A stretch of DNA of 42,391 nt from the IMG/VR virus record IMGVR_UViG_3300035199_001184, positions 1 through 42,391 of that record; one strand, 5' to 3'. Origin of the DNA: a virus. This document shows positions 1-42,391 of the stretch, piece by piece; position 1 is the first letter of the stretch, and each line of letters starts with the position of its first letter. The notes under the pieces were generated by a model. The model made no database searches, was not told where the DNA came from, and worked only from the letters and a program-made list of their open reading frames with translations. The translations under genes and the position numbers were made by a program.

Positions 1-267
1 TTAACCGTAGCGCCGCGCAGGCGGTGCTGGTGGGGCGGCTGGGCCGGGACCTTGCATTGCCGCAATAGCTCCATTTCGAAGGGCGATCATCAACTGCCTG
101 GGCGAACTGGTACGAACAGCGATTTCAAATTTAGGCAAATTCAGATAGCTGTGTATCTGTCCCGACCATTGACCGTTGCCGACCTCACGGAAATTCCAGT
201 ACGTGTCGTTGGGACAATCGTCGGCGACGAACTTTTCTATTTGATTTAACGCTTCGTCAAAAGTCAT
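1..267 (-). CDS. Small phage protein, unknown function
   Basis: I do not recognise this 88-residue protein. It has an acidic, aromatic N-terminal half and a low-complexity tail rich in Gly, Pro and Ala that ends in Arg-Arg-Tyr-Gly. I chose the ATG at 267 because a GAGGA ribosome-binding site lies 8-9 bases upstream; an in-frame TTG at 282 would start inside the upstream gene and leave the site unused. It is the last gene visible in the leftward early operon and its stop codon is the first triplet of the window, so more genes may follow to the left. The Pro-rich tail is probably disordered. Confidence 0.6.
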   Translation of the reverse strand: MTFDEALNQIEKFVADDCPNDTYWNFREVGNGQWSGQIHSYLNLPKFEIAVRTSSPRQLMIALRNGAIAAMQGPGPAAPPAPPARRYG

Positions 268-278
268 GCTGATATTCC

Positions 279-467
279 TCAATTACCGGAGGTCGTTGAA
301 CGTGGTTTAATCTGTTCGTTGTACTGGTCAATTAACGTCGTCAGTGGATCGTCACCAGCCGGCAGTCCGCGAATAACCTGTAACTCGCGGATCAGGTGGC
401 CAGGTCCAACGAGTGCTTGCAACACTTCGCCCAGTGCTTCGGCATCAACTTCAACAGTCTGTGTCAT
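279..467 (-). CDS. Small phage protein, unknown function
   Basis: This is a 62-residue acidic protein with no Cys, no membrane segment and no motif I can assign. The middle (residues 10-45) is predicted amphipathic helix and resembles small proteins often seen in early operons of proteobacterial prophages, but I cannot attach a function. The ATG start at 467 is preceded by AGGAAA at 8 bases spacing. It lies between two other small genes on the same strand with short gaps, so it belongs to the leftward early transcript. Confidence 0.6.
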   Translation of the reverse strand: MTQTVEVDAEALGEVLQALVGPGHLIRELQVIRGLPAGDDPLTTLIDQYNEQIKPRSTTSGN

Positions 468-484
468 GGTCCGATTTCCTCTGG

Positions 485-673
485 TTATTTGACGGTCGCA
501 CAGTCAATCACTTCGCCGTCACTAAAAATAATCTCGGCGGGATGATCGCCTGGAATTTTTGTTCCTTCGGATTGTCCAAAAACTTTCCAGGCGACGGTCG
601 TAGCAATGTCGTCGTCATCGGTTTCTACGTGGATGGTTTGGATAACCTCAATTTCAACTGCTATTTTCCCCAT
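485..673 (-). CDS. Small acidic phage protein, unknown function
   Basis: This 62-residue acidic protein contains a run of four Asp residues near residue 20 and alternating hydrophobic stretches that suggest a small beta-rich fold. I do not recognise the family. A GAGGAG ribosome-binding site lies 9 bases before the ATG, which is strong support that the frame is translated. Alternative frames over 654-1044 are long but are shadows of this gene and of the cupin-like gene upstream. Confidence 0.6.
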   Translation of the reverse strand: MGKIAVEIEVIQTIHVETDDDDIATTVAWKVFGQSEGTKIPGDHPAEIIFSDGEVIDCATVK

Positions 674-688
674 GTCCGGTATCTCCTC

Positions 689-1060
689 TCAAAAGACAGA
701 CTGGTCTTGCCAGCCGTCGCCTTGCAGTTGGATTTCTGAAACCTTCGGCCCACGAAGCCAAAGCGAGTAAGAAACCGTTTTCGATAAACTTGAAACGCGG
801 TGCGAAAACCACGGCGGTATGATGCCGATCCGGCCCGGCCAGAAATTGCGGTAAAAGCCCTTTGGCACTTCTTCCTGATAACCGCCCCACAAGACGATCC
901 GAATAGCCCACGCTGGGTGCGTGTGGAAGCAACCGGGATCGTCAGCGCCAACGAACTTATGAAGATCAATCTTCCAGCCACGCCGGGCGAAAAGGTTTTT
1001 CTTCCAAAAGGTCGGACGACCATCCAGTGATCCGCGCCATTCATCCCATTTGATTTTCAC
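689..1060 (-). CDS. Cupin-fold phage protein
   Basis: The 123-residue protein shows the pattern of a small single-domain cupin. His34, then a His-x-His pair at residues 46-48 followed by Pro, then a Gly-Gly-Tyr turn at 59-61 and a second-motif Pro-Pro-x-x-x-His at 82-87 would form the metal site of a beta-barrel. Proteins of this shape are common in phage early regions; their substrate is unknown. The start is GTG at 1060 with GAGGG 8 bases upstream; there is no better ATG. Two long overlapping ORFs in other frames lack any recognisable motif and are rejected. Metal binding is inferred from the His spacing only. Confidence 0.75.
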   Translation of the reverse strand: MKIKWDEWRGSLDGRPTFWKKNLFARRGWKIDLHKFVGADDPGCFHTHPAWAIRIVLWGGYQEEVPKGFYRNFWPGRIGIIPPWFSHRVSSLSKTVSYSLWLRGPKVSEIQLQGDGWQDQSVF

Positions 1061-1092
1061 TATCCGTGCCCTCGATTATCGGATCATTGATC

Positions 1093-1233
1093 CTACTGAA
1101 AGATTGCTTTGAACCAATACCTGGCCCAACTGATCCAACTGTGCTGGCGTGGTGCAATGGTCGTAACGTCAGCATTTTTGTCGGCCAGCCCGCACCAGCA
1201 TCCGAGCTCTGTAAATAAACAATCGCATTTCAT
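1093..1233 (-). CDS. 46-residue Cys/Trp-rich small protein
   Basis: A short ORF fills the gap between the cupin-like gene and the zinc-knuckle gene. It encodes 46 residues with four Cys clustered in the first 14 positions (Cys3, Cys5, Cys12, Cys14) and four Trp later on. GAGGG lies about 10 bases before the ATG, and the gap to the upstream gene is only 17 bases, which fits the packed operon. The Cys-x-Cys pairs could bind a metal or form disulfides. Function is unknown. Confidence 0.5.
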   Translation of the reverse strand: MKCDCLFTELGCWCGLADKNADVTTIAPRQHSWISWARYWFKAIFQ

Positions 1234-1250
1234 CGGTCTGGCTCCCTCGT

Positions 1251-1634
1251 TCAGACAGGGTGTGCATTAATGGTGACAGGCGATTCGCCGTCGATTATTC
1301 GATCCGCCAACCCACGGATAACCTCCGCGACATCTTTTTCGGATTCCGGACATCCTTTCACGGCGTTTAAGAACTCAACTCCCTCGACAATGCACGCGGC
1401 GATGGTCGGCGAGCATTCGGCACAATACCAGGGCCCTTCGTCGTATCGATAGGCCCGGTCGCCTTCCAGAATAAGGACGGTGCATGCGTCGCATTTCTCC
1501 AAAATGATGTCGTCGTATTCCTCTTGAAGGGCGTCACGCTGGCCTTCAAAATCTGAAAGGGCTTTGTGTTGCGCAGCATCTATTTCGTCAAGCCGCCGAC
1601 GAAGTTCCTGTTTTCTCAATTCGACATTGCTCAT
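1251..1634 (-). CDS. Coiled-coil protein with Cys4 zinc knuckle
   Basis: The 127-residue protein begins with a charged heptad-like helix (residues 4-45, rich in Glu, Arg and Leu) that should form a coiled coil. It is followed by two Cys pairs, Cys48-x2-Cys51 and Cys71-x2-Cys74, spaced as in a zinc ribbon. The C-terminal third is a mixed helical segment. This architecture suggests a small dimeric zinc-binding adaptor, perhaps for nucleic acid or a host protein; I cannot name a partner. ATG at 1634 is used because GAGGA lies 8 bases upstream; the in-frame TTG just before it is less likely. Confidence 0.65.
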   Translation of the reverse strand: MSNVELRKQELRRRLDEIDAAQHKALSDFEGQRDALQEEYDDIILEKCDACTVLILEGDRAYRYDEGPWYCAECSPTIAACIVEGVEFLNAVKGCPESEKDVAEVIRGLADRIIDGESPVTINAHPV

Positions 1635-1645
1635 CAATCATTCCT

Positions 1646-1822
1646 CTACTTTTTGACAGTTGGCAGATAAGACCAGTGTGTGGCTGGGCTTTCTAATGGT
1701 TCACCATCGGTGTCCCGAACGAATCCGCCCTCGAACAAATATGCTTCTTCTTCAAAACCATCGGCCCTCAAGACCATCACCGATCTTGTTTCACTTGGGA
1801 GTGTCTTACTTACGGAAATCAT
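1646..1822 (-). CDS. 58-residue small protein, unknown function
   Basis: This small ORF encodes 58 residues with no Cys and no membrane segment. An acidic stretch lies in the middle (Glu-Glu-Glu near residue 25), followed by a Phe-Glu-Gly-Gly-Phe turn. The ATG at 1822 has GAGG 6 bases upstream and the stop lies 11 bases before the next gene, both as expected in this operon. I know no family for it. Without it, the stretch 1635-1940 would be an unusual gap in a gene-dense operon. Confidence 0.55.
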   Translation of the reverse strand: MISVSKTLPSETRSVMVLRADGFEEEAYLFEGGFVRDTDGEPLESPATHWSYLPTVKK

Positions 1823-1834
1823 CGCAACCTCGCT

Positions 1835-1927
1835 CTAACTTACAGACGCGCCGGCGATCAGGCCGGCCACAAAGAACAGACCGCAGATCGTGAACGCACC
1901 AAGGTTGGCTTTCGTATTTTCGGTCAT
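1835..1927 (-). CDS. 30-residue single-pass membrane peptide
   Basis: A 30-codon ORF encodes a peptide that is polar for about nine residues and then almost entirely hydrophobic (Ala, Gly, Phe, Leu, Ile, Val), enough for one transmembrane helix with its C-terminus at or across the membrane. GAGGG lies 7 bases before the ATG. Gaps to the genes on both sides are only 12-13 bases. Small hydrophobic phage peptides may act on host membrane proteins, superinfection exclusion or lysis timing, but nothing here indicates which. Confidence 0.5.
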   Translation of the reverse strand: MTENTKANLGAFTICGLFFVAGLIAGASVS

Positions 1928-1940
1928 GTCATCGCCCTCG

Positions 1941-2162
1941 TTATTGATCTACGTCTTCGGAAATCATTTTCACCGGCTGCACCATGCCTTCGCCGTGGTA
2001 ATACTCTCCGGCACTGTTATAGGCATCAAGGCTGCCTTCGCTGTTGCCGTATTCACTTTTGAAGCAAAGCATGTCAGGGGATGACTGCGGCACAAACGGG
2101 CCGGGCGGACATTCCTCCAGCGTGCAGGGGCAGCCGTTGGGTATGATCGTCTTTTGCGGCAT
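1941..2162 (-). CDS. Small protein with N-terminal Cys cluster
   Basis: The 73-residue protein has Cys11, Cys13 and Cys18 in a Pro-rich N-terminal segment and another Cys at residue 33, followed by an acidic, Tyr-containing C-terminal half. The Cys spacing could bind one zinc ion but does not match a family I know. A GAGGA site lies 8 bases before the ATG. It is one of several small Cys-bearing proteins grouped at 1093-2899, which may share a biochemical theme such as binding nucleic acid or host enzymes. Confidence 0.6.
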   Translation of the reverse strand: MPQKTIIPNGCPCTLEECPPGPFVPQSSPDMLCFKSEYGNSEGSLDAYNSAGEYYHGEGMVQPVKMISEDVDQ

Positions 2163-2174
2163 CGTTCTATTCCT

Positions 2175-2672
2175 CTAACTGACAGCGTTCTGTTTGATGT
2201 TCAGCGGCCCCGGTTTCCACGGAGACGCAGGCGACACCCCAACACGATAAGAGGAGCACTGAGTGCAAACCTCAGTCGGGTGACTGCCCCAGCGGGCTTC
2301 GACGCGCGGCCCCGGCACCACCTTTTCGGCAGGGTGATCGCAGTCATTGCCCGCACCTTCATTGCCATCCGTTTTTCCGATCCCATTTGCGGCTACAGTT
2401 TTTGGATTTTTCGCCTCGGTATCGCCCTGTGGCTGCGAGGTTTCAGGCGTCGAGGTTGTAGGAGATTTGGCCGCTTCGTACGCTTCACGTCTGTTCCAAG
2501 CCGCGACCGCTTCCGCCGACGAATTGTGATATTTGCTTATAGCTGCGCCACAGATGGAGCACTCAACCCAGTGATAGTGTCCGTTTCTATGGCTTCCATA
2601 AGGAGCAATGCATTCGCTTCTCTCCTTTGGCGGGGATATGCCGCAAAATGGACATGGCAATAATTCGCTCAT
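2175..2672 (-). CDS. Lar-like restriction alleviation protein
   Basis: The first 65 residues match the Lar/restriction-alleviation zinc-ribbon family: a Leu-Leu-Pro-Cys-Pro-Phe-Cys-Gly start (Cys7, Cys10), a second pair Cys38-x2-Cys41, and the closing Ala-Trp-Asn-Arg-Arg box at residues 58-62. In Rac prophage, Lar reduces type I restriction by influencing host modification. Here the domain is followed by about 100 residues of polar, probably disordered sequence with extra Cys and His, longer than classical Lar, so the C-terminal part may have another role. GAGGA lies 6 bases before the ATG; its start overlaps the stop of the upstream gene as ATGA. Family assignment is good; activity is inferred. 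Confidence 0.8.
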   Translation of the reverse strand: MSELLPCPFCGISPPKERSECIAPYGSHRNGHYHWVECSICGAAISKYHNSSAEAVAAWNRREAYEAAKSPTTSTPETSQPQGDTEAKNPKTVAANGIGKTDGNEGAGNDCDHPAEKVVPGPRVEARWGSHPTEVCTQCSSYRVGVSPASPWKPGPLNIKQNAVS

Positions 2673-2899
2673 GGCTTTTCCTCGTGCCGGTATTTAACGG
2701 ACGGTGCCGGATCAACCGGGCACCAATCAGGGGTTTGAGCCTCGAAGTATGGCGAGCTAAGGGATTTCCTCTCAACATCCGGGTGAATACAAAACTTGTC
2801 GTAGCCAGTGTCACCCTGAATGCTGAATGGCTCTTGATCGTAATGGCGGCAGCCAATACAAAGCCGCTTGACGTATGGACCTTCGCGTTGTTCACCCAT
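2669..2899 (-). CDS. Small Cys4 protein, unknown function
   Basis: The 76-residue protein carries Cys14-x2-Cys17, Cys37 and Cys60, a likely zinc site, with an intervening His-Tyr-Asp segment and a Trp-Cys-Pro turn. It resembles short Cys4 proteins found near Lar-like genes in prophages, but I have no functional name. GGAGG lies 7 bases before the ATG. The stop overlaps the start of the Lar-like gene (ATGA), so the two are translationally coupled and may act together. Confidence 0.65.
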   Translation of the reverse strand: MGEQREGPYVKRLCIGCRHYDQEPFSIQGDTGYDKFCIHPDVERKSLSSPYFEAQTPDWCPVDPAPSVKYRHEEKP

Positions 2900-3098
2900 C
2901 TTCCGGCCTCCGAGAATCCGAGCCGCGCTTTATCCGAACGTGGAACCATGCCAACACCCCCCAAATCAGAGCGGCGCTGATATGCGAAACATGCTGCTCG
3001 TTGGGGTCGCCGTACCAACCCCACATTTCAGCGAAATGTTGGACAAAGTTGGCAACCGCAAGCAGGACAAGAAAGCCGAAAATGTAGCGGTCATTCAT
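2892..3098 (-). CDS. Small two-helix membrane protein
   Basis: The 68-residue protein has a hydrophobic helix at residues 5-24 and a second one at about 38-54, joined by a short polar loop rich in His and Asn, with a basic C-terminus that should face the cytoplasm. It overlaps the downstream gene by 8 bases. An AAGGA-like site is about 10 bases upstream. Two-helix membrane proteins in early operons may mediate exclusion or modulate host membrane functions; it is not placed where a holin is expected. Function unknown. Confidence 0.6.
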   Translation of the reverse strand: MNDRYIFGFLVLLAVANFVQHFAEMWGWYGDPNEQHVSHISAALIWGVLAWFHVRIKRGSDSRRPEDG

Positions 3099-3129
3099 GA
3101 TCGTTCATCCTTCATCTGACTATTGGAGA

Positions 3130-3594
3130 TCATGGAAGCCGCTCCATGATCAGCAGTTTGTTGTGTTTCGTGATGCCGCATTTTTGCCAACCCGCCATTT
3201 GAAAGCAGTAGCCAGGATTGGCGCTCTCGACCTTCCGCGAATTGACGTAGGTAAAGTGCCGCTCGCTTGGCCATCGTTCCCACGCCATTGCGTCGGCCTC
3301 TCGTATCAGGTCGCTGGATAAGCCCGCGCCTTCGTTTCTGAACACGGCACAATTGACGCCTTGTTGACCGTCGCCCGATATGAACTTTCGCCAAACGAAC
3401 AAGGCTCGCGCGCATGGCGTCAGAAGCACCAATTTCTGTCCAGGGCCAACGAACAATTTTGGCTTCCGACCGTCCTTGTAGGGCCGATATGAATAGTGGC
3501 GATGGAACAAAGCGCGGCCCGTTGCATCGCCGTCCTTGACGGGTATCCATACCGCATCGTCCAGATGCAAGAATGGCTGTGATAGCGCGGTCAT
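3130..3594 (-). CDS. GNAT-fold phage protein, possibly Mom-like
   Basis: This 154-residue protein belongs to a widespread uncharacterised phage family that I recognise from its conserved pattern: His-Tyr-Ser near residue 34, a Gly-Arg-Lys-Pro-Lys segment at 42-46, Phe-Val-Trp-Arg-Lys-Phe in the middle, then Thr-Tyr-Val-Asn, Asn-Pro-Gly-Tyr-Cys-Phe and Ala-Gly-Trp-x-x-Cys-Gly near the C-terminus. The His-Tyr-Ser box and the Asn...Ala-Gly-Trp ending recall GNAT-fold proteins and the phage Mu Mom DNA-modification enzyme, but this similarity is my inference. It lies next to the 5-hmdU-kinase-helical-domain gene and the ASCH gene, which fits a base-modification role. ATG at 3594 is coupled to an overlapping ATG in another frame at 3598; that frame is judged a shadow. 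Confidence 0.7.
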   Translation of the reverse strand: MTALSQPFLHLDDAVWIPVKDGDATGRALFHRHYSYRPYKDGRKPKLFVGPGQKLVLLTPCARALFVWRKFISGDGQQGVNCAVFRNEGAGLSSDLIREADAMAWERWPSERHFTYVNSRKVESANPGYCFQMAGWQKCGITKHNKLLIMERLP

Positions 3595-3632
3595 TCATTG
3601 CCCGCCCTCAGTTCTGTCTTTAACGGTCATCA

Positions 3633-4493
3633 TCAATACCCCCGCCCAGGAACGTATTTGGCGCGGGGCGTTCCTTCACCGTTGATGACGCGAAGATATT
3701 TATCTGTCTCACAAAGAATGTTCGGCACGTCGCTGAAATCCAGAGGGATGCCGGTTTCGTCGCCTGCTATTTTGTAAATCGCCCGCATCTCACTGAGGGC
3801 TTGTCCCTGTGACAGACTATATTTGACGGCGCGACCGTACAGACGGTTCAGGCCTCGGATTGTGCCGGGTCCCGCAGCGGCCCAATTGGCCACGTCAGAG
3901 GCGTTTTGAAGTAGTTTGGTGAACCTCATATCCACAACGGCTTGATAGGCCATGAACGGCCCCCAGCCATTGGAACGAGTCAGCATTTCGTGAGTGTGCT
4001 GGAGAGATTGAACCTTAAAGGCGCGCTCGATTGAGGTGCGGCGATCCCACAATGCGCCGCAGACGGTTTCCGCTATATAGGCTTGCTTGTCAGCACCTTT
4101 TTTTGATGGCGCGGGAATCATATATGCGCCGGTATAAACCTTGTCGCCACGCTCTTTTCTATCGTTCAGAATTTTCGTGATTTTGGATGGATTAAAATAG
4201 TCGTCGCTGGGCCACGCGTACCATCTAATGAGTTCCTCCAGCGTATCGGGCCAGTTGATTTGACGTGCAATGCACAGCATGAACCACAGCGCAGGATGAT
4301 CGACGAACCGTTCACGGATATTCTGCCGTAACCAGATTGTTCCCCGGTCATCTTCACGGCGCACATTGCAAAACCGATAATCTTTGATCACCGGGTCGTC
4401 TGAGTGGGGAGCGTCAGCGCCACTGTCTTTGTGAATGCGGGCCTGTTCGCGTGCTTTCATCCAGTGCCACAAGGGGGCGTAATCTGGCGTCAT
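3633..4493 (-). CDS. 5-hmdU DNA kinase helical-domain / amino-acid:DNA transferase-like protein
   Basis: The 286-residue protein shows the hallmarks of the family first described as alpha-glutamyl/putrescinyl thymine pyrophosphorylases and later split into 5-hydroxymethyl-dU DNA kinases and amino-acid:DNA transferases. These are the Arg-Phe-Cys-Asn-Val-Arg-Arg-Glu-Asp-Asp-Arg box at 40-50, an Asn-Trp-Pro motif near 80, Thr-Gly-Ala-Tyr-Met-Ile near 121, Phe-Met-Ala-Tyr-Gln in the middle and a Gly-Pro-Gly...Gly-Leu-Asn-Arg-Leu helix-hairpin-like ending near 210-220. Such enzymes act on thymine hypermodification in phage DNA. There is no P-loop, so this is a stand-alone helical domain rather than a full kinase. 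It overlaps the ASCH gene by ATGA. The substrate in this phage is unknown; no dUMP hydroxymethylase is visible in the window. Confidence 0.8.
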   Translation of the reverse strand: MTPDYAPLWHWMKAREQARIHKDSGADAPHSDDPVIKDYRFCNVRREDDRGTIWLRQNIRERFVDHPALWFMLCIARQINWPDTLEELIRWYAWPSDDYFNPSKITKILNDRKERGDKVYTGAYMIPAPSKKGADKQAYIAETVCGALWDRRTSIERAFKVQSLQHTHEMLTRSNGWGPFMAYQAVVDMRFTKLLQNASDVANWAAAGPGTIRGLNRLYGRAVKYSLSQGQALSEMRAIYKIAGDETGIPLDFSDVPNILCETDKYLRVINGEGTPRAKYVPGRGY

Positions 4494-4888
4494 TTCTTCA
4501 CCTCACCTGACCGGTATTTAGGGGATCGCCACCGGATCAGGTGGCCCATGAAGGGCAAGCCGTGAGTTTTCTCGAACCACTCGCCCATTTCGATTGCGTC
4601 TGCAAAACCGTCGGCCTGAGCCACATTCATCGGGCTTTGAGGACGTAGATCGACACTTACATAGATGAAGCCGCTGTCGCCTCGTGCAATACGGATCATC
4701 TCTACAGAGATGCACTCGACATCGGCTAACTTTCGGCAAGCCTTTGTCCGCATTCCGGTATAGAGCGCGATGGTATCGCCAGTTTTTGCGGGCATACGGC
4801 CATCTTTGCGCTCGGCTCGGATGGTCTGGCACTTCGTCCCAGCCTCGACGGCGGGTGCAAATTTCTTTTGGAAGTTCAATGCGGGCAT
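4490..4888 (-). CDS. ASCH-domain protein
   Basis: The 132-residue protein fits the small phage ASCH family: an N-terminal Pro-Ala-Leu-Asn-Phe-Gln strand, a Thr-Ile-Arg-Ala box at residues 22-25, then Lys-x-Gly-Asp-Thr-Ile-Ala-Leu-Tyr-Thr-Gly-Met-Arg-Thr-Lys, the strand-turn-strand typical of the PUA-like ASCH barrel. The C-terminus has Trp-Phe-x-x-x-His-Gly-Leu-Pro-Phe. ASCH domains are thought to bind RNA or modified nucleotides. It overlaps its upstream neighbour by one base (TGATG) and its downstream neighbour by four, so it is co-translated with the 5-hmdU-kinase-helical-domain protein. Confidence 0.8.
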   Translation of the reverse strand: MPALNFQKKFAPAVEAGTKCQTIRAERKDGRMPAKTGDTIALYTGMRTKACRKLADVECISVEMIRIARGDSGFIYVSVDLRPQSPMNVAQADGFADAIEMGEWFEKTHGLPFMGHLIRWRSPKYRSGEVKK

Positions 4889-5223
4889 CAGCCTTGCTCC
4901 TGACTGTCTTTTGGGGACGAGCGTTCGGCACGGGCTTGTGCTGCGTCAATTGCATCGACGTGTATCTGGTGCCACTCGTTGATATTGTCCCACTCGCAAA
5001 CGTCAGCGCCGATCATTTCGACGGCATCTGATAACGCCTTCTCCGCAGCTGCCAGTCGCTCGATCTCGTCGCGTTCGTATTCCAATCCGCAGCCCATGAC
5101 CCATGCGGCGAGATGCCAAATTGGTGCGGACAACCAAATTCGGAATTGGGCGACACGCATCCCTTTGACCCGGACTGTCATTTCGCCCATCAAATCTGAT
5201 GCGATGATTTCAGGTTTTACCAC
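4888..5223 (-). CDS. Phage protein of unknown function
   Basis: The 111-residue protein starts at GTG 5223; the sequence upstream holds AAGGA about 10 bases away and a second AAGG at 4. A moderately hydrophobic segment (about 25-46, with several Trp) is followed by a Glu-rich amphipathic helix (50-75). It is weakly like a peripheral membrane protein, but no clear transmembrane span is present. The start overlaps the stop of a 22-residue ORF as TAGTG, and the stop overlaps the ASCH start, so it is embedded in a chain of coupled genes. Confidence 0.6.
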   Translation of the reverse strand: MVKPEIIASDLMGEMTVRVKGMRVAQFRIWLSAPIWHLAAWVMGCGLEYERDEIERLAAAEKALSDAVEMIGADVCEWDNINEWHQIHVDAIDAAQARAERSSPKDSQEQG

Positions 5224-5291
5224 TAACCTTTTCCTTCAATAACGGAGATTTGGGTCAAATAAACCGGCGCCTCAACAGTCAACCAAGTCAT
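5223..5291 (-). CDS. 22-residue coupled mini-ORF
   Basis: A 22-codon ORF exactly fills the interval between two genes. Its ATG (5291) overlaps the stop of the HTH gene as ATGA, and its TAG overlaps the GTG start of the next gene as TAGTG. The peptide is mostly hydrophobic and has no motif. This double stop-start overlap is what one expects of a translated link in a polycistronic chain, so it may be a real peptide or only a ribosome bridge that delivers ribosomes to the weak GTG start. No strong ribosome-binding site is seen. Confidence 0.4.
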   Translation of the reverse strand: MTWLTVEAPVYLTQISVIEGKG

Positions 5292-5572
5292 GGTGTTATC
5301 TCTTCTTCCGCTGTCGACTGATGCGTATTGCGGTTTTCGTATTCACGCACGTCCGACAGCCGATACAGGACAGGACCGCGACTGCCACCGCCCGGCCGAA
5401 AATATCGGGGGCCAATACCTTGATTTCGCCAGTTCGACATCGTGCCGGCGGTGATCTGGCCCTTCCAACGGTTCGACAACTCGTCTGGCGTCAACGAAAC
5501 ATCTTCTTCGCACTGAAGCCATTTTGGCACGCCAGGGGATTCGTTGAGCGTATCCATGGCGGCCGCGCTCAC
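5288..5572 (-). CDS. Helix-turn-helix DNA-binding protein (AlpA/excisionase-like)
   Basis: The 94-residue protein has a central helix-turn-helix: Leu-Thr-Pro-Asp-Glu-Leu-Ser-Asn-Arg-Trp at 27-36, the turn and recognition helix Thr-Met-Ser-Asn-Trp-Arg-Asn-Gln-Gly at 44-52, and a wing ending with Tyr-Arg-Leu-Ser-Asp-Val at 70-75. This is the usual form of small MerR-fold proteins such as AlpA, Xis and terminase-type HTH domains. It starts with GTG at 5572, overlapping the J-domain gene as GTGA; an internal ATG at 5557 is an alternative. It could be a transcription regulator or an architectural protein. Confidence 0.7.
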   Translation of the reverse strand: MSAAAMDTLNESPGVPKWLQCEEDVSLTPDELSNRWKGQITAGTMSNWRNQGIGPRYFRPGGGSRGPVLYRLSDVREYENRNTHQSTAEEEITP

Positions 5573-6156
5573 GACGCTGCCTGCCGCAAGGCATCGTCAC
5601 GCGCCGCATTCAAAGCCACCATCGCCGAATCATCACCGGAACTCGTGTCGGGATGGCATTTCTTGGCTTTTCGCTTATAGGCAGACTTGATGGCATTTAC
5701 CGTGCTATCGATCGGCAGTTCCAGAATATCCCAACATGTCTTACCTGCCGTCGCTGCACCGGATGGCGGTGGCAAGGCCGCGTAGCCGCGAAATGCCGCC
5801 CTCACGATATTCAAACCGCCATGGCGCAGTTTGGTGCGTTCAGCTTCGATGACGAAATGTATGGCTTGAAGGTTTTCTTCGACTTTTTCGTAACGATCAA
5901 CAGCAATGCATGTGCTCAAGCCATCCCAGCTGAAATAGATTGCGACACCAGGATCCCCGGGCCTTTGTTGCCCCAAAGTTACATTCGAAGAGATTACAAC
6001 ACTCTCCGTTTTCTTCCCGCTATCATCGGAAAATTTCCGCAAAGAGTCCTGGACATTGTTGAGAGCCTTGCTGATCGTTGTTCTAAATCGACTGGATTTT
6101 CTTCGTTGGGTTCGTGGCCAATCAGCGGGCCAATGCAGGGGATATGCCTGAGTCAT
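5569..6156 (-). CDS. Phage J-domain (DnaJ-like) protein
   Basis: This 195-residue protein belongs to a known phage family with an N-terminal domain of its own and a C-terminal J domain. The J domain shows the Trp-Asp-Ile-Leu-Glu-Leu start near 142, Ala-Tyr-Lys-Arg-Lys-Ala before the loop, and the essential His-Pro-Asp tripeptide at 168-170. J domains stimulate Hsp70 ATPase, so the protein probably recruits host DnaK to a phage target, perhaps in replication or repressor removal. The N-terminal Trp-Pro-x-x-Trp-Pro-Arg-Thr motif is typical of the family. TAATG couples it to the XRE gene upstream. Confidence 0.85.
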   Translation of the reverse strand: MTQAYPLHWPADWPRTQRRKSSRFRTTISKALNNVQDSLRKFSDDSGKKTESVVISSNVTLGQQRPGDPGVAIYFSWDGLSTCIAVDRYEKVEENLQAIHFVIEAERTKLRHGGLNIVRAAFRGYAALPPPSGAATAGKTCWDILELPIDSTVNAIKSAYKRKAKKCHPDTSSGDDSAMVALNAARDDALRQAAS

Positions 6157-6506
6157 TATTTTTTCCCTTCCCTAATGTGCAACTGGACTTGATTCTCCAG
6201 CGTTTTCAACTGTTGTTTCGTGAGCAATTTAAGGCCTTTCAAACTCCGGATTTCGGCATCGATCTGATCGTTGAGACCCTGGAAGAAAAACAGAATTGAA
6301 ACGTCCAGTGCCTTCGACAATGCGACCAGTCGGGATGATGAAATTCGGTTTTCACCACTTTCATATTTTTGAACCTGCTGGTAGGTGACACCAATTCGTT
6401 CCGCCAACGCCCCAAGCGAAATATTCAGTTCCTGTTTCCTGCGAAGATGGACGCGGTGCCCGACATGTTTGTCGACGGCATCACTGCGGTGTACTGTTTT
6501 CGTCAT
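6156..6506 (-). CDS. XRE-family transcription regulator
   Basis: The 116-residue protein contains an XRE/Cro-CI HTH at about residues 20-75: Leu-Gly-Ala-Leu-Ala-Glu-Arg-Ile-Gly-Val-Thr as helix 2 and turn, Gln-Gln-Val-Gln-Lys-Tyr-Glu-Ser-Gly as recognition helix, Ile-Ser-Ser-Ser-Arg-Leu as helix 4. A short C-terminal helix follows and there is no protease domain, so it is a small regulator of the kind common in alphaproteobacterial genomes. It lies in the middle of the leftward operon, after the recombination genes, and would be made once that operon is transcribed. Its target is unknown; the TACCG arrays are one possibility. Confidence 0.85.
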   Translation of the reverse strand: MTKTVHRSDAVDKHVGHRVHLRRKQELNISLGALAERIGVTYQQVQKYESGENRISSSRLVALSKALDVSILFFFQGLNDQIDAEIRSLKGLKLLTKQQLKTLENQVQLHIREGKK

Positions 6507-7039
6507 TGTCGGTTGATCCGCAGGGAATTGAGAGTTGCCAGGAACTCCCGCATGGATTTGGCTGGTGACATCGCTTCCTGAATTTCCATCCCATCCAACA
6601 ATTCTTTTGATGCGTTAACTTCTTCGCCGAAAAGCAATTCTCTTTCGAGCAGAATGGCGGCTGCGTTTGCATCGCCGATGATCGCGGGTATTGCCTTTGG
6701 CAAACGGAAAGCGGCCATCACCGCTTCATCAATTTTCACTTTCACAGATTTCAATGAGGGACATAAACCCAGTTTGTTTGGAAGGTATTCACCCGCTATT
6801 GCTTGCGTCCCATGATGTAGTAATCCAGCCATTCGTTCGTCGATGTTGCCCCCCAATTTGGCAACAAGGATCGCGACATTCAGCGAATGTTGCGCAACGG
6901 AAAAGAAAGGGGCACTTTTTCCGTTATGCCGGCACAAATTTGACAGGGGCCATGCGATATTGATGTCCGTGATCACGGCAGGATCCGGGTCCAGCAAATC
7001 GATTTCTCTATTGTCGAACAACGTGGTCTTCATGGTCAT
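6503..7039 (-). CDS. Degenerate HD-domain (YfbR-like) protein
   Basis: The 178-residue protein aligns by pattern with phage YfbR-like HD phosphohydrolases: Asp-Leu-Leu-Asp-Pro-Asp-Pro at 14-20, Ser-Val-Ala-Gln-His-Ser at 47-52 carrying the first metal-binding His (51), and Asp123 in the last metal motif. The defining His-Asp pair is His75-His76 instead, and the Asp-Ala-x-Glu-Ala-Tyr-x-Gly-Asp segment that normally follows is replaced by Gly-Thr-Gln-Ala-Ile-Ala-Gly-Glu. Nucleotidase activity is therefore doubtful. The start at 7039 overlaps the ATPase stop as ATGA and has GGAGA 5 bases upstream; a longer reading to 7099 would run deep into that gene and is rejected. Confidence 0.75.
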   Translation of the reverse strand: MTMKTTLFDNREIDLLDPDPAVITDINIAWPLSNLCRHNGKSAPFFSVAQHSLNVAILVAKLGGNIDERMAGLLHHGTQAIAGEYLPNKLGLCPSLKSVKVKIDEAVMAAFRLPKAIPAIIGDANAAAILLERELLFGEEVNASKELLDGMEIQEAMSPAKSMREFLATLNSLRINRQ

Positions 7040-8721
7040 ATTTCTCCAATATCGGTGCATGGAACGTCGATCAGGATTCCGTTTTTGATCCAATAGCAAT
7101 TTCCGGCATTCTGGGCTGCAAGGTCAGGCGCGGAGCCAGCGCCTTTCATGCTCATGCCGATCAATGAATGATGTTTTCTCATATGAAGCATCTGCAGCAG
7201 ACCGGAACGGTCCACACCTATCAGCACTTCGGCCCCGTCAATCACGACGGCCTGACTGCCATCATGTTCTGCTATGGCGATTTGCAGTGCGACCTGGCAG
7301 CAATATTTTTCTGACTCGGAGAGCAAAAGATAAATCCGCTCCGACATTTCTACTTCCATGTCGTTCGAAACTGACACGGTATGCCATCCGGCATCGTCAC
7401 AGATCTGTTCCAGTCGGGTCCGGAAGTCGGTCATCTTGCTGTTCAGCACCTGATTGCGGATGCCGGATGGATCCAGTGCTTCGACAAATATCTGATTAAT
7501 TCGAGTCTCGTTAGAGAGACGGGTCGCTTCGGTTTTTTTCTTGAACGCCGTAAGTTCCTCTTCCGATTTTTGTACGGCTTGACGCGCGGCATCCACGACC
7601 TCAAGAGAAACCGAATCGATTCCGTTCAACTCGTCAAGTTTGCTCAAAGCTTCTTCAGACTGTCGAAGTTTGCCCTGCGCTAAATTAAGCCCGGCCTGGG
7701 CCGACGACAGTTCGTCTTTTGCTTGCTGAACTTCTTTTTCAGCTTCAGAAATAGCGTTGGTGGCCGTCTTCAATATTTCGTCAGAAACAGGTTCGTGTTT
7801 GACGAGAATCATTCGACCTTCGGCGCGACTTAATTCGACCTTGTCATCGCAATGTGGACAGTCGAAAAGCGCCTCGGACTCGTTCAATCTTGGCAATTTG
7901 GCTAGGGTTTTTTGTATCGTCTCGAGATATTGTTCCGCGTCTTGACTGCGTTTCAATGCTTCGTCGAAATCGGATTTTCTTTGATCCAGACAATCCACCT
8001 GTTCCTGCATGCGGGATTTTTGATCTTCATCGACAGCCTGCCTTGCCACAGCATCTTCGAGTTCCGCCCGCGCCGCCGTTACGATCGCTTGCAAACCATC
8101 TTCTGAACCACCCAAAAGGCTTTCCGTCCAGCCCGCAGGTACCCATGCATCCGCTTTTTTGGTCCCGTAATTTTCGCCCGTGACGTAATTCCATTGGCTT
8201 TTGAACTCGCGACCCTTGTTCTGAAAATGCTTGTGCGTCTGGTCCCAGCCGTCACGTTCAATACGTTCCCAGGCATTAACGACCATGGCCTGGGTGATCC
8301 CGTCGCGATCGGCTACCTCACCATTCAAATCGTCTTTTGTCGGGACGGCTTTCAACAATTCCGTCAGAAACCGGGCACGGTCTTTCGAGCTCATATTGCA
8401 TATTGATTGGGTCCCGACCGCGACCGGACTGGCGTACGGCGGTTGGCCTTCCGTCAGCCGTTCAACCTTGGGCCAGGTCGCGGTTACGGAACCTGTTGAC
8501 GCGGCTATTTCGACGGTGGCCCGACCAGCACCAGTTCGTACCAGTAGCCCAGCCGAACCTTTGTTTATGCCCGCAGGCAACAAGTCCCCAGAGAGTGCCG
8601 CGGCCACGGCGCGACAGATCGATGACTTGCCCTGGTGGTTGTGTCCTCCCAGTAGTGAAATACCGTCTATCTGGAGAGCAGCTTCTTCACATCCCATGAA
8701 ATTGTTAATGCTGATTTTCAT
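7036..8721 (-). CDS. SbcC/Rad50-like recombination ATPase
   Basis: The 561-residue protein has the layout of an SMC/Rad50-type ATPase. A Walker A at 26-33 (Gly-His-Asn-His-Gln-Gly-Lys-Ser) follows an N-terminal beta strand pair; two long coiled-coil arms (about 215-280 and 325-405) flank a Cys288-x2-Cys291 hook like the Rad50 zinc hook; a signature Ser-Glu-Ser-Glu lies at 468-471 and a Walker B ends in Asp495. The residue after Asp495 is Gly rather than Glu, with Glu498 nearby, so the catalytic glutamate is shifted or lost. Encoded next to a Cas4-like nuclease and a probable annealing protein, it likely processes DNA ends. No SbcD partner is visible. Confidence 0.85.
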   Translation of the reverse strand: MKISINNFMGCEEAALQIDGISLLGGHNHQGKSSICRAVAAALSGDLLPAGINKGSAGLLVRTGAGRATVEIAASTGSVTATWPKVERLTEGQPPYASPVAVGTQSICNMSSKDRARFLTELLKAVPTKDDLNGEVADRDGITQAMVVNAWERIERDGWDQTHKHFQNKGREFKSQWNYVTGENYGTKKADAWVPAGWTESLLGGSEDGLQAIVTAARAELEDAVARQAVDEDQKSRMQEQVDCLDQRKSDFDEALKRSQDAEQYLETIQKTLAKLPRLNESEALFDCPHCDDKVELSRAEGRMILVKHEPVSDEILKTATNAISEAEKEVQQAKDELSSAQAGLNLAQGKLRQSEEALSKLDELNGIDSVSLEVVDAARQAVQKSEEELTAFKKKTEATRLSNETRINQIFVEALDPSGIRNQVLNSKMTDFRTRLEQICDDAGWHTVSVSNDMEVEMSERIYLLLSESEKYCCQVALQIAIAEHDGSQAVVIDGAEVLIGVDRSGLLQMLHMRKHHSLIGMSMKGAGSAPDLAAQNAGNCYWIKNGILIDVPCTDIGEI

Positions 8722-8730
8722 ATCCCCGCC

Positions 8731-9903
8731 CTACTCGTCTTCGAAGTCAAAATCTGATGCTGGACCATCTTCTGGTTTACCCGGGCCTGCATCGGGATCG
8801 GCGAGAGGGGGTGAATTTTCAGCCTCTGTTTCTTTTCCGGTTTCAGCCATTTGTTCAGCCCGAACTTCGTCCCAGCCTTCTTCAAACGCGACTTTCAATG
8901 ATGGGGTGGTGAACTTTTCGGGGATGTCTTCACGCGCACGACCATCTTCAAACGACCGGACGCCAGCCGCTTTTGCCTGTTCAAGGTCTTCTTTCTTGGG
9001 GCGTCCCCGCTTCGGTTTGTCTTCCGGTTTGGGCGCTGCCGGCTTTTCGTCGGTTTGTTCTTTCGGTTTCTCTATGGCAGCGGCGTTGGAATTGTCCGGT
9101 TCCCCCAGTTTTGCGCGCAAATCGAAGAATGACGAAGCCTGTTCACCACCTTTGATCGTGCCGTAAATAATTTGAAGGTCAGTGAGTTGGTCAAGCGTCA
9201 TCTTTTCTGGCGCGATGCCAAGGTGATCTTCCAGATGCCGGCGCGTTACGTCGAACCCCGCGAAACTTTCAACGCAGGTTCGTATCCTGTCAGCCAGTGG
9301 CGCGCTTTCACCATTTTCGAGCGTCTTCCGACACATGGCTTTCGCGTCCTGAATAACGTCATCCGGGACTATGCTGAGGATGCAGTTACGTAATCGGCGT
9401 GCACCCATGTTGGCAACCATTTCATAGATATCACGGGGATCTGTGAGACGTTTGCCGCCGGTTTTGGTCTGTCGAACATGCGGAACGATGAAGCGAATAG
9501 CAGCCCGCACGTTGGTTTCAAGATCCCAGGCATACGCCATCACTTCACTTTCGCCGCGATCCGTGTCTTGCGCCAACTCGACAATTTCATATTGAACGTT
9601 GCCCCAGCAGCGGGCGATTTCGCGGGCGAAATATATGGATGCGTCGCTGACTGTCGTTCCGCCACGCGGGTATGAATAGAAGGCCCTGTCAGCCAATCCC
9701 TTACGCCCGCATGCCAGTTTGATCCTGGCCAGTGCATGCCGTTCGTCTCGCGGGAAACGCTGCGCGACAACCATTGCGGATTGCACTTCTGCGGATGCCC
9801 GGCTTTGTTCGATGGCTGTTGTCTGGGCTACATGATTTGCCGATGAGGCAACTTGCATTTGAAGCGGCGGCGCGCCGTTTGATGTCACAACGTCTTCATT
9901 CAT
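8731..9903 (-). CDS. Probable phage single-strand annealing/recombination protein
   Basis: This 390-residue protein belongs to a phage family found beside Cas4/RecB-like exonucleases. The conserved core (residues 35-255) has Ala-Gln-Arg-Phe-Pro-Arg-Asp near 47-53, Tyr-Ser-Tyr-Pro-Arg-Gly-Gly near 77-83, Trp-Asp-Leu-Glu-Thr-Asn near 125 and Asn-x-Gly-Ala-Arg-Arg-Leu-Arg near 165. I read it as RecT/SSAP-like from context and general pattern, not from a firm match. The tail contains an AT-hook-like Lys-Arg-Gly-Arg-Pro-Lys-Lys near 296-302, an RMF-like Gly...Trp segment (about 312-347) and an acidic end. AGGAA lies 8 bases before the ATG, which overlaps the nuclease stop by 8 bases. Confidence 0.65.
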   Translation of the reverse strand: MNEDVVTSNGAPPLQMQVASSANHVAQTTAIEQSRASAEVQSAMVVAQRFPRDERHALARIKLACGRKGLADRAFYSYPRGGTTVSDASIYFAREIARCWGNVQYEIVELAQDTDRGESEVMAYAWDLETNVRAAIRFIVPHVRQTKTGGKRLTDPRDIYEMVANMGARRLRNCILSIVPDDVIQDAKAMCRKTLENGESAPLADRIRTCVESFAGFDVTRRHLEDHLGIAPEKMTLDQLTDLQIIYGTIKGGEQASSFFDLRAKLGEPDNSNAAAIEKPKEQTDEKPAAPKPEDKPKRGRPKKEDLEQAKAAGVRSFEDGRAREDIPEKFTTPSLKVAFEEGWDEVRAEQMAETGKETEAENSPPLADPDAGPGKPEDGPASDFDFEDE

Positions 9904-10717
9904 TCTCTGTTCCTTTTCTGTGCGATTTGCACCATTGGCTGCCCCATGCTGGGCAATAATTCGGACTGCAATTCATCGAATTTGGGTTTGCCGTAAACGA
10001 CCAGGGATCACCCGTTGCCCTGAATTTGATCAGGTCTCTTTTGATGGTTTGGGCGATCGACCAGGCAGCCTTCTCCGAATCCACGAGATCGAAGTTGACC
10101 ATTATCGGTTCGGGTTGAGGCTTGGTCGTGCCGACGCGTTTGGCAAAAATTTCAGTCAACCGATCGACACGATGACCATTCGCCTTGACCAGCAGGGAAT
10201 AACCGCCGTACTGGGCACCGTTGGCCCGTTGGATGGTGCCGGTTTTGTAATCAATCACCGCGTCGATTTCTCGTGTATCGACATGACCTGACAGAGTGAA
10301 GCCTTCGCCAAGATCCGCTTGAAAATATTCCTCTACACCGACCGGTGTGATGCGGTGTCCCATGAAGTCGAGTATCGAACGTGCCTGGCGCAACGCTTGT
10401 TGTCGTGCAACGTCGATATTGCCAGTCGTATCGTCCCAGACAACTTTGCCATCGCCCATTCTTTCGTCTATTTCCGCGTTGACCCTCTCGGCAATCTCCA
10501 CGGCAGACGCTTCCCGACCTTCAACACGTTCGGACATGGCCAAACCGATACCGGCATGGCTGCCAGATCCAATAATGGCGCCGATTGACGGCGGTACCGT
10601 TGCGATTTCATAGCCGGCGCTTTTCACGTCATCTGTGAATGCGCGCGCTGCGTGACGACGCTGACAATCGGGATACATCGGCAGTGAGGACGTCCGAATG
10701 ACAGTATCAGTCATCAT
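9896..10717 (-). CDS. Cas4/RecB-like PD-(D/E)XK nuclease
   Basis: The 273-residue protein carries all landmarks of a Cas4/AddB-type iron-sulfur exonuclease. One Cys is near the N-terminus (Cys18) and three are at the C-terminus (Cys250, Cys255, Cys263), the pattern for a 4Fe-4S cluster. Motif I has His54 in a Gly-Ser-His context, then Asp147 in Gly-His-Val-Asp, Asp156-x-Lys158 in Asp-Tyr-Lys-Thr-Gly and the Gln169-x3-Tyr173 motif. It should degrade DNA ends to expose single strands for the annealing protein encoded next. It lies second in the leftward operon, overlapping the first gene by about 11 bases. Confidence 0.88.
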   Translation of the reverse strand: MMTDTVIRTSSLPMYPDCQRRHAARAFTDDVKSAGYEIATVPPSIGAIIGSGSHAGIGLAMSERVEGREASAVEIAERVNAEIDERMGDGKVVWDDTTGNIDVARQQALRQARSILDFMGHRITPVGVEEYFQADLGEGFTLSGHVDTREIDAVIDYKTGTIQRANGAQYGGYSLLVKANGHRVDRLTEIFAKRVGTTKPQPEPIMVNFDLVDSEKAAWSIAQTIKRDLIKFRATGDPWSFTANPNSMNCSPNYCPAWGSQWCKSHRKGTENE

Positions 10718-11003
10718 TGGAAATCCTCACGGCCCGACAGATGTTCATCCGGCGTTGTGCGCGGTCGATACAACGAACTGTTGCCGTCAAAATTACGTGT
10801 GATGGAACCACACGATTTCCCCAGAACATGAAGTGTCCTGCATGAGCTGCATCTAAAAGGCCGGCAAATGTCGCGAAAGGTTTCCCTTTCTTGTAGAACC
10901 TCCGGGCGGCGCGCATCTTCATGGTCGGCTTCGCCATGTCGTGCGGAGGAATCGGAAGCGGCAAAGCAACGCTTTGATCACGCGACGTCTCAACTTCATA
11001 CAA
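10707..11003 (-). CDS. First gene of the leftward operon, unknown function
   Basis: The frame encodes up to 98 residues with a basic middle (Arg-Arg-Phe-Tyr-Lys-Lys-Gly-Lys near 34-41) and a conserved-looking His-Phe-Met-Phe-Trp-Gly-Asn-Arg segment followed by a Pro-Ser-His-Val-Ile turn. Proteins of this shape occur near recombination genes in proteobacterial prophages, without known function. The start is uncertain: TTG at 11003 has no ribosome-binding site, and ATG codons at 10937 and 10922 also lack a good one. It lies just downstream of the TACCG array A, so its expression is probably set by that region. Confidence 0.6.
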   Translation of the reverse strand: MYEVETSRDQSVALPLPIPPHDMAKPTMKMRAARRFYKKGKPFATFAGLLDAAHAGHFMFWGNRVVPSHVILTATVRCIDRAQRRMNICRAVRISNDD

Positions 11004-11074
11004 TATGAGGCGCTGCGGATACCGGACCCCGCGTCCTCAACTAATATTTTTGAATTTAACCCCATTAGCTTTAT

Positions 11075-11131
11075 TACCGTGTTTTACCGTTTTTTTACCG
11101 CCAAACAACCATTAGCGGTATTATTTCGGTA
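11075..11131. repeat. Phased TACCG array A, leftward control region
   Basis: Three TACCG elements on the plus strand start at 11075, 11085 and 11096, and two complements (CGGTA) start at 11116 and 11127. The steps are 10, 11, 20 and 11 bp, so all five face the same side of the helix. The spacer sequence is AT-rich, with a run of seven T between two of the elements. On the minus strand TTGTTT and TAAAAC boxes 16 bp apart (about 11110 to 11083) could be the leftward early promoter, which the array would overlap. I read it as a multi-site operator; intrinsic curvature is an alternative. Confidence 0.6.
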
Positions 11132-11231
11132 TATCAAGGAAATTCTGAAATATTTAATTCCACCCTGAAGGGAACAGGGTTTGAAAGCAGGCTCGTCATG
11201 AATGCAAACTGATACCCTAATTTATTCGGTT

Positions 11232-11259
11232 TTGATATTAATTTTTTAGGGTCTATAGT
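11232..11259 (+). promoter_or_regulatory. Sigma70-type promoter for the HTH/PAS operon
   Basis: TTGATA at 11232-11237 and TATAGT at 11254-11259 are each one base from consensus and separated by 16 bp. The downstream gene starts at 11324, giving a leader of about 58 bases with high AT content and only a weak ribosome-binding site (GGAA about 11 bases before the ATG). The rest of 11132-11323 holds no gene I can support. Confidence 0.55.
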
Positions 11260-11323
11260 TATTACCTCTCGCAATACAAATTGTGTGCGCCTAACAATTT
11301 GAATTGAATGGAATTTTTTCAGG

Positions 11324-11779
11324 ATGCCAGATACAAAACAAAAATCTGAACCGGTCTATGGATTTACAGTTGAGATCGGGAATCGCATAAAAAGAACGAT
11401 TGAAAGTTCAGGCGGTTTGACGGCAGCAGCTGCTATTGCAAACACCACCGACGATACCTTGATGAATTGGTATAAGGGAAATTCCCGTCCAAATTTATTC
11501 GGTATATCAGCGATCGCTCACAAAGCTGGCGTCAGTGTCGACTGGATTATGACTGGAACCGAACCGGACAATTCTCATTTGATGGGCGATGTCGGGGATG
11601 ATCGGCTTTACAAAACGACGCGAACACTGCTCGAGAAAATTACCGAAACAGATTTGCACCCCTCACCAGAGAAACTTTCCAGGGCGATAGTTCTCTGTTA
11701 TCGGCTTTTCAAAGAAAAAAAACGTGAAGAGGACAGCGAGACAATTATTGATCAATTGACAGATTTGCTCAAACCTTGA
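11324..11779 (+). CDS. CI/Cro-type HTH regulator without protease domain
   Basis: The 151-residue protein has an N-terminal lambda-repressor-like domain (residues 13-75): Gly-Asn-Arg-Ile-Lys in helix 1, Gly-Gly-Leu-Thr-Ala-Ala-Ala-Ala-Ile-Ala as helix 2, a recognition helix around Asp-Asp-Thr-Leu-Met-Asn-Trp-Tyr, and the closing Val-Ser-Val-Asp-Trp-Ile-Met-Thr-Gly typical of phage CI-like HTH proteins. The C-terminal half is charged helix without S24 motifs. It is the first gene of a plus-strand set that ends in a PAS-like gene, and array A lies upstream. It may be a Cro-like switch protein or a second repressor. Confidence 0.85.
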   Translation: MPDTKQKSEPVYGFTVEIGNRIKRTIESSGGLTAAAAIANTTDDTLMNWYKGNSRPNLFGISAIAHKAGVSVDWIMTGTEPDNSHLMGDVGDDRLYKTTRTLLEKITETDLHPSPEKLSRAIVLCYRLFKEKKREEDSETIIDQLTDLLKP

Positions 11780-11876
11780 CGATCTATTTTGATTGAACTA
11801 CACGCAAAATTTGTGCAGTGTTCGGTGAATGGTAACTCGTTTTAGTGTAAAAAATAGATGAAGAGTGAATTTTAGG

Positions 11877-12164
11877 ATGAGTAAAAATTTTCACGTTGAT
11901 AGTGAATTGCGAAAGGTGCTGGACGAAATATTTGATGAAAAATCGACCGTTGTCGCAGACGCTGTTTCGAATTTCGCTCAGTCAAATGGCGTTGAAGTTT
12001 TTGTTACGACATTCTGCCGATCCGAATTCGGCAATCAGAATTTGTCGGTACTATCCCCTGTTCAGCTAGACAGGGTTTGCCGCTTCCTGATTGTCCTGAT
12101 GTCCGCCGGTGAAATTAATTCAGACGAAAGCATTCATGAAAACAGACTTGCTTCAACAGGATGA
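11877..12164 (+). CDS. Small protein between HTH and PAS genes
   Basis: The 95-residue acidic protein is mostly predicted helix and has no motif I recognise. Several starts are possible: GTG at 11865 or ATG at 11877. I prefer the ATG, although neither has a strong ribosome-binding site. The stop overlaps the PAS-like start as ATGA, which argues that it is translated and coupled to the PAS protein. The 97-base gap after the HTH gene has no clear terminator, so the three genes probably form one transcript. Confidence 0.55.
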   Translation: MSKNFHVDSELRKVLDEIFDEKSTVVADAVSNFAQSNGVEVFVTTFCRSEFGNQNLSVLSPVQLDRVCRFLIVLMSAGEINSDESIHENRLASTG

Positions 12165-12643
12165 CAGACGTCGTTGTCCCTGTCAGCCTGGAGCAAGCAC
12201 TCAGCGGCACGCTGGGATCGATGGCTTATCAGTGGTGGACCGCCTCAAGGGGCTGGTTGGACCGCGACCCCTTCAAGAATTTGTCGGATATCATTTCCCT
12301 AACACATGTTTCTGTTGTCGAAGGTGAAGATGTTCCACGCCGGTTTTTTTTCGTTGGGGCAGACTCGCCAGCTGCGGATATATTTGGCAAGGATTGGGCC
12401 GCATCTGCTTGTGAAACTGAATTTCTACCGGACAGGAACGGCGAAGCAATTTGCAATCCGGCATATCTGACAGCGCGCCTTGAGCACCGGCCAATAGCTC
12501 ATTTTTGTTTTGTCGATTTCAACAACGGTGAAATGGTCACTGAACTACAATACAACCGTCTGCTTCTACCTTGTCGGATACGTTCAGGGGCGCCGTTGGT
12601 TCTGTGTGTCTCTGACTTACTCCACAAGAGATCATATAATTGA
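12161..12643 (+). CDS. PAS-like domain protein
   Basis: The 160-residue protein resembles the stand-alone PAS-like domain common in Alphaproteobacteria: a Trp-Trp-x-x-x-Arg-Gly helix near 25-31, Pro-Arg-Arg-Phe-Phe-Phe-Val-Gly-Ala-Asp near 59-68, then a Gly-Lys-Asp-Trp segment and the two C-terminal strands with Leu-Leu-Leu-Pro-Cys-Arg and Ala-Pro-Leu-Val-Leu-Cys-Val-Ser. Such domains bind small ligands or partners. Inside a phage switch region it could sense a host signal and act on the HTH protein. Its last 107 bases overlap the 3' end of the opposing GNAT-like gene. Confidence 0.65.
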   Translation: MTDVVVPVSLEQALSGTLGSMAYQWWTASRGWLDRDPFKNLSDIISLTHVSVVEGEDVPRRFFFVGADSPAADIFGKDWAASACETEFLPDRNGEAICNPAYLTARLEHRPIAHFCFVDFNNGEMVTELQYNRLLLPCRIRSGAPLVLCVSDLLHKRSYN

Positions 12644-13295
12644 GATCTTCTTTTGTAGACCAGACGAAACAATCTGTCAGACTTCTGTTCTCGGGAATGT
12701 TGCCGACCCAGTGAATTGCTGCGGGCTGGACGTGATGGTACCCGATCTGAATTCCATAGCCGGCATTCACCAGTTTTTCGGTGATGTAACCCCAAATATA
12801 TTCCGGGTCCCATTTTAGAACTGCCAGCGCAATCAGGAGCCGCGACAACTTCGTCGCCAGTCCCCCCTCTCGATGAGCCGGATGAATGTATAGATCACCA
12901 TGATAAGCGGTGCGGCCCGTAACCTGATTGACCGCCGGCGCGTGGCCTGACAGTCCTGAACCTGGTGTCGGATCACAAAAAATTCGCCTGTATTGTTGAT
13001 CCAGATGCTTCGATAACGGGACGGAAATATGTTCAAAGCGCATCCCCTCGACCGCAACGATACGATCTTCTGATGTCGCTTTGACCCACAATAAATTCAT
13101 TGGATCTATATCAATAAAGTCGGGATTGAACGGCGGTGTGATCCAGGGCTTCCCAAGGTTTTCATCTCTGCACGCCTCTTCGAACGCGTCAAACTTGTCA
13201 TCCACTTCGATAATAAAACCGTCTTTTCGCAACTCCTGAACCAAAGTCGCGACGTAGATTGACGCGTTGAAATGCAGTTGACCATCCATAACCAT
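12537..13295 (-). CDS. GNAT-family acetyltransferase-like protein
   Basis: This roughly 252-residue protein has the GNAT acetyl-CoA-binding region in the middle: a Leu-Tyr-Ile-His-Pro-Ala-His-Arg strand followed by Arg-Glu-Gly-Gly-Leu-Ala-Thr-Lys-Leu-Ser-Arg, the Arg-x-x-Gly-x-Ala loop and helix. A later Asn-Ala-Gly-Tyr-Gly and Gly-Tyr-His-His segment fits the fold's final strands. ATG at 13295 is preceded by GGAGG at about 9 bases; ATG at 13289 is equally possible. It lies downstream of the repressor on the same strand and may be expressed from the prophage (lysogenic conversion or switch function). Its substrate is unknown. Confidence 0.75.
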   Translation of the reverse strand: MVMDGQLHFNASIYVATLVQELRKDGFIIEVDDKFDAFEEACRDENLGKPWITPPFNPDFIDIDPMNLLWVKATSEDRIVAVEGMRFEHISVPLSKHLDQQYRRIFCDPTPGSGLSGHAPAVNQVTGRTAYHGDLYIHPAHREGGLATKLSRLLIALAVLKWDPEYIWGYITEKLVNAGYGIQIGYHHVQPAAIHWVGNIPENRSLTDCFVWSTKEDLNYMISCGVSQRHTEPTAPLNVSDKVEADGCIVVQ

Positions 13296-13381
13296 CACCC
13301 TCACCCTCCAAATTTCAACGACTATATCGCCATTGTTCAGACAAGTGAATTAACAGGGGGCCAAGACACCTAAAAGTTAAT

Positions 13382-13999
13382 CTAAATTTTCTTCCCGACA
13401 TAAATGATCCGGCCCACAACATCCAGAGCCGATACATCATCAGTTGAAACGACGCTGCCGGAATAGGCCTGATTGTCCTGAGACATAACCAGACCGTTTG
13501 TCGTGGTTTGAATTCGTCGGATAAACGGATCGCCCCGCAGGCGCATTACGTATACGGCACCGTCCGACAATATTTTGTCGCTTACATCAATCAGGAGAAG
13601 ATCTCCAGAACCAATGAGCGGTTCCATGGCATCGCCTTTAGCTGTCATAGATTTGAAATCGACGCTGCCAAACTTTTCCATCAAATAGACGTAGCTGAAT
13701 GGAATTACGTTACTACTTCCGTCAAAACAATCCGCTACCAATACGATGTCATCGAAGGATCGAAGGGGGCTCTTACCCAGTAACTCGTCGAGGGTGATGC
13801 CCAAAACCTGGGACAGTTTCTTTGCCTTGTCCGGCTTCATGTTTTTGCTGCGACCGCGCATTACATTTCGGATTGTGTCGCGCGGAAAGCCGGATATTTT
13901 TTCCAGATTTGTAAGACCGTGAATGCCGAGATCTTCCATTCGCTGCCGGATTACTCCAATCATTCTGGAAACGTCATTTCCTTCCACAGACCTGTCCAT
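13382..13999 (-). CDS. S24/LexA-type phage repressor lacking catalytic residues
   Basis: The 205-residue protein has an N-terminal HTH (about residues 10-70, with Thr-Asn-Leu-Glu-Lys-Ile-Ser-Gly-Phe-Pro-Arg-Asp-Thr-Ile-Arg) and a C-terminal S24 fold. The strand that normally reads Gly-Asp-Ser-Met-Glu-Pro reads Gly-Asp-Ala-Met-Glu-Pro, so the catalytic Ser is Ala124. The Lys expected in the Val-Lys-Arg-Leu-type strand is Arg161. It should bind DNA and oligomerise but not cleave itself after RecA activation. I chose ATG 13999 because GGGAG lies 8 bases upstream; longer readings lack a ribosome-binding site. Array B lies directly upstream, as expected for an operator of this gene and of the divergent rightward operon. 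Confidence 0.88.
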   Translation of the reverse strand: MDRSVEGNDVSRMIGVIRQRMEDLGIHGLTNLEKISGFPRDTIRNVMRGRSKNMKPDKAKKLSQVLGITLDELLGKSPLRSFDDIVLVADCFDGSSNVIPFSYVYLMEKFGSVDFKSMTAKGDAMEPLIGSGDLLLIDVSDKILSDGAVYVMRLRGDPFIRRIQTTTNGLVMSQDNQAYSGSVVSTDDVSALDVVGRIIYVGKKI

Positions 14000-14056
14000 C
14001 CTTCTATCTCCCGCGACCCGAATTTCAATGAGAAACATTCTTATAACAATCAACGG

Positions 14057-14194
14057 TGGTACTTTCAAGCAATTTGTACCTATTTTTCACCGCACTTAGA
14101 TGTTTTCAAACTCATTTTGCCGAATTTTTACCGTTTATTTTCTATAATCGGTACTTTCTGTTTGACTTTACCTATTGTGTACCGCTATTCGGTA
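14057..14194. repeat. Phased TACCG array B, divergent control region
   Basis: Exact TACCG/CGGTA elements start at 14129, 14149, 14180 and 14190 (steps 20, 31, 10 bp). One-base variants start at 14057 (TGGTA), 14077 (TACCT), 14088 (CACCG), 14118 (TGCCG) and 14169 (TACCT), in the same phase: the full series of steps is 20, 11, 30, 11, 20, 20, 11, 10. The array fills the spacer between the leftward repressor gene and the rightward helicase gene, where operators of a temperate phage are expected. The stretch 14000-14288 contains no gene I can support. Confidence 0.65.
14143..14148 (+). promoter_or_regulatory. Candidate -10 box inside array B
   Basis: A perfect TATAAT lies at 14143-14148 immediately before an inverted TACCG element. 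No good -35 box is found at 16-18 bp upstream (TTGCCG at 14117 would need a 20 bp spacer). A second candidate rightward -35, TTGACT at 14162-14167, has no good -10. The rightward early promoter is probably in this region but I cannot fix it. Confidence 0.3.
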
Positions 14195-14288
14195 TGCACC
14201 AGCGGCAATTACAGCATCAGCTGTTTTCATACGGGTAACCCCATTCCCGTCGCCGCTGGTGCAAATGGGGTGAAAATGGGGAAGTTGT

Positions 14289-15776
14289 ATGATTGAGTTG
14301 CGGGAAAACCAGAACGAATTTGTTGCCGGGATCCGGCATCATTTCGCGCACGGTAGTACTGCACCTGTCGGTGTCGCACCCACGGGAATGGGCAAAACAG
14401 CCTGCCTTTCCGAGATGTCCCGGGGAGCCACCGAAAAGAGCAACACTGCGATGATTGTTGTTCATCGGCAGGAACTGGTTCTGCAGACATCTCTTGCCCT
14501 GTCAAAGTTCGGGATATGGCACGGACTGATTGCTACGCCTGCAGTCGTTCGTGCGGCGATAAAGCAGCAGATCAGGGAACACGGTAAATCTTTCTTCAAT
14601 TCGGACGCGCCGGTCACGGTTGCCAGCGTCCAGTCCCTTGTTCGTCAACTGGACAGCACTAAACCTGTCCAGTTTTTGATGCTTGACGAATGCCATCACG
14701 CCACTGCCGGTTCATGGAAAAAAGTTATCGAATTCATGCCCGATGCCAAATTACTGGGCGTCACGGCAACGCCTGAAAGACTGGACGGAAAAGGCCTTGG
14801 TGTCCATGCCGGTGGATGCTTTACATCAATGGTTATTGGGCCAAGTGTCGATAGTTTGATTGAACAGGGCTGGCTGGCTCCCCCTGTCATCTATGCCCCT
14901 CCCAAGGCGCTTGACCTTGCCGGACTTCGAACCCAGGCCGGTGATTTCGCCCGCGGGGACACTGCCAAAAAAATCGATAGCCCGACCATCACCGGAGATG
15001 CGATTACGCATTATCAACGCTATTGCAACGGTGTACCTGCAATTGCTTTTTGCGCATCAGTAAAACATGCGGAACACGTGGCGGCTCAATTCAGGGAAGC
15101 AGGGTACCAATCATCCTGCATCGACGGAAAAATGAATGACGTCGACCGGCGCGCGGCCATTACCGGATTAGGTGAAGGTCGACTTCATGTACTTACGTCA
15201 TGCGACATCGTCTCGGAAGGAACAGACATCCCGATTGTTGGCGCTGCAATTTTGCTACGGCCAACAAAATCACTGGGATTGTATCTGCAACAGGTTGGCC
15301 GGGTTCTCAGAATGTATCCCGGAAAAACCCATGCGACCATTCTGGATCACGTCGGCAATTCGATGCGGCACGGTATGCCCGAGCAGGAGCGAAACTGGTC
15401 GTTGGACGGTCGCAAAAAAAGAGAGACCGACACAGGCGAAGCCGGGGCACCGGTTCGACAATGCACCAGTTGTTACAGCGTCTATCGCGCCCAGTTGATG
15501 GTCTGCCCACAATGCAATGAGCCGTACGTTCCGAGTAGTCGCCAAATAATGGAAGTTGATGGCGATTTGGTGAAGGTCGACAAAGAGGTTCTGAAATATC
15601 GGCGCATGCAGGAAAACTTACAGGCCGAAACACTGCCTGAGTTGAAAGAACTGGCCCGAAGGCGTGGCTACAAAAATCCGGATGGTTGGGCCCGACACGT
15701 GGCCAATGCGAGAAATCGGAAACAGCAGGCCGGCCAATCCTCATTCATTCTTGAACCTCCAGCGGGTACATCATGA
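14289..15776 (+). CDS. SF2 (DEAD/DEAH-like) helicase with zinc ribbon
   Basis: The 495-residue protein has the superfamily 2 motifs in order: Walker A Ala-Pro-Thr-Gly-Met-Gly-Lys-Thr near 30-37, motif II Asp-Glu-Cys-His near 132-135, Val-Thr-Ala-Thr-Pro (motif III), and motif VI Gln-Gln-Val-Gly-Arg-Val-Leu-Arg near 333-340. A C-terminal zinc ribbon with Cys pairs near 391-394 and 405-408 follows. This build is common for phage replication or recombination helicases of the SSL2/RecG-like type. GGGGAAG lies 7 bases before the ATG. It is the first gene of the rightward early operon, downstream of array B. Confidence 0.9.
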   Translation: MIELRENQNEFVAGIRHHFAHGSTAPVGVAPTGMGKTACLSEMSRGATEKSNTAMIVVHRQELVLQTSLALSKFGIWHGLIATPAVVRAAIKQQIREHGKSFFNSDAPVTVASVQSLVRQLDSTKPVQFLMLDECHHATAGSWKKVIEFMPDAKLLGVTATPERLDGKGLGVHAGGCFTSMVIGPSVDSLIEQGWLAPPVIYAPPKALDLAGLRTQAGDFARGDTAKKIDSPTITGDAITHYQRYCNGVPAIAFCASVKHAEHVAAQFREAGYQSSCIDGKMNDVDRRAAITGLGEGRLHVLTSCDIVSEGTDIPIVGAAILLRPTKSLGLYLQQVGRVLRMYPGKTHATILDHVGNSMRHGMPEQERNWSLDGRKKRETDTGEAGAPVRQCTSCYSVYRAQLMVCPQCNEPYVPSSRQIMEVDGDLVKVDKEVLKYRRMQENLQAETLPELKELARRRGYKNPDGWARHVANARNRKQQAGQSSFILEPPAGTS

Positions 15777-16072
15777 CGGATCAACTGAATAATCGAATTG
15801 CAGAAGCTGAAGTCCAATTGCCGAAGGGGCGGATTGGCTGGCCATCAATCGTGGAGTATCTGACGGAAGATGGCAGTTTCTGTTCTCTTCCACCAAATTC
15901 CCAATCCATGCCGGCACCGGTCGGGCGGTGGCAAACACCTTCAAGTGTTGATTTCGAAACGATCATTCACGATCCGGCAATTTACGAACATCTAAAATCG
16001 ACTGGTCGGATTTATCTGCCGTCTCATACCGGCGTGCACGGCACCCTGATTGATAATCGGAAAACGTCATGA
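15773..16072 (+). CDS. Phage protein of unknown function
   Basis: The 99-residue protein has no motif I recognise; it is polar with several Pro and aromatic residues and no Cys pair. Both ends overlap neighbours as ATGA (start with the helicase stop, stop with the PAPS-reductase-like start), so it is very likely translated. Its position between a helicase and a nucleotide-alpha-hydrolase-like protein suggests a DNA-metabolism role, but nothing in the sequence shows it. Confidence 0.65.
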   Translation: MTDQLNNRIAEAEVQLPKGRIGWPSIVEYLTEDGSFCSLPPNSQSMPAPVGRWQTPSSVDFETIIHDPAIYEHLKSTGRIYLPSHTGVHGTLIDNRKTS

Positions 16073-16908
16073 CGGAGCGGGATGACGGAATCAAATTGTC
16101 CGTGCTTTCACTGGGTGTCGGTGTCCAGTCAACAACTCTGGCATTAATGGCAGCACATGGCGAACTGGATGACCCGATCGATGTCGCCATCTTCGCCGAT
16201 ACTGGATGCGAACCCCGCCCGGTCTATGAACAACTGAAATGGCTGACATCCGGCAACGTAAAATTACCCTTTCAGGTGCACGTTGTGTCCGCTGGTTCGC
16301 TATCACAGGAAATACGCGATGCCGTAGCTGGCGACGCCAAATCACATGGCCGTCCACCTTTGTTCGTTCGTAATCCAGATGGTAGCGCCGGCATGATCAG
16401 GCGGCAATGCACTGGCGATTACAAGATCGATCCCATACGTAAAAAGGTTCGCGATTTGTTAGGGCTAGTTCCGCGGCAACACGCACCACGTTACCCGGTT
16501 GTCGAACAGGTAATCGGAATTTCATTGGACGAAAAACAACGGGCCAAAGATGCATCCGAACGCTGGATCCAAAATCGTTGGCCGCTGATCGAAAAAGGCA
16601 TGACCCGCTGGGACTGTTACGCGTGGCTGGAACGTCACGGCTATCCAATCCCGCCAAAGTCCGCATGCACAATCTGCCCCATGCGTAGCAACACGGAATG
16701 GCGTTGGTTGAAAGACAATGACCCGGTCGGTTGGGCGGAAGCCGTTGAGATCGACAATCTGGTTCGCAGCGGAATGAAAAATCTAAAAGCAGAAGAAGTT
16801 TTTCTTCATCGCAGCCTGGTCCCCTTGGCCGAAGTCGATTTATCCAACCTGTCTGATTTCCACGACGATTTGTTTGACGATGAATGCCAGGGAATGTGCG
16901 GGCTATGA
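16069..16908 (+). CDS. PAPS-reductase-like (PP-loop) phage protein
   Basis: The 279-residue protein starts with a PP-loop variant, Ser-Leu-Gly-Val-Gly-Val-Gln-Ser-Thr at residues 14-22, then Phe-Ala-Asp-Thr-Gly-Cys-Glu-Pro, an Arg-Arg-Gln-Cys-Thr-Gly-Asp-Tyr-Lys-Ile box near the middle and a Cys-Thr-Ile-Cys-Pro-Met pair near 200. This is the phage branch of the adenine nucleotide alpha-hydrolase superfamily that includes PAPS reductase and DndC. It binds ATP and may activate a sulfur or amino transfer, or take part in DNA modification. The gene is coupled by ATGA on both sides and sits directly before three methyltransferase genes. Confidence 0.85.
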   Translation: MTERDDGIKLSVLSLGVGVQSTTLALMAAHGELDDPIDVAIFADTGCEPRPVYEQLKWLTSGNVKLPFQVHVVSAGSLSQEIRDAVAGDAKSHGRPPLFVRNPDGSAGMIRRQCTGDYKIDPIRKKVRDLLGLVPRQHAPRYPVVEQVIGISLDEKQRAKDASERWIQNRWPLIEKGMTRWDCYAWLERHGYPIPPKSACTICPMRSNTEWRWLKDNDPVGWAEAVEIDNLVRSGMKNLKAEEVFLHRSLVPLAEVDLSNLSDFHDDLFDDECQGMCGL

Positions 16909-18425
16909 CGGTGCGTGTTGAACATGGCGATTGTCTGAATGTCATGCGCCAGCTGATCGACGAAGGCGTTCTGGTCGATTCAACGGTTTGCGATCCACCT
17001 TATCACTTGGCAAGTATTGTCGAACGGTTCAGTGCCGATGGCGCGGCGGGCGCTAAATCAAACGGGGCAACCGGTGTTTATAAACGGTCATCGCAGGGGT
17101 TCATGGGGCAAACCTGGGACGGCGGCGATATCGCATTTCGCCCCGAGACATGGCAACTGGTTTTTGAGTTGATGAAACCGGGCGCCTATCTGATCGCCTT
17201 TAGCCACCCGAAAAATTATCACCGCATGGCATGTGCCATCGAAGATGCCGGCTTTGAAATTCGCGACATGATCAACTGGCTGTTCGGGACCGGATTTCCC
17301 AAGTCGCTGGATATTTCCAAAGCCATCGACAAGCGAAGAACAGAAGATATAGAGCCGACCCGTCGCGTCTGCCGCTTTCTGAGAGCGGCAATGCAAGTGC
17401 GCGGTTTGAAATCGAGTGACCTGACGGTTCATTTCAACGACTGCACACCGCGCCTGATCGACCATTGGGCTGCGCGTGATACGGATGGACAACCCTCATT
17501 GCCGACGCCTGAACAGTGGTTCGTTCTCAAATCCGTACTTGCATTGCCGGATGAAATGGATGCCGAAGTCGCCAGATTGAACGCACGTAAAAACACCTTT
17601 GGCGAAGATTGGCAAAACGCTCAGGTTGTCGGAGAGCATCATCGCGATCCCGGCGGATTTGGGCACCTTCGGTTCAACGCCCGAGACACCACTATTCGCC
17701 GTCACAACTCACCGGCAGCTGAGGAATGGGCTGGTTGGGGCACCGCGTTAAAGCCGGCGATGGAACCAATTTGCCTGGCACGCAAGCCGCTGTCGGAAGG
17801 GACAGTGATCGACAACGTACTCAAACATAGTACCGGCGGAATCAACATCGCCGCGTCCGGAGTGCCGTTCGTCTCGGATGAGGACAAAGCGGAAGCGTCG
17901 GCAAAGAATCAACATAGCGATTTTGGTGGCCAGCCAATGTCCAACAAAATCTATGGCGACTACGATCAGCCTCGAGACAATTACAGCGCTGAATATCGCT
18001 GGCCGGCAAACGTCATGCATGACGGCTCTGACGAAGTGCGCGACGCTTTCCCTGATGGCACCAGCCGGTTTTTCTATTCGGCAAAGGCGCAAAATGATGG
18101 ACGGATCCTGCGCTGTCAAATCTGTGATATACGGGCCCGTGGCAAACCTGATTGCTGCCTGCCCGGCCGTGAACATCAGGGTGAAGACATTGGACACCCC
18201 ACGGTCAAACCTATTCCGCTGATGGAATGGCTGGTGACATTGGTGACACCGAAAAAAGGTCTGGTGCTGGATCCGTTCGCGGGCACAGGGACAACCGCAG
18301 AAGCGGCGATGCGCAAAGGCTTTGATGCACTGCTGATCGAAAAGGAAGAACCACATATTCGCGATATCGAATTTCGCCTGGCCAGTCTCCGCGGCGGCGA
18401 CTTACCTATATTTTCAGGGCTATGA
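16905..18425 (+). CDS. Beta-class DNA N4/N6 methyltransferase
   Basis: The 506-residue enzyme has its catalytic Asp-Pro-Pro-Tyr at residues 30-33 near the N-terminus and the SAM-binding Leu-Asp-Pro-Phe-Ala-Gly-Thr-Gly-Thr-Thr near 455, the order of beta-class amino-methyltransferases (N6-adenine or N4-cytosine). The long insert between them (about 130-400) should hold the target-recognition region and includes a Cys cluster (about 398-412) that may bind zinc. Family members of this length are common in phages and usually lack a cognate restriction enzyme, as here. I use the ATG at 16905, which overlaps the previous stop as ATGA; an upstream in-frame ATG at 16884 is less likely. Confidence 0.9.
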   Translation: MTVRVEHGDCLNVMRQLIDEGVLVDSTVCDPPYHLASIVERFSADGAAGAKSNGATGVYKRSSQGFMGQTWDGGDIAFRPETWQLVFELMKPGAYLIAFSHPKNYHRMACAIEDAGFEIRDMINWLFGTGFPKSLDISKAIDKRRTEDIEPTRRVCRFLRAAMQVRGLKSSDLTVHFNDCTPRLIDHWAARDTDGQPSLPTPEQWFVLKSVLALPDEMDAEVARLNARKNTFGEDWQNAQVVGEHHRDPGGFGHLRFNARDTTIRRHNSPAAEEWAGWGTALKPAMEPICLARKPLSEGTVIDNVLKHSTGGINIAASGVPFVSDEDKAEASAKNQHSDFGGQPMSNKIYGDYDQPRDNYSAEYRWPANVMHDGSDEVRDAFPDGTSRFFYSAKAQNDGRILRCQICDIRARGKPDCCLPGREHQGEDIGHPTVKPIPLMEWLVTLVTPKKGLVLDPFAGTGTTAEAAMRKGFDALLIEKEEPHIRDIEFRLASLRGGDLPIFSGL

Positions 18426-20290
18426 TCATGGCCCCAACCGTCAATCCAGCTTTGCTTCCCAAAACCGGTTTTTCAGAACTGGTTTATGGATCTGTCTGTT
18501 CCGGCATCGAAGCCGCAACGGTGGCGTGGGAACGGCTGGGTTGGCGGGCGGCATTTTACTCCGAAATCGAACATTTCCCCCAGGCAGTTTTGCGACATCA
18601 CTACGGCAGCAACATCGTTTCCCGTAGCCGCAAGCGCAAGAGTCTGCAACGAAAACCCGGCGGCATTCGGAATTTTGGTGACTTCACTACAATCAGGCCG
18701 CGCACACTCAGGAGATTAGGCATTGAACCAATTAACGTTCTTGTCGGAGGAACCCCCTGTCAATCGTTCAGCGTCGCCGGATTGCGCGGCGGAATGGATG
18801 ACGCACGCGGTAACCTGGCACTCGAGTATATTCGACTGGCTTACAGCCTCAGCCCCGACTGGTTTCTTTGGGAGAACGTCCCCGGCGTCTTCTCAAGCAC
18901 GGGCGGAGAAGATTTTAGAAGTATTCTCTCGGCAGCAGCGGGATGGGAAATCGATATCCCACAAGGCGGATGGCAAAACAGCGGCATCATCACGCCGGCA
19001 CCAGGATGTTTCGGAGTGGCGTGGCGAGTGCTTGACACTCAGTACGTGCGAGTGGACGGATTTCCATGCGCAATCCCCCAACGAAGACGCCGTGTGTTCG
19101 TTGTCGGTTATCTTGGAGACTGGCGACCTGCCGCTGCGGTACTTTTTGAGCAGGAAAGCCTGTCGGGGAATTTTGCGCCGCGCCGTCAATCGGGCCAAGA
19201 CGTTGCCGGCACACTTGATGCAGGCATTGGCCGCCGTCGCGGAAGCGGAATGAACCCCAATCAAATAGCTGCGGTCGCCCCCACTATTCCCAACCGTGGT
19301 GGTGGTGGTGGACTGGGTACAGATTTCGACTGCGATGGTGGCTTGGTTGTCGACCAACCATTCGACGTCGCCAACACACTGACTGAACGTATGCATAAAG
19401 GCGTCAATTCGACGCTGGACGAAGGTCAAACGCCAGTTATTTCATCCGCCGATCATGCGCCGGCGCTGACGGGCAACTCTTATGGTGACCACGAAAGCCG
19501 GGATGGCTTGCTAGTCGCGCATACGCTGCGCGGTGAGGGATTTGATGCGATGGAAGATGGCACCGGTCGAGGTACCCCGATCATACCGGTCGCAATTCAG
19601 GAACGCGCGATTAGCGAAAACCCGGATACTGGCCCGCAGGGCAAAGGCTGGCAAGAAGGCCTCGCCTACACGCTGGAAGCGCGCAATGAAGTGCAGGCGG
19701 TGGCGTTTTCCGCCAAGGATCACGGCGCTGACGCCTCGGAGGAAGTATCCCCGACATTGCGCGCCATGGCCGAAGGCAGCAGCCATGCCAATGGCGGCGG
19801 ACAGGTCGCCGTCGCGTTTCATAACCGACAGGATCCTGACATTAGTGGTGATGTTTCGCATCCGATAGGAAGCAAAGATAATGGGCTTGCCGTCGCCATT
19901 CGCGGTCGGGATGACGGTGCCATAGCCGAATTGGGTGAGGATGTCGGACATGCGCTGCGTGCCAGTCAGGGCGGTGGCGACAAACCACATGTTTTGGTCG
20001 ACATGTCGGTTCGTCGTTTAACACCGCGTGAATGTGAACGGCTACAGGGTATACCCGATGACTACACGCTGATTCCGGACACTAAGCGAAACTGGAAAGC
20101 CGAAGAGGAAGAGATGCGCGAATACTTCCGGCGCACCATGCAGGAATTTCCCGGCGAAGAGGAATGGCGGTATCTGGCGGCGGATGGCCCTCGTTACAAA
20201 AGTTTGGGGAATTCGTACTCGGGCAACTCTCTAACCTGGCTCGCGCTGCGGATCGGCACTGTTGATGCCATATTGAAGGCTGCGGCATGA
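18422..20290 (+). CDS. C5-cytosine DNA methyltransferase with repetitive insert
   Basis: The 622-residue enzyme shows the C5-methyltransferase motifs: Cys-Ser-Gly-Ile-Glu-Ala (I) near 25, Gly-Gly-Thr-Pro-Cys-Gln-Ser-Phe-Ser (IV, catalytic Cys near 114), Glu-Asn-Val-Pro-Gly (VI) near 151, Gln-Arg-Arg-Arg-Arg-Val (VIII) near 220, Leu-Thr-Pro-Arg-Glu-Cys-Glu-Arg-Leu-Gln-Gly (IX) near 530 and Ser-Leu-Gly-Asn-Ser (X) near 594. Between VIII and IX lie about 290 residues of degenerate repeats with a Thr-Leu...Gly...Val-Ala pattern, where the target-recognition domain belongs. Such enzymes protect phage DNA from host restriction. Coupled by ATGA on both sides. Confidence 0.92.
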   Translation: MIMAPTVNPALLPKTGFSELVYGSVCSGIEAATVAWERLGWRAAFYSEIEHFPQAVLRHHYGSNIVSRSRKRKSLQRKPGGIRNFGDFTTIRPRTLRRLGIEPINVLVGGTPCQSFSVAGLRGGMDDARGNLALEYIRLAYSLSPDWFLWENVPGVFSSTGGEDFRSILSAAAGWEIDIPQGGWQNSGIITPAPGCFGVAWRVLDTQYVRVDGFPCAIPQRRRRVFVVGYLGDWRPAAAVLFEQESLSGNFAPRRQSGQDVAGTLDAGIGRRRGSGMNPNQIAAVAPTIPNRGGGGGLGTDFDCDGGLVVDQPFDVANTLTERMHKGVNSTLDEGQTPVISSADHAPALTGNSYGDHESRDGLLVAHTLRGEGFDAMEDGTGRGTPIIPVAIQERAISENPDTGPQGKGWQEGLAYTLEARNEVQAVAFSAKDHGADASEEVSPTLRAMAEGSSHANGGGQVAVAFHNRQDPDISGDVSHPIGSKDNGLAVAIRGRDDGAIAELGEDVGHALRASQGGGDKPHVLVDMSVRRLTPRECERLQGIPDDYTLIPDTKRNWKAEEEEMREYFRRTMQEFPGEEEWRYLAADGPRYKSLGNSYSGNSLTWLALRIGTVDAILKAAA

Positions 20291-20664
20291 ACCCTGAAAC
20301 CATCATTCAAAATAAATGCCTTCTGGATCTGTCGGAGCTCCCCGGCGTGCGGGTCTGGCGAAACAATACCGGTACCTTGCGCGACATAAACGGTCGACCG
20401 GTAAAATATGGGCTTGTCGGGTCCGGCGACATTCTGGGTATTCGCGTCGTTAAAATAACGCCCGACATGGTTGGGAAATCAATCGGCCAGTTCCTGTCTG
20501 TTGAAATCAAGGTCCCCGGCAAAACGCAGTCCAAAAATCAGGAAAAATTTGAAACCATGGTGCTGGCACACGGTGGTTTGTATGCCGTCGCGACTTCGCC
20601 CGAAGAGGCTGTTCAAGCCGTTACAGATTTTTTGAAAGGTAATGATCATGACGATAGATCGTGA
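20287..20664 (+). CDS. VRR-NUC domain nuclease
   Basis: The 125-residue protein is a stand-alone VRR-NUC (PD-(D/E)XK) domain. Its landmarks are an Arg-Asn-Asn-Thr-Gly start, Gly-Ser-Gly-Asp48, Glu73-x-Lys75 in Val-Glu-Ile-Lys and Gln85 in Lys-Asn-Gln-Glu-Lys-Phe, followed by Ala-His-Gly-Gly-Leu-Tyr-Ala-Val-Ala. Phage members are structure-specific or Holliday-junction-like nucleases in replication and recombination. It is coupled to the C5 methyltransferase by ATGA and its end overlaps the next gene. Confidence 0.88.
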   Translation: MNPETIIQNKCLLDLSELPGVRVWRNNTGTLRDINGRPVKYGLVGSGDILGIRVVKITPDMVGKSIGQFLSVEIKVPGKTQSKNQEKFETMVLAHGGLYAVATSPEEAVQAVTDFLKGNDHDDRS

Positions 20665-21061
20665 CGAAATCGAAAGATGCGCCGATGCTCTGGCCACTAC
20701 CGTCATCATGAAAGACCTGGCCACTGGAGGCGATGCCCGACTATTTGACGTCCTCGGCAGCCTGATCAAACAGAAAACCGGGTGTGACGAAGAGAGGGCA
20801 TCGGCACTGGCCATTCGACAATGTCAGATGCTGGCCGTTCATGCCCTTTCCGGCAATGAGACCGGAACCACGGCAGCGCCTATTTATCAGGCCGAAGAAG
20901 CAATATTGGAAGCTGCTGGTCTTTGGTTCGATGCCTGCGATGCGAACAATCCTGCTGAAAAACCAGAGGCTACATTCGAATTGATGAGAGCCGTCATCAA
21001 TCTCAGAAGACTGGGCGGCGGTTTTGTTCGCAATTCGACAATAGATAATACGAGAGTGTGA
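20648..21061 (+). CDS. Phage protein of unknown function
   Basis: The 137-residue protein is mostly helical by composition and acidic, with no motif I can name. Two starts are possible; I prefer ATG 20648 because AAGG lies 8 bases upstream, while ATG 20642 is too close to it. The gene overlaps the VRR-NUC stop and is followed three bases later by the next gene. Confidence 0.6.
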   Translation: MTIDRDEIERCADALATTVIMKDLATGGDARLFDVLGSLIKQKTGCDEERASALAIRQCQMLAVHALSGNETGTTAAPIYQAEEAILEAAGLWFDACDANNPAEKPEATFELMRAVINLRRLGGGFVRNSTIDNTRV

Positions 21062-21064
21062 CAG

Positions 21065-21325
21065 ATGGCATTTGACCATAGAAATCTTGTGGCGGGCATT
21101 TGCGGCAGACATTCGCTGGCTGTCTGGCACTACACCACGTCCGATCCGTTATCAGAAGTGCGGCAACCCGGTTACTTTCCAAACGAAGTCAGCATGCTGC
21201 AGCCCGGGCATATCATTCTTGTCGTCGCGGGGTATGAGAAACACGTATGCGCCGAATTCGCTTTGCTCGGGGTTACCAGCATTTTTGACGACGACAGTTT
21301 GATCGTTCAGCGTGTGACGGCATGA
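21065..21325 (+). CDS. Small conserved-type phage protein
   Basis: The 86-residue protein has a Trp-His-Tyr-Thr-Thr strand near residue 21, a Gly-Tyr-Phe turn near 36 and a Leu-x-Pro-Gly-His-Ile-Ile-Leu-Val-Val strand near 45-54, a beta-rich pattern seen in small phage proteins often annotated only as hypothetical. It overlaps the Dam-like gene by ATGA. No catalytic residues can be assigned. Confidence 0.6.
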   Translation: MAFDHRNLVAGICGRHSLAVWHYTTSDPLSEVRQPGYFPNEVSMLQPGHIILVVAGYEKHVCAEFALLGVTSIFDDDSLIVQRVTA

Positions 21326-22236
21326 ATTCCGGCCCGACACGCCCAGTGTTGCGGTGGCACGGCGGCAAATGGTTGCTTGCGCCCTGGGTCATCCAGTACT
21401 TCCCAAGTCATCGCGTCTATGTCGAAGCATACGGAGGCGCTGCGTCGATATTACTGCGTAAAAAGCGCGCTTATGCCGAGATATACAACGACCTGGATAT
21501 GGAAGTCGTCAACCTGTTTGAAGTGCTGCGATCAAAACGCGCCGGCGAATTGGTCAAGAGTTTGCGTCTCACACCATTTTCCCGCGTTGAGTTCGAGAAC
21601 AGTTATGTGACGGTCGACGATCCAGTTGAACGCGCCCGGAAACTGGTGGCCCGTTCGTTCATGGGCTTCGGGTCGAACGCACATATCAGTGCCGTCAACA
21701 CCGGGTTTCGCGCATCGAGCAAAAGATCCGGTTCGACGCCAGCGCATGACTGGGGAAATTATCCCGACTCTCTTGGCGCGATCATTGAGCGCTTTCAAAA
21801 AGTGGTGATTGAGAACCGGCCAGCGATCCAGCTGATTGAACGGCATGACGGCGACGACGTTCTGTATCTGCTGGACCCGCCCTACATGCACGAAACAAGG
21901 TCTGCAAAGTCACGGTCGGACGGCTCGCTTTATCACGGATACAACCACGAAATGACTGATGGTGATCATGGCGAACTACTGGAAACCGCGTGCCATCTGA
22001 AAGGCATGGTCATTCTTTGCGGTTATCCGACTGATTTGTACGAGGACATGCTGGGTGATTGGCATCGCGTTGAAAGAAATGCGCACGCTGACGGGGCCCG
22101 GGAACGAACCGAAGTGCTCTGGATCAACGAAGCGGCCTGGGCCGCGAGAAATCATGAACTTGTCTTGTTTGACGACGGAATTTCCACAACGCCGGAATGG
22201 CGGGCAGATGATGCTATTGCGGGTGACGGACAATGA
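21322..22236 (+). CDS. DNA adenine N6-methyltransferase (D12/Dam class)
   Basis: The 304-residue enzyme has the alpha-class motifs of Dam: Arg-Trp-His-Gly-Gly-Lys at 11-16 and Tyr-Val-Glu-Ala-Tyr-Gly-Gly-Ala (SAM binding) near 33-40, Tyr-Asn-Asp-Leu-Asp near 55, and the catalytic Asp-Pro-Pro-Tyr near 186. It should methylate adenine at a short site, probably to mimic or extend host methylation. It is the third methyltransferase of a different class in about 5 kb. Coupled by ATGA on both sides. Confidence 0.92.
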   Translation: MNSGPTRPVLRWHGGKWLLAPWVIQYFPSHRVYVEAYGGAASILLRKKRAYAEIYNDLDMEVVNLFEVLRSKRAGELVKSLRLTPFSRVEFENSYVTVDDPVERARKLVARSFMGFGSNAHISAVNTGFRASSKRSGSTPAHDWGNYPDSLGAIIERFQKVVIENRPAIQLIERHDGDDVLYLLDPPYMHETRSAKSRSDGSLYHGYNHEMTDGDHGELLETACHLKGMVILCGYPTDLYEDMLGDWHRVERNAHADGARERTEVLWINEAAWAARNHELVLFDDGISTTPEWRADDAIAGDGQ

Positions 22237-22361
22237 TCGTCAAAAAAATCTGGACAACGCGAGAGGATGGCGGTTCGGCCAAATGGCAACGCGAAGGCTG
22301 GTTTTTGTTCGGCTTCATTCCGCTCTATGTTCGGGATTTGACCAATCGGTCATCGGACTAG
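22233..22361 (+). CDS. 42-residue small protein coupled to Dam
   Basis: A 42-codon ORF starts at an ATG overlapping the Dam-like stop (ATGA) and ends 12 bases before the primase. The peptide has a basic, Trp-containing N-terminal part and a hydrophobic Trp-Phe-Leu-Phe-Gly-Phe-Ile-Pro-Leu-Tyr-Val stretch that is short for a membrane span. The exact overlap with the previous gene and the snug fit before the primase support translation. No function can be assigned. Confidence 0.5.
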   Translation: MIVKKIWTTREDGGSAKWQREGWFLFGFIPLYVRDLTNRSSD

Positions 22362-22373
22362 ACCGGCCTGCCC

Positions 22374-25253
22374 ATGTCATACGATACCGAAGATCTAAAA
22401 CAGCGCGTTTCAATCGCGGATATTGTTGGCCGACGCGTTGCCTTAAAAAAGGAGGGCCCTGAATTCAAGGGTCTCTGTCCGTTCCATAATGAAAAGACAC
22501 CATCATTCACCGTCAATGACGAAAAGAAGTTTTTCCATTGCTTTGGCTGCGGAAAAAATGGCGATGTCTTCACTTTTCTGGAACTTACCGAAGGCATGGA
22601 ATTCAAGGAAGCGGTTAAGACGGTCGCCCAGATGGCAGGCATTGAGGCTGGCGAATCGGAGTATCAGAAGAAAAGGCCATTGCGCGAGCAGCCGAAATCT
22701 GACGCGACCGCTTCAACGGACGGCGAATACCCCGTTCCAATCATTCCGGTTCCGGATGATGCTCCGCCATTGATCGGCGAAGATGGCCGTACAGTCGAGC
22801 TCTACAATCCGAAGAGGGCCGGCACGGGTAAACAGTTCACGTCGTTTCGCCCCTCACTGGTACATCCCTACCGCGACGGCGAAGGTCATCTGATCGGCTA
22901 TGTCATCAGGGTCGATATTGATGGTGGCAAAATTACGCCTCGTGTCACATATTGCGAAATGGAAGATGGCTCGCATCGATGGTGCCTTCGCCAGTTTCAC
23001 CGCCCCTACCCGCTTTATGGCCTGGACAGACTGGCGGCAAAACCCGGGGTGCCGGTCATCGTTACCGAAGGTGAAAAGACGGCAGACGCGGCAGATCGGC
23101 TTTTTCCCGATTTTGCCTGCGTCTCATGGTCGGGAGGTTCAGCTGGTGTCGACAAATCTGAATTTTCCGCTCTTTACAAGAGAGACACCATCGTTGTCCC
23201 TGATGCCGATTGTAAGGCCTATCCAGACGATCACCCCAATGCCGGGGCAGTCGCTGAATGGCATCATCAGCCGGGATACAAAGCCGCTTTGGCGGTACAA
23301 GCTGCTATTCAGGGGATCGCCCGCGGTCTTGTAGTCGTCGACCCTGAAGACATCATTGGCGAAACCCTGGCCGATGGCTGGGACATTGCTGACGCGGAAC
23401 AAGAAGGCTGGACAGCTGATCAAGCCAGAACATGGTTGCTTGATCGTTTCAAGATTGCCAAAGCTCGAGGCCCATTGATACCACCGCCTGACGAAGTCCC
23501 GCACGAAGGCGACATACCGCCCGATAGTGAACACGATGACGACAATGGCAAAGCGTCGTCGCCTTTTGACGCGCCTTTCGAAATTCTCGGATATTCAAAA
23601 TCAGGTAACGGTGGCACGATTTACCACTATTTGCCTGTCGGCTCTCAACTCGTCATTCAATTGTCATCATCGGCGCATAAAGATCTTGGAATGATGCAGT
23701 TGGCACCGCTGGATTACTGGGAAAACACCTACCCTTCCCGAAACGGCGTATCCTGGCGGCTCGCTGCCAATTCCCTGATGCGGTTGGCGGAGAAAAAGGG
23801 AATATTCGAAGCGCATGAGCGATTGCGTGGCCGTGGTGCCTGGCTCGACAACGAAAAATCTGTTCTACATCTGGGCGATCGTGTCGTCGTCGACGGAAAG
23901 GTCTATCTGCCATCCGAAGTCGACTCCAGATTTATCTACGAAGCGTCCGGCGCACTGGATATTCAGGGTGTGCCGGCACTCAATAATAAGGATGCCCATA
24001 AACTTATCGACATCTGTATGGCGGTGAGATGGGAAAATCCGATTTCGGCAAGATTGCTGGCCGGCTGGTGCGTCATCGCTCCGATATGTGGCGCGATGAA
24101 CTGGCGGCCGCACATTTGGATTACTGGGTCATCTGGTGCCGGCAAAACAACAGTATTCAAGGACATCGTTTCCGCCATGGTCGGCTACATCGCCTTGAAG
24201 GCGGTCGGCAAAACGACAGAGGCCGGGATCCGAAACGTACTTGGCTGCGATGCCCGGCCGGTCCTGTTCGATGAAGCGGAACAGGAAGACGAAAAAAGCC
24301 AAATCCGAATTCAGGAAGTTCTGGATCTGGGCCGCATCGCGTCATCAGATAGCGGTGGAAGATTATACAAGGGGCAGATGGGCGGTGGCTTTCAGTCTTT
24401 CGAAATCAGGTCGTGCTTTTGCATGTCATCGGTCAATACCGGATTGAAGCACTATGCCGACAAGTCTCGTATGACGGTTTTGGTGTTGGCAAAAAATGAC
24501 CCGAGAGATGAAGAAGAAAAGGCTTTGGCTGAAGCGCATTACGAACGCCTGATGCATTTGATTTCCGAGACAATGACACCGGAATATGCCGCAGGCATGT
24601 TGGCCCGGTCACTGCGAAATTTGGCGACGCTTCGCGACAATGCGAACACTTTCACCAAAGCCGCAGCAACTGTTTTAGGAACGCGTCGCCTTGGTGACCA
24701 ATTGGGGACCATGATGGCCGGCGCATATTTGCTACATTCGGAGAATAAAATCAGTTTCGAAGATGCCGTTGAATGGCTCGGGAATAAAGACTGGTCGGAA
24801 CATACCGCTGTGTTGGCGACGTCAGACGAAGAGAAGTTGCTGCAGGAAATCATGGGGTATGAAGTCAAGGTTTCCGTTGGCAATGGCACGCCGATGTTGA
24901 AACGAAACCTGGGTGATCTTGTCGATGCAGCCCGTAAAATCGGGTATGACTTTGATGATCAGGAACGCGTGCCCCGTGATATCGCGGTGCAGGAGTTGCG
25001 GTCGTTCGGCATCAAGGCCACTAAAGAGAATGACGGCATTCTGATTTCAACGACACACCCGAAACTGCAAAAGATGCTGGAACGAACGCCATGGGCTTCG
25101 AACTGGCGCCGCCCATTACTGTCATTGCGTGGCGCAATGGCATCGCCAAAAAATGTCCGGTATGGCCGCTTTCACTGCACGCCGGCGGTATTTATACCGA
25201 TTAAAGATGAAGAACCAGATGGTGAAAAAGCCGATCCAGGCGAAGGCGTCTAA
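22374..25253 (+). CDS. Primase-helicase with CHC2 zinc finger and P-loop ATPase domain
   Basis: The 959-residue protein combines replication functions. Residues 1-95 are a CHC2 primase zinc finger (Cys35-x2-His38, Cys56-x2-Cys59). A TOPRIM-like segment follows, with Val-Thr-Glu-Gly-Glu-Lys near 227-232 and Val-Pro-Asp-Ala-Asp near 274-278. The C-terminal half is a DUF927-like helicase/ATPase with Walker A Gly-Ser-Ser-Gly-Ala-Gly-Lys-Thr-Thr near 583-591 and Phe-Asp-Glu-Ala-Glu (Walker B) about 45 residues later. It should prime and unwind at the phage origin. No strong ribosome-binding site precedes the ATG. Its stop overlaps the stop of the opposing gene, so the rightward early operon ends here. 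Confidence 0.92.
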   Translation: MSYDTEDLKQRVSIADIVGRRVALKKEGPEFKGLCPFHNEKTPSFTVNDEKKFFHCFGCGKNGDVFTFLELTEGMEFKEAVKTVAQMAGIEAGESEYQKKRPLREQPKSDATASTDGEYPVPIIPVPDDAPPLIGEDGRTVELYNPKRAGTGKQFTSFRPSLVHPYRDGEGHLIGYVIRVDIDGGKITPRVTYCEMEDGSHRWCLRQFHRPYPLYGLDRLAAKPGVPVIVTEGEKTADAADRLFPDFACVSWSGGSAGVDKSEFSALYKRDTIVVPDADCKAYPDDHPNAGAVAEWHHQPGYKAALAVQAAIQGIARGLVVVDPEDIIGETLADGWDIADAEQEGWTADQARTWLLDRFKIAKARGPLIPPPDEVPHEGDIPPDSEHDDDNGKASSPFDAPFEILGYSKSGNGGTIYHYLPVGSQLVIQLSSSAHKDLGMMQLAPLDYWENTYPSRNGVSWRLAANSLMRLAEKKGIFEAHERLRGRGAWLDNEKSVLHLGDRVVVDGKVYLPSEVDSRFIYEASGALDIQGVPALNNKDAHKLIDICMAVRWENPISARLLAGWCVIAPICGAMNWRPHIWITGSSGAGKTTVFKDIVSAMVGYIALKAVGKTTEAGIRNVLGCDARPVLFDEAEQEDEKSQIRIQEVLDLGRIASSDSGGRLYKGQMGGGFQSFEIRSCFCMSSVNTGLKHYADKSRMTVLVLAKNDPRDEEEKALAEAHYERLMHLISETMTPEYAAGMLARSLRNLATLRDNANTFTKAAATVLGTRRLGDQLGTMMAGAYLLHSENKISFEDAVEWLGNKDWSEHTAVLATSDEEKLLQEIMGYEVKVSVGNGTPMLKRNLGDLVDAARKIGYDFDDQERVPRDIAVQELRSFGIKATKENDGILISTTHPKLQKMLERTPWASNWRRPLLSLRGAMASPKNVRYGRFHCTPAVFIPIKDEEPDGEKADPGEGV

Positions 25254-25753
25254 TCGTTGTCCGTATCCGGCATCACGATGCGATGTAATTTTGGCTTGTC
25301 GGCATGGCTGGCTGTGACACCTACATAGAGACAACCGGTTCGTGCCATTTCCAGAAATTCCGCGTTTCGATCAACCGCACCAGACCAGGTTTCACCGGGT
25401 TTAATTAATTGCGGTGTTGCCTGTTGATTTCCCGGTACGCGCGGATCCAGGACCACCATCATTCTGCGTTCCCTCAATCCCAAATATCGGTGAAACGGAT
25501 ACCAGTAATAGTGAAGCGACAGATTCGTGATCGTCGTTGGCAGCGATCCCCGGTTAAAGACATTTACCAGAACGAACGCCGGTTGATCTTCTTGGCCAAG
25601 AAACTGAGCATTGGTCATCAAACTGATGGACAGTCGAGGCCCGCTTTCGATCCAGCGCCGAATTTCCAGCACGAACACCGCTGTCGATACCAGCGCTGCG
25701 TAGAGCGCCAATGTTATGGTCAATGCATTGTCGACAACAATTTCAAATGACAT
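25250..25753 (-). CDS. Membrane-anchored protein, unknown function
   Basis: The 167-residue protein has one hydrophobic helix at residues 6-28 followed by Arg-Arg and then a soluble domain rich in beta strands, with Val-x-Val-Asn-x-Gly-Ser-Leu-Pro-Thr-Thr-Ile near 64-76, like an Ig- or fibronectin-type fold. The topology could be cytoplasmic because the charged residues follow the helix. GAGG lies 8 bases before the ATG. It converges on the primase with overlapping stop codons. As an antisense accessory gene in a phage it may be a lysogenic-conversion factor. Confidence 0.65.
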   Translation of the reverse strand: MSFEIVVDNALTITLALYAALVSTAVFVLEIRRWIESGPRLSISLMTNAQFLGQEDQPAFVLVNVFNRGSLPTTITNLSLHYYWYPFHRYLGLRERRMMVVLDPRVPGNQQATPQLIKPGETWSGAVDRNAEFLEMARTGCLYVGVTASHADKPKLHRIVMPDTDND

Positions 25754-25756
25754 TTG

Positions 25757-26005
25757 TTATCCTCGCCTGTAGAGCTTGGCGCGAAAACTTCTTTCATCCT
25801 GGATAAATTCCATTATGCCACGCTGAAAAACCTCCAATGTCGGATCAGGAATGCTTTGCGCATAGTCGAGTAACGTTTTAACGTCTGCGTCGCTCATGCC
25901 AACGGCAGCGGCCTTGACGCTGGCCTTATCAAAATCAATTTCCAACGCCAAATTCCTAGGCGCTGTCCGTCCCAGGTTCGTTGGTTTTGATGCTTTCTCA
26001 GACAT
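25757..26005 (-). CDS. Small protein of unknown function
   Basis: The 82-residue protein has a basic, probably disordered N-terminus and an acidic helical remainder (Met-Ser-Asp-Ala-Asp-Val near 37-42, then Leu-Leu-Asp-Tyr-Ala). ATG 26005 has AGGA 9 bases upstream; an in-frame TTG at 26011 is possible. It lies in a leftward group of five short genes with gaps under 15 bases, so it is probably co-transcribed with the membrane protein downstream. Family unknown. Confidence 0.55.
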   Translation of the reverse strand: MSEKASKPTNLGRTAPRNLALEIDFDKASVKAAAVGMSDADVKTLLDYAQSIPDPTLEVFQRGIMEFIQDERSFRAKLYRRG

Positions 26006-26007
26006 GA

Positions 26008-26199
26008 TCAAAATCCTATGTTACGCAGAAATCGTTTCCATAAGCTGGACCGGTTTCGTTCCGCATATCTGACCAACGCCTTGAATTCGGGCGACTCTCT
26101 ATGTTCCTTCATTGGTTTTTCCAGCTTCGAAAAATCGTTGACTGAAAAACCGGCTTTCCCAGCTGCACGTTGTAGCGCTTCAATTTTCCTATACGTCAT
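26008..26199 (-). CDS. Small basic protein, unknown function
   Basis: The 63-residue protein is strongly basic and mostly helical, with a cluster of Arg and Lys at the C-terminus (Trp-Lys-Arg-Phe-Leu-Arg-Asn). AGGGA lies 5 bases before the ATG. Its stop overlaps the region just upstream of the next start, so translation is probably coupled. It could bind nucleic acid, but no HTH is visible. Confidence 0.5.
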   Translation of the reverse strand: MTYRKIEALQRAAGKAGFSVNDFSKLEKPMKEHRESPEFKALVRYAERNRSSLWKRFLRNIGF

Positions 26200-26207
26200 C
26201 GGTTTCC

Positions 26208-26420
26208 CTATTCATTAAGTTTCAGCAATTCGGACGTTTCTCGCGCTTTGTCATCTTTGCCCTTTTCATATGCCCGATCGATGATGTCTTCGAGAAACGG
26301 GATTTGACGAATTTCAAGATTCCCCGGAATAGCATCTATTGCCCCTTTCACTGGCGCGTTTTCGTCAAGTATCCAGCCTCTATTTGTCTGGCTGAAATAT
26401 CTGGGTTTCGCTGTCGTCAT
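26208..26420 (-). CDS. Small protein of unknown function
   Basis: The 70-residue protein contains no Cys and no membrane helix and has a short Ile-Pro-Phe-Leu-Glu-Asp-Ile-Ile-Asp-Arg-Ala-Tyr helix near residues 40-51. ATG 26420 is preferred because GGGAG is about 9 bases upstream; ATG 26426 would be only three bases from it. It directly follows the DUF2442-HTH gene on the same strand and may belong to its transcript. I do not recognise the family. Confidence 0.5.
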   Translation of the reverse strand: MTTAKPRYFSQTNRGWILDENAPVKGAIDAIPGNLEIRQIPFLEDIIDRAYEKGKDDKARETSELLKLNE

Positions 26421-26433
26421 TCCCATTTTCTCC

Positions 26434-26937
26434 CTATGCCGAGCGCTTCGCCGGTTTTCGACCGGGCTTCTGTCTCGGACGGTATCGCACCAATGCGCTG
26501 CGCATCGTTGAACTGCCTTCGACCGCGTCGCAGGCTATCTGCACTGTTCTGGGTATGACTGTTTCCCGATCTCGGTAATTGCGCACGGTCCGCACCGTCG
26601 TACCCAGCACGTCCGACACTTGCTGTTCGGTGAGTTGAACCCGCTTTTGCCATGCCCGGAAATCCCGCCCTGTCATCTTTCTCTGAACGGTCGCTACGCG
26701 GTGCAAACTGCCGGCTGAATAATCCAGTTCGAATTTTGGCCAGGCGATTCCCCCACCGAAATTGATGATCTCGACATTTCTGAATTCATCATTGTCACGC
26801 AACGGTCCAAAGTGCCGGGAACGAAAAATAATGCTCTCGAGGTCGGCATCTGATATCAGCCCGTCACTGAATTCTATGTTGAGCACATACGGCTGTTCAG
26901 TGGTCTTCAATTTTGCAATTTTGATCATGTCAGTCAT
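26434..26937 (-). CDS. DUF2442 domain fused to XRE-like HTH
   Basis: The 167-residue protein has an N-terminal DUF2442-like domain: Tyr-Val-Leu-Asn-Ile-Glu-Phe-Ser-Asp-Gly near 16-25, Asn-Val-Glu-Ile-Ile-Asn-Phe-Gly-Gly-Gly-Ile-Ala-Trp-Pro near 54-67. A C-terminal HTH follows (about 90-135: Leu-Thr-Glu-Gln-Gln-Val-Ser-Asp-Val-Leu-Gly then Thr-Val-Arg-Thr-Val-Arg-Asn-Tyr-Arg), and a basic Arg/Lys/Pro tail closes it. DUF2442 and DUF4160 proteins are often encoded as a pair, and toxin-antitoxin-like behaviour has been suggested for such pairs. Here the HTH makes this the probable autoregulator. I chose ATG 26937 (GAGAT about 7 bases upstream); ATG 26970 has no ribosome-binding site. Confidence 0.8.
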   Translation of the reverse strand: MTDMIKIAKLKTTEQPYVLNIEFSDGLISDADLESIIFRSRHFGPLRDNDEFRNVEIINFGGGIAWPKFELDYSAGSLHRVATVQRKMTGRDFRAWQKRVQLTEQQVSDVLGTTVRTVRNYRDRETVIPRTVQIACDAVEGSSTMRSALVRYRPRQKPGRKPAKRSA

Positions 26938-26951
26938 TTCACATCTCACTT

Positions 26952-27176
26952 TCAGCTGAACTCTTTCCATTTGTCGTTCAGCAGCTTTTTGTTTTTGATG
27001 GCCCAGGGCATCACGTGTTTTTTTGCCCGCCGTGTCAATTTACCTTCTAAGACCTGCATGGTCGCGATTTCGACCTTTGCCTGGGTCTCACCATCGATCA
27101 CATGGAAATGAGGCGGGTTGTCATCCTCGAAGTACATGTAGACCTTGACGCTGTTGATTTCGATGATGGTGGGCAT
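26952..27176 (-). CDS. DUF4160 protein
   Basis: The 74-residue protein matches the small DUF4160 family: Met-Tyr-Phe-Glu-Asp-Asp-Asn-Pro-Pro-His-Phe-His-Val near 14-26 is its signature, followed by an Ala-Lys-Val-Glu-Ile strand and a C-terminal helix with Trp-Ala-x-Lys-Asn-Lys-Lys-Leu-Leu. Members usually precede a DUF2442 gene, as here. Molecular function is not established. GGAG lies 8 bases before the ATG, and a good promoter with a palindrome lies just upstream, so this is the first gene of the leftward accessory transcript. Confidence 0.85.
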   Translation of the reverse strand: MPTIIEINSVKVYMYFEDDNPPHFHVIDGETQAKVEIATMQVLEGKLTRRAKKHVMPWAIKNKKLLNDKWKEFS

Positions 27177-27202
27177 GTAATTGTCTCCGTTTCGATGAGA
27201 AC

Positions 27203-27231
27203 AATATAGAGGAAATATTTTCCTGTGTAAA
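27203..27231 (-). promoter_or_regulatory. Sigma70 promoter with embedded palindrome for DUF4160 operon
   Basis: On the minus strand TTTACA (27231-27226) and TATATT (27208-27203) are separated by exactly 17 bp. The spacer contains a perfect inverted repeat, AGGAAA-TAT-TTTCCT (27210-27224). A further AGGAAA starts at 27231, 21 bp (two turns) from the first. A repressor bound here would block the promoter; the HTH of the second gene of the operon is the obvious candidate. Confidence 0.65.
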
Positions 27232-27344
27232 GGAAATAAATGGGTAATCCGGTAAAAACCTCATTGTTTTTCGACAATCAGGATATTCCTCGATAATAGC
27301 CGGGAATTAGTGCAAATAATTTATCGACGAAGGCGGGCAATTAC

Positions 27345-27612
27345 AATTCACACCTATTTTCGTTAATTATCAATGGCATAGTTGTGAGCGGGGGGTGTGA
27401 ATTTCCGGAAAAACATCCCCATATAGTTTTGATAGCGCCCGCCCCTTAATAACCCCTGAATTATTTGAGGCAAATAAATATTACCCGCCGCGCTAAACCT
27501 CGTGAGGCCTATATATACATATATAAATTCACACTTTAATGAATAATATAATAATAATAAGAGGTTAGGGTGTGAATATGGGGTGTGAGGGGGTGTGAAC
27601 GCATTCACACCC
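27345..27612. repeat. GTGTGA(A) repeat cluster with AT-rich segment
   Basis: Seven copies of GTGTGA or its complement TCACAC lie in a 268-base gene-free stretch: TTCACACC at 27347, GGTGTGAA at 27394, TTCACACT at 27528, GGTGTGAA at 27569, GGTGTGAG at 27582, GGTGTGAA at 27592 and TTCACACC at 27604. Between the third and fourth is a very AT-rich segment (about 27508-27560). Repeats beside an AT-rich stretch are the form of an iteron-type origin, and also of a multi-site operator. The rest of 27232-27344 holds no feature I can support apart from one CGGTA at 27250. Confidence 0.55.
27594..27609. promoter_or_regulatory. CRP-type palindrome TGTGA-N6-TCACA
   Basis: The two innermost repeats form a TGTGA-N6-TCACA palindrome, the core consensus of CRP/FNR-family regulators, inside a longer perfect 9-bp inverted repeat (GGGTGTGAA/TTCACACCC around CGCA, 27591-27612). 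It lies about 12 bp upstream of array C. Either a host CRP-like regulator or a phage protein that reads the repeat cluster may bind. No T-run follows, so it is not a terminator. Confidence 0.45.
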
Positions 27613-27620
27613 TCAATCCG

Positions 27621-27666
27621 TACCGCAATATTCTTGACTTTACCGTTTTTTTACCGCCTGATACCG
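27621..27666. repeat. Phased TACCG array C, upstream of the late region
   Basis: Four exact TACCG elements on the plus strand start at 27621, 27641, 27652 and 27662, with steps of 20, 11 and 10 bp. A TTGACT box (27634-27639) lies inside the array, but no convincing -10 box follows at normal spacing. The middle pair (TTTACCG, T-run, TTTACCG) is nearly identical to the middle of array A. The array lies 30 bases upstream of the first late gene. Confidence 0.6.
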
Positions 27667-27695
27667 CATCATCAACGACCTTCGACGAATGGGGC

Positions 27696-28331
27696 ATGGC
27701 CATGGCCGGGAAGACTATCGACGTCAAGATAGACACCTTGAAGTTCAACCGTCATCTAACGGCATTGGCCCGAAAGCAAATCCCCTTTGCAACGGCCCTC
27801 TCCCTCACCACGACAGCAAAGGATGTTCAGGCTGATACCCGGGACCAAATCCGCGACAGCATGACCGTTCGTCGCAAAGGGGTGCTGGCAGGTGTCGGCA
27901 TCAGGGCAGCACGGAAGTCCGATGGTCTCACCCGCATGAGCTCGGAGGTCGGTCATCGTGATTGGTATATGAAGGAACAGATGGGCAATAAGACCGTTAC
28001 CCGTCGACCGGCATCCGGACAATTCCTGATGATCCCCCGTGCTGTACGAAAATCGAAGAAAGCCAGTATCAGCAAAGGACGTCGACCACGGCCACTCGTT
28101 GAAAAACCAAAGTTCTTCCTTAAGAAAACTGACGGAAACAGAACAGCTGTATATCAACGGTATGGAACGAAAAAGAAACCCAAGTTGAGGCTTATGTACA
28201 GCGGCACCACCAAGCAGACTATAAATCCCAAGTTCAATTTCTATGACCACGCCAATCGAACCATTCGACGCTCTGGTCAACGCAACTTTAACAGAGCAAT
28301 GGGCAAGGCCTTGAAAGCCGGCAAACGATGA
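27696..28331 (+). CDS. Putative minor structural protein (lambda gpZ/virion-morphogenesis-like)
   Basis: The roughly 211-residue protein is very basic and matches a phage structural type by pattern. The N-terminal helix reads Gln-Ile-Pro-Phe-Ala-Thr-Ala-Leu-Ser-Leu-Thr-Thr-Thr-Ala, a strand pair with Gly-Ile-Arg-Ala-Ala follows, then a Glu-Gln-Met-Gly-Asn loop, Leu-Met-Ile-Pro-Arg-Ala-Val and a long Lys/Arg-rich C-terminus. Similar proteins act in tail completion or neck assembly. I use ATG 27696 (27702 is also possible); the longer in-frame reading from 27585 would cross array C and the palindrome. Its position before the terminase genes, away from other tail genes, is unusual. Confidence 0.6.
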   Translation: MAMAGKTIDVKIDTLKFNRHLTALARKQIPFATALSLTTTAKDVQADTRDQIRDSMTVRRKGVLAGVGIRAARKSDGLTRMSSEVGHRDWYMKEQMGNKTVTRRPASGQFLMIPRAVRKSKKASISKGRRPRPLVEKPKFFLKKTDGNRTAVYQRYGTKKKPKLRLMYSGTTKQTINPKFNFYDHANRTIRRSGQRNFNRAMGKALKAGKR

Positions 28332-28463
28332 TTGCCCGGTACAATCGCCACATATTGTGTATCACCGCCATATACCCCCCATATATAGGTTCTTCCGGGG
28401 GCCAGGAGAAAGCGGGTCAGGCGGCGGCGCGGAATCGGTCTAGTTTTTGCCGAGAATTCATCG

Positions 28464-28477
28464 CCGATTAATCGGTA
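28464..28477. promoter_or_regulatory. Palindrome CCGATTAATCGG with adjoining TA
   Basis: A perfect 12-bp palindrome at 28464-28475 is followed by TA, so the minus strand reads TACCGATTAAT, identical over 11 bases to the first element of array D at 32530. It may be a full dyad version of the TACCG element. The spacer 28332-28520 also has a CGGTA at 28337 and a C6/G5 inverted repeat; no gene is seen in it. Confidence 0.4.
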
Positions 28478-28520
28478 AGTCAACACTCTCAACCGTCGAT
28501 AGCAGAAGGAAACCGCCGCC

Positions 28521-28763
28521 ATGCAAATGTTTTTGAAGATATTTGGAAAGAAAGTACTGAAGGGCATTTTACTGATAGTTGTCGTTATCATTGGCGCAGA
28601 GATATTCCAGTACATGATCGACCTGATCAGTAATTTAGTCGGTGCCAAAGGAGATATTTCCCAGGGCTGGGTCGGCATCACTATTTTTCTATCGATCCTT
28701 CTTCTGTGGGCAATTATCGCCTCGTACGAAGATTTCAAAACCCGGGCAGATGACGATGCCTGA
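28521..28763 (+). CDS. Small membrane protein with two helices
   Basis: The 80-residue protein has an amphipathic basic N-terminus, a hydrophobic helix at about 14-35 (rich in Ile, Leu and Val), a polar loop and a second helix at about 49-68, ending in an acidic tail. AAGGA is 10 bases before the ATG. It overlaps the next gene by 8 bases. The size and layout would suit a holin, but no endolysin is nearby, so this is only one possibility; another is an exclusion protein. Confidence 0.6.
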   Translation: MQMFLKIFGKKVLKGILLIVVVIIGAEIFQYMIDLISNLVGAKGDISQGWVGITIFLSILLLWAIIASYEDFKTRADDDA

Positions 28764-29598
28764 AAATTCACCGATCAGTTGGACGGACGCAACGTTTAAT
28801 GCCTGGGAAGGCTGCACAATGGCAGGACCTGAGTGCGACCACTGTTATGCTCTGGATGGAAACAGACGCTTTTCCAAAGGTGCGAATTTCGGCCCGGGCG
28901 CACCCCGCAAAAAATTTTCGGATAATTACTGGAAACAGCCAACAGTATGGAATGCCAAATATGCCGATCTGGGCAGACCTTTCTCAGTATTCAGCAATTC
29001 GGTTGGTGATGTTTTTGATATTGAGAGACCGACCAGCGAATTCATCCGGCTCTGGAGGAAAATCGGTGTTACGCCAAATCTGCTTTGGACGATATTGACA
29101 AAGCGGCACAAGCGGATCATTCAGGATTTGCCACTGGACTGGGGGACTGGTTACCCAAATGTGATGTTGGGCGTCAGTGCCGGCACCCAGAAAATGCTGG
29201 AGACGCGGTGGCGGTACCTTCAAAAGGTGCCGGCAGCGGGTCGTTTCATGTCGTTGGAACCAATTTTGGAAGAACTCGACATTTCGGAAATCGACACGGC
29301 CGGGCTGGACTGGGTAATTATCGGTGGTGAAAGTGGCGTTAAGGCGCGCGTCTTCGAACTTGACTGGGCAAGAAAACTAATCGCGGATCTGCACGCAAAA
29401 AATGTCCCTGTCTTTGTGAAACAACTCGGGACGCGCGCCAGCGACAAAAGAAACGGTATCGCCGGGAGATTGTTGAAAGTTCCGGACGAAGCGAAAAAAC
29501 TTATTACGACACGGCTTCAAGATTACAGCGGTTCCGATCCTGACGAGTGGCCGGCTGATCTGCGCGTTCAACAATATTCTGCGATGGCGAAACGCTAA
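28756..29598 (+). CDS. Phage Gp37/Gp68-family (DUF5131) three-Cys protein
   Basis: The 280-residue protein belongs to the phage Gp37/Gp68 family (DUF5131). Its N-terminus reads Ser-Trp-Thr-Asp-Ala-Thr-Phe-Asn followed by three Cys at 20, 27 and 30 (C-x6-C-x2-C with His-Cys-Tyr-Ala), a cluster like that of radical-SAM enzymes; Phe-Met-Ser-Leu-Glu-Pro, Gly-Gly-Glu-Ser-Gly and Phe-Val-Lys-Gln-Leu-Gly mark the later barrel strands. The reaction is not established; such genes occur in phages and in some defence loci. I chose ATG 28756 because the protein family begins there; an upstream reading to 28642 overlaps the membrane gene. Confidence 0.85.
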   Translation: MPENSPISWTDATFNAWEGCTMAGPECDHCYALDGNRRFSKGANFGPGAPRKKFSDNYWKQPTVWNAKYADLGRPFSVFSNSVGDVFDIERPTSEFIRLWRKIGVTPNLLWTILTKRHKRIIQDLPLDWGTGYPNVMLGVSAGTQKMLETRWRYLQKVPAAGRFMSLEPILEELDISEIDTAGLDWVIIGGESGVKARVFELDWARKLIADLHAKNVPVFVKQLGTRASDKRNGIAGRLLKVPDEAKKLITTRLQDYSGSDPDEWPADLRVQQYSAMAKR

Positions 29599-29601
29599 TC
29601 G

Positions 29602-30246
29602 ATGTCTGCCGGCGCGGCCAAAAAACTCCGTCCAGGAAACATTGTAAGCCTTGGGGAATTTGCCGAACTGATCGGTCGAACGGATCCGACTGTCAGAAAC
29701 TATATTCGCCGCGGGATGCCGATCGAAACTCAAGGCGGGCGCGGGAAGGGCCATGAAATCGATACGGCGGCCGCCATTGAATGGATGGTTCAGGACCGCA
29801 TAAAGGAAGTGGCCGGTCCCTCAAATTTGAATTCGTTCGACGCTGCGCGAACCCGTAAAGAAGTCGCCAACGCGGATATTGCGGAAATGGATTTGGCAGA
29901 GCGCCGCGGCGAACTGGTTCGTCTCGCAGCGATCGGAAAGGTGTTCGCCAATGCGGTGGCCCGGTCTCGTGCTCGACTTCTGGCCATCCCGACGAAGGTG
30001 GCGCCGATAGTGGTAGGTCAAAAAATTGCGGAAGCAAAAGCGACCATTGAAGACGCATTACATGATGCGTTGAACGAACTGGGTAAAGCGGAGTTAGAAA
30101 CCGATGTCGTTGATGATGAGTCCCGAGGCGATCAAAGCGGAAGCAGTAGCGATCGCGGAAGTAACGACGGAGATCATGAGAGCATGGCGACCGCCTCCAA
30201 AACTGAAGGTAAGCGAGTGGTCCGACAAAGAGCGAAAACTAAGTAG
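29602..30246 (+). CDS. Terminase small subunit (Nu1-like)
   Basis: The 214-residue protein has an N-terminal winged HTH like lambda gpNu1: Leu-Gly-Glu-Phe-Ala-Glu-Leu-Ile-Gly-Arg-Thr then Thr-Val-Arg-Asn-Tyr-Ile-Arg-Arg-Gly-Met-Pro near 17-40 and Gly-x-Gly-x-Gly-His-Glu-Ile-Asp before an Ala-Ala-Ile-Glu-Trp helix. The middle is an Arg/Glu-rich helix (about 80-110) typical of Nu1 proteins. It recognises the packaging site and recruits the large subunit. The low-complexity acidic tail is encoded by 143 bases that also encode the start of the large subunit in another frame. Confidence 0.88.
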   Translation: MSAGAAKKLRPGNIVSLGEFAELIGRTDPTVRNYIRRGMPIETQGGRGKGHEIDTAAAIEWMVQDRIKEVAGPSNLNSFDAARTRKEVANADIAEMDLAERRGELVRLAAIGKVFANAVARSRARLLAIPTKVAPIVVGQKIAEAKATIEDALHDALNELGKAELETDVVDDESRGDQSGSSSDRGSNDGDHESMATASKTEGKRVVRQRAKTK

Positions 30247-32098
30247 CGAGTCTTCTGCCGAACCGGGCCAATGGAATACGGCACGGGCGGAATATCAGCG
30301 CGAAATGATGGACGCGGCAAATGATCCGACCGTTGAACGTATCGTGTTCAAGACTTCGGCTCAGGTCGGCAAAACGGAAATCATCAACAATATCGTCGGG
30401 TATCACATAGATGTGGATCCCTGTCCGATTTTGGTGGTCAATCCAACATTAGAGATGTCTGACACGTGGTCAAAAGATCGATTGACCCCGATGCTCCGAG
30501 ACACGCCGGCATTGGAAGGAAAAGTTTCCGACGAAAAATCAAGAAACAAATCGAATACGACCCGTCACAAAACTTTTCCGGGCGGGCACATTACGATGGC
30601 CGGGGCAAACTCTCCCGCTTCGCTAGCCGGTCGACCAGTCCGAATTGTCTTGATGGATGAAGTTGACCGAATGCCGGCTTCTGCTGGTACGGAAGGCGAT
30701 CCCGTCTCGCTGGCGCGAAAACGAACCCGCACTTTCTGGAACAAAAAAATCATTGCGGTTTCAACTCCGACCATCGCCGGCATGAGTCGCATCGAGACAG
30801 CGTTCAATGAGAGTGATCAGCGGCATGCATATGTGCCGTGTCCCGATTGTGGCGAACACCAAATTCTGAACTGGCAACAAGTTGTATGGGAAAAGGACGA
30901 AGAGGAAAATCATCTCCCGGAGACCGCAGCATATTCATGTGTGCACTGCGGCACTTTATGGAGTGATGTCGTAAGATGGGCTGCAGTTCGTTTTACTGAA
31001 TGGCGAGCACATGCACCGTTCAATGGAACCCGTGGCTATACGCTGAATGAAATCTATTCATCATGGGTGACGCTTACCGACATGGTGAAGGATTTTATTG
31101 AGGCGAAGCGTGGTGGCCCACAAACTCTAAAGACCTTTATCAACACTTCCCTGGCATTGGTTTGGGAAGATATCGGCGAACGCGCAGATGAAGATGATTT
31201 GATGAAGCGGCGCGAAGAGTTTGGTGAGGGAGCGCCCTCGGAAGTGGCAATCGTCACCGCTGGAGTCGATATTCAGGACAATCGCATAGAGGTTGAGAAA
31301 GTAGGTTGGGGCCGAGATGAAGAAAGCTGGTCTCTCGAGCACGTGATTTTGCACGGCGATCCGAGTACCCCCGAAATCTGGCAAGCGCTGGAAACATATT
31401 TGCAGGAACCGGTCAAGCATCAGTTGCTAGGAACTATGCGGGTGCATGCCGCCTGCGTTGATACCGGTGGACACTACACTCAGAAGGCGTATCTTTTTTG
31501 CCGCGACAAATTTGGCCGCAACGTCTGGGCGATCAAGGGTCGTGGCGGGGAAGGTATTCCGATCTGGCCAAAGCGGTTCACAAAAAAAAATAAACAGAAT
31601 TGCCCACTATTCATCATTGGCGTCGACGCGGCGAAGGAAACCATTTATGCGAGGCTCAACCTTGACGATCCTGGCCCCGGCTATAGTCACTTCCCGAAAT
31701 CTCGAGAGAAAGAGTATTTCAAACAATTGACGGCAGAGGAAAAAAAGGAAGAAATTCGAAAAGGCCGGCGGGTACGGTTTTGGGCGATCCGACCCGGGCG
31801 AAAACGAAACGAAGGCCTTGATCTTCGCGTATATGCTTACGCTGCTTTGCAGGGGTTAATCATGAACCGTCGAATGAACCTGAACAGCGAAGCTAAGTTC
31901 GTTGAACGTCGAAAGGCTAAACTGGTGCGAGAAGGAAAAGTATTTGTTCCGCAGGGGCGAAAGGAAAAACAGCCGACGACGGAAACACCAGTCGAGATCA
32001 AGGAGCCACCAAAAACTTCTGCAAAATCTGTGGTCACCAAGCCCCAAAAAAACAAACGGCGCCGCACGGTGGCGCGATCAAATTTCCTGCGCCGCTAA
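30104..32098 (+). CDS. terL: Terminase large subunit (lambda GpA type)
   Basis: The 664-residue protein is a GpA-type packaging ATPase/nuclease. Val-Ser-Glu-Trp-Ser-Asp and Glu-Ser-Ser-Ala-Glu-Pro-Gly near 36-55 are family hallmarks. A Walker A-like Ala-Gln-Val-Gly-Lys-Thr-Glu lies near 86-92 and Walker B Leu-Met-Asp-Glu-Val-Asp near 183-188, followed by a Cys-x2-Cys pair near 247-250 and 285-288. The nuclease domain begins with Gly-Val-Asp-Ile-Gln-Asp-Asn near 387-393. The start could be ATG 30104, 30113 or 30116; all overlap the small subunit by about 130-143 bases, as the conserved N-terminus requires. The C-terminal 60 residues are Lys-rich and probably bind the portal. Confidence 0.95.
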   Translation: MSLMMSPEAIKAEAVAIAEVTTEIMRAWRPPPKLKVSEWSDKERKLSSESSAEPGQWNTARAEYQREMMDAANDPTVERIVFKTSAQVGKTEIINNIVGYHIDVDPCPILVVNPTLEMSDTWSKDRLTPMLRDTPALEGKVSDEKSRNKSNTTRHKTFPGGHITMAGANSPASLAGRPVRIVLMDEVDRMPASAGTEGDPVSLARKRTRTFWNKKIIAVSTPTIAGMSRIETAFNESDQRHAYVPCPDCGEHQILNWQQVVWEKDEEENHLPETAAYSCVHCGTLWSDVVRWAAVRFTEWRAHAPFNGTRGYTLNEIYSSWVTLTDMVKDFIEAKRGGPQTLKTFINTSLALVWEDIGERADEDDLMKRREEFGEGAPSEVAIVTAGVDIQDNRIEVEKVGWGRDEESWSLEHVILHGDPSTPEIWQALETYLQEPVKHQLLGTMRVHAACVDTGGHYTQKAYLFCRDKFGRNVWAIKGRGGEGIPIWPKRFTKKNKQNCPLFIIGVDAAKETIYARLNLDDPGPGYSHFPKSREKEYFKQLTAEEKKEEIRKGRRVRFWAIRPGRKRNEGLDLRVYAYAALQGLIMNRRMNLNSEAKFVERRKAKLVREGKVFVPQGRKEKQPTTETPVEIKEPPKTSAKSVVTKPQKNKRRRTVARSNFLRR

Positions 32099-32424
32099 GC
32101 AGGTGATTTTCCTATTTTGACATCTATGAGTTTACCGGTTGGGTCAAATTGGCATACATATTTGTCGATGACGGATGCAATATTGAATAGTCCTGAAACA
32201 TTCAAACTGCCGTCTGCCTTGATGTCTGTTTGATATTCAATGTTCGAAAAATCGGCATTGTCGTGATGCAACGAAATTTCGCTTCTACACTCGTGAACCG
32301 CATCGGTGGCGCTGATTGCCAGACCTGCATCAGGCCTGCCGGTGAACCCGAAATATCCCAAGCCAATTACAGCCACGGAAAATATCAGAAACGTTTTCCC
32401 GCCTTTTGAAATTTCGAACTTCAT
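32095..32424 (-). CDS. Antisense moron-like membrane-anchored/secreted protein
   Basis: The 109-residue protein has a basic N-terminus and one hydrophobic helix (about 11-28), either an anchor or a signal peptide, then a soluble part with two Cys that could form a disulfide outside the cytoplasm. It is coded against the late genes between the large terminase (convergent, stops overlapping) and the GpW-like gene, the classic place and orientation of a moron. GGGGG lies 9 bases before ATG 32424. A promoter is expected in 32425-32529, which is AT-rich, but I see no clear boxes. A role in lysogeny or host surface change is only inferred. Confidence 0.6.
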   Translation of the reverse strand: MKFEISKGGKTFLIFSVAVIGLGYFGFTGRPDAGLAISATDAVHECRSEISLHHDNADFSNIEYQTDIKADGSLNVSGLFNIASVIDKYVCQFDPTGKLIDVKIGKSPA

Positions 32425-32529
32425 TAGTGCAACCCCCAACAATTGCGGTGGCTGCCAGATTATTCAATCGTTGGGATGCAAACAAGAGATAGTGGAATTT
32501 TTAATACTTTACACAAAATGCTGTAATTT

Positions 32530-32555
32530 TACCGATTAATACGTTATTTGTACCG
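32530..32555. repeat. Phased TACCG pair D, upstream of GpW-like gene
   Basis: Two exact TACCG elements start at 32530 and 32551, 21 bp (two turns) apart, with a TACGT at 32540 halfway. The second is followed by CATCAT, giving TACCGCATCAT, identical over 11 bases to the last element of array C (27662). The pair ends four bases before the ATG of the GpW-like gene, which has no ribosome-binding site, so binding here could affect transcription or start selection. Confidence 0.5.
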
Positions 32556-32559
32556 CATC

Positions 32560-32778
32560 ATGGCGACATTAGAAGAACTTCAGGCAGAAAAATCGGCGTT
32601 GGAAAGTGCACGAAACAGCGGTGCACTCCGCGTTCGGCACGGCGAAAAAGATATTACGTATCGCAGTGTCGCAGAAATCAATAGCGCGCTCAGTTCCCTT
32701 AACAACGCCATTGGCAGATTGTCCGGGAAAAAGAGAACACGGCAGGTACGCATCTATACAGATCGTGGGTTGGGTTGA
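32560..32778 (+). CDS. Head-tail joining protein (lambda GpW-like)
   Basis: The 72-residue protein has the size and pattern of lambda gpW: an N-terminal helix beginning Leu-Glu-Glu-Leu-Gln-Ala-Glu-Lys, a short beta hairpin with Val-Arg-His-Gly-Glu-Lys-Asp-Ile-Thr-Tyr and a second helix with Ser-Val-Ala-Glu-Ile-Asn-Ser-Ala-Leu. It stabilises packaged DNA and forms the tail attachment site. ATG 32560 is used; the in-frame TTG at 32548 lies in the TACCG pair. No ribosome-binding site is visible. The stop overlaps the portal start (TGATG). Confidence 0.75.
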   Translation: MATLEELQAEKSALESARNSGALRVRHGEKDITYRSVAEINSALSSLNNAIGRLSGKKRTRQVRIYTDRGLG

Positions 32779-34343
32779 TGGCTGATAACAAAACGACATC
32801 CAGCAATGTTCGAGCTCGGATCAAAGGTACCAAAATCTATGTGAAACCGGTGAAGAGATCCGAGCCGGCATTCGACGGAGGCAGCCAAGGACGGCGGGTG
32901 CGGAATTGGCTGCCCACGGGCGACAGTATCAATTCAATCAATCAAGGCAGTTTGGCGACACAACGAGCACGGTCCCACGACCTTATTCGCAAAGTTCCAT
33001 GGGCCGCAGCAAGTTTAGACAGTAACGTTTCCAACGTCATTGGCACTGGCATTCGACCAATGCCCAGAACAACCTTCCCGCATTTCAATGCAGCATTCAG
33101 TGAAATTTTCGATATCTGGTCTGATGAATCGGACGCCTACGGACAACAGGATTTCTATGGCATCCAGGGTTTGACTTATCGAGCGGAAGAAGAGAGCGGC
33201 GAAGCATTCATTCGGCTGCGGGATCGGAAGACCAGCGACGGCTTTGTGGTTCCGCTTCAGCTTCAAGTCCTTGAAGGAGATCACTGTCCGTACGACAAAA
33301 ACGAAATGCTTTCAAATGGAAACAAGATTATTGCCGGGATCGAATTCGATGCTATAGGCCGGCGGGTCGCTTATCATATGTATCCGGAACATCCCGGCGA
33401 CCGGTTCGGAATTTCCAGCATACAGACCAAACGCATTCCGGCAGATCAAATCATTCACGTTTACGAGATGAAGCGCCCTGGACAGATACGGGGTATACCG
33501 TCCATGTCGACGGTAATTCTTCGCATGCGTGACATGCTTGAGTACGAAGATGCCGAATTAGTCCGCAAAAAGATTTCGACAATGATGACAGGTTTCATTA
33601 CTTCGCCTGAAGGTGAATCCGGTCCGATGAATGAAGACGATGACGACGAACCGGATGATGGCGTAGCGATGGCCGCACTTGAGCCGGGAACGCTACAAAT
33701 GCTGATGCCAGGGGAGGACATAGAGTTTTCAAGCCCGGCAGATGTTGGCGATAATTACGACGCCTTTATCAAATGGCAATTGCGAGCAATCGCTGCTGGA
33801 TCAAGCACCAGTTATGAGCAGATGACTGGCGATCTTACCGGTGTAAATTTCTCCAGTATTCGCGCGGGGCAAAACGAAATTCAACGACGTCAACGCCGAA
33901 CTCAAAATAGAATAATTTTCCAACTCTGCCGGCCAGTTCGGAACGCTTTTTTGAAACGAGCGGTTTTGGTTGGCGCGATCGATGCCCCGGACTTTGCATT
34001 CAATCCCGGCCCCTACAACAAGATCAAATGGATGGCGCCGGGGCATCGATATGTTAATCCGGTTCAAGAGGTGACAGCCAAGTTGATTGAAATACGATCT
34101 GGTCTGATGTCCCGCGCTCAAGCCGTCGCGGAACTCGGATTTGATGTCACCGAAGTCGATAAGCAGATTTCGGAAGACGCGATAAGAGCCGACGAACTTG
34201 GGCTAGTTTTGGACAGCGATCCGCGCCACACCAATCGATCCGGCAGCGTTGCCGATCACGGCGACGAGAAAGATAAGTCCGAAAATATTTTAGACCGTTC
34301 AGTCGAACTCCTGGACACTATGAGTAGGCTGGACGCGGAATAG
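32778..34343 (+). CDS. Portal protein (lambda GpB type)
   Basis: The 521-residue protein is a lambda-family portal: Arg-Ala-Arg-Ser-His-Asp-Leu-Ile-Arg-Lys-Val-Pro-Trp-Ala-Ala near 58-72, Val-Ile-Gly-Thr-Gly-Ile-Arg-Pro, a Leu-Glu-Gly-Asp-His-Cys strand, His-Val-Tyr-Glu-Met-Lys-Arg-Pro-Gly-Gln-Ile-Arg-Gly near 228-240 and Leu-Thr-Gly-Val-Asn-Phe-Ser-Ser-Ile-Arg-Ala-Gly, all typical. It forms the dodecameric vertex through which DNA enters. An acidic Asp/Glu run (about 290-300) replaces a loop. Coupled to the GpW-like gene by TGATG. Confidence 0.93.
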   Translation: MADNKTTSSNVRARIKGTKIYVKPVKRSEPAFDGGSQGRRVRNWLPTGDSINSINQGSLATQRARSHDLIRKVPWAAASLDSNVSNVIGTGIRPMPRTTFPHFNAAFSEIFDIWSDESDAYGQQDFYGIQGLTYRAEEESGEAFIRLRDRKTSDGFVVPLQLQVLEGDHCPYDKNEMLSNGNKIIAGIEFDAIGRRVAYHMYPEHPGDRFGISSIQTKRIPADQIIHVYEMKRPGQIRGIPSMSTVILRMRDMLEYEDAELVRKKISTMMTGFITSPEGESGPMNEDDDDEPDDGVAMAALEPGTLQMLMPGEDIEFSSPADVGDNYDAFIKWQLRAIAAGSSTSYEQMTGDLTGVNFSSIRAGQNEIQRRQRRTQNRIIFQLCRPVRNAFLKRAVLVGAIDAPDFAFNPGPYNKIKWMAPGHRYVNPVQEVTAKLIEIRSGLMSRAQAVAELGFDVTEVDKQISEDAIRADELGLVLDSDPRHTNRSGSVADHGDEKDKSENILDRSVELLDTMSRLDAE

Positions 34344-34354
34344 ATTTAACGCTG

Positions 34355-34377
34355 CGGCCTGATTTGATTCAGGCTGC
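34355..34377. other. Small inverted repeat after portal gene
   Basis: GCCTGA and TCAGGC (34358-34363 and 34370-34375) flank a 6-base loop, with two further pairs outside one mismatch. It lies just after the portal stop. No T-run follows on either strand, so it is not a standard terminator; it could be an RNA processing or stability element. Confidence 0.4.
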
Positions 34378-34385
34378 ATAGTGCA

Positions 34386-34420
34386 CCTCCCCGGGCGGCT
34401 GGCGGCGGCCGCCCGGGAGG
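34386..34420. other. Strong GC-rich hairpin between portal and next gene
   Basis: A 13-bp stem (34386-34399 with 34408-34420, one bulged C) closes an 8-base loop, almost entirely G and C. No T-run follows in either direction. Located 25 bases before the next start codon, it would be a very stable mRNA structure that could slow RNA polymerase, protect the upstream mRNA or change the ratio of portal to downstream products. Confidence 0.6.
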
Positions 34421-34444
34421 TAGCAACGAAAGGGCAACAAAGTA

Positions 34445-34816
34445 ATGGTCGAACTTTCGGATTGGGAACTGGTGATAGGGCTTGGAGGGTTGGGCGCTTC
34501 TTGGCTTACAATCCTGTTTGGTGTTTTTAAGTACATCATGAAGCGTGTCGACGATATGAACGCCGCGATGATTGAAGACATCAAGGACATCGACAAGAAA
34601 TCGAGTGATCGTAATTCTGATTGCCACAAACGGCTGGATGCCGAAATTCCACTCATGATGCGACGGGACGAAGCGGAGATTCATTTCGAACGAATTGAAA
34701 AATTAGTGACCAGTCAAACCGGTACTTTTCAAAACCTGATTAATAACCAGACAGCGCGAATCGATCAAATGATCACTTTGATCGCTGGCCTGAAACGAGG
34801 TTCTTTAGCAGATTGA
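34445..34816 (+). CDS. Membrane-anchored coiled-coil protein
   Basis: The 123-residue protein has one hydrophobic helix near the N-terminus (about 9-31) followed by a long charged helix with heptad spacing (about 35-115), a layout like hemolysin-XhlA or spanin-like accessory proteins. There is a single Cys at residue 60. It lies between portal and protease, where lysis genes are not usual, so its role is uncertain. AAGGG is about 11 bases before the ATG, an adequate but not strong site. Confidence 0.6.
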   Translation: MVELSDWELVIGLGGLGASWLTILFGVFKYIMKRVDDMNAAMIEDIKDIDKKSSDRNSDCHKRLDAEIPLMMRRDEAEIHFERIEKLVTSQTGTFQNLINNQTARIDQMITLIAGLKRGSLAD

Positions 34817-34818
34817 TT

Positions 34819-34854
34819 TACCGTTTTTGTACCATATATACCTATTTTTTACCT
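34819..34854. repeat. TACC array E, upstream of head genes
   Basis: One exact TACCG at 34819 is followed by TACCA at 34830, TACCT at 34839 and TACCT at 34850, with steps 11, 9 and 11 bp. The first element is preceded by TT and followed by a T-run as in arrays A and C. The array sits between the stop of the membrane-coil gene and a terminator hairpin before the head protease gene. It is the least exact of the arrays. Confidence 0.45.
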
Positions 34855-34891
34855 TGACTTCACAATATCGACCTGCGAACGTGCCCGCGTT

Positions 34892-34926
34892 GCCGCCGCT
34901 CCATTTGGAAAGTGGCGGCTTTTTAT
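34892..34926 (+). terminator. Rho-independent terminator before the head genes
   Basis: GCCGCCGCT (34892-34900) pairs with AGTGGCGGC (34911-34919, one G-T pair) around a 10-base loop and is followed by five T, A, then two T. This is a complete intrinsic terminator for rightward transcripts. The next gene starts 13 bases later, so head genes need read-through (antitermination) or a promoter of their own in or near array E. Confidence 0.75.
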
Positions 34927-34938
34927 TAAGAGGGTCGA

Positions 34939-35886
34939 ATGCCAGACAGGGTCACAGAAACTCAGACCGTTTCCATTCCGCCAATGACGCGTACCGGCGC
35001 ATTCTTGTCGGATACGATTGACGAAGAAAGCCGAACAATCGAACTCGTTTTTACGACTGGCGCTCAAGTCCGGCGTTTTGACTGGTTTGACGGCGAGTAT
35101 CTTGAGGAATTAAGCGTGAAGAGCGGTGCTGTTCGCATGGAACGTTTGAACAATGGCGCTCCGCTACTCGATTCCCATCGTTCCCATAGTCTTGACGGAA
35201 TGCTGGGTGTCGTTGAAACCGCGAAGATAAAAAAAGGCGAAGGAATTGCCACCGTCCGGTTTGCACGCGGCTTCGAAGCAGCTGAAAAGGTGTGGAACCT
35301 GGTAAAAGACGGGATCGTTCGAAACGTCTCTGTTGGCTATCGCGTGCACGAACTCAACGAAACAAAAAAGAAGGCCGGGGTGCGCGTACTTCGTGCCGAT
35401 GACTGGGAACCCTACGAGGTGTCATTGGTTGCTGTCGGGGCGGATGCCGGTGCTGGGATCCGTTCCGATGACGTACTTGCCGCTCCCTGCAATTTGACCC
35501 GAACCATGCCCAAAGGAACAACGGAAATGGACAACCAAAATCAAGACGATCGAGAAGTTCGTTCAGGTAATGACGATGCTGACGAACCGAAAAATGGCGG
35601 CGATGTACGAAAAGCATCCGAAGCCGATTCGACGCGAAATGACGCCAAGGAAATCATGGAAATTTGCGAACTCGCCGGCGCATCAATGCGCGAAGCGAAC
35701 GCATTCATTCAGGGCGACAAGACGCCGGCACAGGTTCGTTCCGCTCTTTTGGAAAAACGTGATGCCGGGTTGGGAAATGATGCTGAGATAAGCGGACAAC
35801 ATCAACCTTCTGATGGCATCGAACAGCGCGGACTGCTGGCAGGCCGCATGGCGGACACACACAAAATTTCGACGAAAGGAAACTAG
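34939..35886 (+). CDS. HK97-type prohead protease with scaffold-like tail
   Basis: The first about 180 residues match the U35/HK97 prohead protease: Asn-Asn-Gly-Ala-Pro-Leu-Leu-Asp-Ser-His with catalytic His80, then Gly-Ile-Val-Arg-Asn-Val-Ser-Val-Gly-Tyr with Ser131 near 125-134, and Glu-Pro-Tyr-Glu-Val-Ser-Leu-Val. The remaining about 130 residues are polar and acidic with a short helix, as expected for a fused scaffold. It would cleave capsid components during maturation. GAGGG lies 6 bases before the ATG. A protease of this type beside a lambda-E-type capsid is seen in other chimeric phages. Confidence 0.88.
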   Translation: MPDRVTETQTVSIPPMTRTGAFLSDTIDEESRTIELVFTTGAQVRRFDWFDGEYLEELSVKSGAVRMERLNNGAPLLDSHRSHSLDGMLGVVETAKIKKGEGIATVRFARGFEAAEKVWNLVKDGIVRNVSVGYRVHELNETKKKAGVRVLRADDWEPYEVSLVAVGADAGAGIRSDDVLAAPCNLTRTMPKGTTEMDNQNQDDREVRSGNDDADEPKNGGDVRKASEADSTRNDAKEIMEICELAGASMREANAFIQGDKTPAQVRSALLEKRDAGLGNDAEISGQHQPSDGIEQRGLLAGRMADTHKISTKGN

Positions 35887-35889
35887 GCA

Positions 35890-36570
35890 ATGCCCTGGCT
35901 CAATGAAGGTGATCGAATTACCGACGTCGTCAAACACGAGGCAGAAGACCGCCACTGCCGGGAGGCACGGACAATTGGCAGCGGTGCGGCTTTGCTACTT
36001 GGGACGGTTCTGGCCTTGAATCCAGCTGGCTCAATGGCCGTGTCGGCAGCGGTGGCCAACGGCGGTAACACCGGCGACGGAACCATCACGCTGGCGGCAA
36101 CCGCATTTGCCGAAGATGTCATAATGGGGACATACAATCTGACGTGCACAGCAGCCTCGGCTGACGGCGGAACGTTTGAACTTTTGGCCCCTGACGGCAA
36201 TGTGGTTGATCAGGACATTCTGGTCGGTGTCGAAAGTGACAACAGCCACTTGATTTTCACGGTCAATGATGGAGCGGCAGACTTCGTGGTCGGTGACAGT
36301 TATGCGATTGCGGCCAACGTCACGGCGGAAGGAAAGTATTACCAACTGGCGCCGGATGCAGAAGATGGAACAGAGATCGCTACCGCCATTTTGCTGCAAG
36401 ACTGCGACGCATCAGCGGCAGACGTGAACGATGTATTGCTGATTGTTCGCGGTCCAGCAACCGTCTCGAAACGCGGCCTGGTCTGGCCCGTTGGAATCAC
36501 AGCAGATGAAAAAGCGACGGCGCTTGCCCACCTCGAGGCAGCTGGCATCGTCGCGCGCGAAGGAGCTTAA
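35890..36570 (+). CDS. Head decoration protein (lambda gpD-like, extended)
   Basis: The 226-residue protein starts with the decoration-protein pattern (Cys-Arg-Glu-Ala-Arg-Thr-Ile-Gly-Ser-Gly near 23-32, then Gly-Thr-Val-Leu near 38-41) and ends with Ile-Val-Arg-Gly-Pro-Ala-Thr-Val near residue 188 and a Leu-Glu-Ala-Ala-Gly-Ile motif. A Gly/Ala/Asp-rich beta insert (about 55-140), repeated in many large gpD-like proteins, lies between. It binds the outside of the expanded capsid and stabilises it. It follows the protease by 3 bases and precedes the capsid gene by 5. Confidence 0.85.
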   Translation: MPWLNEGDRITDVVKHEAEDRHCREARTIGSGAALLLGTVLALNPAGSMAVSAAVANGGNTGDGTITLAATAFAEDVIMGTYNLTCTAASADGGTFELLAPDGNVVDQDILVGVESDNSHLIFTVNDGAADFVVGDSYAIAANVTAEGKYYQLAPDAEDGTEIATAILLQDCDASAADVNDVLLIVRGPATVSKRGLVWPVGITADEKATALAHLEAAGIVAREGA

Positions 36571-36575
36571 TCGCC

Positions 36576-37589
36576 ATGCCTATGTTGGATATTTTTGAAC
36601 AAGACGCTTTTTCGACGATTGAGTTGACGAGCGCGATCAACGTCGTTCCAAACAAATACGGTCGCATCCAGGAGATGGGGCTTTTCCGCGATCGTGGCGT
36701 CCGTACCGCACAAGTTGCTATTGAAATGAAAGATGGCGTGCTTAACCTTCTTCCGCCTGTTCCCCGCGGCAGCGCAGCGACTAAAGGCACTCGCGGGAAA
36801 CGTAAAATGAAATCGTTCCAGATTCCTCATTTCCCCCTGGAAGATGAAATTCTCGCAGACGAAATCCTGGGTATTCGCACCTTTGGCAGCGAAAGCGAAA
36901 TGCTTGCGGTAGCCGATGTCGTCAATGAAAAACTTTCCGACGCAGGTAACAAACACGACATTACACTCGAGTGGCTTAAGGTCGGCGCATTGCGTGGCCA
37001 GGTAATGGATGACCAAGGCGACGTAATTCTTGACCTATTCACCGAATTTGGTGTGACAGAAAAAGAAATTGATTTTGCATTAGGGACACCTGAATCTGAT
37101 GTGCCCCAAGTTTGCCGCGATATTTGTCGCCATGTCGAACTGAATCTGAAGGGCGAAATGATGACCGGTGTGCACAGCTTCGTGTCACCTGAATTCTATG
37201 ACAAGCTCGTAACTCACGATACTGTCAAAGAGGCGTTCCTCCGCCAAAATGGCCAAAACATTATGCGCAACGATATGCGCAAGCGTTTTGAGTTTCACGG
37301 CATCGTATTCGAAGAGTATATCGGATCTGCCACAGATGCTGACGGCAATGAGCGGAAATTTATTCCGGATGGCGATGCTCGTTTCTTCCCGGTCGGAACG
37401 CAACAGGCGTTCCAAACCTATTTCGCACCGGCTGACTTCATGGAAACCGTCAACACGCGCGGACTAACCCGGTATGCCAAGCAGGAACGGATGAAGTTTG
37501 ACCGGGGCATCGACATCCATACCCAGTCCAACCCATTGCCAATGTGTAATCGACCCGCCCTTTTGGTTCGTGGTCACAGCAGCGATTAA
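36576..37589 (+). CDS. Major capsid protein (lambda E family)
   Basis: The 337-residue protein matches the lambda gpE family: an N-terminal Phe-Ser-Thr-Ile-Glu-Leu-Thr-Ser-Ala-Ile-Asn segment near 12-22, Pro-Pro-Val-Pro-Arg-Gly near 60-65, Arg-Lys-Met-Lys-Ser-Phe-Gln-Ile-Pro-His near 76-85, Phe-x-Phe-His-Gly-Ile-Val-Phe-Glu-Glu-Tyr near 237-247 and Phe-Phe-Pro-Val-Gly-Thr near 271-276. It has the HK97 fold and builds the shell. The next gene is preceded by a hairpin, which may help make this transcript segment more abundant. Confidence 0.94.
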   Translation: MPMLDIFEQDAFSTIELTSAINVVPNKYGRIQEMGLFRDRGVRTAQVAIEMKDGVLNLLPPVPRGSAATKGTRGKRKMKSFQIPHFPLEDEILADEILGIRTFGSESEMLAVADVVNEKLSDAGNKHDITLEWLKVGALRGQVMDDQGDVILDLFTEFGVTEKEIDFALGTPESDVPQVCRDICRHVELNLKGEMMTGVHSFVSPEFYDKLVTHDTVKEAFLRQNGQNIMRNDMRKRFEFHGIVFEEYIGSATDADGNERKFIPDGDARFFPVGTQQAFQTYFAPADFMETVNTRGLTRYAKQERMKFDRGIDIHTQSNPLPMCNRPALLVRGHSSD

Positions 37590-37609
37590 ATTTCCCAGAT
37601 CCCATAACG

Positions 37610-37639
37610 GGGAGGAATGGCCATGCCGTCATTCCTCCC
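37610..37639. other. Hairpin after the capsid gene that masks a ribosome-binding site
   Basis: GGGAGGAATG (37610-37619) pairs perfectly with CATTCCTCCC (37630-37639) around a 10-base loop. The left arm contains the GGAGG ribosome-binding site of a 13-codon ORF whose ATG lies in the loop. There is no T-run. In RNA it would stabilise the capsid message and hide the translation start of the following genes. Confidence 0.6.
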
Positions 37640-37664
37640 TGACGAAAACAAAGCAGACAAATGA
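37623..37664 (+). CDS. 13-codon mini-ORF coupled to the joining gene
   Basis: ATG 37623 has a perfect GGGGAGG 7 bases upstream, while the following joining-protein gene (37661) has none. The ORF encodes 13 residues and its TGA overlaps the next ATG (ATGA). It looks like a leader peptide that brings ribosomes to the next gene and whose own start is sequestered in a hairpin. A structural micro-protein is the alternative. Confidence 0.5.
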   Translation: MPSFLPDENKADK

Positions 37665-38002
37665 ACAGTTGGGACGCGGCAGTTGATAATGCAGTTGGAT
37701 GGTGCACAAAGACGTTTGGCCAAACAGTGTCGTACATCCCAGCCGGCGATGCTCAAATTGACGATCTCCCGGCGATTTTTGAAGCGTCCCATACCGTTGT
37801 CGAAGCCGGCGAAGGTATAGATTTCGAAACCGTAAAACCGGTTCTCTTTTTGCGATGGTCAGACGTTCTCGAACGCGGAATGCCAGATCCCAGACAGGAT
37901 GACAGAGTTGTGATTGATGGCGGAGAATACTCGGTCGAATCGGTACAAACGGATGGCCATGCTGAAGTCACTCTAATCTTGATGGAGGTGGCAAATGCTT
38001 GA
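37661..38002 (+). CDS. Head-tail joining protein (gpFII-like)
   Basis: The 113-residue protein has the size, position and beta-rich pattern of lambda FII-type connectors: an N-terminal helix, Val-Ser-Tyr-Ile-Pro near 22-27, Ile-Asp-Asp-Leu-Pro-Ala-Ile-Phe near 33-40, Pro-Val-Leu-Phe-Leu-Arg-Trp-Ser-Asp-Val-Leu near 60-70 and Arg-Val-Val-Ile-Asp-Gly-Gly-Glu-Tyr-Ser-Val near 82-92. It should form part of the neck. Translation seems to depend on coupling to the mini-ORF upstream. Confidence 0.75.
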   Translation: MNSWDAAVDNAVGWCTKTFGQTVSYIPAGDAQIDDLPAIFEASHTVVEAGEGIDFETVKPVLFLRWSDVLERGMPDPRQDDRVVIDGGEYSVESVQTDGHAEVTLILMEVANA

Positions 38003-38555
38003 ACGAACAAGATTGCGCACCGATGTCATAACTCGGTTGAAGGGCAACACATCAGCTGGCGATAATGTCTTCGACTCCCGCGTAACCGGATTATCGAAAG
38101 AGAAACTTCCCGCCCTCAATATCACGACGCCTGCCGAAAGCGGTACCAGTGACCGGGCAACCACATATCCGGATTTCGAAACCGAATTGACTCTCGAAAT
38201 TACAGTTCATATTTCCCAGGCAGACGGTTGGGCAGGCGAGCTTGATAATTTGTGCGAAGAGGTAGTTTCGTTGCTCCTGACGGCACCAGATTTCGTCGAC
38301 AAATATTCCCGCATCGCCTCTTACAGAACAGAAGTAATTGCCAGCGACGGGGGTGAAAATCCACTGATTGTCGCTGCCATCCGAATCGGCCTGTATTACC
38401 ACGAATATTTTGAACCTGTCATCGGAGACGATTTGGCAACGGTTCATATTGACGTCGACGCTATCGACCCTTCAGACCCCAACCTCAGTTCGCGGGGTCC
38501 CGATGAAGTCATTGAAGCGTCGATCGATGTCATTTTGGAAACGGGAGATCAATAA
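37995..38555 (+). CDS. Tail terminator-like protein (gpU type)
   Basis: The 186-residue protein begins with Leu-Arg-Thr-Asp-Val-Ile-Thr-Arg-Leu near 6-14, then a Leu-Pro-Ala-Leu-Asn-Ile strand near 38-43 and a Leu-Glu-Ile-Thr-Val-His-Ile strand, the pattern of gpU-like tail terminators that stop tube growth. The acidic C-terminus is longer than in lambda gpU. It overlaps both neighbours (8 bases and 1 base, TAATG), consistent with a neck/tail junction operon. Confidence 0.7.
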   Translation: MLERTRLRTDVITRLKGNTSAGDNVFDSRVTGLSKEKLPALNITTPAESGTSDRATTYPDFETELTLEITVHISQADGWAGELDNLCEEVVSLLLTAPDFVDKYSRIASYRTEVIASDGGENPLIVAAIRIGLYYHEYFEPVIGDDLATVHIDVDAIDPSDPNLSSRGPDEVIEASIDVILETGDQ

Positions 38556-38920
38556 TGCCCTTGATACACGTGATGCCGAACCCTGAACGCGACGTGAAAA
38601 TTCGCGATCCCAAGACTGGCACTTTCTTGCCGCCGAATGGCACCTTTGTGCCAGCGAACATGTGGTGGCATCGCCGTTTGCGCGATAGAGACATTGTCAT
38701 TGTTCCCGACACCGGTGGAATTCCGAAAGAGACAAACGAACCTGACGATGACGGTTCAAACGACTTGCGCGATTTATTGAGCTCGCCGGACTTCGATTTT
38801 GAAGATCCGCGAAACACGACCGAAAAGGGTCTCCTTGACTGTAATACCCTCAGCGACATCTTGAACCGCAAGGTGTTTCGGGACGAAGCAGATCGCATTT
38901 TTGCTGAATTGAAGGAATAG
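38555..38920 (+). CDS. DUF2635-like tail protein (Mu gp38-like), extended
   Basis: The first about 50 residues match the small DUF2635 protein encoded before the sheath in Mu-like phages: Val-Lys-Ile-Arg-Asp-Pro-Lys-Thr-Gly near 14-22, Phe-Leu-Pro-Pro-Asn-Gly near 24-29 and Trp-Trp-His-Arg-Arg-Leu-Arg-Asp-Arg-Asp near 37-46. Classical members end there; this one carries about 60 more acidic residues, probably a disordered region followed by a helix. Role in tail assembly is known only from position. It directly precedes the sheath gene. Confidence 0.8.
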   Translation: MPLIHVMPNPERDVKIRDPKTGTFLPPNGTFVPANMWWHRRLRDRDIVIVPDTGGIPKETNEPDDDGSNDLRDLLSSPDFDFEDPRNTTEKGLLDCNTLSDILNRKVFRDEADRIFAELKE

Positions 38921-38924
38921 ATTA

Positions 38925-40412
38925 ATGCCGACAAACAATATTCCCGCAAACATTCGCGTACCGCTGTTTTATGCGGAGCTCGACAATTCCGGCGCTTTTA
39001 ATTTCATGCCGGAATATCGTTCGCTGATCATCGCCCAGCGGTTGGCTGCAGGAACGGTAGCTGCAGATGAACTTGTGCTGGTTTCTTCTGCCGACCAGGC
39101 AAAGGAATATTTCGGCGCGGGATCTGTCTTGGCGCAAATGGTTGAAGCCTACCGCGCCAATGACAGTTTTACTGAACTGTGGTGTTTGCCGGTTGACGAC
39201 AACGGGGCCGGTGTTGCCGCTACTGGCGACATTACAATTACCGGCGCCGCCACCGCTTCCGGAACTCTTAACATTTACGTCGCCGGCCAAAAGGTCCAGG
39301 TCGCCGTCACTTCCGGTGATGACGCGACAGCCGTGGGCGACAGTATCGAAGCTGCCATTACAGCTGCGTCAAATCTACCAGTCACTGCCGCGAATGTAAT
39401 TGGCGTTGTCACGTTGACAGCGCGTCACAAAGGTGAGGTCGGCAACGATATTGATTTGCGGATGAACTACCAGGGACGTCTGGGGGGAGAACAAACCCCA
39501 GCCGGCGTTACCGTTTCCATCACGGCTATGAATTCAGGTGCATCAAACCCAATCTTGACAACAGCGCTGGCAGCGCTGGGCGATGAGCGATACGACTACA
39601 TTATCGTGCCTTACACCGATACGACATCGCTGGATGAATTGAAGTCGTTCATGGATGACACAACTGGTCGATGGGCGTATGACCAGCAAATTTATGGACA
39701 TGTTTTTTCGGCAAAATCCGGAACTGTTGCGGCGCTGGATACCCTCGGCGATGCGCGGAACGATGCTCACGTGAGCATTATGGGGTTTTACGATAGCCCA
39801 ACACCGTCCTACGAAGTTTCGGCGATTTTTGGAGCCCAATCCGCGCATGCACTTTCCATCGACCCTGCCCGGCCGCTGCAGACTTTACCTATGATTGGGT
39901 TCAGGGCCCCACCTCAGCAAAGCCGTTTCACGATCAGTGAAAAGAATACACTGCTGTTTTCCGGAATTTCGACCACCTTCGTCGAAGGCGGGTATGTTCG
40001 CATCGAAAGGGTCGTCACCAACTATCGCGAAAACAGCTGGGGCCAACCCGACCCGTCATATCTGGATGTGACGACTCTGGCTTCTCTGTCGTACATTCTT
40101 CGATTCCTCCGCGGACGGATCACGCAGAAATGGCCGCGCCACAAACTGGCGAACGATGGGACCCGGTTCGGCGATGGCCAAGCGATCATCACGCCAAATA
40201 TCATCCGTGCTGAACTGGTCGCCGCATATGCCGATCTGATAACCAGCGGCATCACGGAAAACATGGAAGCGTTCAAGGAAAACCTGATCGTTGAACGCGA
40301 TCAAAATGATCCCAATCGCGTCAACGTTCTCTATCCGCCGGACCTGGTCAATCAGTTGCGTGTATTTGCGCTGGTCGCCCAGTTCCGTCTTCAGTACCCC
40401 GCTTCAAACTAA
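38925..40412 (+). CDS. Contractile tail sheath protein (Mu gpL-like)
   Basis: The 495-residue protein has the Mu gpL pattern: Pro-Ala-Asn-Ile-Arg-Val-Pro-Leu-Phe-Tyr-Ala-Glu near 7-18, an Ala-Gly-Thr-Val strand, an inserted Gly/Ala/Thr-rich beta domain (about 95-195), Pro-Tyr-Thr-Asp near 226-229 and the C-terminal Trp-Gly-Gln-Pro-Asp-Pro-Ser-Tyr-Leu-Asp-Val-Thr-Thr-Leu and Phe-Leu-Arg segments. It forms the contractile sheath and shows that the virion is a myophage. ATG is four bases after the previous stop. Confidence 0.93.
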   Translation: MPTNNIPANIRVPLFYAELDNSGAFNFMPEYRSLIIAQRLAAGTVAADELVLVSSADQAKEYFGAGSVLAQMVEAYRANDSFTELWCLPVDDNGAGVAATGDITITGAATASGTLNIYVAGQKVQVAVTSGDDATAVGDSIEAAITAASNLPVTAANVIGVVTLTARHKGEVGNDIDLRMNYQGRLGGEQTPAGVTVSITAMNSGASNPILTTALAALGDERYDYIIVPYTDTTSLDELKSFMDDTTGRWAYDQQIYGHVFSAKSGTVAALDTLGDARNDAHVSIMGFYDSPTPSYEVSAIFGAQSAHALSIDPARPLQTLPMIGFRAPPQQSRFTISEKNTLLFSGISTTFVEGGYVRIERVVTNYRENSWGQPDPSYLDVTTLASLSYILRFLRGRITQKWPRHKLANDGTRFGDGQAIITPNIIRAELVAAYADLITSGITENMEAFKENLIVERDQNDPNRVNVLYPPDLVNQLRVFALVAQFRLQYPASN

Positions 40413-40422
40413 GGACTAAATC

Positions 40423-40788
40423 ATGGGCAAGAAACGTCTCGCAGGAACGGCGTACTTCAAGATTGATGGCAACCAGTATTCATTGGGCGGATCGCTAACC
40501 GTATCCATTGACGGCACGGAACGTGAGGGAAAGGCCGGCCTGTCCGGCGTTGCCGGATTTTCGGAAAAACCACGAGTGCCATTTATTGAAGGCGAATTCT
40601 TTTTGACTGAAACACTCTCTCTTCCCGAAATCGAAGCGATTACGGATACGACTGTGACTGCCGAACTGGCGAACGGCAAAACATACCTTCTGCGCGAAGC
40701 CTGGAGTGCCGGCGCGCGGGAGGCCAATGCAGCCGAGGGCACTGTCGAAATTCGCTTCGAAGGCATGTCCGGCGACGAATTGAAGTAA
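40423..40788 (+). CDS. Tail tube protein (Mu gpM-like)
   Basis: The 121-residue protein is a Mu-type tube protein: Gly-Thr-Ala-Tyr-Phe-Lys-Ile-Asp-Gly near 8-16, Leu-Gly-Gly-Ser-Leu-Thr-Val-Ser near 22-29, Glu-Gly-Glu-Phe-Phe near 55-59 and a Val-Glu-Ile-Arg-Phe-Glu-Gly C-terminal strand, all expected for the beta barrel that stacks as rings inside the sheath. It follows the sheath gene by 10 bases and is the expected partner. Confidence 0.92.
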   Translation: MGKKRLAGTAYFKIDGNQYSLGGSLTVSIDGTEREGKAGLSGVAGFSEKPRVPFIEGEFFLTETLSLPEIEAITDTTVTAELANGKTYLLREAWSAGAREANAAEGTVEIRFEGMSGDELK

Positions 40789-40804
40789 TTGGGAGGATCG
40801 ACCA

Positions 40805-41086
40805 TTGAGTATTCACGAGACCATCAAACTTTTTGAACCGATTTCGGCGCACGGACAGGATATCCACGAACTGAATATCAAGCGCCCGAAGGTCGAACAC
40901 TTGATGTCGATGGATGGTGTCGCTGGGGAGATGAACCAGACGACAAAATTGATTGAAGTTCTCTGCGATATCCCAAGAAATTCTGTCCTTCAACTGGATA
41001 TTGAAGATCTCACCAATGTGATGGAAAGCATTTCCCCTTTTTTGAAACGTTTGGAAGCAATTGGCGTGACGTCGGAGGAAACCTAG
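40805..41086 (+). CDS. Tail assembly chaperone, short product (GpE-like)
   Basis: The 93-residue protein is in the place and of the type of Mu gp41/P2 E: a His-Glu-Leu-Asn-Ile-Lys-Arg-Pro near 20-27, then helices with Val-Leu-Cys-Asp-Ile-Pro and Leu-Asp-Ile-Glu-Asp-Leu. The start is TTG at 40805, supported by GGGAGG 8 bases upstream and no other start nearby. This short form should coat the tape measure protein during tail assembly. A longer form arises by frameshifting near the end. Confidence 0.82.
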   Translation: MSIHETIKLFEPISAHGQDIHELNIKRPKVEHLMSMDGVAGEMNQTTKLIEVLCDIPRNSVLQLDIEDLTNVMESISPFLKRLEAIGVTSEET

Positions 41087-41208
41087 CCAAATTCTTTGGT
41101 TGGTCCCCATCAGATTTATACGGACTTACCGCTAGCGAATTTGACTATTGGAGAGGTCAATCTGAACGCATCGCCAACGAGATAGAGGCCGCAACACATG
41201 GCGAATAA
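40805..41208 (+). CDS. Tail assembly chaperone, -1 frameshift product (E-E'-like)
   Basis: After slipping back one base at 41038-41044 the ribosome would read on to TAA at 41206, adding about 54 residues that include Gly-Gly-Asn-Leu-Ala-Lys-Phe-Phe-Gly-Trp and Ala-Ser-Glu-Phe-Asp-Tyr-Trp, the typical E'-type extension that binds the tape measure. The extension has no start codon or ribosome-binding site of its own and overlaps the tape measure start by 11 bases. The total is about 134 residues. The arrangement follows the conserved strategy of tailed phages. Confidence 0.75.
41035..41044 (+). other. Tandem -1 slippery site
   Basis: In the frame of the chaperone gene the bases read C CCT TTT TTG. 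This holds two overlapping X XXY YYZ heptamers, C CCT TTT and T TTT TTG, followed by AAA. The zero-frame stop (41084) is 40 bases later, and the -1 frame is open across the site to 41206. The site is placed where tailed phages shift to make the long chaperone. Confidence 0.75.
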
Positions 41209-42391
41209 ATTTACCATCAGCGCAGTCGTTAAGGCGATTGACAACGCGACTGCGCCGATCCGCAGGATTAATCGTGCGGTCGACAGCATGTCGGCGCCGG
41301 CGCGACGCGCCAATGCGGCCCTTGGTTCGGTTATGAAGGAAATAAATTCCAACTCGGCTATCGCCGGACTAAATAAGTTTTCCTCAAGCGCTCGTCGCGC
41401 TGGACAAAGTTTAACCACGAAAGTTACGGCCCCAATCGCATTGTTGGGCGGTTTGCTGGGGCGCACGGCAATATCTTTTGAACAGTCCATGAACGATGTC
41501 GAAGCCACCCTTGGGACCGCGACGACGGCAGAAATGGCCCGGCTACGTGGACTTGCCAAAGAACTTGGTGCAACGACGCAGTTCAGTGCATCACAAGCCG
41601 CAGAAGCCATGAATTTTCTGGCATTGTCCGGGATGAAAACCGATAAAATCCTGGGGGCATTGCCCGGCACATTACAACTTGCTGCGGCTGGCGGTATGGA
41701 CCTGGCGCTGGCTGCAGACATTTCAACAAACGTGCTGGCGGGTCTGGGCGGAAAAGTAAGTTATCTTGGCCATGTCAACGACGTCATGGCAAAAGCCGCG
41801 TCAAATTCAAACCAGAACGTTTCGCAACTGGGCGAGGCATTGACAAAAGTGGTCGGCGTATCGACCCTGGCTGGACAATCCTTCGAAGAAACTGTGGCGA
41901 TACTCGGTGCAATGGCTGATGCCGGCGACAGGGGCGAAGAGTCCGGAACGGCATTGACACGTGCAATTACCAGATTGCTGAACCCGGCGAACAATGCACA
42001 AAAAGCACTGGCCGGTTTGGGCATTAACTCGAGCAACATCGAAGCCGGCAACGGCAAATTGAAATCGCTCATGGGCATCCTTCAATTGATGGAGAAAAGA
42101 GGTGCTACCGTCAAGGACATGAGCATCATTTTCGGTGATCGAGCCGGACCTCGTCTGGCAAAATTGTTGACGCGTGGCACAGCATCAATCGCGGAGCTAA
42201 ACACAAAATTGCAGGAGGTCGAGGGCACTGCAGAACGCATGGCCAAAACCAAAATGAAAGGAGCACCGGGAGCCCTGAAAGAATTTTTGTCTGTGTTTGA
42301 GGGTTTCCAACTGGCCATCGGCGCAAGTGGCTTTACCAAAAGACTGGAGAACCTTTTCAAAGGTCTGAGCCAGTTGTTTCGGGGCCTCAGT
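41198..42391 (+). CDS. Tail tape measure protein, N-terminal part
   Basis: The reading frame is open from ATG 41198 to the window end (398 codons, no stop), so the gene is cut by the border. GAGG lies 9 bases upstream. The N-terminus has alternating helix segments and then the PhageMin/TP901 tape-measure domain: Ser-Phe-Glu-Gln-Ser-Met near 88-93, Leu-Gly-Ala-Thr-Thr-Gln-Phe-Ser near 121-128, Ala-Met-Asn-Phe-Leu-Ala near 134-139 and Gly-Ala-Leu-Pro-Gly-Thr near 151-156. It sets tail length and passes into the host with DNA. The antisense ORFs here are shadows. Confidence 0.93.
   Translation, partial: MANKFTISAVVKAIDNATAPIRRINRAVDSMSAPARRANAALGSVMKEINSNSAIAGLNKFSSSARRAGQSLTTKVTAPIALLGGLLGRTAISFEQSMNDVEATLGTATTAEMARLRGLAKELGATTQFSASQAAEAMNFLALSGMKTDKILGALPGTLQLAAAGGMDLALAADISTNVLAGLGGKVSYLGHVNDVMAKAASNSNQNVSQLGEALTKVVGVSTLAGQSFEETVAILGAMADAGDRGEESGTALTRAITRLLNPANNAQKALAGLGINSSNIEAGNGKLKSLMGILQLMEKRGATVKDMSIIFGDRAGPRLAKLLTRGTASIAELNTKLQEVEGTAERMAKTKMKGAPGALKEFLSVFEGFQLAIGASGFTKRLENLFKGLSQLFRGLS

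Follow-up and report, generated by a model that had tools for sequence, protein, structure and literature searches.

Operator regions of the lambda type consist of three 17-bp dyads, with OL and OR flanking the immunity genes and overlapping the early promoters and the promoter of the repressor gene, which is read leftward; Mu operators, like the arrays described below, contain several short sites. The LexA box of alpha-proteobacteria, by comparison, is a direct repeat of 4-bp half sites, GTTC-N7-GTTC (PMC3323433). Rco of pLS20, a tetrameric helix-turn-helix (HTH) repressor, has two operators over divergent promoters, in which short direct repeats are clustered in groups of at least six and at least four, ten or more in all (PMC9986798). 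The head-to-tail filament formers lambda Xis, 186 Apl, P2 Cox, BldC and RdfS recognize repeats spaced one helical turn apart and pointing in a single direction (PMC7498355; PMC11963761). In cluster A mycobacteriophages, elongation is halted at stoperators, each of which is a single asymmetric site (PMC9283540).

The window analyzed here, a virus record of 42,391 bp, contains four arrays of short TACCG-like elements. One of them, array A2 (14057 to 14194), lies between the gene for a CI-like repressor and the rightward early operon. Its nine elements are, in order, TACCA at 14057 (minus strand), TACCT at 14077 (plus), CACCG at 14088 (plus), TGCCG at 14118 (plus), TACCG at 14129 (plus), TACCG at 14149 (minus), TACCT at 14169 (plus), TACCG at 14180 (plus) and TACCG at 14190 (minus), that is, four exact copies and five one-base variants in mixed orientation, with steps of 20, 11, 30, 11, 20, 20, 11 and 10 bp. 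All of these were re-found as described in a first-pass annotation, and the single helical phase proposed there is equally clear (R 0.98 at a period of 10.25 bp, p 5e-5, which is the resolution limit of the test). Four exact TACCG within 151 bp have a probability of about 0.001 in sequence of such composition. Counts of one-base variants show no excess (7 seen versus 4.3 expected), but the exact copies define a lattice, and 5 of the 7 variants sit no more than 1.5 bp away from it (P 0.026); the two out-of-phase variants, at 14054 and 14183, had been missing from the earlier list. The observation is independently supported by the further arrays elsewhere in the window, which that entry of the annotation does not mention.

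As had been proposed, the A2 control region is composed of many short elements on one helical face, and not of the two or three 17-20 bp dyads per region that define a lambda-type set. The accompanying statement that no dyads are present does not hold: direct reading of the sequence reveals a perfect dyad, TACCG-CTATT-CGGTA (TACCGCTATTCGGTA), at 14180 to 14194. This 15-bp dyad stands alone, and 11-bp direct repeats dominate the array. Likewise, the 138 bp given for the spacer is the span of the array itself, whereas the intergenic gap measures ∼289 bp (14000 to 14288), because the repressor most likely begins at the ATG at 13999. A TATAAT hexamer (14143 to 14148, plus strand) does abut the inverted element at 14149; its use as a promoter is uncertain, since no good -35 hexamer is found at 16-18 bp.

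Helical phase was scored for all 512 five-letter words, using pairs at distances of 10, 11, 20, 21 or 31 bp. TACCG, a motif that originated from the earlier look at this same window, is the most phased word of all, with 16 in-phase pairs against 1.09 expected (p 6.5e-14), followed by a runner-up at p 8e-5, and off-phase control distances gave nothing comparable to this signal. The signal derives from A2, from A1 (11075 to 11131, at the leftward early operon; five exact TACCG, three on the plus and two on the minus strand), from A3 (27621 to 27666, plus strand; four exact TACCG, ahead of the late operon opening at 27693) and from a plus-strand pair at 32530 and 32551. The latter, 21 bp apart, is a possible minor site (A5, 32530 to 32555), and the next gene, at 32557, precedes the portal gene. 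Array A4 (34819 to 34853, plus strand) emerges once TACC rather than TACCG is allowed, with four copies (34819, 34830, 34839 and 34850) ahead of the prohead protease gene at 34939. Compared with 60 fourth-order Markov simulations, the phased-array scores of A1, A2 and A3 (15, 14 and 12) exceed the maximum of the best simulated array (11), and the score of A4 (9) exceeds the simulated maxima for the second and lower ranks (8, 7 and 7). Across the window TACCG is in mild excess (96 copies; third-order expectation 79), and 24 of the 96 lie in intergenic DNA, which by our own gene calls makes up 7% of the sequence. The arrays are real and strongly non-random, and chance is excluded.

Within the arrays, one spacing recurs. 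TACC-N7-TACC, a same-strand pair, is present in 7 copies versus 0.55 expected, six of them inside arrays, and among pair gaps of 3 to 19 bp only the two-turn gaps of 16-17 bp are raised besides N7. The longer composite TTGA-N2-3-TACC-N7-TACC is found exactly four times in the window, once in each operon-start intergenic region and nowhere else. Simulations (n = 200) gave a mean of 0.005 and a maximum of 1, although both the composite and the N7 statistics were framed post hoc, after the arrays had been seen, so that the composite p-value overstates the case. The one-per-operon spread, however, was not built into the test.

The composite at 11117 to 11137 (minus strand, TTGATA-TACC-N7-TACC) would mark a putative pL for the leftward early operon, the first gene of which occupies 10707 to 11003. 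The one at 14162 to 14183 (plus strand, TTGACTT-TACC-N7-TACC) would supply the -35 hexamer and direct-repeat operator of a putative pR ahead of the helicase gene at 14289. The same TTGACTT variant at 27634 to 27655 (plus strand) is a putative late promoter before the minor tail gene at 27693, and a second is proposed at 34813 to 34833 (plus strand, TTGATT-TACC-N7-TACC), followed by TATATA at 34835 to 34840. In each case TTGA would be the -35 hexamer, placing the direct repeat inside the -35/-10 spacer. The predicted -10 hexamers after the four composites are weak (TATTCG, TAATGG, TGATAC and TATATA), and a consensus scan reveals an alternative promoter in A1 (TTCAGA-18-AATAAT, 11149 to 11120), which makes the exact transcription starts uncertain. 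The putative repressor promoter pRM (TTGAAA-17-TATAAG, 14040 to 14068, minus strand) has good hexamers on direct reading; the TACCA element at 14057 lies in its spacer, and the region contains TTGA-N3-TACC at 14068 on the minus strand. The composite is absent from the predicted promoter of gene 11324 (11232 to 11259), and likewise upstream of the DUF2442 and DUF4160 genes (26434 to 27176). Since these and the likely lysogenic genes from 11324 onward go without it, its distribution points to a repressor acting on lytic units.

Gene order is lambda-like and matches the lambda immunity region: the leftward operon is followed by A1, genes 11324 to 13304, the repressor gene (read leftward), A2 and the rightward operon, which opens with a DNA helicase gene (14289 to 15776, plus strand). 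A1 and A2, one to either side of the immunity region, lie where lambda-type operators would be expected, at promoters that are predicted. Farther along, the gene opening the late operon was assigned to a minor tail protein (PHROG 1924), and the prohead protease assignment derives from a weak PF04586 match.

Several other features of these regions were recorded. In the immunity region, gene 12537-13304 has a weak GNAT acetyltransferase match (under the Pfam cut-off) and overlaps an opposite-strand ORF (12161 to 12643). Next to the late operon, two leftward genes, DUF2442 (with an HTH-like C-terminus) and DUF4160, resemble a toxin-antitoxin pair. Just upstream of A3, a second repeated motif (TTCACACC/GGTGTGAA) occurs in several copies (27344 to 27611) that end in a 22-bp palindrome, GGGTGTGAA-CGCA-TTCACACCC, a possible site for another regulator. 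The rightward operon leader contains a long hairpin (14196 to 14263) closed by TGCACCAGCGGC/GCCGCTGGTGCA (z -2.1) and without a T-run. Between A4 and the prohead protease gene, a GC-rich hairpin followed by TTTTTATT (34892 to 34924) resembles a leader terminator or attenuator; it was not listed by the consensus scan. An Rfam search returned no match.

The repressor gene (13382 to 13999, minus strand, start codon preceded by GGGAGATAGAAGG) encodes 205 residues with an N-terminal Cro/C1 HTH (HTH_26/HTH_3, E 3e-4 to 5e-4, slightly under the Pfam cut-offs) and a C-terminal S24-like domain (PF00717, E 1e-10, above the cut-off). It also matches a PHROG repressor family (E 1e-19), and its architecture is that of the S24/CI-like phage repressors. 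In an alignment with five homologues, however, the protein carries Ala in place of Ser (A124, GDAM replacing GDSM) and Arg in place of Lys (R161, IRR replacing VKR/AKR) and has no SAG, the Ala-Gly cleavage site, whereas all five homologues carry GDSM, Lys and SAG. We take these to be the catalytic and cleavage residues from an alignment with UmuD and general knowledge of the S24 family. Neither the Ser/Lys pair nor the Ala-Gly site associated with self-cleavage is therefore found in this protein, which is S24-related but probably not self-cleaving, and RecA-driven induction is unlikely as a consequence of these losses. An AlphaFold model of the repressor alone reached a pLDDT of 42, too low for use. 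The closest known phage proteins are the D3112-type c repressors (∼27% identity), which, unlike the protein described here, keep the Ser/Lys pair; the control regions of D3112, JBD5 and RR1-B showed no comparable array, and distant S24 homologues (22-28% identical) had no TACCG-type arrays at their own control regions.

The elements, their phasing, their positions ahead of operons and the lost residues are observed, whereas the promoters, the binder, repression and cooperativity are inferred from them. The explanation that we consider reasonably probable is that the arrays form a phage-wide operator regulon of this CI-like repressor, with A2 as its right-hand part; the 13382-13999 protein is the most likely binder. 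The unit operator, TACC(G)-N6/7-TACC(G), would be an 11-bp direct repeat immediately following a TTGA that resembles a -35 hexamer. A repressor dimer on TACC-N7-TACC would cover the -35/-10 spacer and block polymerase at all four lytic promoters, with one such operator preceding each of the lytic units (early left, early right, tail/late and head/late). With the additional TACC(G) half sites on the same face, each site would comprise four to nine elements, on which further subunits could join, making binding cooperative and steep. The repressor would act as dimers or higher oligomers, and the dominant 11-bp pair, being a direct repeat, is consistent with bound dimers. In A2, strong repression would come from the exact copies over pR and weaker autoregulation from the variants toward pRM. 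Cooperative multi-site occupancy is plausible because the many short A2 elements share one helical face and overlap predicted promoters, and the stepwise occupancy suggested in the first-pass annotation is possible given this split between exact copies near pR and variants near pRM. Because the S24 domain is without its catalytic pair and cleavage site, induction would probably depend on dilution or on an antirepressor, and not on self-cleavage stimulated by RecA.

This proposed regulon combines traits of several known systems. Like lambda OL and OR, two putative operator regions flank the immunity genes and overlap the early and repressor promoters (here predicted), with the repressor read leftward. 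Unlike in lambda, a short direct repeat forms the unit, numerous half sites are added to it, and it is present at two late units as well. The geometry of the alpha-proteobacterial LexA box (4-bp half sites, a 7-bp gap and an 11-bp direct repeat) is the same as here, and LexA is likewise a regulator with an S24-type domain, so an S24-domain regulator on such sites would not be unprecedented. The sequence of the box differs, however, the sites are clustered here, and the candidate binder has a Cro/C1 HTH whereas LexA has a winged HTH. Rco is an HTH repressor, like the candidate, and its short direct-repeat elements are clustered, as are the TACC(G) boxes, but it has no S24 domain and its two operators lie 75 bp apart, in contrast to four phage-wide arrays. 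As with stoperators, short asymmetric sites are spread over a genome under one repressor (here proposed), although the clusters in this phage sit on putative promoters.

A different phage regulator could bind the arrays, for example one of the HTH proteins encoded at 11324 to 11779 or 6156 to 6506, in the role of a repressor (Cro-like or Rco-like) or of an activator common to the lytic promoters. Both are HTH regulators by profile, gene 11324 adjoins A1, Rco offers a precedent for an HTH protein on short direct repeats, and an activator would suit the weak -10 boxes. Nevertheless, none of the arrays includes the probable promoter of 11324, gene 6156 sits within the leftward operon, and the phage would lose its temporal order if early and late units shared an activator. 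An activator is also disfavored by the usual effect of sites between -35 and -10, which is repression. We regard this alternative as unlikely, yet as one that deserves weight. Head-to-tail filaments of an excisionase-like winged-helix protein of the Apl/Cox/Xis type would account for elements one helical turn apart, a trait shared with Apl, Cox, Xis and BldC; Apl sites are direct repeats at this spacing between pR and pL (PMC7498355), and the 5288-5572 product is a candidate by a weak HTH_17/excisionase match (E 0.003-0.006). Those proteins bind contiguous, same-direction arrays with low sequence specificity, in contrast to the mixed orientation, gaps of 20-30 bp (two to three turns) and strongly conserved TACC core with its strict CC found here. 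The arrays also stand at late operons, and no integrase was recognized in the window. The filament reading of A2 in the first-pass annotation is likewise not supported, given the mixed orientation and the gaps, and an excisionase-type binder was rejected as very improbable.

Two further readings dispense with a dedicated repressor site and were also rejected. If the arrays were helically phased T-tracts, either intrinsically bent or UP-element-like, with TACCG as a mere edge, the T-runs before or after many elements would be explained; the information, however, resides in TACC(G), with its two invariant C, rather than in the T-run, the elements at 14190, 27621 and 27662 have no T-run, and AAAAA/TTTTT is not among the top phased words, which leaves this reading scarcely credible. 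Replication-origin iterons or chance repeats recall the TACCG-type tandem arrays found near replication-like genes in some other viral contigs. Those arrays are mostly single and tandem with repeated flanks, whereas four separate arrays, each ahead of an operon, are present here, and we give this last reading the least credence of any.

Searches for relatives of the proposed repressor regulon found no sequence with both motif and repressor in the collections searched, from which records closest to the window may have been absent. By shared peptides, neither the repressor nor the helicase had relatives in IMG/VR, and GTDB genomes yielded none for the repressor. Fixed-gap TACCG scans returned 103 and 79 stretches, about the number expected by chance by our own estimate, as well as tandem arrays partly near replication-like genes; none of the matches had a close repressor homologue. 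Among 33 terminase relatives, no repressor match was found and TACCG pairs were not above a reversed-pattern control, which is what an exchange of immunity modules would produce. In the stretches read, no comparable array was seen in Bordetella and Pseudomonas ZRG1 phages that have a related helicase, and a relative sharing helicase and primase (G008) had no repressor adjoining its helicase.

Scans of viral and genome collections for the composite promoter gave few, chance-like matches, except for one case, L249:3421-3490 (same in L248 and L251), in which TTGACTT-TACC-N7-TACC-N7-TACC-N8-TACC adjoins a prohead protease gene of another phage but points away from it. Two terminase relatives offer leads with other words. 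G005, from the phage group of L112 and L114, carries a phased TGTCC array (p 5.5e-10), its elements mixed in orientation, flanked by the end of a primase-like gene and a minor tail homologue, a place comparable to that of A3 (L234:1939-2151; also L112 and L114 at 8245-8361, upstream of a minor-tail late operon). In G029, nine dispersed near-identical palindromes, TGTGACC-NN-GGTCACACC (L229:2258-19840, L230:214-225), look like a dispersed operator set. Neither was tied to a regulator, and because single phased arrays of other words were not rare among the viral loci examined, both are leads and not proof.

The layout described here, in a phage of temperate type, is an unusual version of an otherwise familiar off-switch. 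A stronger version of the proposed regulon, which we put forward only tentatively, is that all early and late promoters are closed by one S24-derived repressor that is not cleavable and that binds cooperatively, on one face, to phased direct-repeat half sites in the promoter spacer, with array length and titration rather than RecA cleavage setting the switch. If the regulon reading is true, the phage would possess a compact repressor regulon that can be read from sequence, spanning early and late operons, with its half sites spaced one turn apart. The length, orientation and phase of the arrays would then be variables through which to ask how cooperativity sets the lysis-lysogeny switch, and the inactive S24 domain poses the question of how such a prophage gets induced.
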